Assembly: GCA_037893245.1 (NCBI GenBank)
Contig: JBAIAA010000509.1
Location: 682,001-746,000, forward strand
From: Crossaster papposus
Lineage: Eukaryota; Echinodermata; Asteroidea; Velatida; Solasteridae
DNA: 64,000 bases
Direction of reading: 5' to 3'
Numbering within the stretch: the stretch's first letter is position 1; every line of letters starts with the position of its first letter. Positions 1 to 64,000 of the stretch are shown in pieces. The position numbers were made by a program, and so were the translations under genes. The notes below the pieces were generated by a model. That model was not told where the DNA came from. It ran no database searches and worked only from the letters and a program-made list of their open reading frames with translations.

Positions 1-377
1 ACCTGAATAGCAGTCTGGGTACTCCACTACAGGAGGGTCATATCTCCTCTGGATGTTACCCCCATTTGTACATTATTTGTTAACATATTATAATTGTTGT
101 TATGTTTGATGTTTGATGTACGGATGGAAATAAAACAAACAAACAAACAAACTAAGGTTTTTACAAACCTTGCAGAGACCCCAATCCAAACTTACATTTT
201 CGTTTTACATTTGAAGCAATTGAACCGACCCAGAAGGTGCCTATCGGCACCAAGAAATATGAAATACTGGGCCTGAAAATGTTGTCCCAAGCAAGTTATA
301 TTGGACAAACGAATTTCACAAAATTCTGCCACAGCCAGTATCAATTGGGGTCTCTGAAAGGTTTGTAAAAAATCTTA

Positions 378-571
378 CGCTCGGTTCAGACAGGCGTTCC
401 ACAGTCGCGCCGAACCAAATGAGTGAATCGAGTCCGAGTCTGAAACGAATAAGGGCGACAAGGCGCGCCAGACGTCGAACAATCGACTGCTGGAGTTGTT
501 AGAGCAACTCAGGAGCGACTTGATTTCAATTTGGTTCGGCGCGACTGAGGAACGCCTGTCTGAACCGAGCG
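378..571. mobile_element. MITE, family G (PIF/Harbinger-like)
   Basis: A 194 bp element with about 41 bp inverted termini starting CGCTCGGTTCAGACAGGCGT, flanked on both sides by TTA (375-377 and 572-574). A 3 bp TTA/TWA duplication is the known signature of PIF/Harbinger transposons; the superfamily call is inference because no transposase is encoded. A second, truncated copy lies at 44733-44892. Confidence 0.8.
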
Positions 572-627
572 TTAGCGTTCTGGAAGGAGCAGCATCCGAA
601 AAATGATCTACGAACAAGCTACATTAC

Positions 628-882
628 CTGTGTTAGTCCAGCTTGCATCCACGAGTAATAGTCGACCATTTTGTGCCCATGATGGACAACCTCCTGAGCT
701 TGTCGCTTAGCTGCCGGCCAGTTTGTTCTCCCTGCTTCCTTGTCGCTGCTAGTCCGACATCTCGCCAACATCCATCTTGACAACTGATGAGATTGCTTTC
801 TCAGTCTTTGAAGATGTGTCCGTTGATGATGGTTTATACACGGTTGCCAAAGACAGAAGAACCTTATAAATACTCTCATGGT
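628..882 (-). CDS. possible internal exon, unknown product
   Basis: A 255 bp minus-strand interval that is open in one frame for all 85 codons. It is preceded by a pyrimidine-rich stretch and CAG acceptor and followed by CAG/GTAATG, a usable donor. It is not part of the FERM gene, which ends at 10874, so it would belong to a different gene continuing left of the window. No domain is recognised. A second frame reads a plausible hydrophilic peptide ending at a stop about halfway through, so the frame is uncertain. It may equally be a chance ORF. Confidence 0.25.
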
Positions 883-1431
883 CTGGATGTTGATGCAGTC
901 AGTAAAAATAAAACAGGTTAAGAATATTTTTGACCCGGAGAAGAATTGAACCACTCCTTATTACTAAAAAAAACATAGGTCCGACAGGGTTGATTATAAG
1001 CACAGCAAGTGCATGGCCATGTCATCAGTAATTTCAGTTAAGATATATCCCTCTGGGTTAAACTTGGGACTGCTAGTTTTCATAAATCTGGTCGATTTCG
1101 CCCCCTTTACTATCTGTTTACCAGTATTAAGTGGGAGTACGTATACATTAGACCACGTTCTACCCAGAAAATGGTCGAGCCCTCACCGCAGCACATGACC
1201 TTACAAAAACATGAGAACAATGCGTCGGTCTGGTTTCCAAGGCAAAATCATTCTGACTAGTACATGTAGACGCATGGGCATATATAGTCAGTCAAGAGGA
1301 CCAGACTAAGCAATATCCTGCCGGTGATGCCAGGATAAATTAACGTGTCGCGTCAAGTCAGTTGGCGAGTAAAAATTCAGATTTCACCACAAATTGTCAT
1401 ATAAATCCGCCCCGTGAGTCTTAGTCCAGTG
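883..1431. other. non-coding spacer
   Basis: I see no gene, RNA gene or clear repeat here. It separates the weak exon candidate from the left inverted terminus of the composite element. Confidence 0.4.
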
Positions 1432-1498
1432 GCTTAGCGCCAATTTTTGGCAAAATCGTGACCCGCCGGATTAAAGCACCAAACTTGGCACACTTGTT

Positions 1499-1975
1499 CT
1501 ATAGGACCCACTGAACAATTCTAGAGGGGGGTGCCCGGCTTAGGTGACCTAGGTCAAGGTCAGGCCGAGGTCAAAGGTCACATGTTAAATAATATTTTAT
1601 AAATTCAGATAAGATTGCAAATAAAGGCTGCCAAGCTAGATTTGAAGGCACTAAATTGTTTGCACGTGTTCTATAAGACCAACATAATCACCCTAGAGGG
1701 GGTGTACAGTTTTGGTGACCTAGGTCAAGGTCAGGCCGAGGTCAAAGGTCACATGTTAAATAATATTTTATAAATTCAGATAAGATTGCAAATAAAGGCT
1801 GCCAAGCTAGATTTGAAGGCACTAAATTGTTTGCACGTGTTCTATAAGACCAACATAATCACCCTAGAGGGGGTGTACAGTTTTGGTGACCTAGGTCAAG
1901 GTCAGGTCAAAGTTCATATGACATATATTACTGAAGAAATTACTGTAGAAATGCAGATATGATTGCAAATCAAAG
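1499..1975 (+). repeat. tandem repeat array, left terminus (about 171 bp unit)
   Basis: The landmark CTATARGACC recurs at 1499, 1671 and 1842, giving a period of 171-172 bp over roughly three units. The second and third units are almost identical over most of their length. Each contains TGACCTAGGTCAAGGTCA followed in the first two by a direct repeat of AGGTCA. The same units recur inverted at 5640-6348. Confidence 0.85.
1568..1751. promoter_or_regulatory. DR1-type AGGTCA repeats in the left array
   Basis: AGGTCA-A-AGGTCA occurs at 1568-1580 and 1739-1751. A direct repeat spaced by one base (DR1) is the classical binding site of RXR heterodimers, HNF4 and COUP-type nuclear receptors. TCAAGGTCA (the ERR/SF1 extended half site) lies just upstream in each unit. 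Matching sites in reverse orientation lie at 5711-5723, 6031-6043 and 6200-6212. Receptor binding is inference. Confidence 0.35.
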
Positions 1976-1978
1976 TTT

Positions 1979-4209
1979 TTGTGCATACCACCTCTAACCA
2001 AAAGTGAGGGTCAAGAAAAGTATGCCTATGTGAAAAATCTATCAGACGCTCAACTCTCCCACATTGAACTTGTAGCATTGGGCAGGGGCCTTAACTTCAT
2101 CCCGACCCCCCAAAAACCAAAAAGGTCGACCATCCTTCGCCATTCCCGATCCTTCTTCAGAAAGATGAGATTACGGTTAAGAATGGCAGGGAGAGTCAGA
2201 CCTATAAGCTCATCACACCCGTTCAAACTACCTTCAACTTGGACTCCCCAACCTACCTTCAATCTAAACCTAGAGTCATATATTGAAGGCACTCTGGAGG
2301 AACTATCCAGACTGAAAATTCAAAATGTCAAACTAAATACATGTATAACAAAAGCAGAACGTGTTGCGCTATCTGGCCTTAAGAAAAGACAGGATATTAT
2401 CATCAAACAATTCGATAAAGGCCGCGGTGTGTGCGTCCTTAACAAACAAGACTACATACGTGAAGGGACACGACAATTAACAGGCCCCCACTATGAAGAA
2501 ATTAACAGGGACTTGACCGATGAAACCGCGGAATTAGTCTCTCAAGCCATACGCCAACTCTACGTGGACGGACTCATATCGAAAGACATATCGGAGTTTC
2601 TTAACCCCCGCAACCACGACATTAAAACACCTTGCCTTTACCTCCTACCGAAAGTTCACAAAAAAGTACCAGAAGGAACACGGTTCGTGGGGAGGCCAAT
2701 CATTAGTGGTTGCGGAGGACCGACTCAATCCATATCCAAATACATAGACTATTTTTTGCTCCCAATTGTCAAACAGCAAAGCACATACACACGCGATTCT
2801 GGGCATGTGCTTGAAAAACTAAAAAACCTGACATTGGAGCAAGATAACTTATTGATGACACTGGATATAGTATCCATGTACACTAACTGCCCACAAGATG
2901 AGGCAATTGAATCAGTTTGTGACGCACTTGCAATGGCCGATGACAGACTATACGCAATACCCAAGCCCACAACAGACCACGCGCGACGTCTCCTTGAACT
3001 CATTATGCGTCTAAACACGTTTGAATTGAATGGCAAGTTTTTCAGACAAAAAATTGGCGTGGCCATGGGCAGCGAATGCAGTCCGGAGATTTGTGACATA
3101 ACTCTATTCAAATACGAACAAGACAAAATCCTCCCTCACAATCCCTCAATTGTGAGCTACATGAGATATAGAGACGATGTTCTCATAATCTTTAACGGAA
3201 ATGAAAAGCAGGCTGTTGACCTAGTGCAATCACTTAATAAAATTCACCCTACGCTGAAGTTCACGTCTGAGATCTCGCACCGCCAAGTCACCTTTCTCGA
3301 CCTTACAAAGGCGAACGATTTATACATGAAGGGATATTGGATACTCGAGTCGCTACCAAAAAAACTGATACATTTCAGTACCTAGCTCGAGATTCAGCAC
3401 ACCCTAAGTCGGTATTTGGCGGATTAATCAAGGGCGAAGTGACCAGATACAAACGTATATGTACCCATTCAAAAGACTTTGAGGAGAGGGTTAAATTCTT
3501 CAAAGACAAACTTCAAAAGCGCGGATACACAAATGAAGACCTAGCTCTCCTTTCTCAAAGGGGAAAGACTCCCGCGGACCCTAAGCGTGAAAAAAAAAAA
3601 AAAAAATATCCCACTGGTGTTCGTCCTACCATACTACCCACATGTCGCGCACCCAGCCCTGAAACGGGCTATCCTCAAACACTGGCCCTTGATTAGCGAA
3701 AACGAATATCTGAATAGGCTATTTGATACCCAACCCATCCTGGCATACAAACGGCACAAAAACATAAAAGATGAACTTGTTCGATCTAGGACTAAAGCAT
3801 CTCCACAATCCAACCAAGAGGAACAAAATCTTGATGAGGAGAATCTGCAAATTCTATTGGAACTATTGAAAGAGTGAGTGAGTGAGTTTTAGGGTTTAAC
3901 GCCGTACCAGCATCAATGGCCATATTCACGGCGGGAACAAATTTCATTCAACAATTTTTTATTTCATTTAACAATTAATGTGAAGAAGTTACAGTTTTTA
4001 GAGGTGGGAGGAAAACCCCAGAAGAATATCCTGGGGAAAAACCCACGGAGTCAGGCAGGGACTGAAAACCCAATCCACATATTGGCCCAGGCCGGATTCG
4101 AACCCGGGTCATAGTGGTGGAAGGCGAGGAAAGAGCCGCTACACCAACCCGACTCCCCTTACTATTGAAAGAACAAAACAATGATCAAAGAAATGGATCT
4201 CAAGACTAA
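1979..4209 (+). pseudogene. Penelope-like retroelement reverse transcriptase, decayed
   Basis: The product is a reverse transcriptase of the Penelope-like (PLE) class. In the first frame (to about 3345) the conserved blocks run in order: GLNFIPTP near residue 40, an HPF segment, a degenerate KPADKG-type block (KQFDKGRG), LLPKVHK, GRPIISGCGGPT, motif A TLDIVSMYTN (Asp296), GVAMGSECSPE, and motif C YRDD (Asp399, Asp400). The frame shifts near 3345 into DTRV-KKTDTFQYL and HPKSV...KGEVTRYKRIC, then again at an A17 run (3590-3606) into the LPYYP...ILAYKRHKNIKD tail. A SINE interrupts the last codons; beyond it the frame resumes and stops at 4207-4209. There is no ATG at 1979 (the codon is TTG) and no GIY-YIG endonuclease, normally C-terminal in this group. 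It is a dead copy or an endonuclease-less lineage. Confidence 0.85.
3874..4160 (-). mobile_element. tRNA-derived SINE inside the PLE coding tail
   Basis: On the minus strand a tRNA-like head (4157 down to about 4085) shows an A-box-like TGGTGTAGCGGCT and a B box GGGTTCGAATCC. It is followed by a body and a 3' tail of repeated CACT. The exact 12 bp target duplication ACTATTGAAAGA flanks it (3862-3873 and 4161-4172). The insertion lies 12 codons before the original PLE stop, so it post-dates the retroelement. Confidence 0.9.
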
Positions 4210-4556
4210 AACAAAATAAATAAGTCAAACCCCCCCCCCCTTGTACTTGCCATGCGTCATATAAACCGACACACAAATAAAAACAAGGAAAGCAAAATGA
4301 ATTATATAAGAGGGTGGTGATGAAGTGCATGATATAGCACAGAAAATATGCCCTGCTCCCCTTCCAAAAAAGGAAAAAAAAGAGGGGACGGCATATTATC
4401 ACCGGTAATAATCAATCACTGTGTGAACTAAAAACAAAGGGACCACTGTGGCAATACACAAACCAGTCATTGCGTCGCCAAAATCAGAGACAGGGTTTGA
4501 AACTCCCGCTTTTAGGGAATGTCTAACCCAATTGGCCTGCAGACGTTTGATGTATT

Positions 4557-5260
4557 TGCCCGTCCACGAACTCCAACCACGGACTGTCATCTAGCAGAGA
4601 TAATGTGGCTAAAACTGACCCCCAGATGCGTGTCTTACACAAAAAAGGAAAAAAGAGTTAAGAATTATGCTCTGGAGAGACCAGTCAAACAGCCACCTTC
4701 TAGCATACCCACTAGTTAACGTACAATTACAGATTTATCTCGGCAGATCAGTCACAAATACAATTCATATGATACTTGTCAGCAGAACCTTTTCCGCGTC
4801 TCAAAAAAATAACGAAAAGCACGGAGGGGTTCTTTTGAAACTTGTACACGAAACACCCCCCCCCCCCCCCCTCCCCCCCATTCCTACAGACTGCAATCTC
4901 GCAGAAAAAAATGTGGCCTGAACTGACCTCCCATGAAGCGTATATCACTAGAAAAAAACTTAAATTAAGAATTACGCTCTGGGCGGGATAGTTACGCAAC
5001 CACACTGCTGGCATACCAGCACATCATAAATTATACAGATTTATCTCTGCAGACCAAGCCACCACCTAAAATCCAATGATACTTCACGCAGCAGAACTGC
5101 TTCAGCATCTCCAAAAAAAATTACGAAAACGATGAGAAAAAGTTCTGACTTGTGACAACTCCCATAAACACCCTCCCCTTCCCACATAGAATGAGTTCTG
5201 ATTCACTGCAGCTAACTCTAGAATTGATCAAAAAAAAGACAAAAAAATTAACTGATCATT
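4557..5260 (+). repeat. tandem repeat of about 305 bp, two units and a partial third
   Basis: The segment at about 4581 (GACTGTCATCTAGCAGAGA) recurs at about 4888 (GACTGCAATCTCGCAGAAA) and weakly near 5195. Shared order: a TAAGAATTAYGCTCTGG block, GCATACC, CAGATTTATCTC, GCAGAAC and a homopolymer-rich end. The units are diverged. It lies between the PLE and the right inverted array and has no convincing ORF. Confidence 0.65.
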
Positions 5261-5639
5261 CCTTGAAGTATGCCTGCATAAACCGGTTTCTCTGTGCTAT
5301 ACCTTCTTGCAAAAGCACTCCATTAGAATTATAATAGCCTCACAGAAAAAGAAAGAAAATTCCACAAAACCCAGTATTACACGTCCTTCACGTTAATGTC
5401 CTTCCCAGGTGACCGAGAATCGCTCTAAAAATTAAAAAAACGTGAGAATTCTGGTCTTTGACAATTATCAAAGTTGTCCAGTGCCTTTAAGCCATCACTT
5501 AAACAACATCACTTTTTCTGTTTGAACATTTCAATCTAAAAAACTCTACAACATATATGGCCGCCATCTTGGATTTATTCAAATAAACATTTGAAATTTT
5601 GATTTAAATTGTTAAGTAGCTTAATTTGTAAGAATCTCC

Positions 5640-6348
5640 ATGTTTGTGGAACCTTTGATTTTTTTCACTTAACCAATCATATCTGCATTTATACAGTTTT
5701 ATATGCCATGTGACCTTTGACCTCGGCCTGACCTTGACCTAGGTCACCCAAACCGGGACCCCATCAAGAATAGTCCTTTAGGTCCTTGAAAACAAGTATA
5801 AGATTTAACCTTGATTTGCAATCATAGATCTGCATTTATGCAGTATTATATGCCTTGTGAACTTTGACCTCAGCCTGACCTTGATAAAGGTCATCCCAAC
5901 CGGACACCCCTTCTATATGGTTCTATTGGCCCTATAGAGCAACTCTACACAATTAAGTGTCTAAAATATTGCTTGTCAACCTTGATTTGCAATCATAATG
6001 TGCATTTAAACAGCATTATTATATGCCACGTGACCTTTGACCTCAGGCTGACTAGGCTAGGTCACCTAAGCCGGGCATCCCTTCTACAACGGTTCTGTTG
6101 GTCCTATAGAACAACTCTACACAAGTTAGTGTCTAAAAAATTGCTTCTCAACCTTGATTTGCCATCAATATCCGCATTCAAACATAATTACATGCCACGT
6201 GACCTTTGACCTCATGCTGACCTTGACCTAGGTCACCTAAGCCGGGCACCCCCCTCTAGAATTGTTCAGTGGGTCATATAGAACAAGTGTGCCAAGTTTG
6301 GTGCTTTAATCCGGCGGGTCACGATTTTTTCACTAAGCCACCGGACTA
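5640..6348 (-). repeat. tandem repeat array, right inverted terminus
   Basis: Four units of roughly 165-170 bp carry the reverse complement of the left array, each with TGACCTTTGACCT or a degenerate form near 5711, 5850, 6031 and 6200. The outermost unit continues into the shared terminal sequence ending at 6348, pairing with the left end at 1432. Confidence 0.8.
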
Positions 6349-6368
6349 TCTAGAGCTGTAGACCATCA

Positions 6369-6430
6369 CAGTACGTACATCATCATGATGTCATGCTGGC
6401 CAGCATGACATCATGATGATGTACGTGCTG
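6369..6430. repeat. 62 bp near-perfect palindrome
   Basis: Two 31 bp arms meet without a spacer at 6399/6400 around CTGGCCAG, with one mismatch in the whole structure. The arms contain CATCATCATGATGTCATG. It lies just outside the right terminus of the composite element. Confidence 0.9.
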
Positions 6431-7927
6431 TTTTTATGTAAATGTTTGAGAAAGTGGAGTTATAACTAGTCTGAACATAGTCCGAAAAATTAAAGCCTCA
6501 ATTCAAACATTGTCAAATCCCATTGAGTTTATAACGGGGTCCTGATGAGTCTCGTGGAAAGGCAGACGGGACGGTGCCTAACATTTTTGGAAACTAAATC
6601 ATGGTGTATCTACTACCATGATTGACCTAGCTACTTCGTTTTAGTTTACAATACCGTGGAGGAATAAGAAGGTGGAATTACCTGTTTAATTCGGTCGTCT
6701 GGTTCTAGTTTCCGAGTGATCAGAACTATTGAGATATTTCGACAGAACATTAGATTTACAGAATCACGCTCTAGTCCTAGTTCGGGGTTAGGTACTCTTG
6801 ACTTTACATCCGACTGTTTTTCACAATAAAGTGTTGCACTTGCAGACCAACCGAGTACAGACCGTTTTTGCACATGTTTGCAATATATTGGCGCCCTCTC
6901 TAGCTTGCCGGCCAGATAGAGCGCAATCAACATCGGGGGAAAAAAGAGGGCTTTTTGAATCCCTGGGCCTGGCCGGAAGTTGTCGATCTCCAATCTTGGC
7001 TCCCAACTGCAGGAACATCCAGCCACATGGTGCCTGTTGTGCTTCAGAAAAAAATTCAATTGATTCAAATGGACCAAAAAGTTAGAATAAATTCATTTGC
7101 TTCTACTTCGTTTTGCTTCACGGTGATGAAATATGGAGGCGAAGACGAAGCAAATTTTTCGAAAAACCCCTTCATCTTACTTTGGCATATGGATGGACGG
7201 TTCATCCAACTTTAACTTTAGTGAGAATATAGTTTCACCAACCTTGGACTTAAAGAAGAGAACTAACTACCCTCATTATTGAATCTACTAAAGCAAAACA
7301 TGACGTGACAAAAAAGGGGAAAACTGCAGTTATTGCAACTCCTCTCACCCCACTATTCATAAACAACAAATTAAATAAATAAAAATCAACATAAAAGTCG
7401 AATCATCAATAGTTTCTGGTTTATTCCAGTTTGTATTCATGAGAATATAATTAATAATCAGGAGAATATAAAATACATCTGCATGAACAATACAGCTTAC
7501 AATACATTACAAACTTGTTAAAACCTTATGCGAATTAATACGAGAGTTTACAATACTCAAAGTTATTTCTCTCCCCTCCCCCTTCAAAAAAACCAAAACT
7601 ACACCACATTTTGGTGATAAAAATATAGGTATATATTGCAGGATATATATCATATAAAATATGCCACTTCATTAACCAAACCCAGGCACATAAAATTTGC
7701 CCATTTTGCTGACTTTTAAGACAAAAATGTTTTAAACTTGTTAAAAATAATTGTATACATAGTTTTTGTACAAACCCTGTTCAAAAGTGATCCAATATTT
7801 GCATACTTGTTGAAAGTGAATGTAATAATGTTTAATCATGATTTTATTGGGGTTTTTTTGCATTTCAAGACGAATACTGACTGTGACTATGAGACAATTA
7901 CATCCATATTACAGTAACAAATTTTAC
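6431..7927. other. non-coding interval
   Basis: No supported gene or RNA. It includes a short CCRTGGAGGAATAAGAAGG motif at about 6654 that recurs at 60967, and an AT-rich tract from about 7370. Confidence 0.4.
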
Positions 7928-8290
7928 TTAAAGATAGGATACACCAATTGCAGATATCGGAAATGTTTACTTTTTTTAGAAAATGTTTACTTATTTGAAA
8001 ATAAAAAATGATTGTAGACATCTAGCAAAATGATTGCGCTAGATATCCTATACTTGTTCCGAAAACAATTATTCACGATCGCCGGAAGGCGACTGCAAAA
8101 GAACTAAGAACATAACCCACTGCCCGACGCCAGTTGAAAACACACGGCTTTTTTCTTGCTTTTCTCGGCATCCACGATTGTGAAACTTTGATCAGGTCAG
8201 TTAAACGATATTTACTAAAAAATACAACCCTCCAAATCCAGCCTTTCAGGATAATTCTAGCAATTACCAATTGGTGTATCATACCTTTAA
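7928..8290. mobile_element. MITE, family A (TTAA, piggyBac-like), full copy
   Basis: Bounded by TTAA at 7928-7931 and 8287-8290, with ends AGATAGGATACACC and GGTGTATCATACCT. The body carries GCGCTAGATATCC and a GCGATCG-type core shared with all family A copies. TTAA target duplications are typical of piggyBac. Other copies: 15599-15836, 30442-30619, 33543-33635, 35090-35480, 44892-45081, 45711-46126, 46278-46368, 46730-47086, 49155-50143 and 58935-59230. Confidence 0.8.
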
Positions 8291-8734
8291 CACACATTAT
8301 GCTCTGTATGAAATTCAAGTGTAAAATTTCTGTGTCGGTGAAAGCAATGCATGATCCCAACTTCTCAGAGACGATTTGATTGGATAATTTGTGATGATAA
8401 AATTTTTTACCTGGTGCCCACAGGGCACCAACCTGATACCATCATACCAAAAAAGGTTTGTAATCCATAAATGGTGTGTGAAGTACACATGCGCATCATG
8501 TATCAGGATATACATCAGGATGAATGAAAACACAATGGCAATTCAAATTGTGACTCGGCTTCGAAATCTTAGAATATTTTTTTTGTTCTCGGAATATACA
8601 GCATTTGTAAAGATAAAACTTCATCGGGTTAGATCAACTTAAAACCGGACTAAAAAGTAGACATGGATAGTAATGCTGTGTCTGGAACGGCTATGTCTAT
8701 TGTCAGCCTGATCATCTGATCATGCGTAGTTGTC

Positions 8735-8925
8735 AGGGATGTAGTCAAGTCCATCTCAAGTCCCTGTAAGTTCATCACAAGTCCTCTGGTTTCACTTCAA
8801 ACTACAAGCTTTTCAAATGAGCTTTGACAAAAGCATTCCTTTGTCATTGTTCAACCAGTTACTTGTGACTGGCTTTATGAAAGGACTTTTGAAAGGACTT
8901 GTGCAAGGACTTGCAGGGACTCGAA
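8735..8925. mobile_element. short inverted-repeat element
   Basis: Arms rich in AAGTCCCTG and ACAAGTCCT (8735-8785) are mirrored by AGGACTTGTGCAAGGACTTG (8895-8925). There is no coding capacity. The single copy in this window makes the boundaries approximate. Confidence 0.5.
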
Positions 8926-9459
8926 TACAACTCTGGTAGTTGTAATGGGTGAACAATCAGCCATAGACAAGAGATCCGGATGCGGCCTTATAATGACATT
9001 CTAAATCAATGCATCCTGTAATGATGTAAACAAAAATGTAGCGTGGCAACCACTGTAAAAAAAAAAATTACGCTAACGTAAAACTTTTCAAATATTCAAA
9101 AATGACCCAAGTTACTGTTTGTACATCACCAATACACATTAACCATCACTTCACAGTCATATTCCAGTGAGCATGTACACTCACAAGGCAAAAGTACAAG
9201 TACATGTAGAAGCATTCCTCAATTTCCTTTACTGATAATAATACAATAATTTCAACATTTTCAACGAAACACACTTTCACGGAACTCCACGTACTGTAAT
9301 TGGCATGATCGGGACGGAATGTTAATGCATTCACAAATACAGATTTCTCTTTACTATCTTACTGTTTCGGGCAGAAGTAATAACCAATCATTTCTGAGGT
9401 TTTTTTAAAAAGAAATGTGTCTAGCATCAAACTCTCCGGAAAGTCTACCAATACTGTCT

Positions 9460-9660
9460 ACCTAATACTGAACCCGTTTAGCGGTTCTCGATTTGTTTTT
9501 CAGTAGCTGGGTTGTGCGTGAATGTACATTCATGAGAAAGAACACAAAGAACTGTTGTTCTCAACCAACTCGCCAATACCTTAGTTGGTAGAGGCGAGCT
9601 ATGGATCGAAAAGGTCTGTGGTTCGAATCCGGCTATCGTTAACATTTATCGTTTTCTTCG
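9460..9660 (+). mobile_element. tRNA-derived SINE, first copy
   Basis: TAGCGGTTCTCGAT leads into a tRNA-like head with an A-box-like TTAGTTGGTAGAGG and a B box GGTTCGAATCC. It then runs into a shared TATCGTTAACRTTTRTC tail. The same order recurs at 17805-18005. It does not fold as a complete, functional tRNA by eye. Confidence 0.65.
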
Positions 9661-9732
9661 CCAAATGGTCTTGTGGATTATTATAACCATAGAGCAAGCA
9701 AGGCTGAGGGCAAACCGGGTTAGGCGTGTCCA

Positions 9733-9847
9733 AATTGCTGGTTTTGACTGTGACTGCAGCTGTTGCTATGCTGTTGCTAAGGGCAGTAATTGTCTGCTCT
9801 TAGTAACAGCATAGCAACAGCCAAAGTCACAACCAAAGCCAGCAATT
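9733..9847. repeat. 115 bp hairpin with about 50 bp arms
   Basis: Starts AATTGCTGGTTTTGACTGTG and ends with the matching inverse ...CCAGCAATT. The inner arms pair TTGCTATGCTGTTGCTAAG with its reverse complement around a short AATTG-like loop. It has the form of a very small MITE. Confidence 0.75.
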
Positions 9848-10317
9848 CGAACACGACATTAGGTTACCTACACGAGAAAGTTTATAGTGACTTCCCAACT
9901 GTGCTTGTATGTTTTGCTAAATATGAAGAAGAGTTGAACAATGATTTCATGCACTGCAGCCATCTTCAACTTATCTTTTTAACAGTAAAGGCCATTTTAT
10001 TCTCAAAGCGAGACTAGTGCAAACATGAAACCGCTGAAGTTAGCTCAAGTGATTTAAGGCTAAAGGCCGGTTCATACTCGGTGCGAACACTAACGCGAAA
10101 CTGGCAATTTTTCGTGCTGCAAATTCGCAACAGTAAAACACATTTGAACAGTGGCGAGTTTTGCAGCAAATGCTTTATGACGTCAAATTCGCTTCGCATT
10201 CGTATTCACATGAAGTATGAACCAGCCTTTCAGCTGAATACATTTCATGATACATGAATTGACCTTAACTATGAATGAACATGGCGATTCTGGCGGAATA
10301 TAAGCACCCTACTCCCA

Positions 10318-10566
10318 GGGCCATTTTCATAGAGCTGCTAAACACACAAAAAATGCTTAGCACAAACACGTCTTGCTCATCAGTAAAAACAGGTTACCAG
10401 CCAAAACTCCATGTGCTTTTCATGCTAAGCAAAACCTGCTGAATATCGATCCACAATTTGGTGTGACTGTTCCATCCAGAAACATTGTGATATTAAGATC
10501 AAAATCTGTCTACAAATACTGGGTTCTCTTTAGCAGCTTTTTCTTCAAAGATGAGCAGCTCTGAAA
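10318..10566. mobile_element. MITE, family F
   Basis: The terminus GGCCATTTTCATAGAGCTGC and repeated TGCTAAGC/TTAGCAC motifs are shared with 13962-14206 and 42688-42930. The right end has decayed to GAGCAGCTCTGAAACGAATT. It is non-coding and lies downstream of the FERM gene. Confidence 0.65.
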
Positions 10567-10634
10567 CGAATTGGTAGATTCAAAATAAAATTAGCAGTAA
10601 ACAAAATTTTAACAAATTTCCTGTAAATCTCCAG

Positions 10635-10852
10635 TTAACCAGTTCGCGCCGGGAATATTTTGACATCGACATGATCCGAGAAGGATTCAGGCCGGCATCT
10701 GTGGGTAGCACACCCTATTATATCCCAGGCTCGCTTGCGAGTCGGTCGTTGACAGATAATTCTGACCTTGCTCGTGACAGGTTTATTCATCACCCGTTTT
10801 GAATTCCAGAAAAACTGTACATGTATACACGGAATCCGACACGAAATGTTAG
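10635..10852. mobile_element. MITE, family B (TTAA), decayed copy
   Basis: The left end TTAACCAGTTCGCGCCGGGA matches other family B copies, and the body keeps GCACACCC-like and CCGTTTTGAATT blocks. The right end is diverged. It sits just 3' of the FERM gene stop (10874) and may be part of its 3' UTR; TTTATT at 10782-10787 reads AATAAA on the minus strand inside it. Confidence 0.6.
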
Positions 10853-10873
10853 GGAAATTTCAACATGTCACTG

Positions 10874-11817
10874 TCAAGACAGCAAAATGGGGATCTTGTT
10901 TTGCTCGGCGCCTGGTGACAAATTTGGTGCTGAGAAAGAGACGCATTCTTCCTTGATGGCTGTCGACTCTCTCCCTTTTCCCAGCATTTGCTCGTTAGCA
11001 TTCATCTTAATTGGCAACGTTTGACACTTGATCCGCCCGTCGCTACCACCCTCGCCGCCAAACGGCAACCGCGAGTCATAGCGTCTCGAGTCCGAGAGAT
11101 CATTCAGTGTGTTAAGAGTTTGGTGCTTGGTCAGGAGGCCCGAGGAGTAGTCCTCTCGGACCGGGGATGTAACGAGGCTGGAGGAGTTGGCATGGTATTG
11201 CTCCACGCTGGACCCATGCATGTCTGAATCGATAGAGCTGTGACTGACCAGAGTGGTGACAGACATGTTCAGGTCCTGACTGGCCTGGACCTCGTGCATT
11301 GAGCTCTGACTGCTAGGTGTCCGGCAGGACTCGAGATCTGTAAAGCGGCTGCGATCCTGAGTTGTGGTTTTATCATCATCATCATCATCGTCGTCATCTT
11401 CATCCTCATCTTCGTCCCCTTGCATCATCTGCTGCTGATGCATCTGCTGCTGGTGCATCAGCAGCAGGGAGCGGTCGTTGCAGAGGGCACTTAGAAGTGG
11501 AGTGGGTACATCCTTGCTGGCAATCTCAGCCTGGATTATCTGAGGGTCAATTAGAGTCAGGTGCCTGGACGTCGGCCGGGAGCCAGATGATTGGCTGCTA
11601 GTAGCCTCTCGCTTGAAGGCTTCATCGTCAGACAGCCATCCAAGCTCACTGTTCCTGCTCTGCCTGTTGGAATGACTGGCAGAGTATGTGCTTCCAGGTG
11701 GGTCCACCGGCTGTTGGTCACGCCAGACCCCTACAAATGACAGGGTTGGTTCAGGGCCACTTCGATGACTAGACGTCTCCGACACTGCTTCTGAATGTCG
11801 ATTGCTTAATCGACCAC
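10874..11817 (-). CDS. FRMD6: FRMD6-like exon 13 (terminal)
   Basis: A 944 bp exon: GGRLSNRHSEAV..., two HQQQM repeats, an acidic run of about 15 residues, Ser-rich sequence and the C-terminus ...AEQNKIPILLS before TGA. A stop inside a long open exon supports a true 3' end, although an alternative downstream splice cannot be excluded. Confidence 0.8.
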
Positions 11818-14800
11818 CTGTGGCAAAAAAAAATATAAAAGTGAATTTACATCTTCCAACAAAAATTCCATCTTATGAAACATTAGGTTGCGGTACCCGC
11901 TGCTAATCAGATTCAAACCAGCCTGCCGACCCGGGCTAGCTCGGTGGTCGATTGATAAGACTTGAAAGCTGCACTAGAAAGCGGGAGGTCGTGGGTTCGA
12001 GTCCCACCCAAGTCTGTTATTTGTTTTGTAAATAAATCCTTGGGCCAGCACTGAGTATACAGCGTAAATGCACATCGGTAAAGGGCCAAAATCTGATATT
12101 GAAATTACATCTCCCGAATGCAAATTCCATCTCATGAAATACAATAATATCAATAAGCCAGTTTGGTATTTCAACTACACGATTTTTCACTCGGGATAAA
12201 CGCGACAGATAAATGCACACAAGGCTACTAGGGTCGTGGTAACCGAATCCACATTTTGTGCATGCAATCGAAACATTTGTTCGAACAAAAGTTTGGACGC
12301 CTACAAACTTTTTCGCGTTAAAAAATGATACTTCAGAACACGACAATTTCTTTAACTTTGCTAGCACCCGCTATGCTTTTTCACACATACACTGAATTGT
12401 TTATCTCAAAGGAAAAACTGTCAAATCTTCATGTGCACATGTACAGTTGGAATACTGAACTGGCTTTTTTCCCAACCTTTACCATGTTGCTTGTTAGCCT
12501 GGCCTTTCTCTCCAAGCCCCGAGGACATACTAGAGTGGTGGGATTCAGCCAGTCCCGATAGCTGTGATGCAGGCGGTCCCAGCCCCGAGTCGTGAGGATT
12601 GGATGGATTAAACAGGTCATCCTCAACTGTCATGCAAACATTGTACACAGAAAATAATTACAAGTTATGAAGATTGATGACAGACACTTGTAATGTATAC
12701 GATGGTAATCAAGCCACTGTTGACAAACGGAAATAAAGTAGTCGAACATCCGGGATTATTTTAACATCACCGAGCCGAGGCACGGATTTTTTTTAAACAA
12801 AACTCGATCTGAGGGAGTTTAGGCCGATTGTACTGGGAAGCACACCCACGCATTTCGGCCTTTCTCGTGACATGTTTAAAGGGATTGTATACGTTTGGTA
12901 ATTACTCCAAAAATTAATGGCAATAAAAACTTACTTGGTAAGAAGTACAGCAGCTTTGGATAGTATAATGCATTTTTAGAAACTTTTCACTTCGAAGTGC
13001 TGCGGTTATGGAAAAAGATATCACTTTTTATCCCCAAAAATTTGAATCTGAGAAGCGTTACTGCAGTGACGTTTCTCAGACTGTGTATTCCAATGCAGAT
13101 TATTCTTCCTGTGTGAACATAACCGCTCTAGATTTTCGGCAATATCTCAAAATCGCTACCACCTTTTGAAATGAAATTTGTACAGGTTAGTTTACATGGT
13201 ATATACATGTATCTATAACTATATAGGATTGAAACAAACAATGGGTTCCAATTACCAAACGTGTACGATCCCTTTAAGTGTCATCCGTTTTGAATCTGGA
13301 GAAAACTTTGCGTGTATATATACGACCTCCGGCACGAACTGGTTAAAAAACAACCCAATTTTACAGTTAAAATGACAATACAGTCGTGTGCGCATTTGCA
13401 TATTGTTTTTCCTTTGATTATTCAAACTGGCAAAAAGCTATTAGAATATTTGGTTGATGATCGAATATTCGGTGTTGATTCGAGGCAGACCTAACTACAA
13501 CTCTTGTTTATAGGTACATGTACCAGCAACAAAATAAAACGGAAGGGTTTCGCATCTCAAAAAAATACTAACAATCTTCTGTCGTGTGTGAGTTCCAGAA
13601 GAAATTATTTCATACTTGAAGTTAGGCAGGTTGGATAAGTGAAAGGTGAAAGGCAATCATATAAGTTGTTTGCAGTAGCACCATGTGGTAATTATCTTTT
13701 GTGAGTTTGTGTGGTTCTGAAAAACAAAACGGAGGGAACTCAGCGTATCGGACAGCATGCTTTGCCCGTTGTTCGGGAGATCGATGGGCAGAGCATATTG
13801 TCGTCGGTCTCCTGACGACAGGCAGAGCATACTGTTTAAAACATAGAGTTCCCTCCGGTTCTTTTCAGAACCACACAATCTCACAAAAGAGAATCTCAGG
13901 CAGGCTGGTTTACATTATAACAAAAACAAAAACAGAAAGAATGAATAGCTACGTCAGATAAAACTAGAGCTGCTAAATAGAGCTGCTTAAGCACAAAAAT
14001 TTGCTTAAGCACAAAAACTCTTGCTTGGTAAATCATGTTAGGGGCCAAAATTCCATGTGTTTGTTATGCTAAGCTAACAACAGCTAAATACAATCACAAA
14101 TAATATACATCACATAGAGTTGTTGCTAGTAAGCTGGTTTTATTAAGCAAGAATAGTTTGTGCTTAAGCAATTATTTGGCTTAAGCAACTCTATGAAATT
14201 GGCCCCCGTTTATTGTTGTTGGGGCGGTACAATGACTACTGGGTTAAGGGCATTCTCACCTTCACTCAGGCTCTTCTCTAGAGGTGACCTCTCGTCTGAC
14301 ACAATGCCTGAAGTTGTGACAGAGCTCACTGTACTGACGACCGACTGCCGTTGCATTTCCAGCTTGGCCGTGGAGATTTCCCCAAACGATGTCGTCGTCA
14401 TTGAGCTGTCTAGGTCGGACCAAGAAGTATCCCCGCTGATGTACGACTCGCGGTATTTGCTCTTCTCTGTTGAACCACAACGTAAGAACCAATCAAAACG
14501 AGAATCAAAGATCACTTTCATAAAAATTATGATACCAATATTGGCGATTCACAATATAGTGCACCCCCAAGAGGTTGCCACAGGGAGTCCATTTCTGAAG
14601 TTTATGGTCGACAAAAACATGGCCGACTTGCCACGATATGGAACTGATGTCAGTAGCCTAGAAAACTTTAGAAACTGTGCATGACGAAGCTTAAGCCGAT
14701 TTTTGAAAAAATGACCCCCAAAAAGTTTTAAAGTAAACAAAGAAGTTGGCAACGCGAGACTCGAACCTGCGACCTCCAGGATTCCGAACCGGCGCTCAAC

Positions 14801-17800
14801 CAACTGAGCTATCTTGCCCTATGTTTGCGGTCAGCCAAAATGTTTGTACTTTGTTCGAGGGCGCTAGTCAGAAGTCACCAGAATGCCGAGTGGCCAGGGA
14901 TCACGCCAAATTTTACGATACAACCTTGAAAGCGACATTCTGGGGATCACTCAATGAGAATATTCCAACTTTTTATCTCATAAAACACAAATTATTACAT
15001 TTGTGTAATCGGTTTAAATTCCCCTATTCAGTTTTGATTTTAGAAACGAAATATTCCATTTTTGTGACTTGGCCGAAAGAGAAAACTGGAAGATCTTCCA
15101 AGTTGCTCCATGGTGTCAGATTGTATCTGCATTCCCTTTAATAATGGTTTCTTTAGCCTGCTCATTTGACTTATCTAAGAGTTCCCATCTATTTTCCCCC
15201 ACATTACAGCTCTAGAGGTTTTTGTAAAAAAAAGAAAAGAAAAAGAACAGTGGTTACTGAATCCTTCAATCCAACCCAGTCATTGAGAGGGCATTTCATG
15301 CGGCACCTCACTCATCACTTTTTATTGGCGTGACTGTTTAATAGCTGGATGGGAACTTCTGGTGAATTTAAATAATCGGTATTCGGTTTTTAGAAGAAAA
15401 AAATAGGATAACCGGATTTTAAAATCTCTGATTTCTCCCACCACTAAAAGAAATAATTTGCATACGTCATACTTCATTTGTACATACCAGCTGCACTTTC
15501 CCGTTTTTTGGCAGTGTCCACCATCGGTTGGGTCTGCATCTGGAAGGTATGTGTGAGTTTACACAGTCGGAGGAGATGCTTCGACCTGGCAACAAAGGTT
15601 AAAGGTAGGATACACCATTGGTAATTGCTTGAATTATCATGAATGGGTGGATTTGGGGGGTTGTCCGAAGTTTTACAATTATTGATACAGAGAAAAGCAA
15701 AAAAACGCCGATTGTTTTCAACCAGCTTGGGCAGTTGTTCTTATGTTGTTTTTTTTGTTTTTTGTTTGTTATAAAATTCAATTTATTGGAACAATTACAG
15801 GATATCTAGAGCAATCCTTCTGCTGGATGCCTACAATGCGGTACAACTGCCGTACAACCAATCAGAGCGCTGTGCGACAGCAGTACAAGCGCAGTCTAAT
15901 AAATGTCGCACGGGAGTCGCACGGGGGCTGCTGGGAGTTACACGGCCGAGCCTTGTGACCCTCTTCAGACTCTCGTGCGACCTATCAGACTGCCAAGCGC
16001 CTGCCGTGCGACCCCCATGCGACTAGTGCGAACTATGCAAACCATGCGACAGCCGTATTCAAATTTTAAACATTAAAAAACTCACACGGGCATGCGACCC
16101 GACCGAATTACACACGACACCCCTAGAACCTGTGCGAATCATCAACAGACTGCCATGCGAATTCCATACGCCCTGTGCCTTTTGGTAGTCGCAGGGCATT
16201 CGTGTAGAAAATCGTTCAAGGGAGAACAGGGTATAATACCTGCAAAACCTCATTTCGACTGCTGCCCAGTTCTCATTTTGCCAGAACACCTCGCAAATAA
16301 TGAATTTAAATAAATACACATCCATTCATTTTGCCAATTCTGTCTTACAAAAAAAAGAAGCAGGGTGTCGTTTCTTACTTGGCTTCGTTGTTTGTGTAGT
16401 AGGTAATCTTTCTGCCATCTGCGCCCTCCACATGAAGCTCAAACTTCTTTTTCTGTCACATCAAACAAACAAATGTATAAAAATGTTCAATCTTGAAGCA
16501 TCCTTATCTGGGATTATAGAAAAATTCCCTTTAAAAGTTTCATTAATTCACAATGATTTTTCCCATCCCTCTCAATTTATCTTCTAGTCCGAATGAAACA
16601 ATGGTAGCCAAAATAAACAGTGTGGACTAAACTAAGGGAGGAAATAAAGTCCGATTTTTTTTCTACAATAAAACAACCGAGAAGGAATTCTTTAGAAACA
16701 ACATTCTGCAAACACAATGACCACCACAAAGAAAGGGGGGGGGGGGGGGAGGGTTCTCTGTCTAATATAATTTCTTAAAATGAGGCAACAGAAAGGCCAC
16801 AGTGGGCCTTTTTAATCTTTGGACAATAACAATAGACACAGAATTGACCCTCCCCTTGCTAACCCTGCCTGGACTGACAGATTGTGTGTGTATTAACCAG
16901 TTCGCGCCGGATGACTGGATAAACGCACAAATTTGCCCAAATTCCAAACGGATGATGCATAAACATGCCAAGTTTAAGTTCAGAAATGTATGTCAGCAGC
17001 GAGCAAGACCGGAAATGCGTGGGTGAACCCGGCCTGAACCCGCTCCGGATAGAGTTTCGTTAAAAATAATCCCGCCCCTCGGCTCGGCGATGTTAAAATA
17101 ATCCCAGCGCGAACTGGTTTACGGTATGCATTCCAGCATAACAAAGAAGACCCATGCTGTCTCCGCCACATATGACGCAAGATATGGGACATATAACCCC
17201 CCCCCCCCCCCTTTCTTTGTAACAGTCATTGTGCTTGCGGAATGTTGTGGTTTCTAAGGAATTGTTTTTAGGTTTTTATGGGGAGGTGTGTTAGGTCACA
17301 ATAGTATAAGGATTTGGGACTGTGGAGGGAGTCCCTTGGTCCCATATCTTCAACAAATACACTATACACCTTCAACAAAGAACCTACCCTCTCCGAACCA
17401 GCAATCACACCACACCACACCAGGTGCTGTGATTTCACAGGATGCTATTTACTTACAGTCAAGTAAGGTATTTCATAATTCAATAGATTTGATTGATGAT
17501 GTTTGCAAATGGTAAGGTACATGTATACACTACTTTAATTCCTTTATCCTACAGTTTACATACGTATTAATATTTACCTGTAAGACTAGCCTCTTGATTA
17601 TTCCCCAGGTGTACTCACTCAACAGGTATTTCCCCTCACCGGAATCCTAATCATGAGATCAAACAAGAGATGACAACCCTAGTACAGTAAGACTCAGAGT
17701 AATGATGTGCAAATGCAATCAAAAACCAAACCAAACCAAACCAACCCGGACTCAAAACTGACTTTTCAGTCGGGTTAGGTCTGAAGACACTTAATACTAA

Positions 17801-20800
17801 CCAGTGTAGCGGTTCTCGATATATTTTTTCAGGAGCTGGGTGTTGCGTTATTGTATATTCATGAGTAAGAGCAATGGCAACTCGTGTAAAGAACGGCTTC
17901 CTCAACAAACTCGCCAATAGCATAGTTAGTAGAGAGGAGAGCTATGAATCAATAGATCTGTGGTTCGAATCCGACTATCGTTAACGTTTGTCTTTTTCTT
18001 CGATAAATTTTCTTATGGGTTTCTAAACATAGAACAAGGTTGAGGGGTAGGGTACATAAGCACCTTGAAAAATAAAACAAGAACAGCTACACTGTTTAGT
18101 TTTTAGTGACTTCCGGTGAGGTCAGATTCAGTTTTGCACTTGCAATTTTTAGGTCAGGTCAGGTCATGTCAGGTCAGGTCAGCTACATGTACATGTTACA
18201 GCTATTTCAACACCGAATAGTTGTGTGGATTTTGGATATTTTGTGGTTATAAATAACCTTTTCTTTGGTCATTCATTTTTTTGTTTCAGCAAACTTTTCG
18301 GTCACAATTTGAACAGAAAAACAAACTGAACAATGTTTTCCTGAAATGACATCCTAGCAACAACATTGTTAATGTTTAAAGAAGGGCTCTTTTAAATAAA
18401 AGAAAATCCTTTCAAAAGAAATAATTCCATTCAAGATAAAAACTGTTTTGGTGCCACAATTCTTAAAGAGTTTGTTGGGGTGGAAACAGATTGTGACCGG
18501 CTTTACAATTAAGTCGCGCTGTGTACTATTATGTAATGGCCCGCTCAACATTGCCATGAATGACATCTTTAATACCTACAGTTTCAGGTTTCATTCAAAG
18601 AAATGTTGATGAATAAAGTGGAAAAAAATATTTGTTGTGCATCGTTCTGTTGTAGTACAACAGAGCCGGCTATTTCAAAGCCCGTTTTCTAAGTTGTGTA
18701 ATTTGTGGGCTTTTTAACCATGTATAATCATAGAGAAAGGAACAGAAGGAGATTGAACTACCCGCGCAATAAAAACTGACCAATTAGCTGTTATCGGCAG
18801 GGTCAAGCTGCCCCATAGCCATACTGCACTGACCGCCCGCCGAGCGGTCGTAAAATTTTACGACTTTCGGTCCCAAAGGCTCTCCTTTGTAACTGCGCGT
18901 TCGTCGCCGAATTTCACTGGTAACCAACATCCTCCTTGAGCGACCTGTGTTATAGCGCCTATACTGACGTCACAGTCGCTGCTAGTTCAGTTCATTACTG
19001 GAGTTAAAATTTCACAGTCAAGCAAAACATTTCGCATGCGCAGTTGCTTACGTTCAGCCATGTTTTTCCGATGTGGATGTGCAGTTGTTGAGTTTTCGAC
19101 GTGTTTTTCATTGATGTTTTTCGTGAAAAAATCGGCCTAATACTTGGTGAGTTGTTAACCTTATTATGAAAATCGTTATCATTAATATGTTGTTCACAAA
19201 ATATGATATTTTAATGGACTGCTCGATCTTGCTGGTTCAAGAAATAGTGCATTTTGTTCGTCATGACTTGGGCATTCTGGCGATGGTTGTCAATGTGTTC
19301 GCCAGTGTTAGCCAACCGCAAACCATGCTTTCGAAAAAAAAAAAAAAAAAAACATTTTTTTTTTTCCAAACGTTTTTCAAAGCTGCTTGGCATAGAACAC
19401 AATATGGAATATAATCTTTTCGCCTCCTTTTAGGTGTGTACAAAGAACTAGCAGTAGTAGCAGAGAATTTAGTGCATTTTTACAAAGTCTTTTTATTCTG
19501 TACTACAGTTCACTGTTCCATGACCATGGAGGAATAAACTAGTTTATTCCGACATGACATGGTCATGGATGGTGGGGAGGTGTCTTGAATTGCACATTAA
19601 TACAATTGGAAACGTTCAGATGTCGTCCAGCACTCAGCAGGATCCTTCCCAAAATGTTGTTAAGTAACATAATCCCGAACTAACTTCCTAGGGTGTGTGC
19701 AAAATCAAAGTGATTTTGGAGGATTGAGGACTATAGGAGTATATGGTTAGCGTTGGAGTTATAACTATAATTAAAACAATTTTTATTGTTTTTTTCCTTT
19801 GGCGCTATTCTATACGGGTTGTCATATGATGATAATAATTTGTTTCTTTATTTTTCAGAATTATTCATCTGTATGCCACTCAAAGAGTTCAGTTATGTGC
19901 AAATTATACCATGGAAGATGATTTTCGAAGTCTTTGCAGGCTTTGTGGAGAACATAGAGCAATTGAACTTGGAAGAAATCCTCATAGTAAACATTCTAAT
20001 GCTGAACTCATTTCACGAGCTCTGAACATAGATGTTAATACTGATGACGAGAAGGTGCATCCCCAGTTGGTTTGCTACAGCTGCATAAAAAAACTAAAAT
20101 ATTGGTGGCAAAACCAGAAAAAAAAAAGGTATTACGTGCAGCATCATCGTCCATAATTTTGTAAAAACTGGTTGTGCTGTTTGCCGGAAAGAATTTATTA
20201 CCTTCGATGACATTGCCAATGCACATGGACTTGTAATATGGCGCGGACAACACTTCACCCAGGCGATGCAATTAACTGAAAGTGGAGAAGTTGGCATCAA
20301 CCTTAGACTTTTCCATGACTTAACCTGGAAAACAATTGTCTGCAGAAAAGACATTTCAAGTAGTACGTTTTTTGAAAAAATTCCTGCATTTTTAAGAGAG
20401 CCAAATCACATTATTGATCTTGTGCATTCAGTCACAAATAACGATATTTGTGTTGGAAATAAGGATTTCGAGAACATCGTTGCCACAAAACGAGGCTTGA
20501 GGGGAGAAATTCCAGTAACAATAACTGGTAGTGATTGGCTCGAAAGCTACCCATCCAGTACAATCAGACACAACAATTGCTCTCTTCTGGTACCAAAGAC
20601 CACTGTTAGATGCCAGCCATGCAAGCTGCACCGAGGAGATTTGTTCTCCATTAGCAAACGGATAACAAACAAAAAAAAAATCAGGCATCAGCACATCAAC
20701 AAGAAATGACAGACTAAGTCACGCCCAACTAATTAGGAAGACTTCTGCTCTAAGCAATGAAAAACACCAACTGTCCCGAAAAATACATCGCTTGACATCT

Positions 20801-23800
20801 AAAATAGATGAATTAATAAATGCGGAAGGTGTGTTGCTCCCCCCCACCGAAGAAGAGTCGTTGGTGAAATCCATAAAAGGCAACGATACAGCTCTAAAGG
20901 AAATACTGGGCCAAGGATCTCCAGCTTATCTCCTCTGGGAGCAACAAAAAGAGAGTGCTTCGAAAGGTCGAGGAATGCGCTGGCATCCGGCGATACTACG
21001 ATTGTGTATAGCTTTACATAGCAAGTCTTCTTCAGCTTATAGACTTCTCCGAGAAAGTGGATTTGTGAGGTTACCCCACCCAAACACCCTTCACCCGTAC
21101 AGCCACTTTGGGAACCCATCCACTGGATTTAATCCAGACCTAGTCAAGCGAATCATATGTGACATTGATCTTGCCAACCTGCCAGAGTATCAGAAAAACA
21201 TAACAATTGCCTTTGATGAGATGAAAATCAAGTCTGGCTTGGTGTACAACACCCGCACCGGCCAGCTTGTAGGCTTTGTGGATTTAGGGAGTATCTCCAA
21301 TGAGATTATGACATTCGAGAGAAAATGCCGGGGTGAAGTAGAAGCTCCACTCGCCACTCATGTTCTTGTGTTAATGGCACGAGGGATTTTCTCGTCGCTT
21401 CATGCACCTATCGGCTTCTATGCTACCAGTGGTGCAAGCAGCCACCAGCTGTACCCCATACTCCATGAGGCCATTGTGTTGCTAGAAAATGTTGGATTTA
21501 AAGTTCGGGGTCTTGTATGCGATGGGGCATCTTCTAACAGGAAGTTCTACAAGATGTATGGTGCTCCACAAAAAGATGGGGTGCAATACTTCGCTGTAAA
21601 CCCAGTGGATCAATCCCGAAGGATTTACTACTTCTGTGATGTACCACACCTCATCAAGACCACTCGCAATAACTTTGAGAACTCGGGCTGGAACAACAAG
21701 ACCAGGAACTTACATGTAAGTGAACTAGCGGACATTTTTGGTCTCAAAATGAAAACAGTTCATGCTTCCATCACTTCAATATAGTTGGTGCTTTGACATA
21801 TTTTGTATTTGTTTTTAACCAAATTATATCGATACATGTATGGGCATTACAACTCGCGTATGGAGTTGATTTATTGTCCATGATTAATTGCTTATGTTAG
21901 AATTTGAATTAATGCGGTTTGCTTTTTGCTCAGAATTTTTTAATTAAGAAAATGAAAAGAATGCTGTCATCAAAACTTTTGTGGGAAATAAACTAACAAA
22001 TTAGCAGGTCTTTGAAATCTGTAAATCGATTTTGTTTCACCTAATCTCATTGGTAGTTTTGGTCCTAGGGCTGAATTAAAAAGGAAGTACAAGTAAATAC
22101 TAGTATTTTTTTATTTATGCAGTTCTGTAAACAGGACATCAAGTGGAGTCAACTGATCAGTCTCTACAACTGGGACGTGGGTTTGACAAGAACTTCACCA
22201 GGTCTTCGACGGCTGCACAAGATATCTTACGAGCATCTCCATCTGACGCCATCACTGCGAATGCGTGTGTACATGGCTACCCAGGTACTTGTCATTTAAC
22301 ATTATTTTTTGTATTTAGGAGACTAACTTTTGCAAAGATCTGGACGTCTATCATTATAACATTAATTAAACCTTAGAGAAAGGACCAAAAAAGGGAAGAT
22401 TGGTAACATTGTCTGCCGCAATGGAGCACCGTCATTTTATTTTGTTTTTTCTTTTATTGAAAAAAACAACACGTGAATGTACCCCAATATGGGGGAAAAC
22501 AATTGTTTTGGTTAATATCGCATTAACCCTTATTGTTTTGCATTTAATACAGAAATTCCTTTCCATTTTAGAGAAGTAGTTTTGTTTTGATTATTTTTTT
22601 TCGAGTATAATGCTTTGCACATGTATCACCAAAACTTTTTCTTTATATGCAAACCAGGTCCTGAGCAGCACTGTGGTCAACACCTTTAAAGCACAAGGAA
22701 GGCACGACACAAAATCCACCGAGTTCTTTGTGCAGCAATTTGACCAGTTCTTTGACTGTCTCAACGTATCCAATCCCAACGAGTCCAACCGGAAGCGCAA
22801 GCTGGCCCTAGAACCCTACAAATCCTCTGATGACTGGCGTTTCAAGGTAAATTATTATAATTTTCAGGTTTTGGAAATGTGTCATGAAAAAAAACACCGT
22901 GATCATTAACCATTCACACAACCTTCCCTGTAGCATCATTGCCCTTGATACAGAATTGCACAAGTTCGTCTAAATGGCAGATCCACTGGAAGAAGGGTCA
23001 TGTGTATTATAATTTTTTAAAGATTTTTGTTATCCTCTTTTTGTAGTGGCTGAAAGAAGACTTTCTGGGTTTCCTTGATGAGTGGGAGAAGGAAGTTGCA
23101 GGCCTCCAAGATGTAGACAAAGTGGCCAGACAAAAAATGTGTCTCAGCAGAGAGACCCTTGAAGGCCTCCGCATTACAGGTAGGCTTTAGCAAATTGGTC
23201 TCGGATGAAGAAAAAAAGGATAGTTGATGGTGTTTTTGTGTTGGATCATAGAAAAAGGATCATCCCAGAGGGTTGGTTGCTTAAATGTTAACACCCCCCC
23301 CCCCCCCCCCCCCCCCCAAAGGGTTGAGTTCCCTAAAGCTGCAAGTAAATGCATTGTTTATTTGTCTTTCCGTTTTTTGTTCCCATCCAGTGCATTCATT
23401 CACTGAGCTGGGCCAAATACTGCTAGGAGAGTCTGGTGTGGAGTATCTACTCAGCGACAAACTTAACCAAGACCCGCTTGAGCAGTACTTCTCAAAACAG
23501 CGTGGTACTGGGGGAAGCAGCGATAACCCTACGGCAGAACAATTCGGACACAACATGTTTTCACTGCATGTTGCGTCCTCTTCTCTGAAGGCATCGAAGA
23601 GAGGAAACACCAAGACAGGTGTGACGAAGTCTGCAGATTTGGACAGTACTCCTCTTCCCAAAAGAGTTAAATTAAAATAAGACAAATGAGATGAACATGA
23701 AATACCTGATCCTTAAATTTAAGGCTGCAGTGCAGACGTTTTAGGGTTTTTATTTCTCATTGCATACGACATGTATAGTGTGAATTTAACTTATGGTCAA

Positions 23801-26800
23801 TAATTTAAACATGCATCTGAAAATATATTTTGTCCGTACAAGTTTACTTGGTTTCATTTCATAGTAATCTTCATGTTTACTTGAGAAATTCACTGGAAAT
23901 TAACAGACATATTTGTGCATAAAACAAAAAATACTGGTTTTGTAATACATTTAGACTTCTACATTAAGTATGCAGTTTCCAAGCTTGTTGGAAGTTTCAT
24001 GTCTGCACATACAAAAATATGCATTGTCAAAAGATGTTTCAACCGTTTACTGATATTTTTTGTTTGTTTAACCCTAACTCCCTCACCATTGTTATTGAAC
24101 AATACAATTCCTTCAAAATCCTCCAACTTCCTTTGTTGTGTAGGGAGTTAGGGTTAATATGCATCATTTCGGATTCCTTTACAAGATGGATACTTGTACT
24201 GTTTTCACTGTAATTCAGTGCGCAGACCTTTTTCAGCTTTCTTTGAAACTAGTTTACTAGTTGCTTTTTTAATGTCCAAGTAGACTTTCACAAAGTTTTT
24301 GCACCTAGACTTGATGTAAAAGTCTATTACAATTTGCAGTAAGTTCTTGGATACATCTCCACTTATTTTGTCCTTAATTAAATGAGTCCAGTATTCTTGA
24401 ACTCTAAAATTTGACAAAATCTGATTTCCTAGCTGGGCTTTAATGTCAACTCCTTGAAGTTTGTCCAAATTGTTTGTTTTAAAAAACTTTCTGCTGATGG
24501 TCTCGATGGCTCGAAAAAAAAGGTATACTTTGTCCGACACTTTAAACAGTCCTCCTCTACTTTGTACATCAACCCACTGTCTTGTGTACTGAAGGAAAGT
24601 TTCTGCAGAATTCTTTGCAGTCGAGGCTTGCCATGTTTGAAGAAATTTACAAAATAGGTTTGCAGTTGCATTTTTGTGTTTGCTGTACTTCTTCAATAAA
24701 GCAAAGGGGATGTAACCTGCAACATACCGAAGGACTGCCTCTTCATCTTTTGTCATTTGCTGTTGCTCTTCGATATTCTCGTTCTCACTGGTTGGTTTGT
24801 TTCTTGCCTTAATTAGGTCTAAAAACACCAACTGAAACATGTGCTGAAATAAAATGTTACTACCCGTGCCTATCTGAAGAGTAAGACATCCAAGCAAAGC
24901 TTCCCATTTAGAAATCAGCTTCTCTTTAGCGTGGTGAAATCCAATCCACAGAGACTCGTAGAGTTGTGGCTTGAGCTGGGCGCCATCCTCACAGCTGAAC
25001 ACTATCCAGAGTGCAGCGATAGACGTTTCAGAGAACTCTTGAAACGCGGGTGCTTCAATACACAACAGCAATTGTGTAACAAGAGCAATAACTTGGATGG
25101 AATTTGCAGTGTTGAAATTAAAAACTGGGTGGTCTTTTATTCTTTCAAGAGCTTCCCGAAAATAGGTTGTTGCGCTGTTCACTGCATCCGTCTCGGTATA
25201 TGATGAAGCAGGTCTTTTGATAGCTATTGGTAAAACAAAAACATTACATGAATAAACATGCATCTACTGTATGTTACAACATACAGAAGGGAACAGTTCC
25301 TTTCTCTATGGTTACAACAAATATTTGAAAAACATGCCTTGGAGAAATAAAATACTGGTGTCATAAAAGACATCCACTTAATGTCATCAGATAAGTATAA
25401 CATTTCACGAGCAGGAAGACTGAAACATTCTTTTTTTTCTCAGAACAAAGCATTGTCTTACGGTTTTACCTTTTTTTCTCTCCTTCGGCTTGGCCTTGTC
25501 AACATGATCATCTGTTCCTTCAGTAGCTGTAAGAATTTAAATTGTAAATGAAATGGTATTTTCTCATTAAATCTATTTCACAGTTTCCCTACAGCTAAAC
25601 ACTTTAAAATCAGAGCATTCAAATTAACTAACTGCTTCTTAACCACTTTGACTAATACAAATTTCTGATAATAACAACTACTTTTGCTAGGTCCGGGTTT
25701 AGTTTGTATTAACGAGAGTCGACTTTGGGTATAGTTTTATTCATATGGTGTTATAGTTTCACCAGGTGTTCTTCAGTCTTCTCTAGAATTTAAAGTGAAT
25801 TCAGATTATGTTCGATTATTTTTAAACTTTGAAAATACCTTTCTTCTTTCTTTTGCCTTTAACATTCGCCTGTTTTGCTTTGTTTGCTTCACTGGACACT
25901 GGCTCCTTAGAAGATGTAGATGGCCCTGTAATTCAAATACATTTGAGCTAAATTATTTTCAATACATTTATTTGTTGGGAGAAAAATCCAAATGGCATAG
26001 AATCAAATAATCGGTTAAGCAAAAATGAGTGGAACAATTTACAGTATTCCATTATTAATATTATACGAGACAAACAATAAAATTATGTTATTATGTAGTT
26101 AATAATGGGTTTTAAATTTTTAATTAAATTTTACAAATAAACATTAAGATGTTTTTATTGTTGAAATTCCCCATGACTTCAAAGCTGCTACCTACAGTGT
26201 ACAAGTTAATATTTTAGACAGAATTTACCTTTCTGCATTCCTTGGCTTTTGCTCTTCGAAACTTTAGTGGATGTTGATGTCGCAATCAATGTAGACGGTT
26301 CTGTTAAAAACAAAACAAAAAAACACTTTATTCACTGATTTAAAACTACTGGGCTTGCACGTCACAATAACAAACCTACAAATTTTTGTTGTTCACTAAA
26401 AAGTACTGCCTGGCCTACTTAACCAGTTCGCGCCGGGATTATTTTAACATCGCTGAGCCCACGGGCGGGATTGTTTTTAACGAAACTCGATCCGAAGCGG
26501 GTTCAGGCTGATAGTGCCGGGAAGCACACCCACGCATTTCCGACCTTGCTCGCTGCTGACATACATTTACGAACTTGAACTTGGCGTGTTTATGCGTCAT
26601 CAGTTTTGAATTTGGGGAAATGTTTGCGTCTATATACGTCATCCGGCGCGAACTGGTTAACAAATTAATACTCATTACAACAATTAAATTAGGACCTAAA
26701 CAATTGATACTTTGTTTTACTGTAACTATAATTCAATGACTAAAATCATTTTATTTTCAAAGCAAATAATTGTAAAAACGTACCTTCATTTGCTGTCCTG

Positions 26801-29800
26801 CACCTTGAACAATACCATTCGTCTGACATGTCCAAAGCGGAAGCAACCGTTTCGCTCACGCACCCGATGTGCCACCACTGAATTGGGCATTCATCGTTAC
26901 AACACGCTATCATTTCCTCGGTTAAAATTCCCCTACAGATGCAAAAGGTGGAACTATCGTGTTCTTCGATATCTTCTTCAATTGACAAAACCATATCGTG
27001 GGCCAAATCATTCTGTTCGAAGTCTGAAAAATCACTCAAATTGTCCAAATCGACGTCGTCAAAGCCACTCATGAACGTCGCCATCTTGACTGTAAAATAG
27101 TTCTGCGCGTGCGTGTACCTGTAGAAATTGCCCACAATGCAATGCAATGACCATATTTAGCAAACCTTGGCCCGCAAGCTGTGCGCGTTGATTGATTGGA
27201 ATGGTGTTTGCTAGCCACAGCGAGCGCTCGTAAACCCGCTGTTTTACGACCGCGGCGATGTACGTATTGCCCCTTGATGTTCCAGAGTTGGAACTCCTTC
27301 TGTTCCTTTCTCTATGGTATAATATAACTCAATATTTTTGTTTTGCGACATAATACACCTTTTTGTAGAGCCGGTCACATATTAAGTGCATAGCAATTGT
27401 ACAATTGACTTACCTCATATAACTGAATTCCTCTCGTGGAAATTCCCAACCAGATGGAGGGCGTCGGTTCTGTTTTTATCTGAAAAGGGTTCAAGTAAGA
27501 GAAAGAAGCAGTATTTACTGTACTGTCAAATTAGAGACAACAAAGAAATCGAAGAATATCAGACCGACGCTCTGCCAACTGAGCTATCTTGCCCTTTTGT
27601 TGGCGGTCTCCCAAATTGTCAGTATCTTTGTTCAAGGGCGCTAATCAGAAGTCACAAACACCAGAATGCCGTGTGGCCAGGACTTGATACGATACAACAC
27701 GGAAAGCGGCATTGTGGGGACATACATGTAGGGCAAGAAAGCTCAGTTGGTACAGCACCAGTCCGGTATTTCGGAGGTCGCAGGTTCAAGTCCCGCCTTG
27801 CCTATTTCTTTGTTCACTTTGAAATTCATGCAAATTTATCTACTCAGTTTCCCTTGGGGTTTATTTGTGTAATAAAAGAAAAGATACGTCTGCTCAGAGT
27901 ACTGTATATCAGTAAAAAACATCTTCTTACCCCGGAACATAAATTTGACCATTAGGCCACGGCACTCCACCCATATTGTCCACCTTCATATAAATCCAAT
28001 GTAGTGATATTGTTTTTAGAGGGACTGGTAATTATTGCATAGTGTAAGTTAATTATAACCAGCAGAGGGCGCTAGTTAACACGACCAGTAAGTTCAGCGC
28101 GCTATAAATAAACCTGGTATCTGGGCTGTCGAGCAGGGGTCACTGGGGCAAACAGATTGATACATTTTGGATACTTTTTGGAAAAACGGAGAACGCGTGA
28201 CAAGAATGAAGGGGAAGACTGAACGAAAACTAGACTAAAGGAAAGGAAATGTTTTTGTGTCTTCGGTGACAACTGGCATGGAGGAATAACTGATGAGTAA
28301 ATAATAAATAGAAGGGAGATGTTTTACGTGTCTGGTGTCCTGGATTCTTGAAGATTCTCTGGTTTACGTGTTTACCCTCCCCTCGCCTCACGGCGTTGCA
28401 CTACACCAACTTGGGCTAAACGTCCATGGTGTCCCCCTAAGATGCTGGGGGCCATTACAGTCAGAACCACCATATACTGGGTTCTCACCTTTTTTAGGCG
28501 ATAGAAGTGCATGACCTGTTCAATGGTGTTGGAGGCTTCTCGGATGTAGGCTCTCTGTGCGTTCACTCGGGTGGTCGCCCGTTGGTCCCGGTGCATTGCT
28601 GGAATATGCTTCAAAATGTAGGCCTCCCCTCTCCTCTTGATAACCTGTTTAAAAAGGAAAAGTACACCTTTTGTAACTAACCCAAAAGTAACCAACCAAA
28701 TTATTGTTCAAAAGCTTACTTGACGTAAAGATATTAATGACTCTAATCTCCCTGTGAAATTATTCCTTCTGGCATGCTGTCATTTTTAAGAAAAAAATGA
28801 AAACAGTCCAAAAATGGGTCTTAGATACGCATTTTGAAGAAAAAGAATTAAATTGTAGTTTGTTAAAAATGTAAATCTTAAAATATTTTCTCAGAAAGTT
28901 ATACATTGTGTACAGCATTCACAGAGCTAAAACTTTGTCGGGTTAGTTGTAAATCACCTTTTGGGAATTTTTAGATTTTGAGAACTTTAGCTGCAGCTTC
29001 AACCGACAGAAATGCACAAATGACAAAATTATGGTATAATAATGAACGTGTGTAAGAGCATCAAAATACATGTAGATGTACTGTACATGTAAGACTATTG
29101 TGATTTCAAATCCTAAGGATCAGAGCACCTGAAATGAAAATAGGAAAGTGCTTTCTGGTCAAGAATTTGGTCATAATATACACAGAGAACTAAAGAAACT
29201 ATACCTAACACACCTATTAAGCTATATTACTATACATGTACATGTACCTCATACATATTCATGATGGAGAGCCAAATTCTCACTGGTCAATTCACCATCA
29301 CGTGCCAGCCGCTATTTGCGCACGCAAGTATTCATGCACAGGGTAAAAACGCATGCGTAGTAGGCAAGTGCACGATTTGCCGGGTGCTATAGTCTACTAC
29401 ACATGCGCTTTACAATGCCATTGTGTAACTAGCACACGGGCACATAGTTCACACGCGCGAACATCGCCCTACGTGTAGCTTGTCATGAAAAGATGGCAGC
29501 AGACGTAAATGATTAATCAGCATTTTCCCAATCTTCTGAAATTGTTATGAACTAAATATGTACATGTATGAGGTACCGTTCCAGGCCTGTACGCAGGATT
29601 TTGTATGGGGGGTGCGAATTTGTACTGATGGGACCAAAAATGGAACCCACATTTTTTGTGTACCAGTACCGTTATTTCTACATCAAAATACCATTATTTC
29701 TACATCAAAATACCATTATTTACCCCGAAAAATGTGGACCTTTTGGTAATTTGGGGGGCGAATTTGTACTGATGGGACCAAAAATGGGACCAAATTTGTG

Positions 29801-32800
29801 TGTGTGCCAGTACAGTGATTTCTACATCAAAATACCATTATTTACCCCAGAAAACATGGACCTTTTGATAATTTGTATTTTTTTATTTTTTATTTTTATT
29901 ATTATTATTATTATTATTTTTTTTTTGGGGGGGGGGAGGTGCGTAAGCACCTGTCGCACCCCCCTACGTACGGGCCTGCGTTCAAGCCCATTCTAATCCA
30001 AATATTTGTTCAATTTTGAAAATAGTATTAACTGCACCTACATACAGTACTGTAGTCAGTTTCCCTTGTGGTTTATTTGAAACGATAGTATCAACAGTGT
30101 AATCTAATCGATTTGTAGAACAGAATCAGAGAACCTTGCGTTTTAAGAATCCGCTTACCCATTCCGGAAAGTACTTGCGGGGATCGAAATACTGCCCTCT
30201 ATGCGTGTCCTCTGCGTAATTGCCGAGGTCGGCTTGCAAGGCGTAGGACGCCAGAATAAAGGTGGCATCCTCGTGGCATAATACTGGTGCGGATAACACA
30301 TTCTGCTTCAATTGCAAGTAGTAGTTTTGCCTCGTAATGTCCTCTCTGAAAAAAACGATAGTTTCACATGAAATACTTTTTTTTAACAGAAATACTTGTT
30401 ATAACAGCCCAAATTAAACAACCTATTCTGCATAATTTAGGAACCGATCGCGAATTTTTCCTTATAAAATTATATTTTCACGAATAATTACAGGATATCT
30501 AGCGCAATCATTTTGCTAGGTGCCTAGAATCATTTTTTACTTTCAGATGAGTAAGATATTTCTTAATAATTCGGTAGTAAATATTTTTGATATCTGCAAA
30601 TGGTGTATACTACCTTTAACCGAAGAATCCCAATGGGAACACGGCTTATGAGAGCACACCAGGCTACAGGTAAGTGCCAGGATTTCACAGGGTACTTAAA
30701 AAGGAAGCCTTTTTCACACGACACAAACAAAACCCCTTAACTTGGTTCGAGACTACACAGACGAGCGCTGATGTTTGGCGACCAGCAAACAAATTCGCAA
30801 GGTTTCACACAGCAAAAAAAAAGAGTTGTCCGACGTCCCTCGAGACGACCAAGAACATTTTGCTGGTTACAACTACACTACTGGACATGAAATGGATCAT
30901 GAGTACTGTAAGTGCCATTTCTCTACCGTGCGAGTTATATGGCGCCCTCGCTCGTTTCGGTGGTGCTAGGGTCGGGCTTTTCGACATTGGAAAAGTTAGC
31001 GTCACCTAGGAAGGTTCACAAGTTTTTAACCGTCAATCGTCGTCAATCATTGTCATACGTTTACCATTGGACTATACTTTTTGGAACAGTAATTAAAGGA
31101 CCCAAGTTAAAGTTATAAGAAGTGTTCATCTGAGTCGTGAGTACTAAGTCATTACCAACATAAAGTGGATTACGACTACGAGTTAAGAACCTGGAAATTT
31201 AGGTACCAGTGACGCTCAACAAAAACGGAGTATTGGGCTCCCACAAATACAGTACATGTACTGTACCATGCCAACGGCAAAGGTCACGAGTAAAAGGTCA
31301 GCGCATGCACATTGGGGCGTGGGTTCGAACCCTGCCAGGAACATGGTGTTTGTGCCCTTAGGCAAGACACTTAACTACAGTTACCTCTCTCCACCCAGGA
31401 GTATAAATGGGTATGGGTAATAATGAACAAGGTAATAATTGTAAAGCGCTTTGAGATCATTGATACGATGTAAAGCGCTATATAATTACAAGAATTATCG
31501 AGGAACGTCGGTCATTTGACAAGAATTCATTTCGCAAAGGGGTTTCGCGAGCATCCTTGAGAAATCTTCCGCTAGTTGGAGATTTTGTCGTAGGTCTTAA
31601 CCTCCTACAAAATTTCTCAATGTTTGAGAACATTTCTTAACGAACGTCGGTGACTCTCAAGCATTGGTTACCTTTCACACAAGAAGCATTTTGTAACATT
31701 TCTCAAACACAGAGACAATCTCTCAAACCTTAAGATTAGTTTTGTGTCCTGTGGAAAGGGCTTTATAATGACTACCGGTACATGTATTCAGCTACAAGGA
31801 AGGTATTTAATACAAATAAAGTACATACATAGTTTTGTCTTTTAACGTTGGTTTTCTGCAATTTGGTTTGTAAATGTTTGAAATTGAAACACTATAAAAT
31901 GGCAAAGATGCAACTGAGCAAAGCCATTAAATTAGTAATGCAGCTAATAATAGGCTTTCCCAGCAGAAAATACTGCAAACATGTAGGCCTACAGCGCATA
32001 CACATGTAGGGGTCAAATAACCTTCTACAATTTCATTCAATAACCTTTCGCAAACGAACTTACGGTATATTAGAAGGGCCTGGATATTATGTGAACTGTA
32101 ACATGCACTTTTAAATAAACAACCTGAAATATTTGTCTGGCTGAACTACTGGTACCGCCCGGAATTTTGTTTATCAGAATGGTTGGTGAGGTTTTCAAAA
32201 CACATATGTAGGAAAAAACATACAGTCAGAACATTGTAATACATTGTACAGGTAGATGTGGCCAGTGTACATGTATTGTCAGCAACATTAAAGGGACTTG
32301 AAGCACCCAATTGGGCTACAAAACACGTTTTGAATGAAACGATGTTAATCGGAAAGAGCATTTCAAAGTATGATCCACACAACTATTGTTAACCAGTTCG
32401 GGCGGGATTATTTTTAACGAAACTCGATCCGAAGCGGGTTCAGGCTGATAGTGCCTGGAAGCACACCCACGCATTTCCGGCCTTGCTCGCTGCTGACTTA
32501 CATTTCCGAACTTGAACTTGGCGTGTTTATGCGTCATCCGTTTTGAATTTTGCGTTTATATACGTCATCCGGCGCAAACTGGTAAAAAAACTAGGCGTTT
32601 TGGGTTATTTTTGTCTTGATTGAGTTTCGGGTTCCACTTTTGCAGCCCCCAAAACTCCAGCTGTTTAGGTTGTAAAAAACACATTTGTGCATTGGTGCAA
32701 GGTGTAATTTATGGACACGCACAACATGCATGGTACATTGAATGAAAACAACAGGAAAAACGTGTGCGTACTCTGTCGTGCCAGATGTAAACAACCTGGT

Positions 32801-35800
32801 TTTTTGTCCGTCTTTACTCGGGAATGGTACTATATTAGGTTGGTTTCATTTCAACCAGATGTATGAAACAGGATAAGTAAACAATCCAAAACACGTACCA
32901 TTAGAGATTTCAGGGGTTAGTACCCCTTTAACAAAAATCCACTCACTTGATAAGGGAGACATGTTCCACGTATAATTGCACTCTGAAGTAGACATTGAAG
33001 ATGAGACAGTTGGATTTGTCGGTGACCTGGAGGAGAAAGTAAAGAAAAGAGAGGAAAATGCAATCCAAGTGAGATAGGACGGATGCAGCAGGCTTGAATT
33101 GCTCGTTGAAAAAGTCAATTGTCAAATGAGATAAGACATTCCTACAGTATATGTAACAAGGCTACATCTATCTTTTTCAATAGGATGACATTTCATACGT
33201 CAAGCTTTTTAGGCCATTGATGTTCTTTCACAAACAGCACACAGGCTCTAGAACCGCGTCTGCCGCAGCTGGCATATACAACTGTATGTGGGTGTGCTGC
33301 CCACAGTCGGCTGGGTTGGACCTGCTGGGATCATAGGTGGTAAAATATAATTCAGCGCCTGGGTTCACAACAAAAATAATGGCATGAACAGGTTGAAAAT
33401 GATACCCACATATTGGTGGGAAGAACAATGAGTGACAGAGTGCCTTGACCAAAGGCACACATACTGGTACATGTACAACAACCCGGGGATGTGATAGACT
33501 CAAACCAACCACCCTCAAAATTATACCTCCCAAGACCACGAGTTAAAAGTAGGATACACCATTTGCAGATATATATAAAAATGTTGCCTTAAGAAATATC
33601 TTACTTATTGGAAAGTAAAAAAAATGATTCTAAAGCCGTGTTCGCACTGGACTTTTTGGGGGGAAGGTTTTACTGAGACGATGGTAAAATAAAAAATGGT
33701 CAAATGTGACTGGCTCTACAAAAAGGTGTATTAAGTCGCGCTGTGCACTATCATGTAATGGCCCGCTCAACATTGACAGGGTAAACATTTCATCAAAATG
33801 TGATTTTTATTTTTGTCATGAATGACATATTTAATACCAACAGTTTCAGGTTTCATTTAAAGAAATGTTCATTTTAATGAATAAAGTGCAAAACACAACC
33901 ATGTTGTGTGCATCGTTCTGTTGTAGTACATCAGAGCCAGCTACATGTATTTCAAAGCCTGTTTTCTCAGTTGTGTAATTTGAACTCCAAGAAAGTAATC
34001 AATATGTAAACACGTTATACATGTATCTCCAGAATGGAAGGGGATAAGGAGCTCTATTATATACCAAATAAAAGCTTACATTGTGGGCTTTTCAACCATG
34101 TATGTAACTCGATTTTACTTTTTCGTGACATAATACACCTTTTTGTAGAGCCAGCCACAAATGTTGCCGCTGTTCGCACTTGGACTTTCGACACGGGAAA
34201 ATTTTACCGAGACCGCTGGAGAAGTAGCCGAGCTGTCATTATAATGACTCGTGACTCGCTTTGCGTGACCTTTCTGCATTGACCCCGGTGTACCCATTGT
34301 CCGATCGTATCATAGATGCCATCGTCGGTTTTTAGCCGACGCATCCGTTGTCGTGCTTTCTTTTGTCGTAAGACACGTTGACGTTCTTTATTATCGTCTG
34401 GAAATGATGCACTGGTAGCACCAATCAAACTTCCGACTGTATCAATAATAATATCTGCCATAATATTGACTAAAGGAACCCCAACTCTACATAATCTTTT
34501 TGCAGAACCACATGCAAATGTGATCACTATGCAATTTGCATGCATCAATGTGCCCGCACGTAAACAATGCAAAGAGCGCATGCGCGGTGTCTTGTGTAGC
34601 ATGACCTCGCACTAGGGGGGCCGGATGAACGTTTTCCTGGGCCGCTTTTACCGACACGCGCTGTTCGCACTGGACTTATCGTCTAGGGAAAAGTGACCAG
34701 GGAAGTTTTCCCGGGCAACAGTTGGCCGGTAGAAGTAACCACTGGACTCGGGAGAAGTAACTGAGAGGAAGACGTCCTAGGCTGTCCGCACTGGACTTAA
34801 ATTGGGAAAAGTACCCATCGTCTTGGTATGTATTATCATAATAAGTCCAGTGCGAACAGGGCTTAAGGCACCCACGGCACGGCACAGCACTCCACTCAAG
34901 TTTAGTTTAGAGAAAACAAATGATTGTACTCTCACAGGTTTGAGATGAAAACACAAGATGAACCATTCTCCTTTGTTCAATGCTGGGCCTACATGTTAAG
35001 TTGCATCCATGTACATCCCAAAGTAAATCAATTCAGAACAACATCAGAAACAACCAAGGGGTTTGGGGTATGGCATGGAAGAGGAATCATTAAAGGTACA
35101 GTAGGATACACCATTGGTAATTGCTTGAATTATGATGAATGGGCAGATTTGGGTGTTGTATTTTATAGTAAATCTTTTAACTGACCTGTCCGAAGTTTTA
35201 CAATTATGGATGCCGAGAAAAGCACGAAAAAAAGCAGGTTTTTTTTCAACCAGCGTCGAGCAGTTATTTTTATGTTATCTTTGTTTTTTTGCAATCGCCG
35301 TCCAGCGATCGCAAATTTTTCTTCATAAAATTAAATTTTTTGGAATAATTACAGGATATCTAGCGCAATAATTTTGCTGGATGCCTAGAGAATCATTATT
35401 TACTTTCAAATGAGTAAGATATTTCTTAATAATTCGGTAGTAAATATTTTTGATCTGCAAATGATGTATCCTACCTTTAACATTCCCCTCCCCCATCCTC
35501 AACCCCCAAAAACCCGGGCTGCTTGGGCATACCTAGCAATCAATCAATTTCCGGAATCACCACAGTGCACCTAGAAATATTCAAATACCTGAACAGATTT
35601 CTAGATGTGTGTATAGTGTTGGAGACCCAGGCCACCAATAATGCCACCTGTGAGGCAGGAATGCTGGGGTCAGCAGTGGGATCATAAGAGAACACCTGGG
35701 AAAATCTCAAGAGTCTTGGCAGTTTATGTACGATCCTGATTCTGTGGGCTTGGTTCTAACTCTGGAGAATAACCCTCCTTGTCAACCCTCCTAAATGTGA

Positions 35801-38800
35801 CCAGCTCCACAAAAAAAGGGTATTAAGTCGCGCTGTGCATTATCATGTACATGTAATGGCTCGCTTAACGTAAGAGGGTGAACATTTCATCAAAAAGAGA
35901 TTTTCATTTTTGTTTTCATGAATGACATCTTTAATACCTACAGTTTCAGGTTTCATTCACAGTAATGTTGATTTTGATGAATAAATTGAAGAAAAAAAAC
36001 TAAACATTTATACTTTCAAAGCTATTTCAAAGCCTGTTTTCTCAGTGGTGTAATTTAAACTTTAAGAAAGTAATGAATATGCAAACATGTCATATCTCTA
36101 GAATGGAAGGGGCTATATTGAGCTCTATTATATACACCAAATGAATTACATTGTGGGCTTCCCAGTCGTGTATAACTCAATTTCACTTTTTTGCAACATA
36201 CCGGTAGTACCCATTTTTGTGCAGTGGGTCACAAATGTGCTGAAAATTGCCTGTGGTCATCTACAGTGTAGTGGTATTGGCTTGATTATATTTGGCAATG
36301 CACACAATTTCATTTGAAAATTTTGGTTTTTGTCTTGGGCCCAGTATTCAAATCATCCTGAAGAGGTCCTACAGTGTACAAAATGGCAGTGTTCTAGTCT
36401 TACAAAATGAATTTGGTTTTTAAACAAAAAATACATGTGAAAGAATAAATTAAAGGAGAGTGATTAAGCCAAACAACCCTTTACGGGGAGTTATTGATAA
36501 GTTAGTGGCTGAAGAAGATGAGCTACTGTATACAGTTTTCAGTGAATTTGCATGCAGTCCAACAAGTCCAACTTGAAAGTGTGAAAAGTGTCACACTATC
36601 ACCAGGGCCTACTACGCTGTTCTCGCTGTTCTCCTGAAACAGCTACGGAAGACAATGCTCCAGCCGACATGTCCACAGTGGTCATGGCTGCCATCCATGG
36701 TCGAACATCCACCCTATTCTCCTGATAGGCACCCTCTAACTACTAACTATTATTTTAAGTAGAAAGAGCTCGTTGGTAATCATTTTGCCACAGATTTAGG
36801 CGTCAATGATGCTGTGGACTACTTCCAGGGGGTCTACACAGCTTCTAAACAGAAGGGATCTGTACCAGATGCTCCATAACCGCTAGACTAATGTTGAACA
36901 AATAAATGTCTTTGATTTTCTTAAACTGACTGCTTCTACCGGTACCTTAGGAAACAAACTTATCAATCACCCCTCGTGTCGTGTACCAGTAGACCAAACA
37001 AGTGACTACCCTCTCAGCCATGCCCCTCTTTTCAAAATCAGGAGTGCCTACAGCCCACTGGCGCGGCACAGTGCTAACAAAATTTGCACCAAATCCTGAC
37101 TTTTCCTTTGAGGAATCCGATTCCCAGGACTGAAAACAAACACCGGCTAGTCACAGGCAGGTTTTGTGTGGGAATATACTCGGGGCCTTTTCCCTGGCAC
37201 ACACCACACTCTCTTCAGTGACAAGTCCGCAGGCATGAGGGGGTGGTAAGGAGGGAGAAGAAAGAAAGACAGGAATGCCGGTGAATGAACAGTGAATGTG
37301 TAGGGGGAGTGGTAGAAATAAACACCACGGCATGTTAATACAAATGTAGTTGAGGTTAGTGAGTGGTACCTGGTAGGGCAGTGCATCGGAACCAACGTAC
37401 TACTAATATTAGGAACCGATTGTGGTTCGAGTACCCGAAACTAAATGTACACGTACCGGTATGCATTACCTAACTTTTCAGGCAATGACAAATAAAGGGT
37501 TCTGAATGCCAATTATTTGCGGGGAATTTTTTTAATTGAGACAGATTTATGTTTGCAATTTAGGCCGACTCTGCAAAAGCTGTAGACTTTATTTTACATG
37601 TTGGCCTACACACTTGCATCTTGCTGCACCGATGTGTTTAGTATACATGTAATGTGCGGACCTTCACTCACTTTTAATCTTTAACAGTTTGGAGATTTAA
37701 ATGTTATGGTTTCTGGTACCATACATACACTGGTACATGTACTAGGCTTGGACGGTATTGCCTTTTACTATACCGGGATACCGTGACAAAAAAAACCGCG
37801 GTATTCGGTAATACCGAGGTGTTATGTTAAGTGGGTATTACGTCATTATTATCAACCCAAACAAATTACAGCGATCACTGCATGCTACGTCGAACCGGCA
37901 AACCACGTAATTGCATCTTCATGGCAAATTCTTCAACACCTAAGATTCATTATCAGTCTTTATATTTGTAAAAATGTATCACTGTGATGGATTATTGAAA
38001 ATTAAAAGCTTACTTTTTGTGGAATCATTGTTTGAGTTTGTAAAGTCATTGATATGTCTATCAAAGAAATGCCGATTGTTAGCGACCGATGCCCAGTCGT
38101 AATGCCCATGCACTGCACCGGCACACTGCGAACTTGCTTCCCACGATCATGCTAGCTATCAGTTGGTATCCTGCATCAATGGCAGTGATTCATGCCGGCC
38201 ACCAGCGATTCCTACTGCGTGTGCGTTCGCAGCATATGCAGCGGCGATGTACATGTACTGGTACATGTATTATAATATCGCCCTGTTTGCAGGGCGGGCG
38301 TACGACGATACAATCAGAGCAGGCGCCAATAGGAGGCCGTACTGGAGTAATCGGTGTGACGAAACCTTATTTGTGAATGAAAAATGTTCTGGTCGTTGTT
38401 TTAGACGGCCAATCAGATTTGTTTAAAATGACATTAGCTCGCGGCGTGCAAGTCGTGCGTGGGAGAAAAGCACGTGTATTACCTTGTGCATGCTGTGTGT
38501 GGAGTATGCGCTCTTATTGTACCGACATACTATGTACACGCGTACGACTGTACATTGTACAAACACGTGTAGTGACCCAATACGCTATTTGTTTTCGTTT
38601 CGCCTGAGAAGTTGGGAACAAGCAATAGATGACGTGCAATTATAAAAAGTGATTTTTAGTAGTGATATTAACCACGAAGCGAGGTCTGCCATGTTTGATT
38701 CGAGAAAGTGAAGTGGGTGTGGGACTGGGAGCAGCTTTTGGGCCGCATTTAAAAAGTTGTTTGAACTTTCGTCCAGACACTACACACAAAGAAAACCGCA

Positions 38801-41800
38801 AACACGGCGGCGTAATAAGCAAACTTCAAAGGCCTTTCTGGAAGGACGGCTGCTGCTGAAGTATCGGGTTATCAAGTGGAGATTGACAATAACGTCTTAT
38901 CTTTCCACTTGATTGAATGCAGACATGACACTGAATGGAATGAAACATGTGGATCGGGTGTTTCTCTTTCTGTTTGAAAGACTTTTGCGAGGTTCTGAAC
39001 AATATCGCGGTATTGCAATTCCATACCGAGATCACCGGTATTTCGGTTTTTGTAGATCATTAGTACCGACTAGTCGGTAATAAAAAAAAACCGTGACTAT
39101 CCGGTAATACCGAAATACCGTCCAAGCCACATCAACTTACATCATACATTACGTACCATACATAATACATGTACATGTACATGTACCATACATACTGGTG
39201 CAAAATACGGTACCCTCTGGAGACGTGAACACAATGGGGACAATGGGAGTGAAAAAGGTCTCCAAAGGGTAATTTCTATAGATGAATAGGTCTCCACTGG
39301 GAATTTCAGGAATTAGATTTTTTGGATTTTACTTAAATTACTCAAAAACTAGGATTAGGATGTGGGTTAGGGTTAGTGTTTGGGTTAGGGTATAATATAG
39401 GGTATATTGGGTCGAAATTTCAACCCAGGAAAACAATTATGGTTAAAAGGGGAGCATTTTGAAAAACGTGCTCGACTTTCTAACTATTTTGTACACGAGA
39501 ACAAAGCCTATGTCTCCACAGTGATACAAAAATTTGAATGTATGTACATAAAAGCATGTACCATACATACATGTACATGTACCATGTGTACAAATTAATG
39601 CGGTTTTAGCAAACCCCCGTCTGTCGAAGAGACAAACTGAACAACTCGCAACTAAATACTCCTCACTAAATTAAATGCACAAATTTACTTTGTTTTCCAT
39701 GTGTCAATGGACAACTGGCAGCATTTTGTGTTGTTCACTGCAAACAAAATTTAATATGAAGCCATGTTTATAATTACCTTTGGCGATTCAGTTTTCCATC
39801 CTTTTGGAGCGTACTTGGATATCTTGCTCTTCTGGTCTAGAAACTCGTGCTCCCCATCTGTTGCAAAAAGAGAGTCTGAGCTTGAGAGTGATGTACAGAG
39901 AATATTTGGCAAAAAAATAGACTTTGAAAATGACAAAACAATAATCAAATTGTACACAAAGATCTGCAAAACTACATGTGTATGTGTCAAAAGTAAAACA
40001 GATTTATGTTTATGTACCGTAGTACATTTAATTTCCACTGAAAATGACAACATTTTTAACACATATTTTAAAACTACCCTAAAAAAGATGTACAATGTAC
40101 ATCCCGAAATGTTTACAGAGATTATTTCATTTCTAAAGTTTCGTATCTCTTTTCAGAACAGACACAGTCAGGTTTTTCCAAAAAGCTAAGTTCCATTTCA
40201 AAAGGTGAATTATGTGAACCCTAACTCCCTGTAGGGTGTGGAAAATCATATTGAAATTGGAGGATTAAGGATTGTTAGGGTTAACATCAGTATGTGGTTC
40301 TTCTTCACAGTGCAAAAAAACCAAAAAAACAGTTTAGTGATCAGTGATTCTACAGTCTAAAAGCTGGTTCATCAAATCTTTTGGTGCATTGCGTTATAAT
40401 GGATACAATCCATAGGGTTTGTGTGCTATAAAGGGAAATCTCTCTAGACTCAAATTCAGAACAGTCTAAAATTCTAAAATTTTCAACATCACCCTAATTT
40501 GTCTTCTTCTACATGTACATGTACATTTTCTTTCATTATACCCTAACCCAATTTTACCTCTAAACCCCTTTACTGAAGACCCAACGCGCTATGGGGACTC
40601 AAAAATGTCCCCACTACTAGGTCTGTTTTTTCCAAACAAAAGAGCCTGTCCCCACAACTAGGTGGAGGCTTGTACATACTAGCAAACACGAATGCAAATT
40701 TGTGACGCCACAGGGAGTTTTTGCGCTTCAAACTTGCAAAAGTTGAACACATTTCAACTCCAAACTTTAAAGTGAACAAAGAAATTGGCAAGGCGAGACT
40801 CAAACCTGTGACCTCCAGAATACTGGACCGGTGCTCTACAAACATTTCAACTCCGTCAAATTTTAACAGCGAATGCTTCATGACGTCAAATTCGCAACAC
40901 ATTCGCTTTTGCGTGAAGTGTGAACCGGCCATCGACCCAAAGTCCCAGTCACTACTCACCTCGGATGACAGACAGCCAAAAGAACTGAGTTTCCTTGACG
41001 CCAACAAGTAGACAAACTTGCTCAAAGATATCCTGAACTTTAGTTTTGGCCTGGAATGATGAAAGAATATAATGAAATGGGGTGAATTAATGATGTTCAC
41101 ACTGACACAACCATGTACATCAAGTTGTATTGTTCTGGATCATTTTAATTTTTTTATTTTACAATTTGTGGGATTTTCCCATTGTTGGGGTTTTCCTTTT
41201 TTGTGTAATTGTAGTGAAATTTGAAAAACAATTGTGCAATATAGACGTAACATTGACAAGGTGTCAATGTTACATAAACGTCCAAACATGGTCCGAATAA
41301 TACTTTTTTTACTTTAATACCTTTTTATTTTAATTTTCATAATTGGTAAAAAAAAAAATTATATGATTTAAAACCTTCTAAAATATTTCACACACAAATA
41401 TGGATGTTGGTACATAAAATAGTTAAATCAAATGTAATGTACTTTTAACTCTAACCATCCCTAAATACTCCTTGCAAGGTGCAGAATTTCACAGGATTCA
41501 CAGTTGATGCATTGAGGAGTTTGCAGGATTGAGGGTGTTTGGGATTTTGCCACTGGAAGATAATGCAGGATCCAGGTCAAGGCCCAAACTAAATGCGGGA
41601 TGATTTTGCAGGATTGAGGTTATTTGTTACTTTGTTTTTTTCACACTGCTCATGCTCTATGCACATTCTCAATAGAGCTTTAGTCATGGTGTACATGTAA
41701 GTTATGTGTCAAGGATGGGAAACGTTTGCATACCAAGGGTCATGTGTGCAGACCCTTGTTGTAATAGGGCACTTAGCAGCTGTTTGTTCCATGTTTTGTT

Positions 41801-44075
41801 GCTTTATACATGGAGCTCAATGGTAAACCCACTGCAGGATTGTGCAGGATTCATCAGTCAGTGGTTATCACCAGTAATAAATATTGGAGGATTTTGCAAG
41901 ATTCAGGTTAAATGGAGTTTTAACACTTTTGAATTGCAGAGAGTAGGTTTCCACCCCCATTCCCACATTTGTTGCAGCAGCGTGTGACAGATCTCTTTTG
42001 TGAGTTTATAAGGAGAAGAAACATGTAAACAAATAGATGGGGAAATCCTATTAACACCAGGAAATAATCCCCTTACACCTATCTATCGAAATGTAAATAA
42101 ACAAACCATAAAAAACTTCCATCAATAATTTCCGCTATCAAAACATGTACTATGGACCTTGCTTGCTGACAAACTTTGCAGTTTGTTTTTCTCCTCCCCC
42201 CCCCCCCCCCCACAACCCTGGATGCCATACAATTCATTTCCAACCCAGTCTATTATGTGGTACTCCTGCATTCCAGCACGTTTGCAGACTGATAACATTG
42301 GAATGTCTACCCAACCAGGGATTTTCAAGTACCCTCCAGTTACCCTGGTGAAATCGGTTGATGAACCAGGGAAGTGTTTGGTGCCCTCTCCATTTCTAAA
42401 CTCAGTATCAATTTGCCAATACTCATGTCAGGCTCTCTACATACTTCTGATAACCAGGCTATCTACATTTGTGTATTTATCCAGGGTCCTGGATCTATCC
42501 TCCTTAATATTTAGACCATGGAGGAATACAAATTTCATGTTTAGACACAGCACACAGGCAACAATTTTGTTTTAGTCATGCATAAACTAATTCATAATTA
42601 TTAGCCGAGTCGCAGACGGCAGCTCAGCACTCAGCCATTGTTGTTAGTTGTTTTTCTTCATTCTTCTTGTGCCAAATTCTACATCCAGGGGCCAATTTCA
42701 TAGAGCTGCTAAGCACAACAATTTGCTTAGCATGAAAATTTGTCCTTGGCAAAAACAAGGTTACAGAACAAATTTTCACGTGATCTTTATTGTTTTCGAT
42801 GGATAATTAGCTGGTTTTGGCTTAGCATGAAAAACCTGTAGAATTTCGGCTGGTAACCTGTTTTTAATGAGCAAGACTTTTGTGTGCTAAGCACATTTTT
42901 GTGCTTAAAAGCTCTATGAAATTGGCCCCAGGAACTTCTCAATAAGCACTGAAAAAAGGAAAACCAAAATGACAACCAAAGCCACACAACAATGTCGCGT
43001 AACCAAAGCTGCGCAACGCTGTTGTTTTGGTTTCAAACAAGCAGTGTCTTTTGAACAATACGAAATGAACATGCTACAGATAATTTTCTGCAGTATTATT
43101 GTGCATTTCAACTAGACCAATACACGATGATCGATGCGGCTCCGGCACAAATTCATGCTTGTCGTAGATCAGTTTTTAACTTATAACTTCCAAGGGTGTG
43201 TGCAAATTCATATTGAAATTGGAGGATTCAGGCAAGCCTTAAGCCGTGTTCGCACTGGACTTTTTTGGGGGGAAGGTTTTACTGAGACGATGGTAAAATA
43301 TAAAATGGTCAAATGTTACCACTGTTTGCACTTGGACTTTCGACACGGGAAATTTTTTACAGAGACTGCAGGAGAAGTAGCCAAGCTGTCATTATAATGA
43401 CTCATGAAGGCGAATGTGATCACAATGCGATGTGCATGCATCAGCGCGCACACATAAACAATGCAAAGAGCACATGCGCGGTGTCTTGTGTAGCATGAAA
43501 TCGCAGTAGGGGGCAGGATGTACGTTTTCCTGAGACGCTTTTACCGACTCGCGCTGTTCGCACTGGACTTATCGTCTAGAGAAAAGTTACCTGGGAAGTT
43601 TTCCCGGGCAGCAGTTGGCCGGTAAAAGTAACCACTGGACTCGGGAAAAGTAACCGAGAGGAAAACGTCCTAGGCTGTACGCACTGGACTTAAAATGTGA
43701 AAAGTACCCATCGTCTCGGTAAGTTTTATAAAATAAAGTCCAGTGCGAACAGGGCTTTAAAAGTTTGTAAATTGGTAAACAGAAAGTCCATTATTTCTTT
43801 TACACGGGTACAGACTAGCAAAATGTAGGTAATGAAGATTGGGCATATGTACATGTACACATGTACTGTAGATGCTCATTAAAAGACATATTATCGTCCA
43901 TGTACACTGTACGTACGTGTACACGTGTACACGTGTACAATGTAGAGCAGAAAAAATTAAAAGTTCTCACCTCAACAACTAAAGGTACTTCTTCCTTGTT
44001 CAAGAGGACGATGTTGACGTATTTCCGTCCGGGATTGGACGATACGGTCGTCCCACTGCCCGTTTTGCTGGGCAT
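10874..44075 (-). CDS. FRMD6: FERM-domain protein, FRMD6/Willin/Expanded family (13 coding exons)
   Basis: This is an Expanded/Willin-type membrane-cytoskeleton adaptor, a family that acts upstream of Hippo kinases at apical junctions. Exons join (44075-43971, 41050-40960, 39857-39778, 33026-32947, 30345-30159, 28644-28489, 27479-27414, 17646-17578, 16452-16379, 15585-15488, 14466-14260, 12626-12483, 11817-10874), all with GT donors and AG acceptors and consistent phases, summing to 2301 nt (766 aa). Residues 10-335 form the FERM domain; ALQADLGNY, YFPEW, YILKHIP and KYRESYIS closely follow human FRMD6. TSGIVS at 387-392 matches the Slimb/beta-TrCP degron of fly Expanded. The tail is disordered: DSGLGPPAS, a Gln-Met run (574-585) and an acidic run (587-601). 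No PPxY was seen. Start chosen: the first ATG in exon 1. It is longer than human FRMD6 (about 620 aa). Ortholog symbol is by resemblance. Confidence 0.85.
11930..12030 (+). mobile_element. tRNA-like SINE head
   Basis: GGGCTAGCTCGGTGGTCGAT (A box) is followed by GTGGGTTCGAGTCCCACC (B box) at tRNA spacing, then a non-tRNA flank. It lies in the intron between exons 13 and 12. A free-standing tRNA gene is less likely, because the acceptor stem is not convincing. Confidence 0.6.
12483..12626 (-). CDS. FRMD6: FRMD6-like exon 12
   Basis: Reads (V)EDDLFNPSNPHDSGLGPPA and ends NKQH plus one base before GTAAAG. It is Ser/Pro-rich and predicted disordered. DSGLGPPAS resembles a second DSG-type degron. 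Confidence 0.8.
12742..13346. mobile_element. family B MITE split by a family E insertion
   Basis: Left part 12742-12877 and right part 13278-13346 carry family B sequence (ATTTTAACATC, GAAGCACACCCACGCATTTC, then CATCCGTTTTGAAT and GGCACGAACTGGTTAA). Between them sits a complete family E element, so B is older than E here. Confidence 0.75.
12878..13280. mobile_element. MITE, family E (TTAA, piggyBac-like)
   Basis: The ends AGGGATTGTATACGTTTGG and CCAAACGTGTACGATCCCT are inverted and flanked by TTAA on both sides. It is about 400 bp, non-coding, and inserted inside a family B element. Confidence 0.8.
13695..13890. mobile_element. inverted-repeat element, about 196 bp
   Basis: Arms of about 45 bp: TCTTTTGTGAGTTTGTGTGG at the left and CCACACAATCTCACAAAAGA at the right, continuing into GGAGGGAACTC / GAGTTCCCTCC. 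The centre repeats GGGCAGAGCAT-like sequence. Confidence 0.75.
13962..14206. mobile_element. MITE, family F
   Basis: AGAGCTGCTTAAGC at the left and CTCTATGAAATTGGCCCC at the right, with repeated GCTTAAGCA. It abuts FERM exon 11, and the TIR tip lies about 50 bp from the donor side. Confidence 0.7.
14260..14466 (-). CDS. FRMD6: FRMD6-like exon 11, with TSGIVS motif
   Basis: Begins (E)KSKYRESYISGDTSWSD and runs through VSTVSSVTTSGIVSDERS to LSEG. KYRESYIS is conserved with human. TSGIVS is encoded by 14297-14314 on the minus strand. Confidence 0.85.
14690..14945 (-). mobile_element. tRNA-derived SINE-like element with core
   Basis: On the minus strand a head at 14815-14745 shows TAGCTCAGTTGGTTGAGCG (A box) and GCAGGTTCGAGTC (B box), then TTCTTTGTTTACTTT. 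Beyond the head, 14820-14945 carries a core (GAGGGCGCTAGTCAGAAG, CCAGAATGCCG) shared with 27605-27735. Partial relatives are at 27562-27830 and 40730-40850. Confidence 0.65.
15488..15585 (-). CDS. FRMD6: FRMD6-like exon 10
   Basis: Reads (K)SKHLLRLCKLTHTFQMQTQP and ends ESAA plus one base before GTATGT. It is the last FERM helix, the counterpart of RHLLQLLSNSHRLYMNLQP. Confidence 0.85.
15599..15836. mobile_element. family A MITE, right-truncated
   Basis: Starts with TTAAAGGTAGGATACACC and continues through AATTACAGGATATCTAG, then ends abruptly near 15836. The next segment to about 16200 has a different character, with many GTGCGAC motifs. Confidence 0.65.
15837..16210. repeat. GTGCGAC-rich segment of unknown origin
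   Basis: CGTGCGAC, CATGCGAC and GTCGCACGG recur more than ten times on both strands without a strict period. It resembles the terminal part of an unrecognised non-autonomous element. It lies between FERM exons 10 and 9. Confidence 0.4.
16379..16452 (-). CDS. FRMD6: FRMD6-like exon 9
   Basis: Reads KKKFELHVEGADGRKITYYT and ends NNEA plus AA before GTAAGA. It is the KKFEI...RKLIYYT region of F3. Confidence 0.85.
16894..17120. mobile_element. MITE, family B, near-complete
   Basis: The ends AACCAGTTCGCGCCGG and CAGCGCGAACTGGTTT are inverted; a TTAA-like sequence is present at the left. The body has AACGGATGATGCATAAAC and a Cys-box-like CGAGCAAGACCGG. Other copies: 10635, 12742, 26419, 32389 and 49678. 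Confidence 0.8.
17578..17646 (-). CDS. FRMD6: FRMD6-like exon 8
   Basis: A 23-codon exon, DSGEGKYLLSEYTWGIIKRL-VLQ, between acceptor ATTAG and donor GTAAAT. It matches the LLYDFPWTNVGKLVF strand pair of F3. Confidence 0.85.
17805..18005 (+). mobile_element. tRNA-derived SINE, second copy
   Basis: Shares TAGCGGTTCTCGAT, ATTCATGAG, CTCGCCAATA, TAGTTRGTAGAG and GTGGTTCGAATCCG in the same order as 9460-9660. It is diverged and intronic in the FERM gene. Confidence 0.6.
18152..18182 (+). repeat. AGGTC pentamer microsatellite
   Basis: Six AGGTC-type units with one ATGTC variant. It reads as a run of nuclear-receptor half sites, but simple expansion explains it. Confidence 0.6.
18845..18855 (+). 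promoter_or_regulatory. subterminal inverted repeat of the P-element, left
   Basis: CGGTCGTAAAA, 116 bp inside the left end, is followed at once by a reversed partial copy (TTTTACGA). Its exact reverse complement is at 27242-27252, 64 bp from the right end. Such sites assist transposition in Drosophila P; the role here is inferred. Confidence 0.55.
19518..19568. repeat. imperfect palindrome in the P-element 5' region
   Basis: CCATGACCATGGAGGAATAA is mirrored by TTATTCCGACATGACATGG-TCATGG. It contains the CCATGGAGGAATAA motif also seen at 28277, 42515 and 60967. Confidence 0.6.
19672..19765. mobile_element. short telomere-like-ended element, family P1
   Basis: The core CCTAGGGTGTGTGCAAAATC...GGAGGATTGAGGACT is shared with 40214-40285 and 48147-48212. 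The complete copies have AACCCTAAC and GTTAGGGTT ends; this one is decayed. Confidence 0.5.
19911..23680 (+). CDS. P-element/THAP9-like transposase with ZAD-like zinc finger, five exons
   Basis: This would be the cut-and-paste transposase of the P-element. Exons: 19911-21715, 22123-22284, 22658-22846, 23047-23179, 23391-23680, all GT-AG, giving 858 aa once two surplus A's (A10 runs 20118-20127 and 20671-20680) are discounted. The N-terminus has CRLCG near residue 9 and VCYSCIKKL near 56, a ZAD-like C2...C2 finger in place of THAP, followed by GCAVCRKEF, TIRHNNCSLLV and a Leu-rich coiled coil. The RNase H-like core has FDEM (Asp at 21215-21217) and VCDGASSN (Asp at 21521-21523), at the P/THAP9 catalytic acid positions as I know them, then CDVPHLIKTTRNNF and a C-terminal LNQDPLEQYFSKQR, also P-type. 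Start: ATG before DDFRSLCRLC. Confidence 0.8.
24068..24156. mobile_element. short inverted element with telomere-like ends
   Basis: AACCCTAACTCCCT at the left and AGGGAGTTAGGGTT at the right enclose about 60 bp with ATTGTTATTGAACAATAC. It lies between the two convergent P-element genes. Confidence 0.65.
24205..27084 (-). CDS. PHD-finger protein encoded by the P-element, five exons
   Basis: Exons 27084-26784, 26300-26229, 25925-25839, 25526-25470 and 25223-24205 join in phase (1536 nt, 511 aa) with GT-AG borders. An acidic N-terminus (DVDLDNLSDFSDFEQNDL) is followed by a PHD finger, residues about 48-95: CIC, MIACCNDECPIQWWHIGC, EWYCSRC. This closely follows ING-family PHD fingers, known H3K4me3 readers, including the CxNDECPIxWxH core. 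Three small exons give a Lys/Ser-rich linker, then an about 340-residue domain with LRYVAGYIPFALLKKY that I cannot assign; RYVAGY-type motifs occur in P/THAP9-related proteins. Start: ATGGCG at 27084. It converges on the transposase within the same TIRs, suggesting an accessory role in targeting or regulation (inference). Confidence 0.8.
25296..25310. repeat. internal copy of the P-element terminal sequence
   Basis: GTTCCTTTCTCTATG matches the outermost 15 bp of the right inverted terminus exactly (27302-27316). It lies in the intron before the last exon of the PHD gene, next to AGAAGGGAACAG, which resembles the rest of the TIR in inverse order. Confidence 0.7.
26419..26660. mobile_element. 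MITE, family B, complete, inside a P-element intron
   Basis: TTAACCAGTTCGCGCCGGG at the left, CGGCGCGAACTGGTTAA at the right, 242 bp, in the first intron of the PHD gene. It shows the P-element has been in this genome long enough to be hit by another family. Confidence 0.8.
27242..27252 (-). promoter_or_regulatory. subterminal inverted repeat of the P-element, right
   Basis: TTTTACGACCG, the exact reverse complement of the 18845-18855 site. Confidence 0.55.
27414..27479 (-). CDS. FRMD6: FRMD6-like exon 7
   Basis: A 22-codon exon reading IKTEPTPSIWLGISTRGIQL-YE between acceptor TTTTCAG and donor GTAAGT. It aligns with SLTLGLTMRGIQIFQ of FRMD6 (start of F3). The P-element begins just 98 bp downstream, in the following intron. 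Confidence 0.85.
27562..27830. mobile_element. element with two outward-facing tRNA-like heads
   Basis: A minus-strand tRNA-like fragment (27562-27600, CCAACTGAGCTATCTTGCCC) and a plus-strand head (27735-27805, AGCTCAGTTGGTACAG and GCAGGTTCAAGTCC) flank a core of about 130 bp with AGGGCGCTAATCAGAAG and CCAGAATGCCG. The core matches 14840-14945. The plus head is followed by TTTCTTTGTTCACTTT, as in the 14690 copy. Confidence 0.6.
28000..28405. mobile_element. solo LTR
   Basis: A 406 bp segment from TGTAGTGATA to GTTGCACTACA, i.e. TG...CA with a 7 bp short inverted repeat TGTAGTG/CACTACA. CCAA occurs directly on both sides (27996-27999, 28406-28409). It has a TATA-like GCTATAAATAAACC near 28100 and AATAAA near 28305. 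No internal retroviral-type coding sequence is adjacent, so it is a solo LTR on structural grounds. Confidence 0.7.
28489..28644 (-). CDS. FRMD6: FRMD6-like exon 6
   Basis: Fifty-two codons from VIKRRGEAYILKHIPAMHR to VMHFYRLKK, phase 0 at both ends. It completes the F2 helices. A solo LTR (28000-28405) ends only 83 bp from its donor. Confidence 0.9.
28696..29560. other. intronic non-coding stretch
   Basis: Between FERM exons 6 and 5. I see no gene. 29290-29480 is enriched in GCGCA/TGCGC-type alternations, without clear repeat boundaries. Confidence 0.4.
29582..29978. mobile_element. inverted-repeat element with internal tandem duplication
   Basis: The ends CAGGCCTGTACGCAGG and its inverse CCTACGTACGGGCCTG are followed by G-rich GGGGGGTGCG. 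Inside, GCGAATTTGTACTGATGGGA occurs twice about 137 bp apart, with TACATCAAAATACCATTATT also repeated. Both short ORFs here arise from this repeat. Confidence 0.7.
30159..30345 (-). CDS. FRMD6: FRMD6-like exon 5
   Basis: Covers the F2 lobe: EDITRQNYYLQLKQNVLSA, then ATFILASYALQADLGNY and ending YFPEW before GTAAGC. This is the most conserved exon, with ALQADLGN intact. Confidence 0.9.
30442..30619. mobile_element. family A MITE, left-truncated
   Basis: Carries GATCGCGAATTTTTCC, AATTACAGGATATCTAGCGC and a TACTACCTTTAA end at TTAA 30616-30619. It lies in the intron upstream of FERM exon 5. Confidence 0.65.
31271..31498 (+). mobile_element. SINE with conserved tail
   Basis: B box GGGTTCGAACCCTG, then TAGGCAAGACACTTAACT and CTCTCTCCACCCAGGAGTAT, ending TAAAGCGCTTTGAGATC and AAAGCGCTATATAATTA. 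The tail type is widespread in aquatic-animal SINEs and their partner LINEs. The family name is not assigned. Confidence 0.75.
32389..32585. mobile_element. MITE, family B
   Basis: TTAACCAGTTCGGGCGGG at the left and CATCCGGCGCAAACTGGT at the right, with the shared GAAGCACACCCACGCATTTC block. The terminal CGCGCC region is partly deleted. Confidence 0.7.
32947..33026 (-). CDS. FRMD6: FRMD6-like exon 4
   Basis: Reads VTDKSNCLIFNVYFRVQLYV and ends LI plus AA before GTGAGT. It aligns with the IIHFRVQYYVENGRLIS strand of FRMD6. The exon 3-4 junction is several residues shorter than in human. Confidence 0.85.
33543..33635. mobile_element. family A MITE fragment
   Basis: TTAAAAGTAGGATACACC to AAGTAAAAAAAATGATTC, cut off where the family C element begins. 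Confidence 0.6.
33706..34158. mobile_element. MITE, family D, complete
   Basis: GTGACTGGCTCTACAAAAAG at the left and CTTTTTGTAGAGCCAGCCAC at the right, flanked by AAAT on both sides. Another complete copy is at 35797-36232. About 450 bp, non-coding. Confidence 0.75.
34275..34461 (-). pseudogene. possible transposase start relic in a family C element
   Basis: An ATG at 34461 opens MADIIIDTVGSLIGAT, a Lys/Arg-rich stretch (RQRVLRQKKARQRMRRL) and DGIYDTIGQW before family C non-coding sequence resumes. The segment is missing from the other two family C copies (43239, 54691). It could be the first exon of the autonomous relative. I do not recognise the protein. Confidence 0.4.
35090..35480. mobile_element. 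MITE, family A, complete
   Basis: TTAA 35090-35093 and 35477-35480, ends AGGTACAGTAGGATACACC and GATGTATCCTACCT, 391 bp. One of the best complete copies, with GCGATCG in the centre. Confidence 0.8.
35797..36232. mobile_element. MITE, family D, complete
   Basis: GTGACCAGCTCCACAAAA at the left, TTTGTGCAGTGGGTCAC at the right, flanked by AAAT (35793-35796, 36233-36236). Confidence 0.75.
36233..37745. other. intronic non-coding stretch
   Basis: Within the FERM intron 3. No exon with acceptable phase or repeat boundary was found; 37150-37400 yields only short chance ORFs. Confidence 0.4.
37746..39129. mobile_element. non-autonomous hAT-like element, about 1.4 kb
   Basis: GGCTTGGACGGTATTGCC at the left and CGAAATACCGTCCAAGCC at the right. 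Both ends carry clusters of CGGTAATACCG and CGGTATT. Reiterated subterminal motifs are common in hAT elements, but no 8 bp duplication is visible, so the superfamily is tentative. Its centre has no transposase ORF. Confidence 0.6.
39778..39857 (-). CDS. FRMD6: FRMD6-like exon 3
   Basis: Reads (D)GEHEFLDQKSKISKYAPKGW and ends SPK before GTAATT. It parallels [20 protein letters not shown] of human FRMD6. Confidence 0.85.
40214..40285. mobile_element. short telomere-like-ended element, complete copy
   Basis: GAACCCTAACTCCCTGTAGG at the left to GGATTGTTAGGGTTAAC at the right, 72 bp. Further copies are at 48147-48212 and, partly, 43186-43240. Confidence 0.65.
40730..40850 (-). mobile_element. tRNA-derived SINE fragment
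   Basis: GGCAAGGCGAGACTCAAACC is the inverse of a tRNA-like B-box arm, next to AAAGTGAACAAAGAAATTGG, as in the 14690 copy. The A-box part is lost. It abuts FERM exon 2 on the intron side. Confidence 0.55.
40960..41050 (-). CDS. FRMD6: FRMD6-like exon 2
   Basis: Reads AKTKVQDIFEQVCLLVGV and ends at ...SVIR plus one base before GTGAGT. It matches the F1 helix and LFGLSVIQ segment of FRMD6. The phase joins exon 3 to make the Asp of DGEHEF. Confidence 0.85.
41505..41905. repeat. cryptic TGCAGGATT-rich interval
   Basis: TGCAGGATT, TTGCAGGATTGAG and close variants occur at least six times without a fixed period. Non-coding, between FERM exons 1 and 2. Confidence 0.4.
42688..42930. mobile_element. 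MITE, family F, complete
   Basis: GGGGCCAATTTCATAGAGCT at the left, AGCTCTATGAAATTGGCCCC at the right, with TTAGCATGAAAA repeats inside. The best-preserved of three copies. Confidence 0.8.
43239..43760. mobile_element. family C element, TTAA-bounded
   Basis: TTAA at 43239-43242 and 43757-43760, ends GCCGTGTTCGCACTGGACTT and CCAGTGCGAACAGGGCT, 522 bp. TTAA on both sides supports a piggyBac-like origin for the family. It lies about 210 bp downstream of FERM exon 1. Confidence 0.8.
43971..44075 (-). CDS. FRMD6: FRMD6-like exon 1
   Basis: Begins MPSKTGSGTTVSSN and ends KEEVPLVVE before donor GTGAGA, phase 0. The RKYVNIVLLNKEE strand opens FERM lobe F1. 5' UTR and promoter would lie above 44075; I see no clear TATA box. 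Confidence 0.8.
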
Positions 44076-44732
44076 GCCCACGGAATGTTTTAAATTTCAC
44101 GTTTCCACGGAGGAACGAGGGCTGGTAAAAAGCGGCCAAACTTTACACGTAGTTGATGTCTCCAGCGCTGCAGCCCACTTTAATTTTCTTCATCGTCACA
44201 TCCGGTCGCAGTCTCTTGGTTGTCCGTCATGAATGAAAGGGATTCATGCTACTTATCTGAGAGATTCTGTAACAGCAACAAGAAATATAAAAAAAATCTA
44301 CAAATAAATTACAATACATTTTGGGCATGTTTTGAAACGACAAAAGTGAACGCAAAAGTGAAGGCAGTTTCCATATTGTACACGGCGCGAAAGAGAATGC
44401 CAATTTTCCATGTCAGGGCAAGTTTGTAGAACAACATGTATCGACTCTGTGCACCTTTCAACCACTTTTTGGAGCCCATGCACTGGATGGGATACACCGC
44501 GAGTGTTTGTTTCATGGGCGTACAGTATAGCCTACCATACAACATCATTTATCCTTGCCATGCAGTGTCTTCGCTAGAGAGTCTGCCGTCATCGGCAATG
44601 AATGCATTCAAATGTCCCTCACGGTGGTCTCCGCATGCACCGTACTCTTCCATTGAAACGATCATGTCAAAGGGCTACTCACATGTAATGAGTGTTTCCA
44701 GTTGAAGACCAAAGAGGGATACAAGCCAAATC
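44076..44732. other. 5' flank of the FERM gene
   Basis: Should hold the 5' UTR and promoter of the FRMD6-like gene. No TATA box or recognisable initiator could be fixed by eye. Confidence 0.35.
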
Positions 44733-44892
44733 ACGCTGGGTTCAGACAGACGTTCCACAGTCGCGCCGAAGCAAATGAGTGAATTGAGTCCGACGTCTGA
44801 AAGTAATAAGGGCGACAAGGCGCGCCAGACGGCGAACGATCGACTGCTGGAGTTGTTAGAGCGACTCAGGAGCGACTTGATTTCACATTGCA
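44733..44892. mobile_element. family G MITE, right-truncated
   Basis: GGTTCAGACAGACGTTCCAC through GGAGCGACTTGATTTCA matches 378-540. The right terminus is replaced by a family A element starting at 44892. Confidence 0.75.
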
Positions 44893-45081
44893 TAAAGGTA
44901 GGATACACCATTGGTAATTGCCTAAATTATCAGGAATGGGTAGATTTGGGCATTTGTTTTCAACCGGCGTCAGGCAGTTGTTCTTATTGTTCTGGTTTTC
45001 AAATAAGCAAGATATTTCTTAATAATTCAGTAGTAAAAATGTTCGCTATCTGCAAACGTTGTGTCCTACACATACCGTTAA
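44892..45081. mobile_element. family A MITE, internally deleted
   Basis: AAAGGTAGGATACACCATTGG at the left, TGTCCTACACATACCGTTAA at the right, about 190 bp. It lacks most of the central GCGATCG block. Confidence 0.7.
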
Positions 45082-45710
45082 CATATCTACATTTTGTAAT
45101 TTGGCTTGTATACTCTTTTTGATCTTCAACTAAGGAAATGTACGGTACATGTACACTGTACATTTCGGTTGACTCTTCAAATTCCTCATGTCACTCGCCC
45201 AAAGTGGACCAAAACTTCCTCTAGGGCAAATAATAACCCCCCACTGTCCATTGTCCTGATGGGAGTTCAATGCCAGACTTTCTTCAAGAATGCCAAGATG
45301 TAAATTCAAACTGATATGACACTTGTGGAATGGTGGTGGTGGTGGCAGTGTGGGTGTGGTTCTCACAGATTGAATACAAACCCAGTGGTCAGAAAACACC
45401 TTCCAAAAATAATGAGGTTGCTTCAAGTGGCTTGGATGAGAGAATGAAGCGCTGTGGTTTACCACCAAATACACTTCAGCACCAATCCTGTGTCCTTCAG
45501 AAGTTCAGACTAGAAATGATTCTCTGCAACTGTTTACAAACTATATTTATACTAAAGCTTGTGACAGGAAAAAAAAATGGCTAGTGATTAAATCACTCCA
45601 TCAACATACCAACAACAAATCAACATTCCAGCCCAGGGTGAAGGTTGGTGATATTCAAACTCCAAGGACTTCCCATTTTTTGTTTGATTTCTTTATTTCC
45701 CATTGCACTT

Positions 45711-46126
45711 TTAAAGGTACAATGTAGGATACACCATTGGTAATTGCTTGAATTATCATGAATGGGTGGATTTGGGGTGTTGTATTTTATAGTAACTATC
45801 GTTTAACTGACCTGTCCGAGGTTTTACAATCATGGATGCAGAGAAAAGCACGAAAAACAGCGTTTGTTTTCAACCGGCGTCGGGCAGTTACTGTATTCTA
45901 AATGTTATTGATTGTTTGTTTGCCGGACGGCGGTCGCGGATTTTTGTTTAAAATACAATTTCATTTTTTGGAATAATTACAGGATATCTAGCGCAATCAT
46001 TTTGCTGGATGCCTAGAATTATTATTTACTTTCAAATAAGTAAGATATTTCTTAATAATTCAGCAGTATTTTTGTTGATATCTGCAAATGGTGTATCCTA
46101 CCGGTACATACATGTTGTACCTTTAA
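45711..46126. mobile_element. MITE, family A, complete
   Basis: TTAA 45711-45714 and 46123-46126, 416 bp, with full left end, central GGACGGCGGTCGC and the TATCTGCAAATGGTGTATCC right end, expanded by a CGGTACATACATG insertion. Confidence 0.8.
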
Positions 46127-46277
46127 CCCAGGAATGTGAATTGAAAAAAAGATGTGAACTTGGAGCATTTGGATATGATATTGGAAATCTTTTGTTGACA
46201 TCACATCCTGATACTGGAGGGTTCACTTTAAAGGCAAAATCTCATAATGCCCGTTCCTGTTTCAAGCCATCCAGCAA

Positions 46278-46368
46278 AAAAAATATACATTTGAAATGAG
46301 TAAGATATTTCTTAATAATTTGGTAGTAAATATTGTCGATATCTGCAAATGGTGTATCCTACCTTTAA
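46278..46368. mobile_element. family A MITE, right-end fragment
   Basis: GAAATGAGTAAGATATTTC to TATCCTACCTTTAA, about 90 bp, with TTAA at 46365-46368. Confidence 0.65.
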
Positions 46369-46729
46369 ACATCAATTATTCCAGGCCCTTGTACTGTGAT
46401 TGTGTTTGAAGTAGATTAAAGCTCAATTACGCAGCAATATCTATCATACTATGTGGACAAGTGGGTCAAGTGCCAATTGCATCTTTTAATCGATTGATTT
46501 TGATACACCACAAACGTACCTAACAGCTCAAATATTTACAATGTTTAGTAGGAACCAATGTTGGGGCGAGATTGCGGGGAAAAATAAAAATAGAAATTGT
46601 AGGTGCAGCCAAAATATGCTAAGTTACAAACACGTAGACCCATTTGCCTTAAAAAGCAATACCGTTATCTACAAATTTACCATTGCAGTTTCTTTTAGTT
46701 TGAGGCTGTATTTATTGTTAAAGATGTGC

Positions 46730-47086
46730 TCTTAAAAATATTATTTTTTTTATATTTTTTTTGCAGATATATATTTTTAAGAAAGTAAATTTAAAATAAA
46801 TAATGATTGTACCGGTAGGCCAGCGAAATGATTGCGCTACATGTATCTATCCTGTAATTGTTCTGAAATGTTTTATTTTATTTAAAAAAAACATTCGCGA
46901 TCGCTAACCACTGCCTGACGCCGGTTGAAATCGAACCCCGTTTTTCTTGCTTTTCTCAGCATCTATGATTGTAAAACTTCGGACAGATCAGTTAAACGAT
47001 ATTTAATATAAAATACAACCCCCAAATACAGTACACCCATTCATGATAATTCAAATAATTACCAATGGTGAATCATACCTTTGATC
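46730..47086. mobile_element. MITE, family A, diverged
   Basis: Inverse orientation: GCAGATATATATTTTTAAG, TGATTGCGCTACATG and CGATCGCTAACC, through to ACCAATGGTGAATCATACC. A further 50 bp fragment of the same end lies at 47160-47215. Confidence 0.65.
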
Positions 47087-47215
47087 TTAAACAATAAATA
47101 CTTGCAATAAGCTTCCCCATGAAGTACTTTACATCTACCATACATAGGTTCCTTAGGTTACAACCCACAAATACACCCATTCATGATAATGGCGAATCCT
47201 ACCTTTAATCTTATA

Positions 47216-49154
47216 AAATAAATACTTGCAATAATGCTTCCCCATGAGGTACTTTAAATCTACAGTACCATACATACATGTAGGTTCCCTAGGTTACAAA
47301 CCTTAACAATAACCTATTTACATTACAATGTTAACGTCTGTAATGCTTCAAGTTTAATATTGAGGGTCATTTTTCATACTGAAATGTGTCATGTATCGTA
47401 TTCCTGCACGTTCTACCAAACATCTGGAATTTTTTTAAATCCAGAAATTGGTCCTTGCTATAAAGAGTTGTGCCTGTTTTACCAAAAGACCCCATTTCAA
47501 TACACGTACCGTATATTGTAGCTGTCCATGGAATGATGAGATGCTTTGAAGCTATTCAGCCGAGCATACCGTAGGCCTATACTGGTGGATTTGTGTATTT
47601 AAACCAGTAGATTCAAACACCAGTAGTTGAATGGTAGGCAAACAAAATCAATCAATGTCAATCCTAAAAATGCCCCAAGTTTGAGTGAAGACTGAAATAG
47701 TATTTTAATGTCATATATTTTGTGATTTTTATCAGGAATAAACCAAGCCTGTTTTTGAAATCAGAATGCTGAGCAAAGTACCGTACGTTTAGCATCCCAT
47801 GGACAAGCTACTGAAAAGTGGTCTTTTAGTAAAACAAGCACAGCTCTTGACAGCAAGGACCAACTTCAAAGACATTTTTTAAAGATGTTGAGAAGAACAT
47901 GCTCTATCAACTGTACTACAGTGTTCTTGTCTTGCATTACGATCGAGGATCGAAACACAAAAGAGAACAAAGGGAACAAAGGATCCTCGATCGACAGTTT
48001 GCTTGTCCGAATTCTGTCCTCGATCGACGGTGCAAGCGCTAAGCAATGGGGATTGGGTTAAGTAAAGGAAGAAAGGAAAACACAATATCGATCCTCGGTC
48101 GTTATGTGGTTCACGACTGTGTGTACATGTACTGTATGTACTGGTGGAACCCTAACTTCCTAGGGTGTGTACAAAATCATAATGATTTCGAAGGATTGAG
48201 GACTGTTATGGTTAATTTCTTCTTTTTTTATGGAAAAATATACCGGGGGTATATACATGTATCCCTGGTCACTTTCTTTTACACTGTAATGTACATTGTA
48301 GGAAGCCTATAAATCCCTTCAGACAACTTCCAAAATTTGAATTTTTAGGTTGCATTTTTTTCACGATTGCCATGCTTTACTTCAATTGGGTACCCGATTT
48401 CTGCTTCACCCGTAAATGCACACCAATATGCAAAATAAAAGTGTACATTGAAACTGTTGCAATGACCCACTGAACCCACAATGCTACGGTACTTGTACTG
48501 TAGAAGAATGTACACAATGTACATTTGTATACTGAGGCAAAGGCAAGGCCAAACTGAGCCTTACTGTAGCCACTTGCTTGAGCCACTGTTTACAAAATAA
48601 TGCAGTATCCACACACCTCTATACAATTTGCAGAGTGCACGGTGCACTTTTGTTATAAAGTTGCCAGCAATTGCCATTATGCATGTGACCTCTACAACAA
48701 ATTCGGGAACAATGGCTCTGGAATTCCATCAATTTCGACAATTGTAAACTTGATATGTGTACTCACAAAAGAAACTTGCTACGGCTGTACTATGCTTAAC
48801 AAATTACAGTCGGCCTACTGTACCGGTACATTGACACAATACAGAACTGTTCCAACAATTACTTATCTAAAAAATATCAGTTCTGATTTATTCTCTAAAT
48901 TGAAATTGGTTTACGAGGCAAAGTTTACTCGTTATTATTCGACATAAAATAAAAATTCAAAATTGTATTGTCAGGCGTGTAGTGCACGTACGGTACGTTT
49001 TAATGCATTTGTAGTCATCTCTAGAGGCAAAAGCATGTTTGCAAAGTGTTGGTGTGCCGGTACATTTTGTACTATAGAAAACAATCTATCTTTTGCGAAA
49101 GACAAAAACAAATGACAGTATTAACAAAAATTAAGACCCTTTAAATTTGGTTGA
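47216..49154. other. intergenic, no gene recognised
   Basis: Contains a 48147-48212 telomere-like-ended short element and a cluster of CCTCGATCGAC / CGATCGAGG motifs at 47940-48107. Open frames are short and without recognisable domains. Confidence 0.4.
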
Positions 49155-49239
49155 TTAAAGGTAGGATACACCATTGGCAATTGCTAGAATTATCATGAAT
49201 GGGTGGATTTGGGGGGTTGTATTTTGTAGTAAATATTGT

Positions 49240-49614
49240 TTAAAGGTAGGATACACCATTTGCAGATATCAAAAATATTTACTATCGAATTATAAAGAAA
49301 TATATTACTCAATTGAAAGTAAATAATGATTCTAGGCATCCAGCAAAATGATTGCGCTAGATATCCTGTAATTATTCTGAAAAATAGAATTTTATTAAGA
49401 AAAATTCGCGATCGCTGGACGGCGATCGCGAAAAAACAATAACTGCTCGACGCCTGTTGAAAACAAACGCTGTTTTTCGTGCTTTTCTCGGTATCAATGA
49501 ATGTAAAACTTCGGACAGCTCAGTTAATTGGTATTTACTATAAAATACAACCCCCCAAATCTACCCATTTATGATAATTCAAGCAAAATTTACCAATGGT
49601 GTATCCTACCTTTA
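49240..49614. mobile_element. family A MITE, inner inverted copy
   Basis: TTAA 49240-49243 and 49611-49614, 375 bp, complete, opposite orientation to its host element. Confidence 0.8.
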
Positions 49615-49677
49615 ACTTACCTGTTTTGCTATCATACCGGTAGGTGCCGAGGAAAGCAAGAAAAACGGCGTTCGTTT

Positions 49678-49905
49678 TTAACCAGTTCGCGCCAGGATTA
49701 TTATTATTTTAACATCGCCGAGCTGAAGGGCGGGATCCGAAGCAGGTTCAGGCTGATAGTGCCGGGAAGCACACCCACACATTTCCGGCCTTGCTTGCTG
49801 GTGACATACATTTCCGAACTTGAACTTGGCGTGTTTATGCGTCATCCGTTTTGAATTTTGGAAAATGTTTGCGTTTATATACGTCATCAGGCGCAAACTG
49901 GTTAA
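49678..49905. mobile_element. MITE, family B, complete, TTAA-bounded
   Basis: TTAACCAGTTCGCGCCAGG at the left and CAGGCGCAAACTGGTTAA at the right, inserted in the outer family A element. Confidence 0.8.
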
Positions 49906-50707
49906 CTGGCATCGGGCATTTTATGTTCTTGTTTTTGTTTTTTTATGATCGCTGTCCGGCAATCGTATTTGTTTTTAATAACAAATTTATTGTTCAGAAC
50001 CATTATAGGATATTTAGCGCAATTATTTTGCTGGATACCTACAATCATTATTTAATTTCAAATGAATTAAAATATTTCTTAATAATTCGGTAGTAAAATG
50101 TTTCGATATCTGCAAATTGTGAATCCTACACATATACCTTTAATATTGATTCAAACTTTAAAATGTCCTGAATGTACAGTACGTATACATGCACGTCTCG
50201 CTATTAAAGTCTATTATAATTGCTTGCATGATTGTGTATGTACTTCTGTATTCTACTAAAAATAGGAAACCATAAAATTTTGATTAATGGACACGGAGGG
50301 TTGCTAAACCAAAATTGTGATCGCAGAAAGCATACAAAAGTAATTAATTTACAAACAATGATGGCTGTGTTCTTGTGGTTTTACTGGTTAGGGGTAGGTA
50401 CGGTATGCCATTTATAATGCTGTTATTTTAGGAAAGAGACCAGTGCTCATGCTGGGTTTTTTCTTTGAAGGGAGGTTTTCTGAGGCCCTACTCAGCAGGT
50501 AGAATCCACAGCAAAACCACTTAGCAATACAACTTGGTTCATTGTGCATTTAACTTACAAATATTTCAAAGTTAGTTAAACCATTAAAATGTCAACCACT
50601 TATTTACATAAAGAGGGGAACAATGTTTAGGCCCTGCTATTGCTGTACGATTGTTTTTTCTATATGAACCTGATGGTGCCCACAAGCATTTTTGCTAGAT
50701 TCAATGA

Positions 50708-51572
50708 ATGGACCGATCCGGATTTGACCATAAGCCCCGCCCACCTTAGCAACGGCATGGCGACGCCATTACCTCGGTCAAGTTGCACACGCGTGGTAAT
50801 GTACGTGTAGGCTAGGCGTAGAACACGTACAACGAAAATATTGATTTAAACTTTAGGCGGGGACAAAATTACTATCAGTAAGCTAGCGGGCGAACTAAAA
50901 GGATGACCATTATTTTAAGGAACGGTATGAACAGTACATGTAGGATGGTTAAGTTGCAGTTGGAGGAAATGAAGCATGCATGCATGTCAATTTATATGGA
51001 CGGTGTACATGTAAGTGTTGCTTGGTAAGTCACTACCGGTACTGGAATAAATCGCGTATTTTGTCACAACAGGATTAAACCATAGCCTAATTAATAGACT
51101 GCTATACATGTAGAGCATTACTATTAACTCTACATACTTTAGGCCCCCTATCCTACCTTAGACTGCACTGTCCTTGACCTTGTGGCTTGTTTATCTTCTT
51201 GACATTCCCGCCGTTCACGTCACACGATCGAGTTCAACGGTAATTCTCATTTTCGAGATTTGTTTTGGAATTTAACGGGGAAAAATGATGTCGTAATCCG
51301 AGTACCAGCGTGTTATTTACATATTTTATGACCATTTCATGCATATTTTTGACAATTTTTAAAACTCCATACAGCCGTATTTTGATTGACAAATACGGTG
51401 CTTTTTCGTACCGAAGCCATTTGTTTGTGTACACGTTTGTAACCACATGTGATAGTTTGACCGAGCTAATGGCGGACCACGCCTGTAGCAACCGTTGCTA
51501 AGTTGCCTGAACAAAACTCGTAATCTTATTGGTCAATGCGCGCGTAGTGATTGACAGGCCGGATCGGTCCAT
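50708..51572. mobile_element. inverted-repeat element, about 865 bp
   Basis: ATGGACCGATCCGG at the left and CCGGATCGGTCCAT at the right are exact inverses, with further subterminal pairing (ACCTCGGTCAA / TTGACCGAGCT, GCAACGGC / CAACCGTTGC). No transposase. No target duplication visible. Confidence 0.65.
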
Positions 51573-52900
51573 TGCTGGACAGTTTGATGTACAATGTTCG
51601 TACAAATGTACCGTAGGTCATGTAAGATTGGAATGTAGACTTTAGTGTACCGTGTATATATCAGCCAAACCAAATTTTCGACAATCAGTGAAGTGATCTT
51701 AATACATTGTACATTTGTACATGTACAAAGTACATAATTCAATGTACATGTAATATGTTAACAAGTGTACGAACATGACAGATATTGTTTGATTTTGTTT
51801 GGCTTTGTTTTTTTTCAATGGGACACTAATCTAGCAATTAAATGCAATATTGCAAATCCGACTACTGGTACAGTGTGTAAACAATTTTCAGAAAATGCAA
51901 AAATGAGAAGTAATACAGCAAAAACAATGCCATATTCACTTTTTTAGAAGCACTTGTGTTTGAAGAAAAATCACAAATTGAAAGTACATGTACAGTAGGC
52001 CATAGAGTGAATAAGATACGTGTACCGGTATTCAATTCCGGCACCCAACTATGACTAAAATGAAATTGACAAAAACCTTATATTAGTGATACAAATGGAC
52101 GAAAAAACCTGCCAAAAGCCCCCACCCCAACCCCAGCACCATGAAACTCTCAAAACCATCAAATTAAAGGTTCCGCAATCTTGGTCTCATGTGAAGGTAT
52201 GACACAGGTGACATGGAACATACCATTTTGTGGAAGATCCCATTTTTTGTCAGGGTAAAAAAGGGGTCAACCTCTTATTTACTACATGTATAATTGTATG
52301 TAAATGTATGCTTTACCATCTCATCTACCGGGTACATGTGTGTACACAACTTTCATACACGTAAGATACTTTATATTTTTAAACTCAAACACCTAGGAAA
52401 AGTTTGTCACTGCCTACACATCATTTTCAACATTTACCTGTTACATGTGCGTACAGTACGTACACGTACATGTACATGTACAAAATGTACATGTACAGTT
52501 TGTATTCGGAGTATCAAGGAAGCCCAAATTCCTGGTTGATATCAACAAATTGAATCAATTATGGGAATTATTGGTGGATTTCTCTGGACTGAATCCGCTG
52601 CAGGTGGGATAGATGACTCACGGTGGAAATATGCCAGCGATCTGGATCAATGTTTTCATTTTTGTTTTTCGAATCTCATTCTCAGTACAGCAAGCTTTTA
52701 GCTTTTTAAATTTTTTTGCCACATCACAGACGAGGCTACATTACTAGAGCCTGGCATTGTTCTTATTCTTGTTATTACATGATGATGATACACAAAATGT
52801 GACATCCAGGAACTTCTCAGAAAAAGACGCACATTTGGCCCATGAACTACTATTATTAACTTTCTCAGACTCAATCTGGGTCGCACTGCAACAGAGACCA
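51573..52900. other. intergenic, simple-sequence rich
   Basis: Long runs of TGTACATGTAC-type alternation (51690-51760, 52440-52500). No gene recognised. Confidence 0.4.
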
Positions 52901-54222
52901 TTAACCCTGACCCCTTAGTAGGGCTGACGATATATTTTTTTGTCGTAGTCGATATTTTCCACCCGCGATATCGCCAATATGGCGATAAAATCGGCAAAAA
53001 ATTAATGCATGAAGAAATTGTTGCCAAAAGTACGCTCAAACAGCATTCGAACACCCCCAAAGCTTTCATCCATCAAACACAATGTCTTTTTTCATTTGTT
53101 CTTTCCTACGTGCGCGAACCGGTAATAAAGCAACCATCCGAGGTCATCAAACTTTTTCAGCAAACAGTCTCAGCACTTAGGCCATGTGCTGCACATAATA
53201 GATAACGTTCCGGGAGTAAGAACGTGTTCTGCAAAATACCCACATCCAGACAAAATTCATGTTACTGCAGGGGCCGGTGTTGTACGAATTCTGGTCTTCT
53301 AAATCCGGTTTCTTTGTCATGATGTGGCACTCAGTCTGAGCACATAGTGTCTGCGAGTATTGGTTACACTAAGACACATGCGCGATATGCTTAAACAAGT
53401 CTGTTCAATGAGTACAATTGCACACCACACCGGTAACCGGGTCATCAGGCCACGCGCAGTCAGCTCAGGAACATGCGCATGTTGTGTTGGTAAATCCTTG
53501 CCACACCATGCATGGCCGGCTAGGTTTATCATTCATCAAGGCCAAAGGCGCATTGGACACAATGACTGCCGGTTCCCTGCTTTCAGACCTATACTTGGTA
53601 CATTGTAACAAGTTTAAAACACAAATATCGCCGATTATGTTAAAGGAAAATGCGAGTCACAACAAAATCGCAGATTTCAAAAACGCAGATTTCAAAAACG
53701 ATATCGGCACTAAAAAGGTCCTAGCTAGAACCCTGTCCACCACTCTTCAGCTTTCCATTTGAATGATTTGGCGGATGGGTGTAAAAATAGCATTAAATTC
53801 CTAACAATGCCGAGCATCCTGGGGGTTACTGAAGCCCTATTTACATGTAAGGTATATGCAATAAGGAGGGCATTGTACTAAAATATATCGAGAAAAAAAA
53901 AAGTCATTCTCTAAAATTCTGACAGTGTGGGATTTGCAAATTTTTCTATAATTTTGTTTACAATACAAATGTACATGTACCACATGCGCTGTTATTTAAA
54001 CTTTAAAGTAGAAATGTCTAAATATAAAGTGAATAAATTATCCGGAGAAGATGATTCTCTTTGACCTTGAATAGACAACAAGGCTGATATAAAAAAAAAG
54101 TCATTTGGCTACATGTAAAGGAAAATACATTTTGGCTCTATAACTAAATCACCAACTTCGTAATTAGAATTTTCTTCATTAGCAAAATGAAGACACGGCT
54201 CAAAAGAACCATTGCATCGGTT

Positions 54223-54480
54223 TTGGGTTAATTGCAAAATAACGCCGATTCATCATTTTCCCGATTTGTTGTTGCTGCTGCCCTCCTCTCACCATTGACA
54301 TTTTTTTCGTAGACCGAAATCATGGCATACCTAAAGGCTGGCACCGTGAATTTACTGGTTGTACTGGCGGCTATTTTGTTGCAGAGGAGATCGGATCAGC
54401 AACTAATGGAACGACTTGAAACTATTTTGAAAAACTTATTGCAAGCAGAGCATAAGGTAAGGCCTCCCTTAGTCCGAGTA
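54223..54480 (+). repeat. duplicated segment, copy 1 (5' flank, first exon, intron start)
   Basis: About 255 bp nearly identical to 61449-61698 (offset about 7226), beginning TTGGGTTAATTGCAAAATAA and diverging shortly after GTAAGGCCTCC. The duplication includes upstream sequence and intron, so it is genomic and not a retrocopy. Confidence 0.85.
54322..54456 (+). CDS. first exon, predicted signal peptide or membrane anchor, copy 1
   Basis: ATG opens MAYLKAGTVNLLVVLAAILL, a short charged N-terminus and a hydrophobic stretch like a signal peptide or anchor. A heptad-like QQLMERLETILKNLL follows, ending QAEHK before donor GTAAGG in phase 0 (45 codons). No downstream exon was found. The family is unknown; a short coil after a signal is seen in many secreted lectin- and TNF-like proteins, but nothing here decides. 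Confidence 0.6.
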
Positions 54481-54690
54481 ACTGGGACCCAAAAATCACC
54501 TTTTTCAACATTTGGACATGGTCTGGTGATATTAGGGTCCAAGCAAACCGGGTTGGATTCGTTGTACGAAATGTCTGCACATCGATCCCCCATGACCTCC
54601 CACACTTTTCCCAAAAAAATGTCACGGAAAACGGCCACTTACAAAAATGCTGCTTGTCCCCAGTACTATAGCAAGGATCAATGAAGACAC

Positions 54691-55247
54691 TAAAGCCCTG
54701 TTCGCACTGGACTTAAAATGATAAAACGTACCTAGACGATGGGTCCTTCTCCCATTTTAAGTCCAGTGCGGACAGCCTAGGACGTTTTCCTCTCAGGTAC
54801 TTCTCCCGAGTCCAGTGGGTACTTCTACCGGCCAACTGCTGCCCGGGAAAACGTCCCTGGTCCCTTTTCCCTAGACGATAGGGAGTCCAGTGCGAACAGC
54901 GCGACTCGGTAACTTCGTCCCAGGAAAACGTCCACAGGCCCTCCAATGCAAGGTCACGTTATACAAGGCACTGCGCATGCGCTCTTTGCATTGTTTACGT
55001 GCGGGCGCCGCACGCTGATGCATGCAAATCGCATCGTTATCACATTCGGGGTCAATGCAGAAAGGTCACGCAAAGCGCCCTCATGAGTCATTATAATGAC
55101 AGCTCGGCTACTTCTCCCACGGTCTCGGTAAAATTTTCCCGTGTCGAAAGTCCAAGTGCGAACAGTGGTTGCATTTGACAATTTTTTATTTTACCATCGT
55201 CTCAGTAAAACCTTCCCCAAAATAAGTCCAATGCGAACACGGCTTAA
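54691..55247. mobile_element. family C element
   Basis: AAGCCCTGTTCGCACTGGAC at the left, GTCCAATGCGAACACGGC at the right, with internal inverted GTCCAGTGCG modules near 54765 and 54885. TTAA only at the right end. Confidence 0.75.
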
Positions 55248-55952
55248 CACTATCGGTTTTGTAGTTTTTCACTCCTAATTCCTTTACATAATTATAATTG
55301 TTCAATTGTTGTCTTTAAGGTTAAGTACGGGCATCTACAATGTAATTGCCAGTGCCAACGCCAACAGAATATAATTCAAATAGTAACTACATGTAGTAAT
55401 GTAATTCACAATTTAATTTATACAGCATTTTCCTGTACGGTCATCACTCTTTTGGGACAAAGAAAGTTTTGCTTGTCAGGAGAACCAATGAACTGAACAA
55501 ACTACACTAATTAAAGACAGGCTTGGCCAATGTGTTGCAAACAAGGTTTGTAAAGTAGCCTAATTTGACGTGCTTTTGTGTAAATATTGCGTTTCAACAA
55601 ACCTGATGCTACGATTGGATAATGATCACATACATGTACGGCGATACATGTACCGGTACACTGTATGTATATGTACAGTACCGTAGATCAATTTGCAAAT
55701 GACCACCTGTCTGGCTCCTGAAGGAGTCCCCATCTACACAAAGGGGCATGAACATTTTAACCCCTTGATGCCTTGATGGCTATGGCTGCGGCCCACTAAA
55801 CCATTCTGATTGCTGTTGTCAGCTGTACTACACTGCTCGGGTCCATTGTGCAGTGCAGCTGCTGGACAAAGGCCGATGCACAGTCATGTGTATAATCCGG
55901 TGCAGTGAGGAATTAATACCGGCATCAAGGGGTTCTGAAAAGAATGGTATTT

Positions 55953-56273
55953 GTGACCCGCTCTGCAAGAGTGAGTCTGATGTTGCAAAATACATTTTTG
56001 TACGTAAAGGGGCTGTTTAGGCATACAAAAAAAAAAGTTATGTTGGCGTAACCCGACCGACCCTAAAAATACGGCCGACCCTGGATATTTTTTTGTTCAA
56101 GGGACGAAATTTAATGATTAAAATCTATATAAATCTAGTTATCAATACGTTTGAAACCATTTCTGACTGTTTCTCATTGTTGTGTGTGTGGATTGTGTAT
56201 ATAATGAACCTGGACACGCTATCGTGTATCACTACCGGCTGAAACAATTAGAAAACATATCATTTTCATTGCT

Positions 56274-56304
<31 letters not shown>

Positions 56305-56760
56305 AAAAATCCCGACCTACCTACCCTATTTTTTTGGGCCCGTTACGCCAACATAACATTTTTTTTTTTTATGCCTTATTGTCTCGGAGGTGATTTTTTT
56401 TTTCAACAAATAATATTTTTGTTTTGAGGCATTTTAGTTTCTCCGACACCTATATTTTCAGATCTGATCTATTGAAAAGATTGTTTTGATCCCTAAATTA
56501 AATTTAATATCGTTTTTTTCATTATCTTACCATAGCATCTGGTGAAGCACTACAATTGTAAATCTGCATTTCTTTTCAAAGACATTTTTAATATAACTGA
56601 GAAAAAGCAAATTTCCCAAAATTGTAAAAGACCGATGCATTATACTACAGAGTTGTGCCATATATCAAATAAAAGCTTATCTTCTGCTTTTTCTGACCAA
56701 CTGTAAAATTGAATTTTTTTTTTTTAAATACATCAGACTCATTTTTGCAGAGTGGGTCAC
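55953..56760. mobile_element. family D element with nested family K insertion
   Basis: GTGACCCGCTCTGCAAGAG at the left, TTTTTGCAGAGTGGGTCAC at the right, ATTT on both sides (55949-55952, 56761-56764). A family K element (56020-56375) lies inside. Confidence 0.7.
56020..56375. mobile_element. MITE, family K (Harbinger-like)
   Basis: GGCATAC plus an A run and AGTTATGTTGGCGTAAC at the left, mirrored by GTTACGCCAACATAACATT and a T run ending ATGCC at the right. TTA flanks both sides (56017-56019, 56376-56378). Confidence 0.75.
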
Positions 56761-57332
56761 ATTTTATGAATGTTTGCGGGAGTACGCAGACCTGCCAACT
56801 ACTGTACTTGTACCGGTAGTCCGATTTTGCCGAAAAAGGCCACGAGGCTTGACATTGCGATCTCGTAAGCTAGGGCATATCCGTGATTAGTACAATGCAT
56901 GTAAACAAATGCATTCGGGATCGTGTTAACCAATCAGAACATTGCATACAAAAGTGCAACATGTAGGCATCGATAGAAAGTGGCTTCATCAGTCGCTTCC
57001 AACAGGAAATTTGTGCATGTACCGGTACATCATGTACTGTACACCCAGGCCGTACCCGGCCAAACACGTACAAAGACTACATGATGCCGCAAGTTGTAAC
57101 GTTATCTATACAAACGACCGTGCAGTTTTTGCTTCAGACGGAGAATAATTTTTATGCACATTTTCCAAAAACAAAAAGGAAATTTCTTCCAGTAAAATCT
57201 GTAAAGGACATTCAGCCTGCACGAAACTCTTTGTGAAAAACAATGGAGAAGTTTACGACGATACGCCTATCGTTGCAAGAGGCCAATCTGACGAATCACA
57301 TAGTCACACAGACGTCGACACATTGGAGCATT

Positions 57333-57574
57333 GCTCTGTTTAGCGCATTTTTCTGAAGGCGCGCACTTGCACAATTTCTAAACACGCAAACTTAGTTTGA
57401 GCGCGTAAATTTTAAATTTGCGCATTAGAGATGGTTGTTGATCATTCGTTGATCGCATGGCACATTTTAAGTTTGCACGCACACACTTGAACAAAACAAA
57501 TCCTCGCTCGCAGTTTAAAAAAATTGCGCAAATTTGAAAACTGCGCGTCTTAAAAAATTGCGCTAAACACAGCC
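57333..57574. mobile_element. inverted-repeat element, about 240 bp
   Basis: CTCTGTTTAGCGCATTTTT and AAAAATTGCGCTAAACACAG are inverted; the interior repeats GCGC-flanked AAATTT motifs. Confidence 0.6.
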
Positions 57575-58934
57575 ATACATTAAACCGTTGTAATTGTTCA
57601 TAAGCTCGTACACTTTTGGAGTTTTAGAATACAGTTCTGTATAAATCATATTATAGACCATACACTGACTTACCTAAATTTTGAAGATGAAGACCAACCA
57701 TTCAATTCTTTGTCTTCTTAGTTCTTGGTTTCAAAGTTCTCTTGAATCAGCAGGTGCCTTTGGTAGATATGTACATCCCAAGGTGTTAATTGATTGATCA
57801 CATATAAATCCTGTTCTAGTAGAAACCATCTATCTCCATACATAAATTTATAGTTGCCTTTAAAGAACATCACAAGCAGAAGAACATGACTGAATTATTA
57901 TTCCTTGGAATATGCTCCGAGTTGTAAAAACAAAATCCACACCACTGCCAAGGTCAGCCACAATACTCTGGCATGATGAAAAGTGCACGTGCACTTTTTA
58001 CATGTACCAGTACTTCCAATTGGTTCCTGTAAAAAGACACAGGAATAAAACGGTTATAAAACTGCCACACAAAAGTGTTGTTGTGGAAAAATAGAACTAA
58101 TCAAACATGAGGAATTCTGTGCAAGGTGTTCTCATCAACAACAATATTGTTGCTGCCAATGCAGTACAGTGCTCCTGGGTTGAAAACACAGCATACACAT
58201 ATTCCAGGGCCACATACCAGGGGCTCTGGGCTGTACCATTATCAAAGGAGGGCAGTGAATACACTTAAACAAAATTAATTCATTGATTTCCACACCTTTC
58301 AAAAACTTTACAAATACTTCCCGACTATCTGAGCATGAGCAAATTCAATAAGTGGAGCAAACATTGTTTTTAGAGCTTGCAGATTGAGGGTTAAAATCTG
58401 GAAAAGAAGAAAATCTGACACATTCCAGAAATGGACTAATCTCATTCGTATTTAAATAGCCACATTTGCCAACAAGCAGGCATGCAGTACTGATTCAAAC
58501 TGCCAGTGCCAGCACAATGGATAGGAGTGCATTAGTGGCATTCCATAGTGGGTCAGGGTTGTGAGCAAATCAATGAATGGAACAGTAGCATTAGAAAGGG
58601 GAGGGGCTATATCTTGCTTGTGACAAATGAACAGACAACTAATAATGAATATGCATAGGACTTGTATTGGCTATTCTCATTCCATAGAAGTGTGTTTGTT
58701 ATAGATAACAATAAGGAAAAACCACTGCACTAATTAATCACACACAAAAACATTGCTGAAAGCATAGAGCAAGGTTCCTTGCTCTATGCTGAAAGTATGT
58801 ATAATGCTTTACATTCCAATATAATTAATGCAAAAAAAACAAGTCAAAAAACATACTGCATTTACCTAATAATTCAAGCAATTGGTAGCAATACCAGTGG
58901 TCAGTGTATCCATGGAGAAATAAGACTCCTACCT
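57575..58934. other. intergenic, no gene recognised
   Basis: No convincing ORF or repeat boundary. A small inverted duplication AGAGCAAGG-TTCCTTGCTCT lies near 58766-58788. Confidence 0.35.
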
Positions 58935-59230
58935 TTAAAAGTAGGATACACCATTGGTAATTGCTTGAATTATCATGAATGGGTGGATTTGGAGGGTTGT
59001 ATTTTATAGTAAATATCGTTTAAAGGTAGGATACACCATTTGCAGATATCGGAAATATTTACTACCGGTACCGAATTATTTGGAAATATCTTACTTATTT
59101 GAAAGTAAATAATGATTCTAGGCATCTACATGTAAAAAAAATGATTGCGCTAGATATCCTGCAATTATTCCCAAAAATAGAATTTTATCAAGAAAAATTC
59201 GCGATCGCTGGTGTATACATCCTACCTTTA
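58935..59230. mobile_element. family A MITEs nested at an internal TTAA
   Basis: The outer left end starts at TTAA 58935-58938 and is broken at 59020-59023 (TTAA) by an inverted family A copy starting AGGTAGGATACACCATTTGC. The break point is the same internal TTAA as at 49240. The inner copy runs into a minisatellite near 59210. Confidence 0.7.
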
Positions 59231-59515
59231 AACCCACCCACTCCTGATAATTCAAGCAATTGCCAATGGTGTATATACTTCCTACCTTTAAACCACCTAT
59301 TCATGATAATTCAAGCAATTACCAATGGTGTATGTATATATCCTATCTTAATCCACCCATTTCTGATAATTCAAGCAATTACCATTGGTGTGTACTACAT
59401 CCTACCTGTAAACCACCTATTCATGATAATTCAAGCAATTACCAATGGTGTATACATCCTACCTTAAAATCCACCCACTCATGATAATTCAAGCAATTAT
59501 CAATGGTGTATCTAA
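59210..59515 (+). repeat. minisatellite built from a family A terminus
   Basis: Five units of 58-62 bp with order GGTGTATACATCCTACCT, TTAAACCACC, CATGATAATTCAAGCAATTA, CCAAT. Each unit is the family A end, so the array arose by tandem expansion of a transposon terminus. Confidence 0.85.
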
Positions 59516-59920
59516 GTTAGATATTCTAACTTTAAATTATGTTTTTCCCAACTCCCTCAGTCCCCTACAAAGAATGGCAACAATGAATGTACCAGAGTGT
59601 GACCCCTGAAAATACCTCAGGTGCAGGACACAGTGTACTACACATGTTTATAGAAACAGGACAAAAGTAAGCTCACTAAATGGGTCATGGACTGACTCTT
59701 GAGTTTCAAAAAAAGGAATGCAGGCACGCTGCCAACTACCCAATCATTTAATCAACCAGGGACAAGGACTGTTTTTGTACTACAATTTATTCACCAGCCT
59801 ACATAGGTAAAGAACTGAAATATGAGTGATGTATGCTTTAGTGGGCTATGAAGTGTAAACGTATGGATTCACATATATTATGGATTCACATACTGGATTT
59901 TGTTCAAAATTATGTTCCTG

Positions 59921-60162
59921 TATAGACCATGTGCCCTCTGTTTACATCTATATATTCAAATGTTCCTTCAATATGCGCACGCATCGTGTTTTACATAAAT
60001 TTGGTTAAGAGGCGACATCAGAGGTCACATAATTCAAAGGTGGTCTGACCTGTGGCGTCACTCCTCAACCAAATTTTATGCAAAACACGATGTGTGCGCA
60101 TATTGACGAGCACATTTGAATACAGATGTAAACACGTGACGTCAGAGGGCACATAGTCTATA
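59921..60162. mobile_element. inverted-repeat element, about 240 bp
   Basis: TATAGACCATGTGCCCTCTG and CAGAGGGCACATAGTCTATA, with further pairing inward (TTTACATCTATATATTCAAA / TTTGAATACAGATGTAAAC; GCGCACGCATCGTGTTTTAC). The whole length can fold into one hairpin. Confidence 0.75.
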
Positions 60163-61448
60163 CATGTACCGGTACAGTGTAAATCTACTTTTTTTTCAAA
60201 TAACGCACAACTTTAGATTCATTATATTACCAAATATAATAGGTACGTGATAACATTTTATCATTCAATAGAATTTATGTCATGATTTCATTGCAGTCAT
60301 GTGGGTTTTTTCCTCTATGATTTTGTGGGGTAGTTATAGCCAGTCACTGATCAGTGGTCCATGCACGATACATGTACTTCCTTAGACACCTAAATTATAA
60401 TAAGATGGTTAGAAAAAAAGCTACTTTGTAGCTGATTATTCTAAACTCTCTTCCTTCTTGCAAACGTCATTCATCCATACAGAATCCTGACCAAAGGTCC
60501 GTGCATGCTTCATGATCAAGCACAATGAAAACGTTGATCAGTGACCTGCACAAGGAGGTGCAAATTGGTAACTTTGTATAAACTCTTCTCATTGACATGA
60601 TTGAGAAATTCCTCAGTCACACTGGTTTTTAAATATGGGAAGAGGCTGCCTTTGAGTTTGATTTATTCATTAATATCTCTTATGGTCCTCATTATTTCTT
60701 CATTGTAATTTTGCTGGGCTTTCTTTTGTTTCCAAGTGTTCAGTAGTTTGTCGTATTTATATATCACTCAGAATTTATTTCATTTTAGGAAATTAATGTC
60801 AAATAAGTTAAGAGGGCCTAATATTTCAATCTTAACAAGATCTTCTTCAGAGACATAATGGCTGTGTACACGAAAAAACATATATAGGGCAACATGCAGC
60901 TATATTAGCACATCATAGTGGCAGGAAATTAATGTCTAAGAAAGTGGAATTCTAGATCTAGTCACACCATGGAGGAATAAGAAGGCTTCACACAAAAAAG
61001 CAGTACTCGATCGGCAACCCTGGCCTTGGCACGCGTACCCTTGGCATGCTTGGTTAATTAGTTCCTTCTCACGCTCCACCGCTTGAGGCACCCCATCGAT
61101 CCTATTTTGTCTTTACCGTTGGAATCAGACTCAGTCTCCAAACGACGAGCAGAGCATACTCTCTGAAACGTTGATTGCCTTTCCCCCTTGCAACAAAACG
61201 TAATGTTGCGTTACGGTTTTGTGCGCGCGCGGCCGGCCCACCAATCCATACGGCGCCCGCGCCGCGCCGATGATTATTGTTTCGGTAGAGGGCGCTAGGA
61301 TTAAAATGTGGACGTTTAATGAAGTCTGGTACCTGACAAACAGTTTTGTAAAAGTGTGTTATTCCAGAGTGAAGTGGCGCAGATGTTTACAAAGGTGTAC
61401 CGTCGAAACCAACTCGACTCACTGAAGCGTGGACATCAGCGCGCCGTA
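60163..61448. other. intergenic, no gene recognised
   Basis: Contains the ACCATGGAGGAATAAGAAGG motif at 60967. No supported gene. Confidence 0.35.
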
Positions 61449-61698
61449 TTGGGTTAATTGCAAAATAACGCCGATTCATCATTTTCCCGATTTGTTGTTG
61501 CTGCTGCCCTCCTCTCACCATTGACATTTTTTCGTAGACCGAAATCATGGCATATCTAAAGGCTGGCACCGTGACTTTACTGGTTGTACTGGCGGCTATT
61601 TTGTTGCAGAGGAGATCGGATCAGCAACTAAAGGAACGACTTGAAACTATTTTGAAAAACTTATTGCGAGCAGAGCATAAGGTAAGGCCTCCGGTCAA
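61449..61698 (+). repeat. duplicated segment, copy 2
   Basis: Second copy of the 54223-54480 segment in the same orientation, including 5' flank, first exon and the first bases of the intron. Confidence 0.85.
61547..61681 (+). CDS. first exon, predicted signal peptide or membrane anchor, copy 2
   Basis: Same 45-codon exon as 54322-54456, same donor GTAAGG. It differs by four bases: N10T, M29K and Q41R, plus one synonymous change at Tyr3. Downstream exons probably lie beyond the window or were lost. Confidence 0.6.
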
Positions 61699-61921
61699 GG
61701 ACACCTGCGAGGTGTGATTCCTCATGCATTGATAGGGTCGGCAATATTTGTTATTTTTGTTGTGTTTAAATATTACAAACTTGGTATCACTAGAAAGAGC
61801 TTCAAAGAGAAAACCAATGATATGCACCAGTAATCCCAGTATATGTTTACACTTTTAATGAAGTTATATTATAATAATATTAATAATAAATAGTCAATTC
61901 TTATGGCCGTTGCTATTCTTA

Positions 61922-62577
61922 CGTGACCGTAATCCTACGTACTTTTTCTATTCTTACGTGAGTTCCGGTAGCGCATGCACAGTCCCTAGTTAATTGTATA
62001 CAGTCCCTAGTTTTTCGTATACAGTCTCTAGTTTTTCGTATACACGACTTATACCTTTTTCTATAAGACCCTATCTAGATGAGATTATTAACCAATAATT
62101 TTAGTTAATAAAAAAAGGTTACGTAATGAAATAATACCAAAAAACAATAGAATTAACTTATTACACATACATACCGGTACAATAAAAACCTATTCCTAGT
62201 ATTATTACCTACTAAACACAAACTTAGCTATTGCCGTTGTTAGTTTTAGTTCGCTTTTTTGTCCACGACGAAGTCACAGCTATTTTTTTATGAAAAATGT
62301 CAAAATTTGAATACGAATGAAATGTAATGTGAATTTTTCACTATGTTTGCACAAAAATCTAAATTCCATCATGGAATCATTTGAATAATTACATATTATG
62401 GTCAAAAAAGTGCATTTTGGACTAAATACATGTACCACAATTTAACATCGATTATTGCCCAACAAATTTCCTGGGTGGTCTCCATACGCCCAGCGCGTAT
62501 GCAGTTTCCCTTGTCTGTGTCGGGAACCAGTTAAATCACGTAAGAATAGAAAAAGTACGTAGGGTTACGGTTACGGT
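61922..62577. mobile_element. inverted-repeat element, about 650 bp
   Basis: CCTACGTACTTTTTCTATTC and TTCTTACGTGA at the left; the inverse TCACGTAAGAATAGAAAAAG and TACGTAGG at the right. AT-rich interior with no ORF; TTTTTCGTATACAGTC-type short repeats at 61990-62045. Confidence 0.7.
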
Positions 62578-62732
62578 AAAATTAGTAAAGGCACTTTACA
62601 GATACAATAAAAACAACTACATGTATAATATAAAACAGGCTGACTAAATAAGAGGAGCAATTATAGAATGCAGGGCACACTCACAACTCTCGACTTTATT
62701 TACCCTAAGACATAGAATGGACGATTAGACTG

Positions 62733-62762
62733 ACCCTGACCCTAACCCTAACCCTATATACC
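62733..62762 (-). repeat. short interstitial telomere-like run
   Basis: CCCTGACCCTAACCCTAACC and one further unit, the (TTAGGG)n animal telomere motif in reverse orientation. A similar GGGTTAGGGTTAG run is at 39363-39390. Confidence 0.6.
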
Positions 62763-62770
62763 CTAATACC

Positions 62771-63130
62771 CATAGAGGGTATCGGGACAACTCGTACCCG
62801 GGACAACTCGTACCCCAAATTTGTGACCCGGGACAACTCCTACCCGAGACGACTTGTACCCGGGACAAATCGTACCCGGGACGACTCGTACCCAGGACGA
62901 CTCGTACCCGGGACGACTCGTATCCAGGACGACTCGTACCCAGGACGACTCGTACCCGGGACGACTCGTACCCGGGACGACTCGTACCCGGGACGACTCG
63001 TACCCGGGACGACTCGTACCCGGGACGACTCGTACCCGGGACGACTCGTATCCAGGACGACTCGTACCCAGGACGACTCGTACCCAGGACGACTCGTACC
63101 CAGGACGACTCGTACCCAGGACGACTCGTA
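62771..63130 (+). repeat. 16 bp minisatellite (GGGACGACTCGTACCC)
   Basis: About 22 units with variants CCAGG and CCGGG at one position. Because 16 is not a multiple of 3, the frames interchange and open reading frames are an artefact of the repeat. Confidence 0.9.
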
Positions 63131-63212
63131 TGAATAAAAAAAGTTTTACTGTTTAGCGTTTACTGGCTGAAATAGCAGTAAATGCTTTTTACTTGCAATT
63201 GATTTCACAGCC

Positions 63213-63347
63213 GAATAGTAACCTAATTGCACTGCTGCTTTGTTCGGGCTCCAGAATCGATACTAGGTTTAGATATGGGATAGATTCGAGCATAGAAACC
63301 AGAGTCCGAACAGACAAACATCTGGAGGGTGGATGGTAAAGGAGAAG

Positions 63348-63399
<52 letters not shown>

Positions 63400-63636
63400 A
63401 AAAAATTGTAACAGCTGCTGTCCATTAGAACCTGGGCACAGATAAAGAAGTACACATAATGTATAACTTGTACCGACCTGCTTTACCTTGTCGTTCATCC
63501 ACTCCTCGACCAGACTTAAAACTGACAGTCTCTTATCTTGCGCCCTCACGCGCCGCAGTGCAAATAGTAACCTAATTGCACTGCTGCTTTGTTCGGGCTC
63601 CAGAATCGATACTAGGTTTAGATATGGGATAGATTC
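63213..63636 (+). repeat. 74 bp direct repeats flanking a poly-A tract
   Basis: The same 74 bp (starting AATAGTAACCTAATTGCACT) lie at 63214-63287 and 63563-63636 without a mismatch that I can see. Between them is an about 55 bp A run (about 63342-63403). Confidence 0.8.
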
Positions 63637-63699
63637 TTCGCTACGAACCAAGCCTATACGAAGCCTCTCCCATTCTCGCAATATCTCGCCCCAATATCA

Positions 63700-63880
63700 C
63701 CCATACCTCACCCATACCTCACCCGAACCTCACCCGAACCTCACCCGAACCTCACCCGAACCTCACCCGAACCTCACGGCACGTCACACGTACCGAAGTC
63801 ACGCGTACCGAACGTCACGCGTACCGAACGTCACGCGTACCGAACGTCACGCGCACCGAACGTCACGCGTACCGAACGTC
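63700..63880 (+). repeat. two adjacent minisatellites
   Basis: An 11 bp unit CTCACCCGAAC repeated about five times (63707-63775), then a 16 bp unit GTCACGCGTACCGAAC repeated about six times (63783-63880). Confidence 0.85.
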
Positions 63881-64000
63881 AACTTTCATTCAGCAAAGCG
63901 GAGAACTCCGGGCCCATCTGATGGCGCTTTGCCGTAAATACTAACGTATGTTTCGACCGACGCGGTGGGAAAACGTGCACAGAAAACCAACCTATTGTAT

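What the first reader, a model, noticed from the sequence alone, without database searches (positions are those of the whole stretch)
18729..27316. Two-gene P-element: transposase plus a convergent PHD-finger protein in one TIR-bounded unit
Seen: perfect 23 bp TIRs, 7 bp target duplication, 11 bp subterminal inverted repeats, and two spliced genes pointing at each other. Known: P elements and THAP9 are described as single-gene systems. The second gene, with an ING-like PHD finger and a large unassigned C-terminal domain, is unexpected. If it is a fixed partner, this is a distinct P-element lineage with an accessory factor.
Basis: partly seen in the sequence, partly recalled or inferred. Interest (0 to 1): 0.9.

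Follow-up and report, generated by a model that had tools for sequence, protein, structure and literature searches.

The report
Split two-gene P-type transposon
This is a jumping gene of the P-element kind whose enzyme appears to be made as two separate proteins, one with a domain resembling the start of the antibody-gene recombinase RAG1 and one with a histone-reading finger, which would change how this textbook family is understood.

Summary
In detail: 8,588 bp, perfect 23-bp TIRs, 7-bp TSD, two convergent spliced genes. The pairing recurs. The 16 best transposase matches in the genome all have a convergent partner gene 2.4-4.6 kb downstream. Five loci (C509, C17, C890, C273, C443) have both genes between TIRs with perfect 7-bp TSDs.

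Gene 1 lacks THAP; its family profile matches the RAG1 N-terminus (E 7e-10), although the window's own sequence scores ZAD slightly better. TSDs are 7 bp, not 8. I class it as a new variant of the P superfamily. Not shown: complex formation, activity, chromatin targeting. Repbase Reports and the N-RAG-TP paper could not be read.

The parts
18722..18728 (.). left target-site duplication GTATAAT
18729..18751 (+). left 23-bp TIR
18844..18854 (+). left subterminal inverted repeat GCGGTCGTAAA
19911..20126 (+). gene 1, N-terminal zinc domain (RAG1-N/ZAD-like), up to the first frame break
20127..20676 (+). gene 1, continuation in the next frame (third CxxC, then linker); open frame 20098-20709
20677..21715 (+). 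gene 1, coiled-coil/HTH region and RNase H N-part with both catalytic Asp; open frame 20666-21784
22123..22284 (+). gene 1 exon (GTP-binding insertion)
   Evidence: GBD in the joined protein
22658..22846 (+). gene 1 exon (GTP-binding insertion)
23047..23179 (+). gene 1 exon
23391..23680 (+). gene 1 last exon (RNase H C-part with QDPLE, short tail, stop)
24205..25223 (-). gene 2 exon 5: the P transposase CTD (model residues 154-321 are the matched part), stop
25280..25310 (.). 31-bp palindrome of two TIR tips in a gene-2 intron, with 7-bp duplication GTTACAA; excision-scar-like
25470..25526 (-). gene 2 exon 4 (Lys-rich linker)
25839..25925 (-). gene 2 exon 3 (Lys-rich linker)
26229..26300 (-). 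gene 2 exon 2 (linker)
26784..27084 (-). gene 2 exon 1: acidic N-terminus and ING-type PHD finger
27243..27253 (-). right subterminal inverted repeat
27294..27316 (-). right 23-bp TIR
27317..27323 (.). right target-site duplication GTATAAT

Best explanation
A cut-and-paste DNA transposon of the P superfamily whose transposase is split over two convergent genes. Gene 1 encodes the catalytic subunit: a zinc domain related to the RAG1 N-terminus in place of THAP, an HTH region, and an RNase H DDE core with the GTP-binding insertion, ending soon after the catalytic Glu. Gene 2 encodes the CTD that P and THAP9 transposases carry on the same chain, fused through a Lys-rich linker to an ING-type PHD finger. 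Shown here: anatomy, homologies, and recurrent co-bounded pairing. Inferred: the gene-2 protein docks in trans where the Drosophila CTD sits, between RNase H and the GTP-binding domain, and holds transposon and target DNA, so that both genes are needed for autonomous movement; the PHD tethers the complex to histone-H3-marked chromatin, as the RAG2 PHD does for RAG. The last step is the least certain (about 0.5).
Confidence: 0.8

Rival explanations
1. Gene 2 is a regulator rather than a subunit: a CTD derivative turned repressor, or an antagonist of host silencing, kept because it controls copy number or local chromatin.
For: Gene 2 is open in 3 of 4 copies read (window, L009, L012; L010 has an internal stop) while gene 1 is damaged in the copies of this family that were read. 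TIR-bounded copies with gene 2 but most of gene 1 lost persist (C430, C1249). The finger type varies among relatives.
Against: Gene 1 lacks the CTD that contacts both DNAs in Drosophila P, which a regulator would not explain; the missing part and the partner match exactly.
Confidence: 0.13
2. A host PHD-finger gene was caught between the TIRs by chance (a passenger).
For: The PHD itself is close to host ING proteins, so this domain was probably taken from a host gene at some time.
Against: The same pair recurs in diverged families of this genome; both proteins share a contig length and near-consecutive LOC numbers in Acanthaster planci and Branchiostoma floridae, 2 of the 6 species found in both lists; the body of gene 2 is a transposase domain.
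Confidence: 0.02
3. The N-terminal zinc domain is an ordinary ZAD (zf-AD), and its likeness to RAG1 is convergent zinc-finger spacing.
For: For the window's own sequence Pfam zf-AD scores better than RAG1_imp_bd (3.3e-7 against 1.5e-6 for the exon; 3.9e-5 against 0.0044 for the joined protein, both under the cut-off there); likewise L037 (2.2e-5 against 0.001). The single exon matches a RAG1 structure only at E 0.0088.
Against: The 19-member family profile matches RAG1 at 7.3e-10 and 2.3e-8 but a ZAD structure (7po9) only at 0.0096. The alignment includes the third pair HxxxCxIC beyond the ZAD match. RAG1_imp_bd hits 12 of 19 members, zf-AD 9 of 19, at E 0.01.
Confidence: 0.2
4. The lineage is already described, as N-RAG-TP or in Repbase Reports, and only the pieces are being put together here.
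For: N-RAG-TP of Aplysia is cited as a transposon with RAG1 N-terminal-like sequence (passages of PMC8355894); its own paper is not held. Many of these proteins stand in NCBI as uncharacterized.
Against: Ten searches of the held library listed no paper whose title or shown abstract start describes a two-gene or split P transposase. PMC4411706 says that RING and Chapa occur in no other known transposable elements (passage). The listed papers were not read through.
Confidence: 0.3

Closest known systems
Drosophila P element transposase (6P5A/6PE2)
   Different: CTD on a separate convergent gene with a PHD; no THAP; 7-bp not 8-bp TSD; two genes
THAP9-type P elements (zebrafish, and L040 in this genome)
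   Same: Core family; CTD related by profile
   Different: THAP9-type carries the CTD on the same chain (99 of 117 have 150 or more residues after the QD motif); no partner in the 7 kb read at L040; 8-bp TSD in zebrafish (review passages)
RAG1-RAG2 / RAG-like transposons
   Same: Zinc domain related to the RAG1 N-terminus; convergent second gene with a PHD finger
   Different: P-type, not Transib-type, core (6p5a 35.7 against Transib 13.2 and RAG1 11.5); second protein has an all-alpha P CTD, no kelch propeller seen; PHD is ING-type and N-terminal; TSD 7 bp, not 5 bp
N-RAG-TP (Aplysia)
   Same: Cited as a transposon with RAG1 N-terminal-like sequence (PMC8355894 passages)
   Different: Could not be compared: its paper is not held
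Chapaev (Transib superfamily of PMC4411706)
   Same: N-terminal 'Chapa' zinc domain, as in RAG1 (passage); that it equals the domain seen here is inference
   Different: Core placed with Transib in that paper; here P-type
PIF/Harbinger (recalled)
   Same: Cut-and-paste element with two genes
   Different: Unrelated core; second protein Myb-like rather than a split-off transposase domain (recalled)

Membership tests
P superfamily, defined by the catalytic core | RNase H core with GTP-binding insertion of the P type | tested here: met
P superfamily, defined by the catalytic core | DDE catalytic residues | tested here: met
   19 of 19, 19 of 19, and 13 of 13 rows that reach the third
P superfamily, defined by the catalytic core | HTH domain (Tnp_P_element) | tested here: inconclusive
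   9 of 19 members at E 0.01; the window's exon only 0.013, under the cut-off
Canonical P element / THAP9 | N-terminal THAP domain | tested here: not met
   THAP not among the six families matched by any of 19 members
Canonical P element / THAP9 | CTD on the transposase chain | tested here: not met
   67-93 residues after the QD motif in 13 of 13 measured; CTD found on gene 2
Canonical P element / THAP9 | 8-bp target-site duplication | tested here: not met
   perfect 7-bp TSDs in the window, L009, L010, L012, L015, L018/L019, L026, L028 and at C273, C443, C1249, C910, C267; C53 has none
Canonical P element / THAP9 | TIRs plus subterminal inverted repeats | tested here: met
Canonical P element / THAP9 | GTP dependence and long staggered cut | not testable with these tools
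   two scar-like palindromes fit a stagger inside the TIR
RAG transposon | RAG1 N-terminal zinc domain | tested here: met
   by family profile, 7.3e-10; single sequences favour zf-AD slightly
RAG transposon | Transib/RAG1-type catalytic core | tested here: not met
RAG transposon | RAG2: kelch propeller plus PHD | tested here: not met
   PHD present, but the gene-2 body is all-alpha and matches the P CTD
RAG transposon | 5-bp TSD | tested here: not met
   7 bp

The most novel reading that the evidence does not exclude
An obligate two-subunit P transposase, old in deuterostomes and perhaps in cnidarians, whose CTD was moved in trans and joined to exchangeable chromatin- or DNA-reading fingers. 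It reached independently, or shared by domain exchange, the two outer features of the RAG transposon: the RAG1 N-terminal zinc domain on the catalytic subunit and a convergent PHD partner. In the strongest form, a member of this lineage (possibly N-RAG-TP) donated the N-terminal region of RAG1.
Probability: 0.25. Interest if true: 0.93.

Novelty: new variant of a known kind. Interest (0 to 1): 0.85.

Why it matters
P elements are the textbook single-gene transposon. A natural split makes the role of the CTD directly testable as a separate subunit and offers a transposase with its own histone reader. A RAG1-N-like domain on a P-type enzyme, if it holds, contradicts the published statement that the Chapa domain occurs in no other known transposons (PMC4411706, passage), and gives a concrete candidate source, or sister user, of that part of RAG1.

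Tried and rejected
First hhalign runs on untrimmed alignments looked excellent (probability 99.8), but column shuffles reached 99.1 and scores of 138. They were dropped and redone on trimmed alignments with controls.

Pfam THAP9_C as held here does not recognise gene 2; its genome search gave 17 places, none at a gene-2 locus. Foldseek alone found nothing at E 0.001 for the CTD model. The PDB sequence search with the gene-2 profile gave nothing under E 0.1.

No allelic empty site was found: both 800-bp flanks match repeats elsewhere. No TIR was recognised for the C177 pair, L037. An intron as cause of the first frame break was weighed by eye and set aside, because the third CxxC kept by relatives would be lost.

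Excision scars could not be counted genome-wide (tool busy). One search scanned the held loci except L001-L008 and L029-L036, and the window: 5 hits, namely two in the window, one of which recurs in L009, L010 and L012; shuffled window 0 in 20. An internally deleted mini-insertion is another reading of them.

Pairing table: I gave it 37 of the 117 rows and 28 of the 53 rows. 18 of the 37 had a convergent partner within 12 kb; 10 of the 28 gene-2 rows had no listed transposase. The 19 without: C359, C282, C513, three of C305, C191, C165:215117 and C579 (partial rows); two of C463 and C117 (a diverged partner was then found by profile at C463:1473055 and C117); C463:896948 and C648 (not read); and six rows of 26-30% (only C164 = L040 read: no partner in 7 kb, weak fused THAP9_C under the cut-off). 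In Patiria, Anneissia, Diadema and the hybrid Branchiostoma the listed proteins lie on contigs of different lengths, so linkage there is neither shown nor excluded.

One search shows the same break in L009 and L010; in L014 the frame shifts at an A-run some codons upstream and not here; L013 shifts at both. The draft also missed L015 as a TIR-bounded copy holding only a gene-1 fragment. Both are mended here.
Full report
OBSERVATION. The element spans 18729-27316 (8,588 bp). Its 23-bp TIRs are perfect and flanked by GTATAAT. The subterminal 11-mer pair is real and enriched. The host assembly is held without a name: 1.02 Gb, 1,841 contigs; the window is C509:682001-746000. The TIR 23-mer occurs at 57 places with at most two mismatches, 0 for the reversed control.

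GENE MODELS. Gene 1 (+) runs from 19911 to 23680 with four introns after 21715; this copy has two frame breaks in A-runs. The second is absent from C17, which is open over 561 codons there. The first is the same in L009 and L010; L014 shifts frame some codons upstream instead and L013 at both places, so none of these four copies is unbroken across the junction. Whether that is decay or a bypassed frameshift is open. Gene 2 (-) is a five-exon, 511-aa open frame, 27084-24205; it is also open in L009 and L012 and has one internal stop in L010.

IS THE PAIR FIXED? Near-complete copies at C17 and C890 (about 99% identical) hold both genes between TIRs with different TSDs, ATTACAT and GTATGTC. C430 and C1249 are TIR-bounded (TSDs GTTGGAT and GTTAGAT), keep gene 2 (C1249 in pieces) and have lost most of gene 1. 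L015 (C633) is TIR-bounded (TSD GTCACTC) with the left end and a 5' fragment of gene 1 only; L018/L019, L026 and L028 are short derivatives. The first 16 rows of the transposase search (52-100% identity) all have a convergent gene 2 at 2.4-4.6 kb between matched cores; several of these rows are near-identical to each other. C273 and C443, at 54-59% transposase and 43-44% partner identity, lie between TIRs one base different from the window's, with perfect TSDs CTCCAAC and GTTCTAC; there only the ends were read, and gene 1 at C443 is fragmentary. The C177 pair has both genes with open main exons: the RAG1-N-like domain in gene 1 and a PHD in gene 2. Two more distant families looked partnerless by single-sequence search, but their fetched DNA has a convergent gene 2 recognised by the family profile (L038 2.2e-15, L039 5e-12, for searches of those 8-kb stretches). 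Each has an acidic N-terminal exon with a C2H2-like finger, under Pfam's cut-offs, instead of a PHD. In public proteins, gene 1 and gene 2 of Acanthaster planci share one contig length and near-consecutive LOC numbers, as do those of Branchiostoma floridae: 2 of the 6 species that appear in both lists. Neighbourhood there is inferred from those numbers.

THE RAG1 LINK. In mouse RAG1 101-217 the aligned features are HxxxLxxxCRxCG, IDVxxDxxxxHPxxxCxxC and HxxxCxIC. RAG1_imp_bd hits 12 of 19 members and zf-AD 9 of 19 at E 0.01; THAP is not among the families matched. Against this reading: for the window's own sequence and for L037, zf-AD scores better than RAG1_imp_bd. For it: the profile match to RAG1 is far stronger than to a ZAD structure (0.0096), and the third CxxC pair lies beyond the ZAD match. 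I equate the domain with 'Chapa' of PMC4411706 by inference. The element shares with the RAG transposon an N-terminal domain and a convergent PHD partner, while core, partner body and TSD differ. Convergence, domain exchange and donor or recipient roles are all open.

HOW IT PROBABLY WORKS. Shown: anatomy, homology, pairing, and past mobility by many TSD-flanked copies. Inferred: gene 1 binds the ends through the zinc domain and HTH, synapses and cuts; gene 2 docks as the CTD and holds transposon and target DNA; its finger sets chromatin or DNA preference, which would explain why fingers are exchanged while the CTD is kept. Two palindromes of TIR tips, 31 bp at 25280-25310 and 26 bp at 58763-58788, each with a perfect 7-bp duplication, look like excision scars that keep 13-15 nt of each end. 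The 17-nt stagger of Drosophila P (review passages) makes such scars plausible.

LIMITS. Twenty ten-kb stretches and a few smaller ones were read. There are no activity, expression or interaction data. Ten searches of an open-licence library were made; Repbase Reports and the N-RAG-TP paper were not available. PMC8355894, PMC4411706 and PMC7776569 were seen in passages, the other papers only in search listings. Novelty therefore means 'not found in print with these searches', and the class is a new variant of the P superfamily.

Noticed in passing
window 26424-26656 (approx.): Nested insertion with 18-bp inverted ends at TTAA, absent from the copy at C17, which shows the precise empty site.
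   Followed up: partly
window 24072-24153 (approx.): Second nested insertion with 16-bp inverted ends, absent from the C17 copy; about 90 bp of it match at 100% in L018/L019.
   Followed up: no
window 58763-58788: 26-bp palindrome of two TIR tips (CATAGAGCAAGG type) with a perfect 7-bp duplication CTGAAAG, far outside the element; excision-scar-like.
   Followed up: partly
window 20119-20128: A-run with a frame break that is the same in L009 and L010; L013 and L014 also break the frame at or near it. Decay or slippage is undecided.
   Followed up: partly
L038 647-3373: 909-aa open P-type transposase with QDILK where others have QDxxE, so the catalytic Glu position reads Lys; possibly inactive or domesticated.
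   Followed up: no
G000 C267:122409-126671 and C910:41051-52479: TIR-bounded units with perfect 7-bp TSDs holding a weak partner match (32%, about 60 residues) and no transposase row.
   Followed up: no
L041 952-1482 (-): 177-aa open frame with a RAG1_imp_bd match over the cut-off (C616); two more such places at C630 and C117:2901849. Which element they belong to was not determined.
   Followed up: partly
L037 3-437 and 9369-9914: The C177 pair is flanked by frames that look by eye like pieces of another mobile element (tyrosine-recombinase-like left, SGNH-like right).
   Followed up: no
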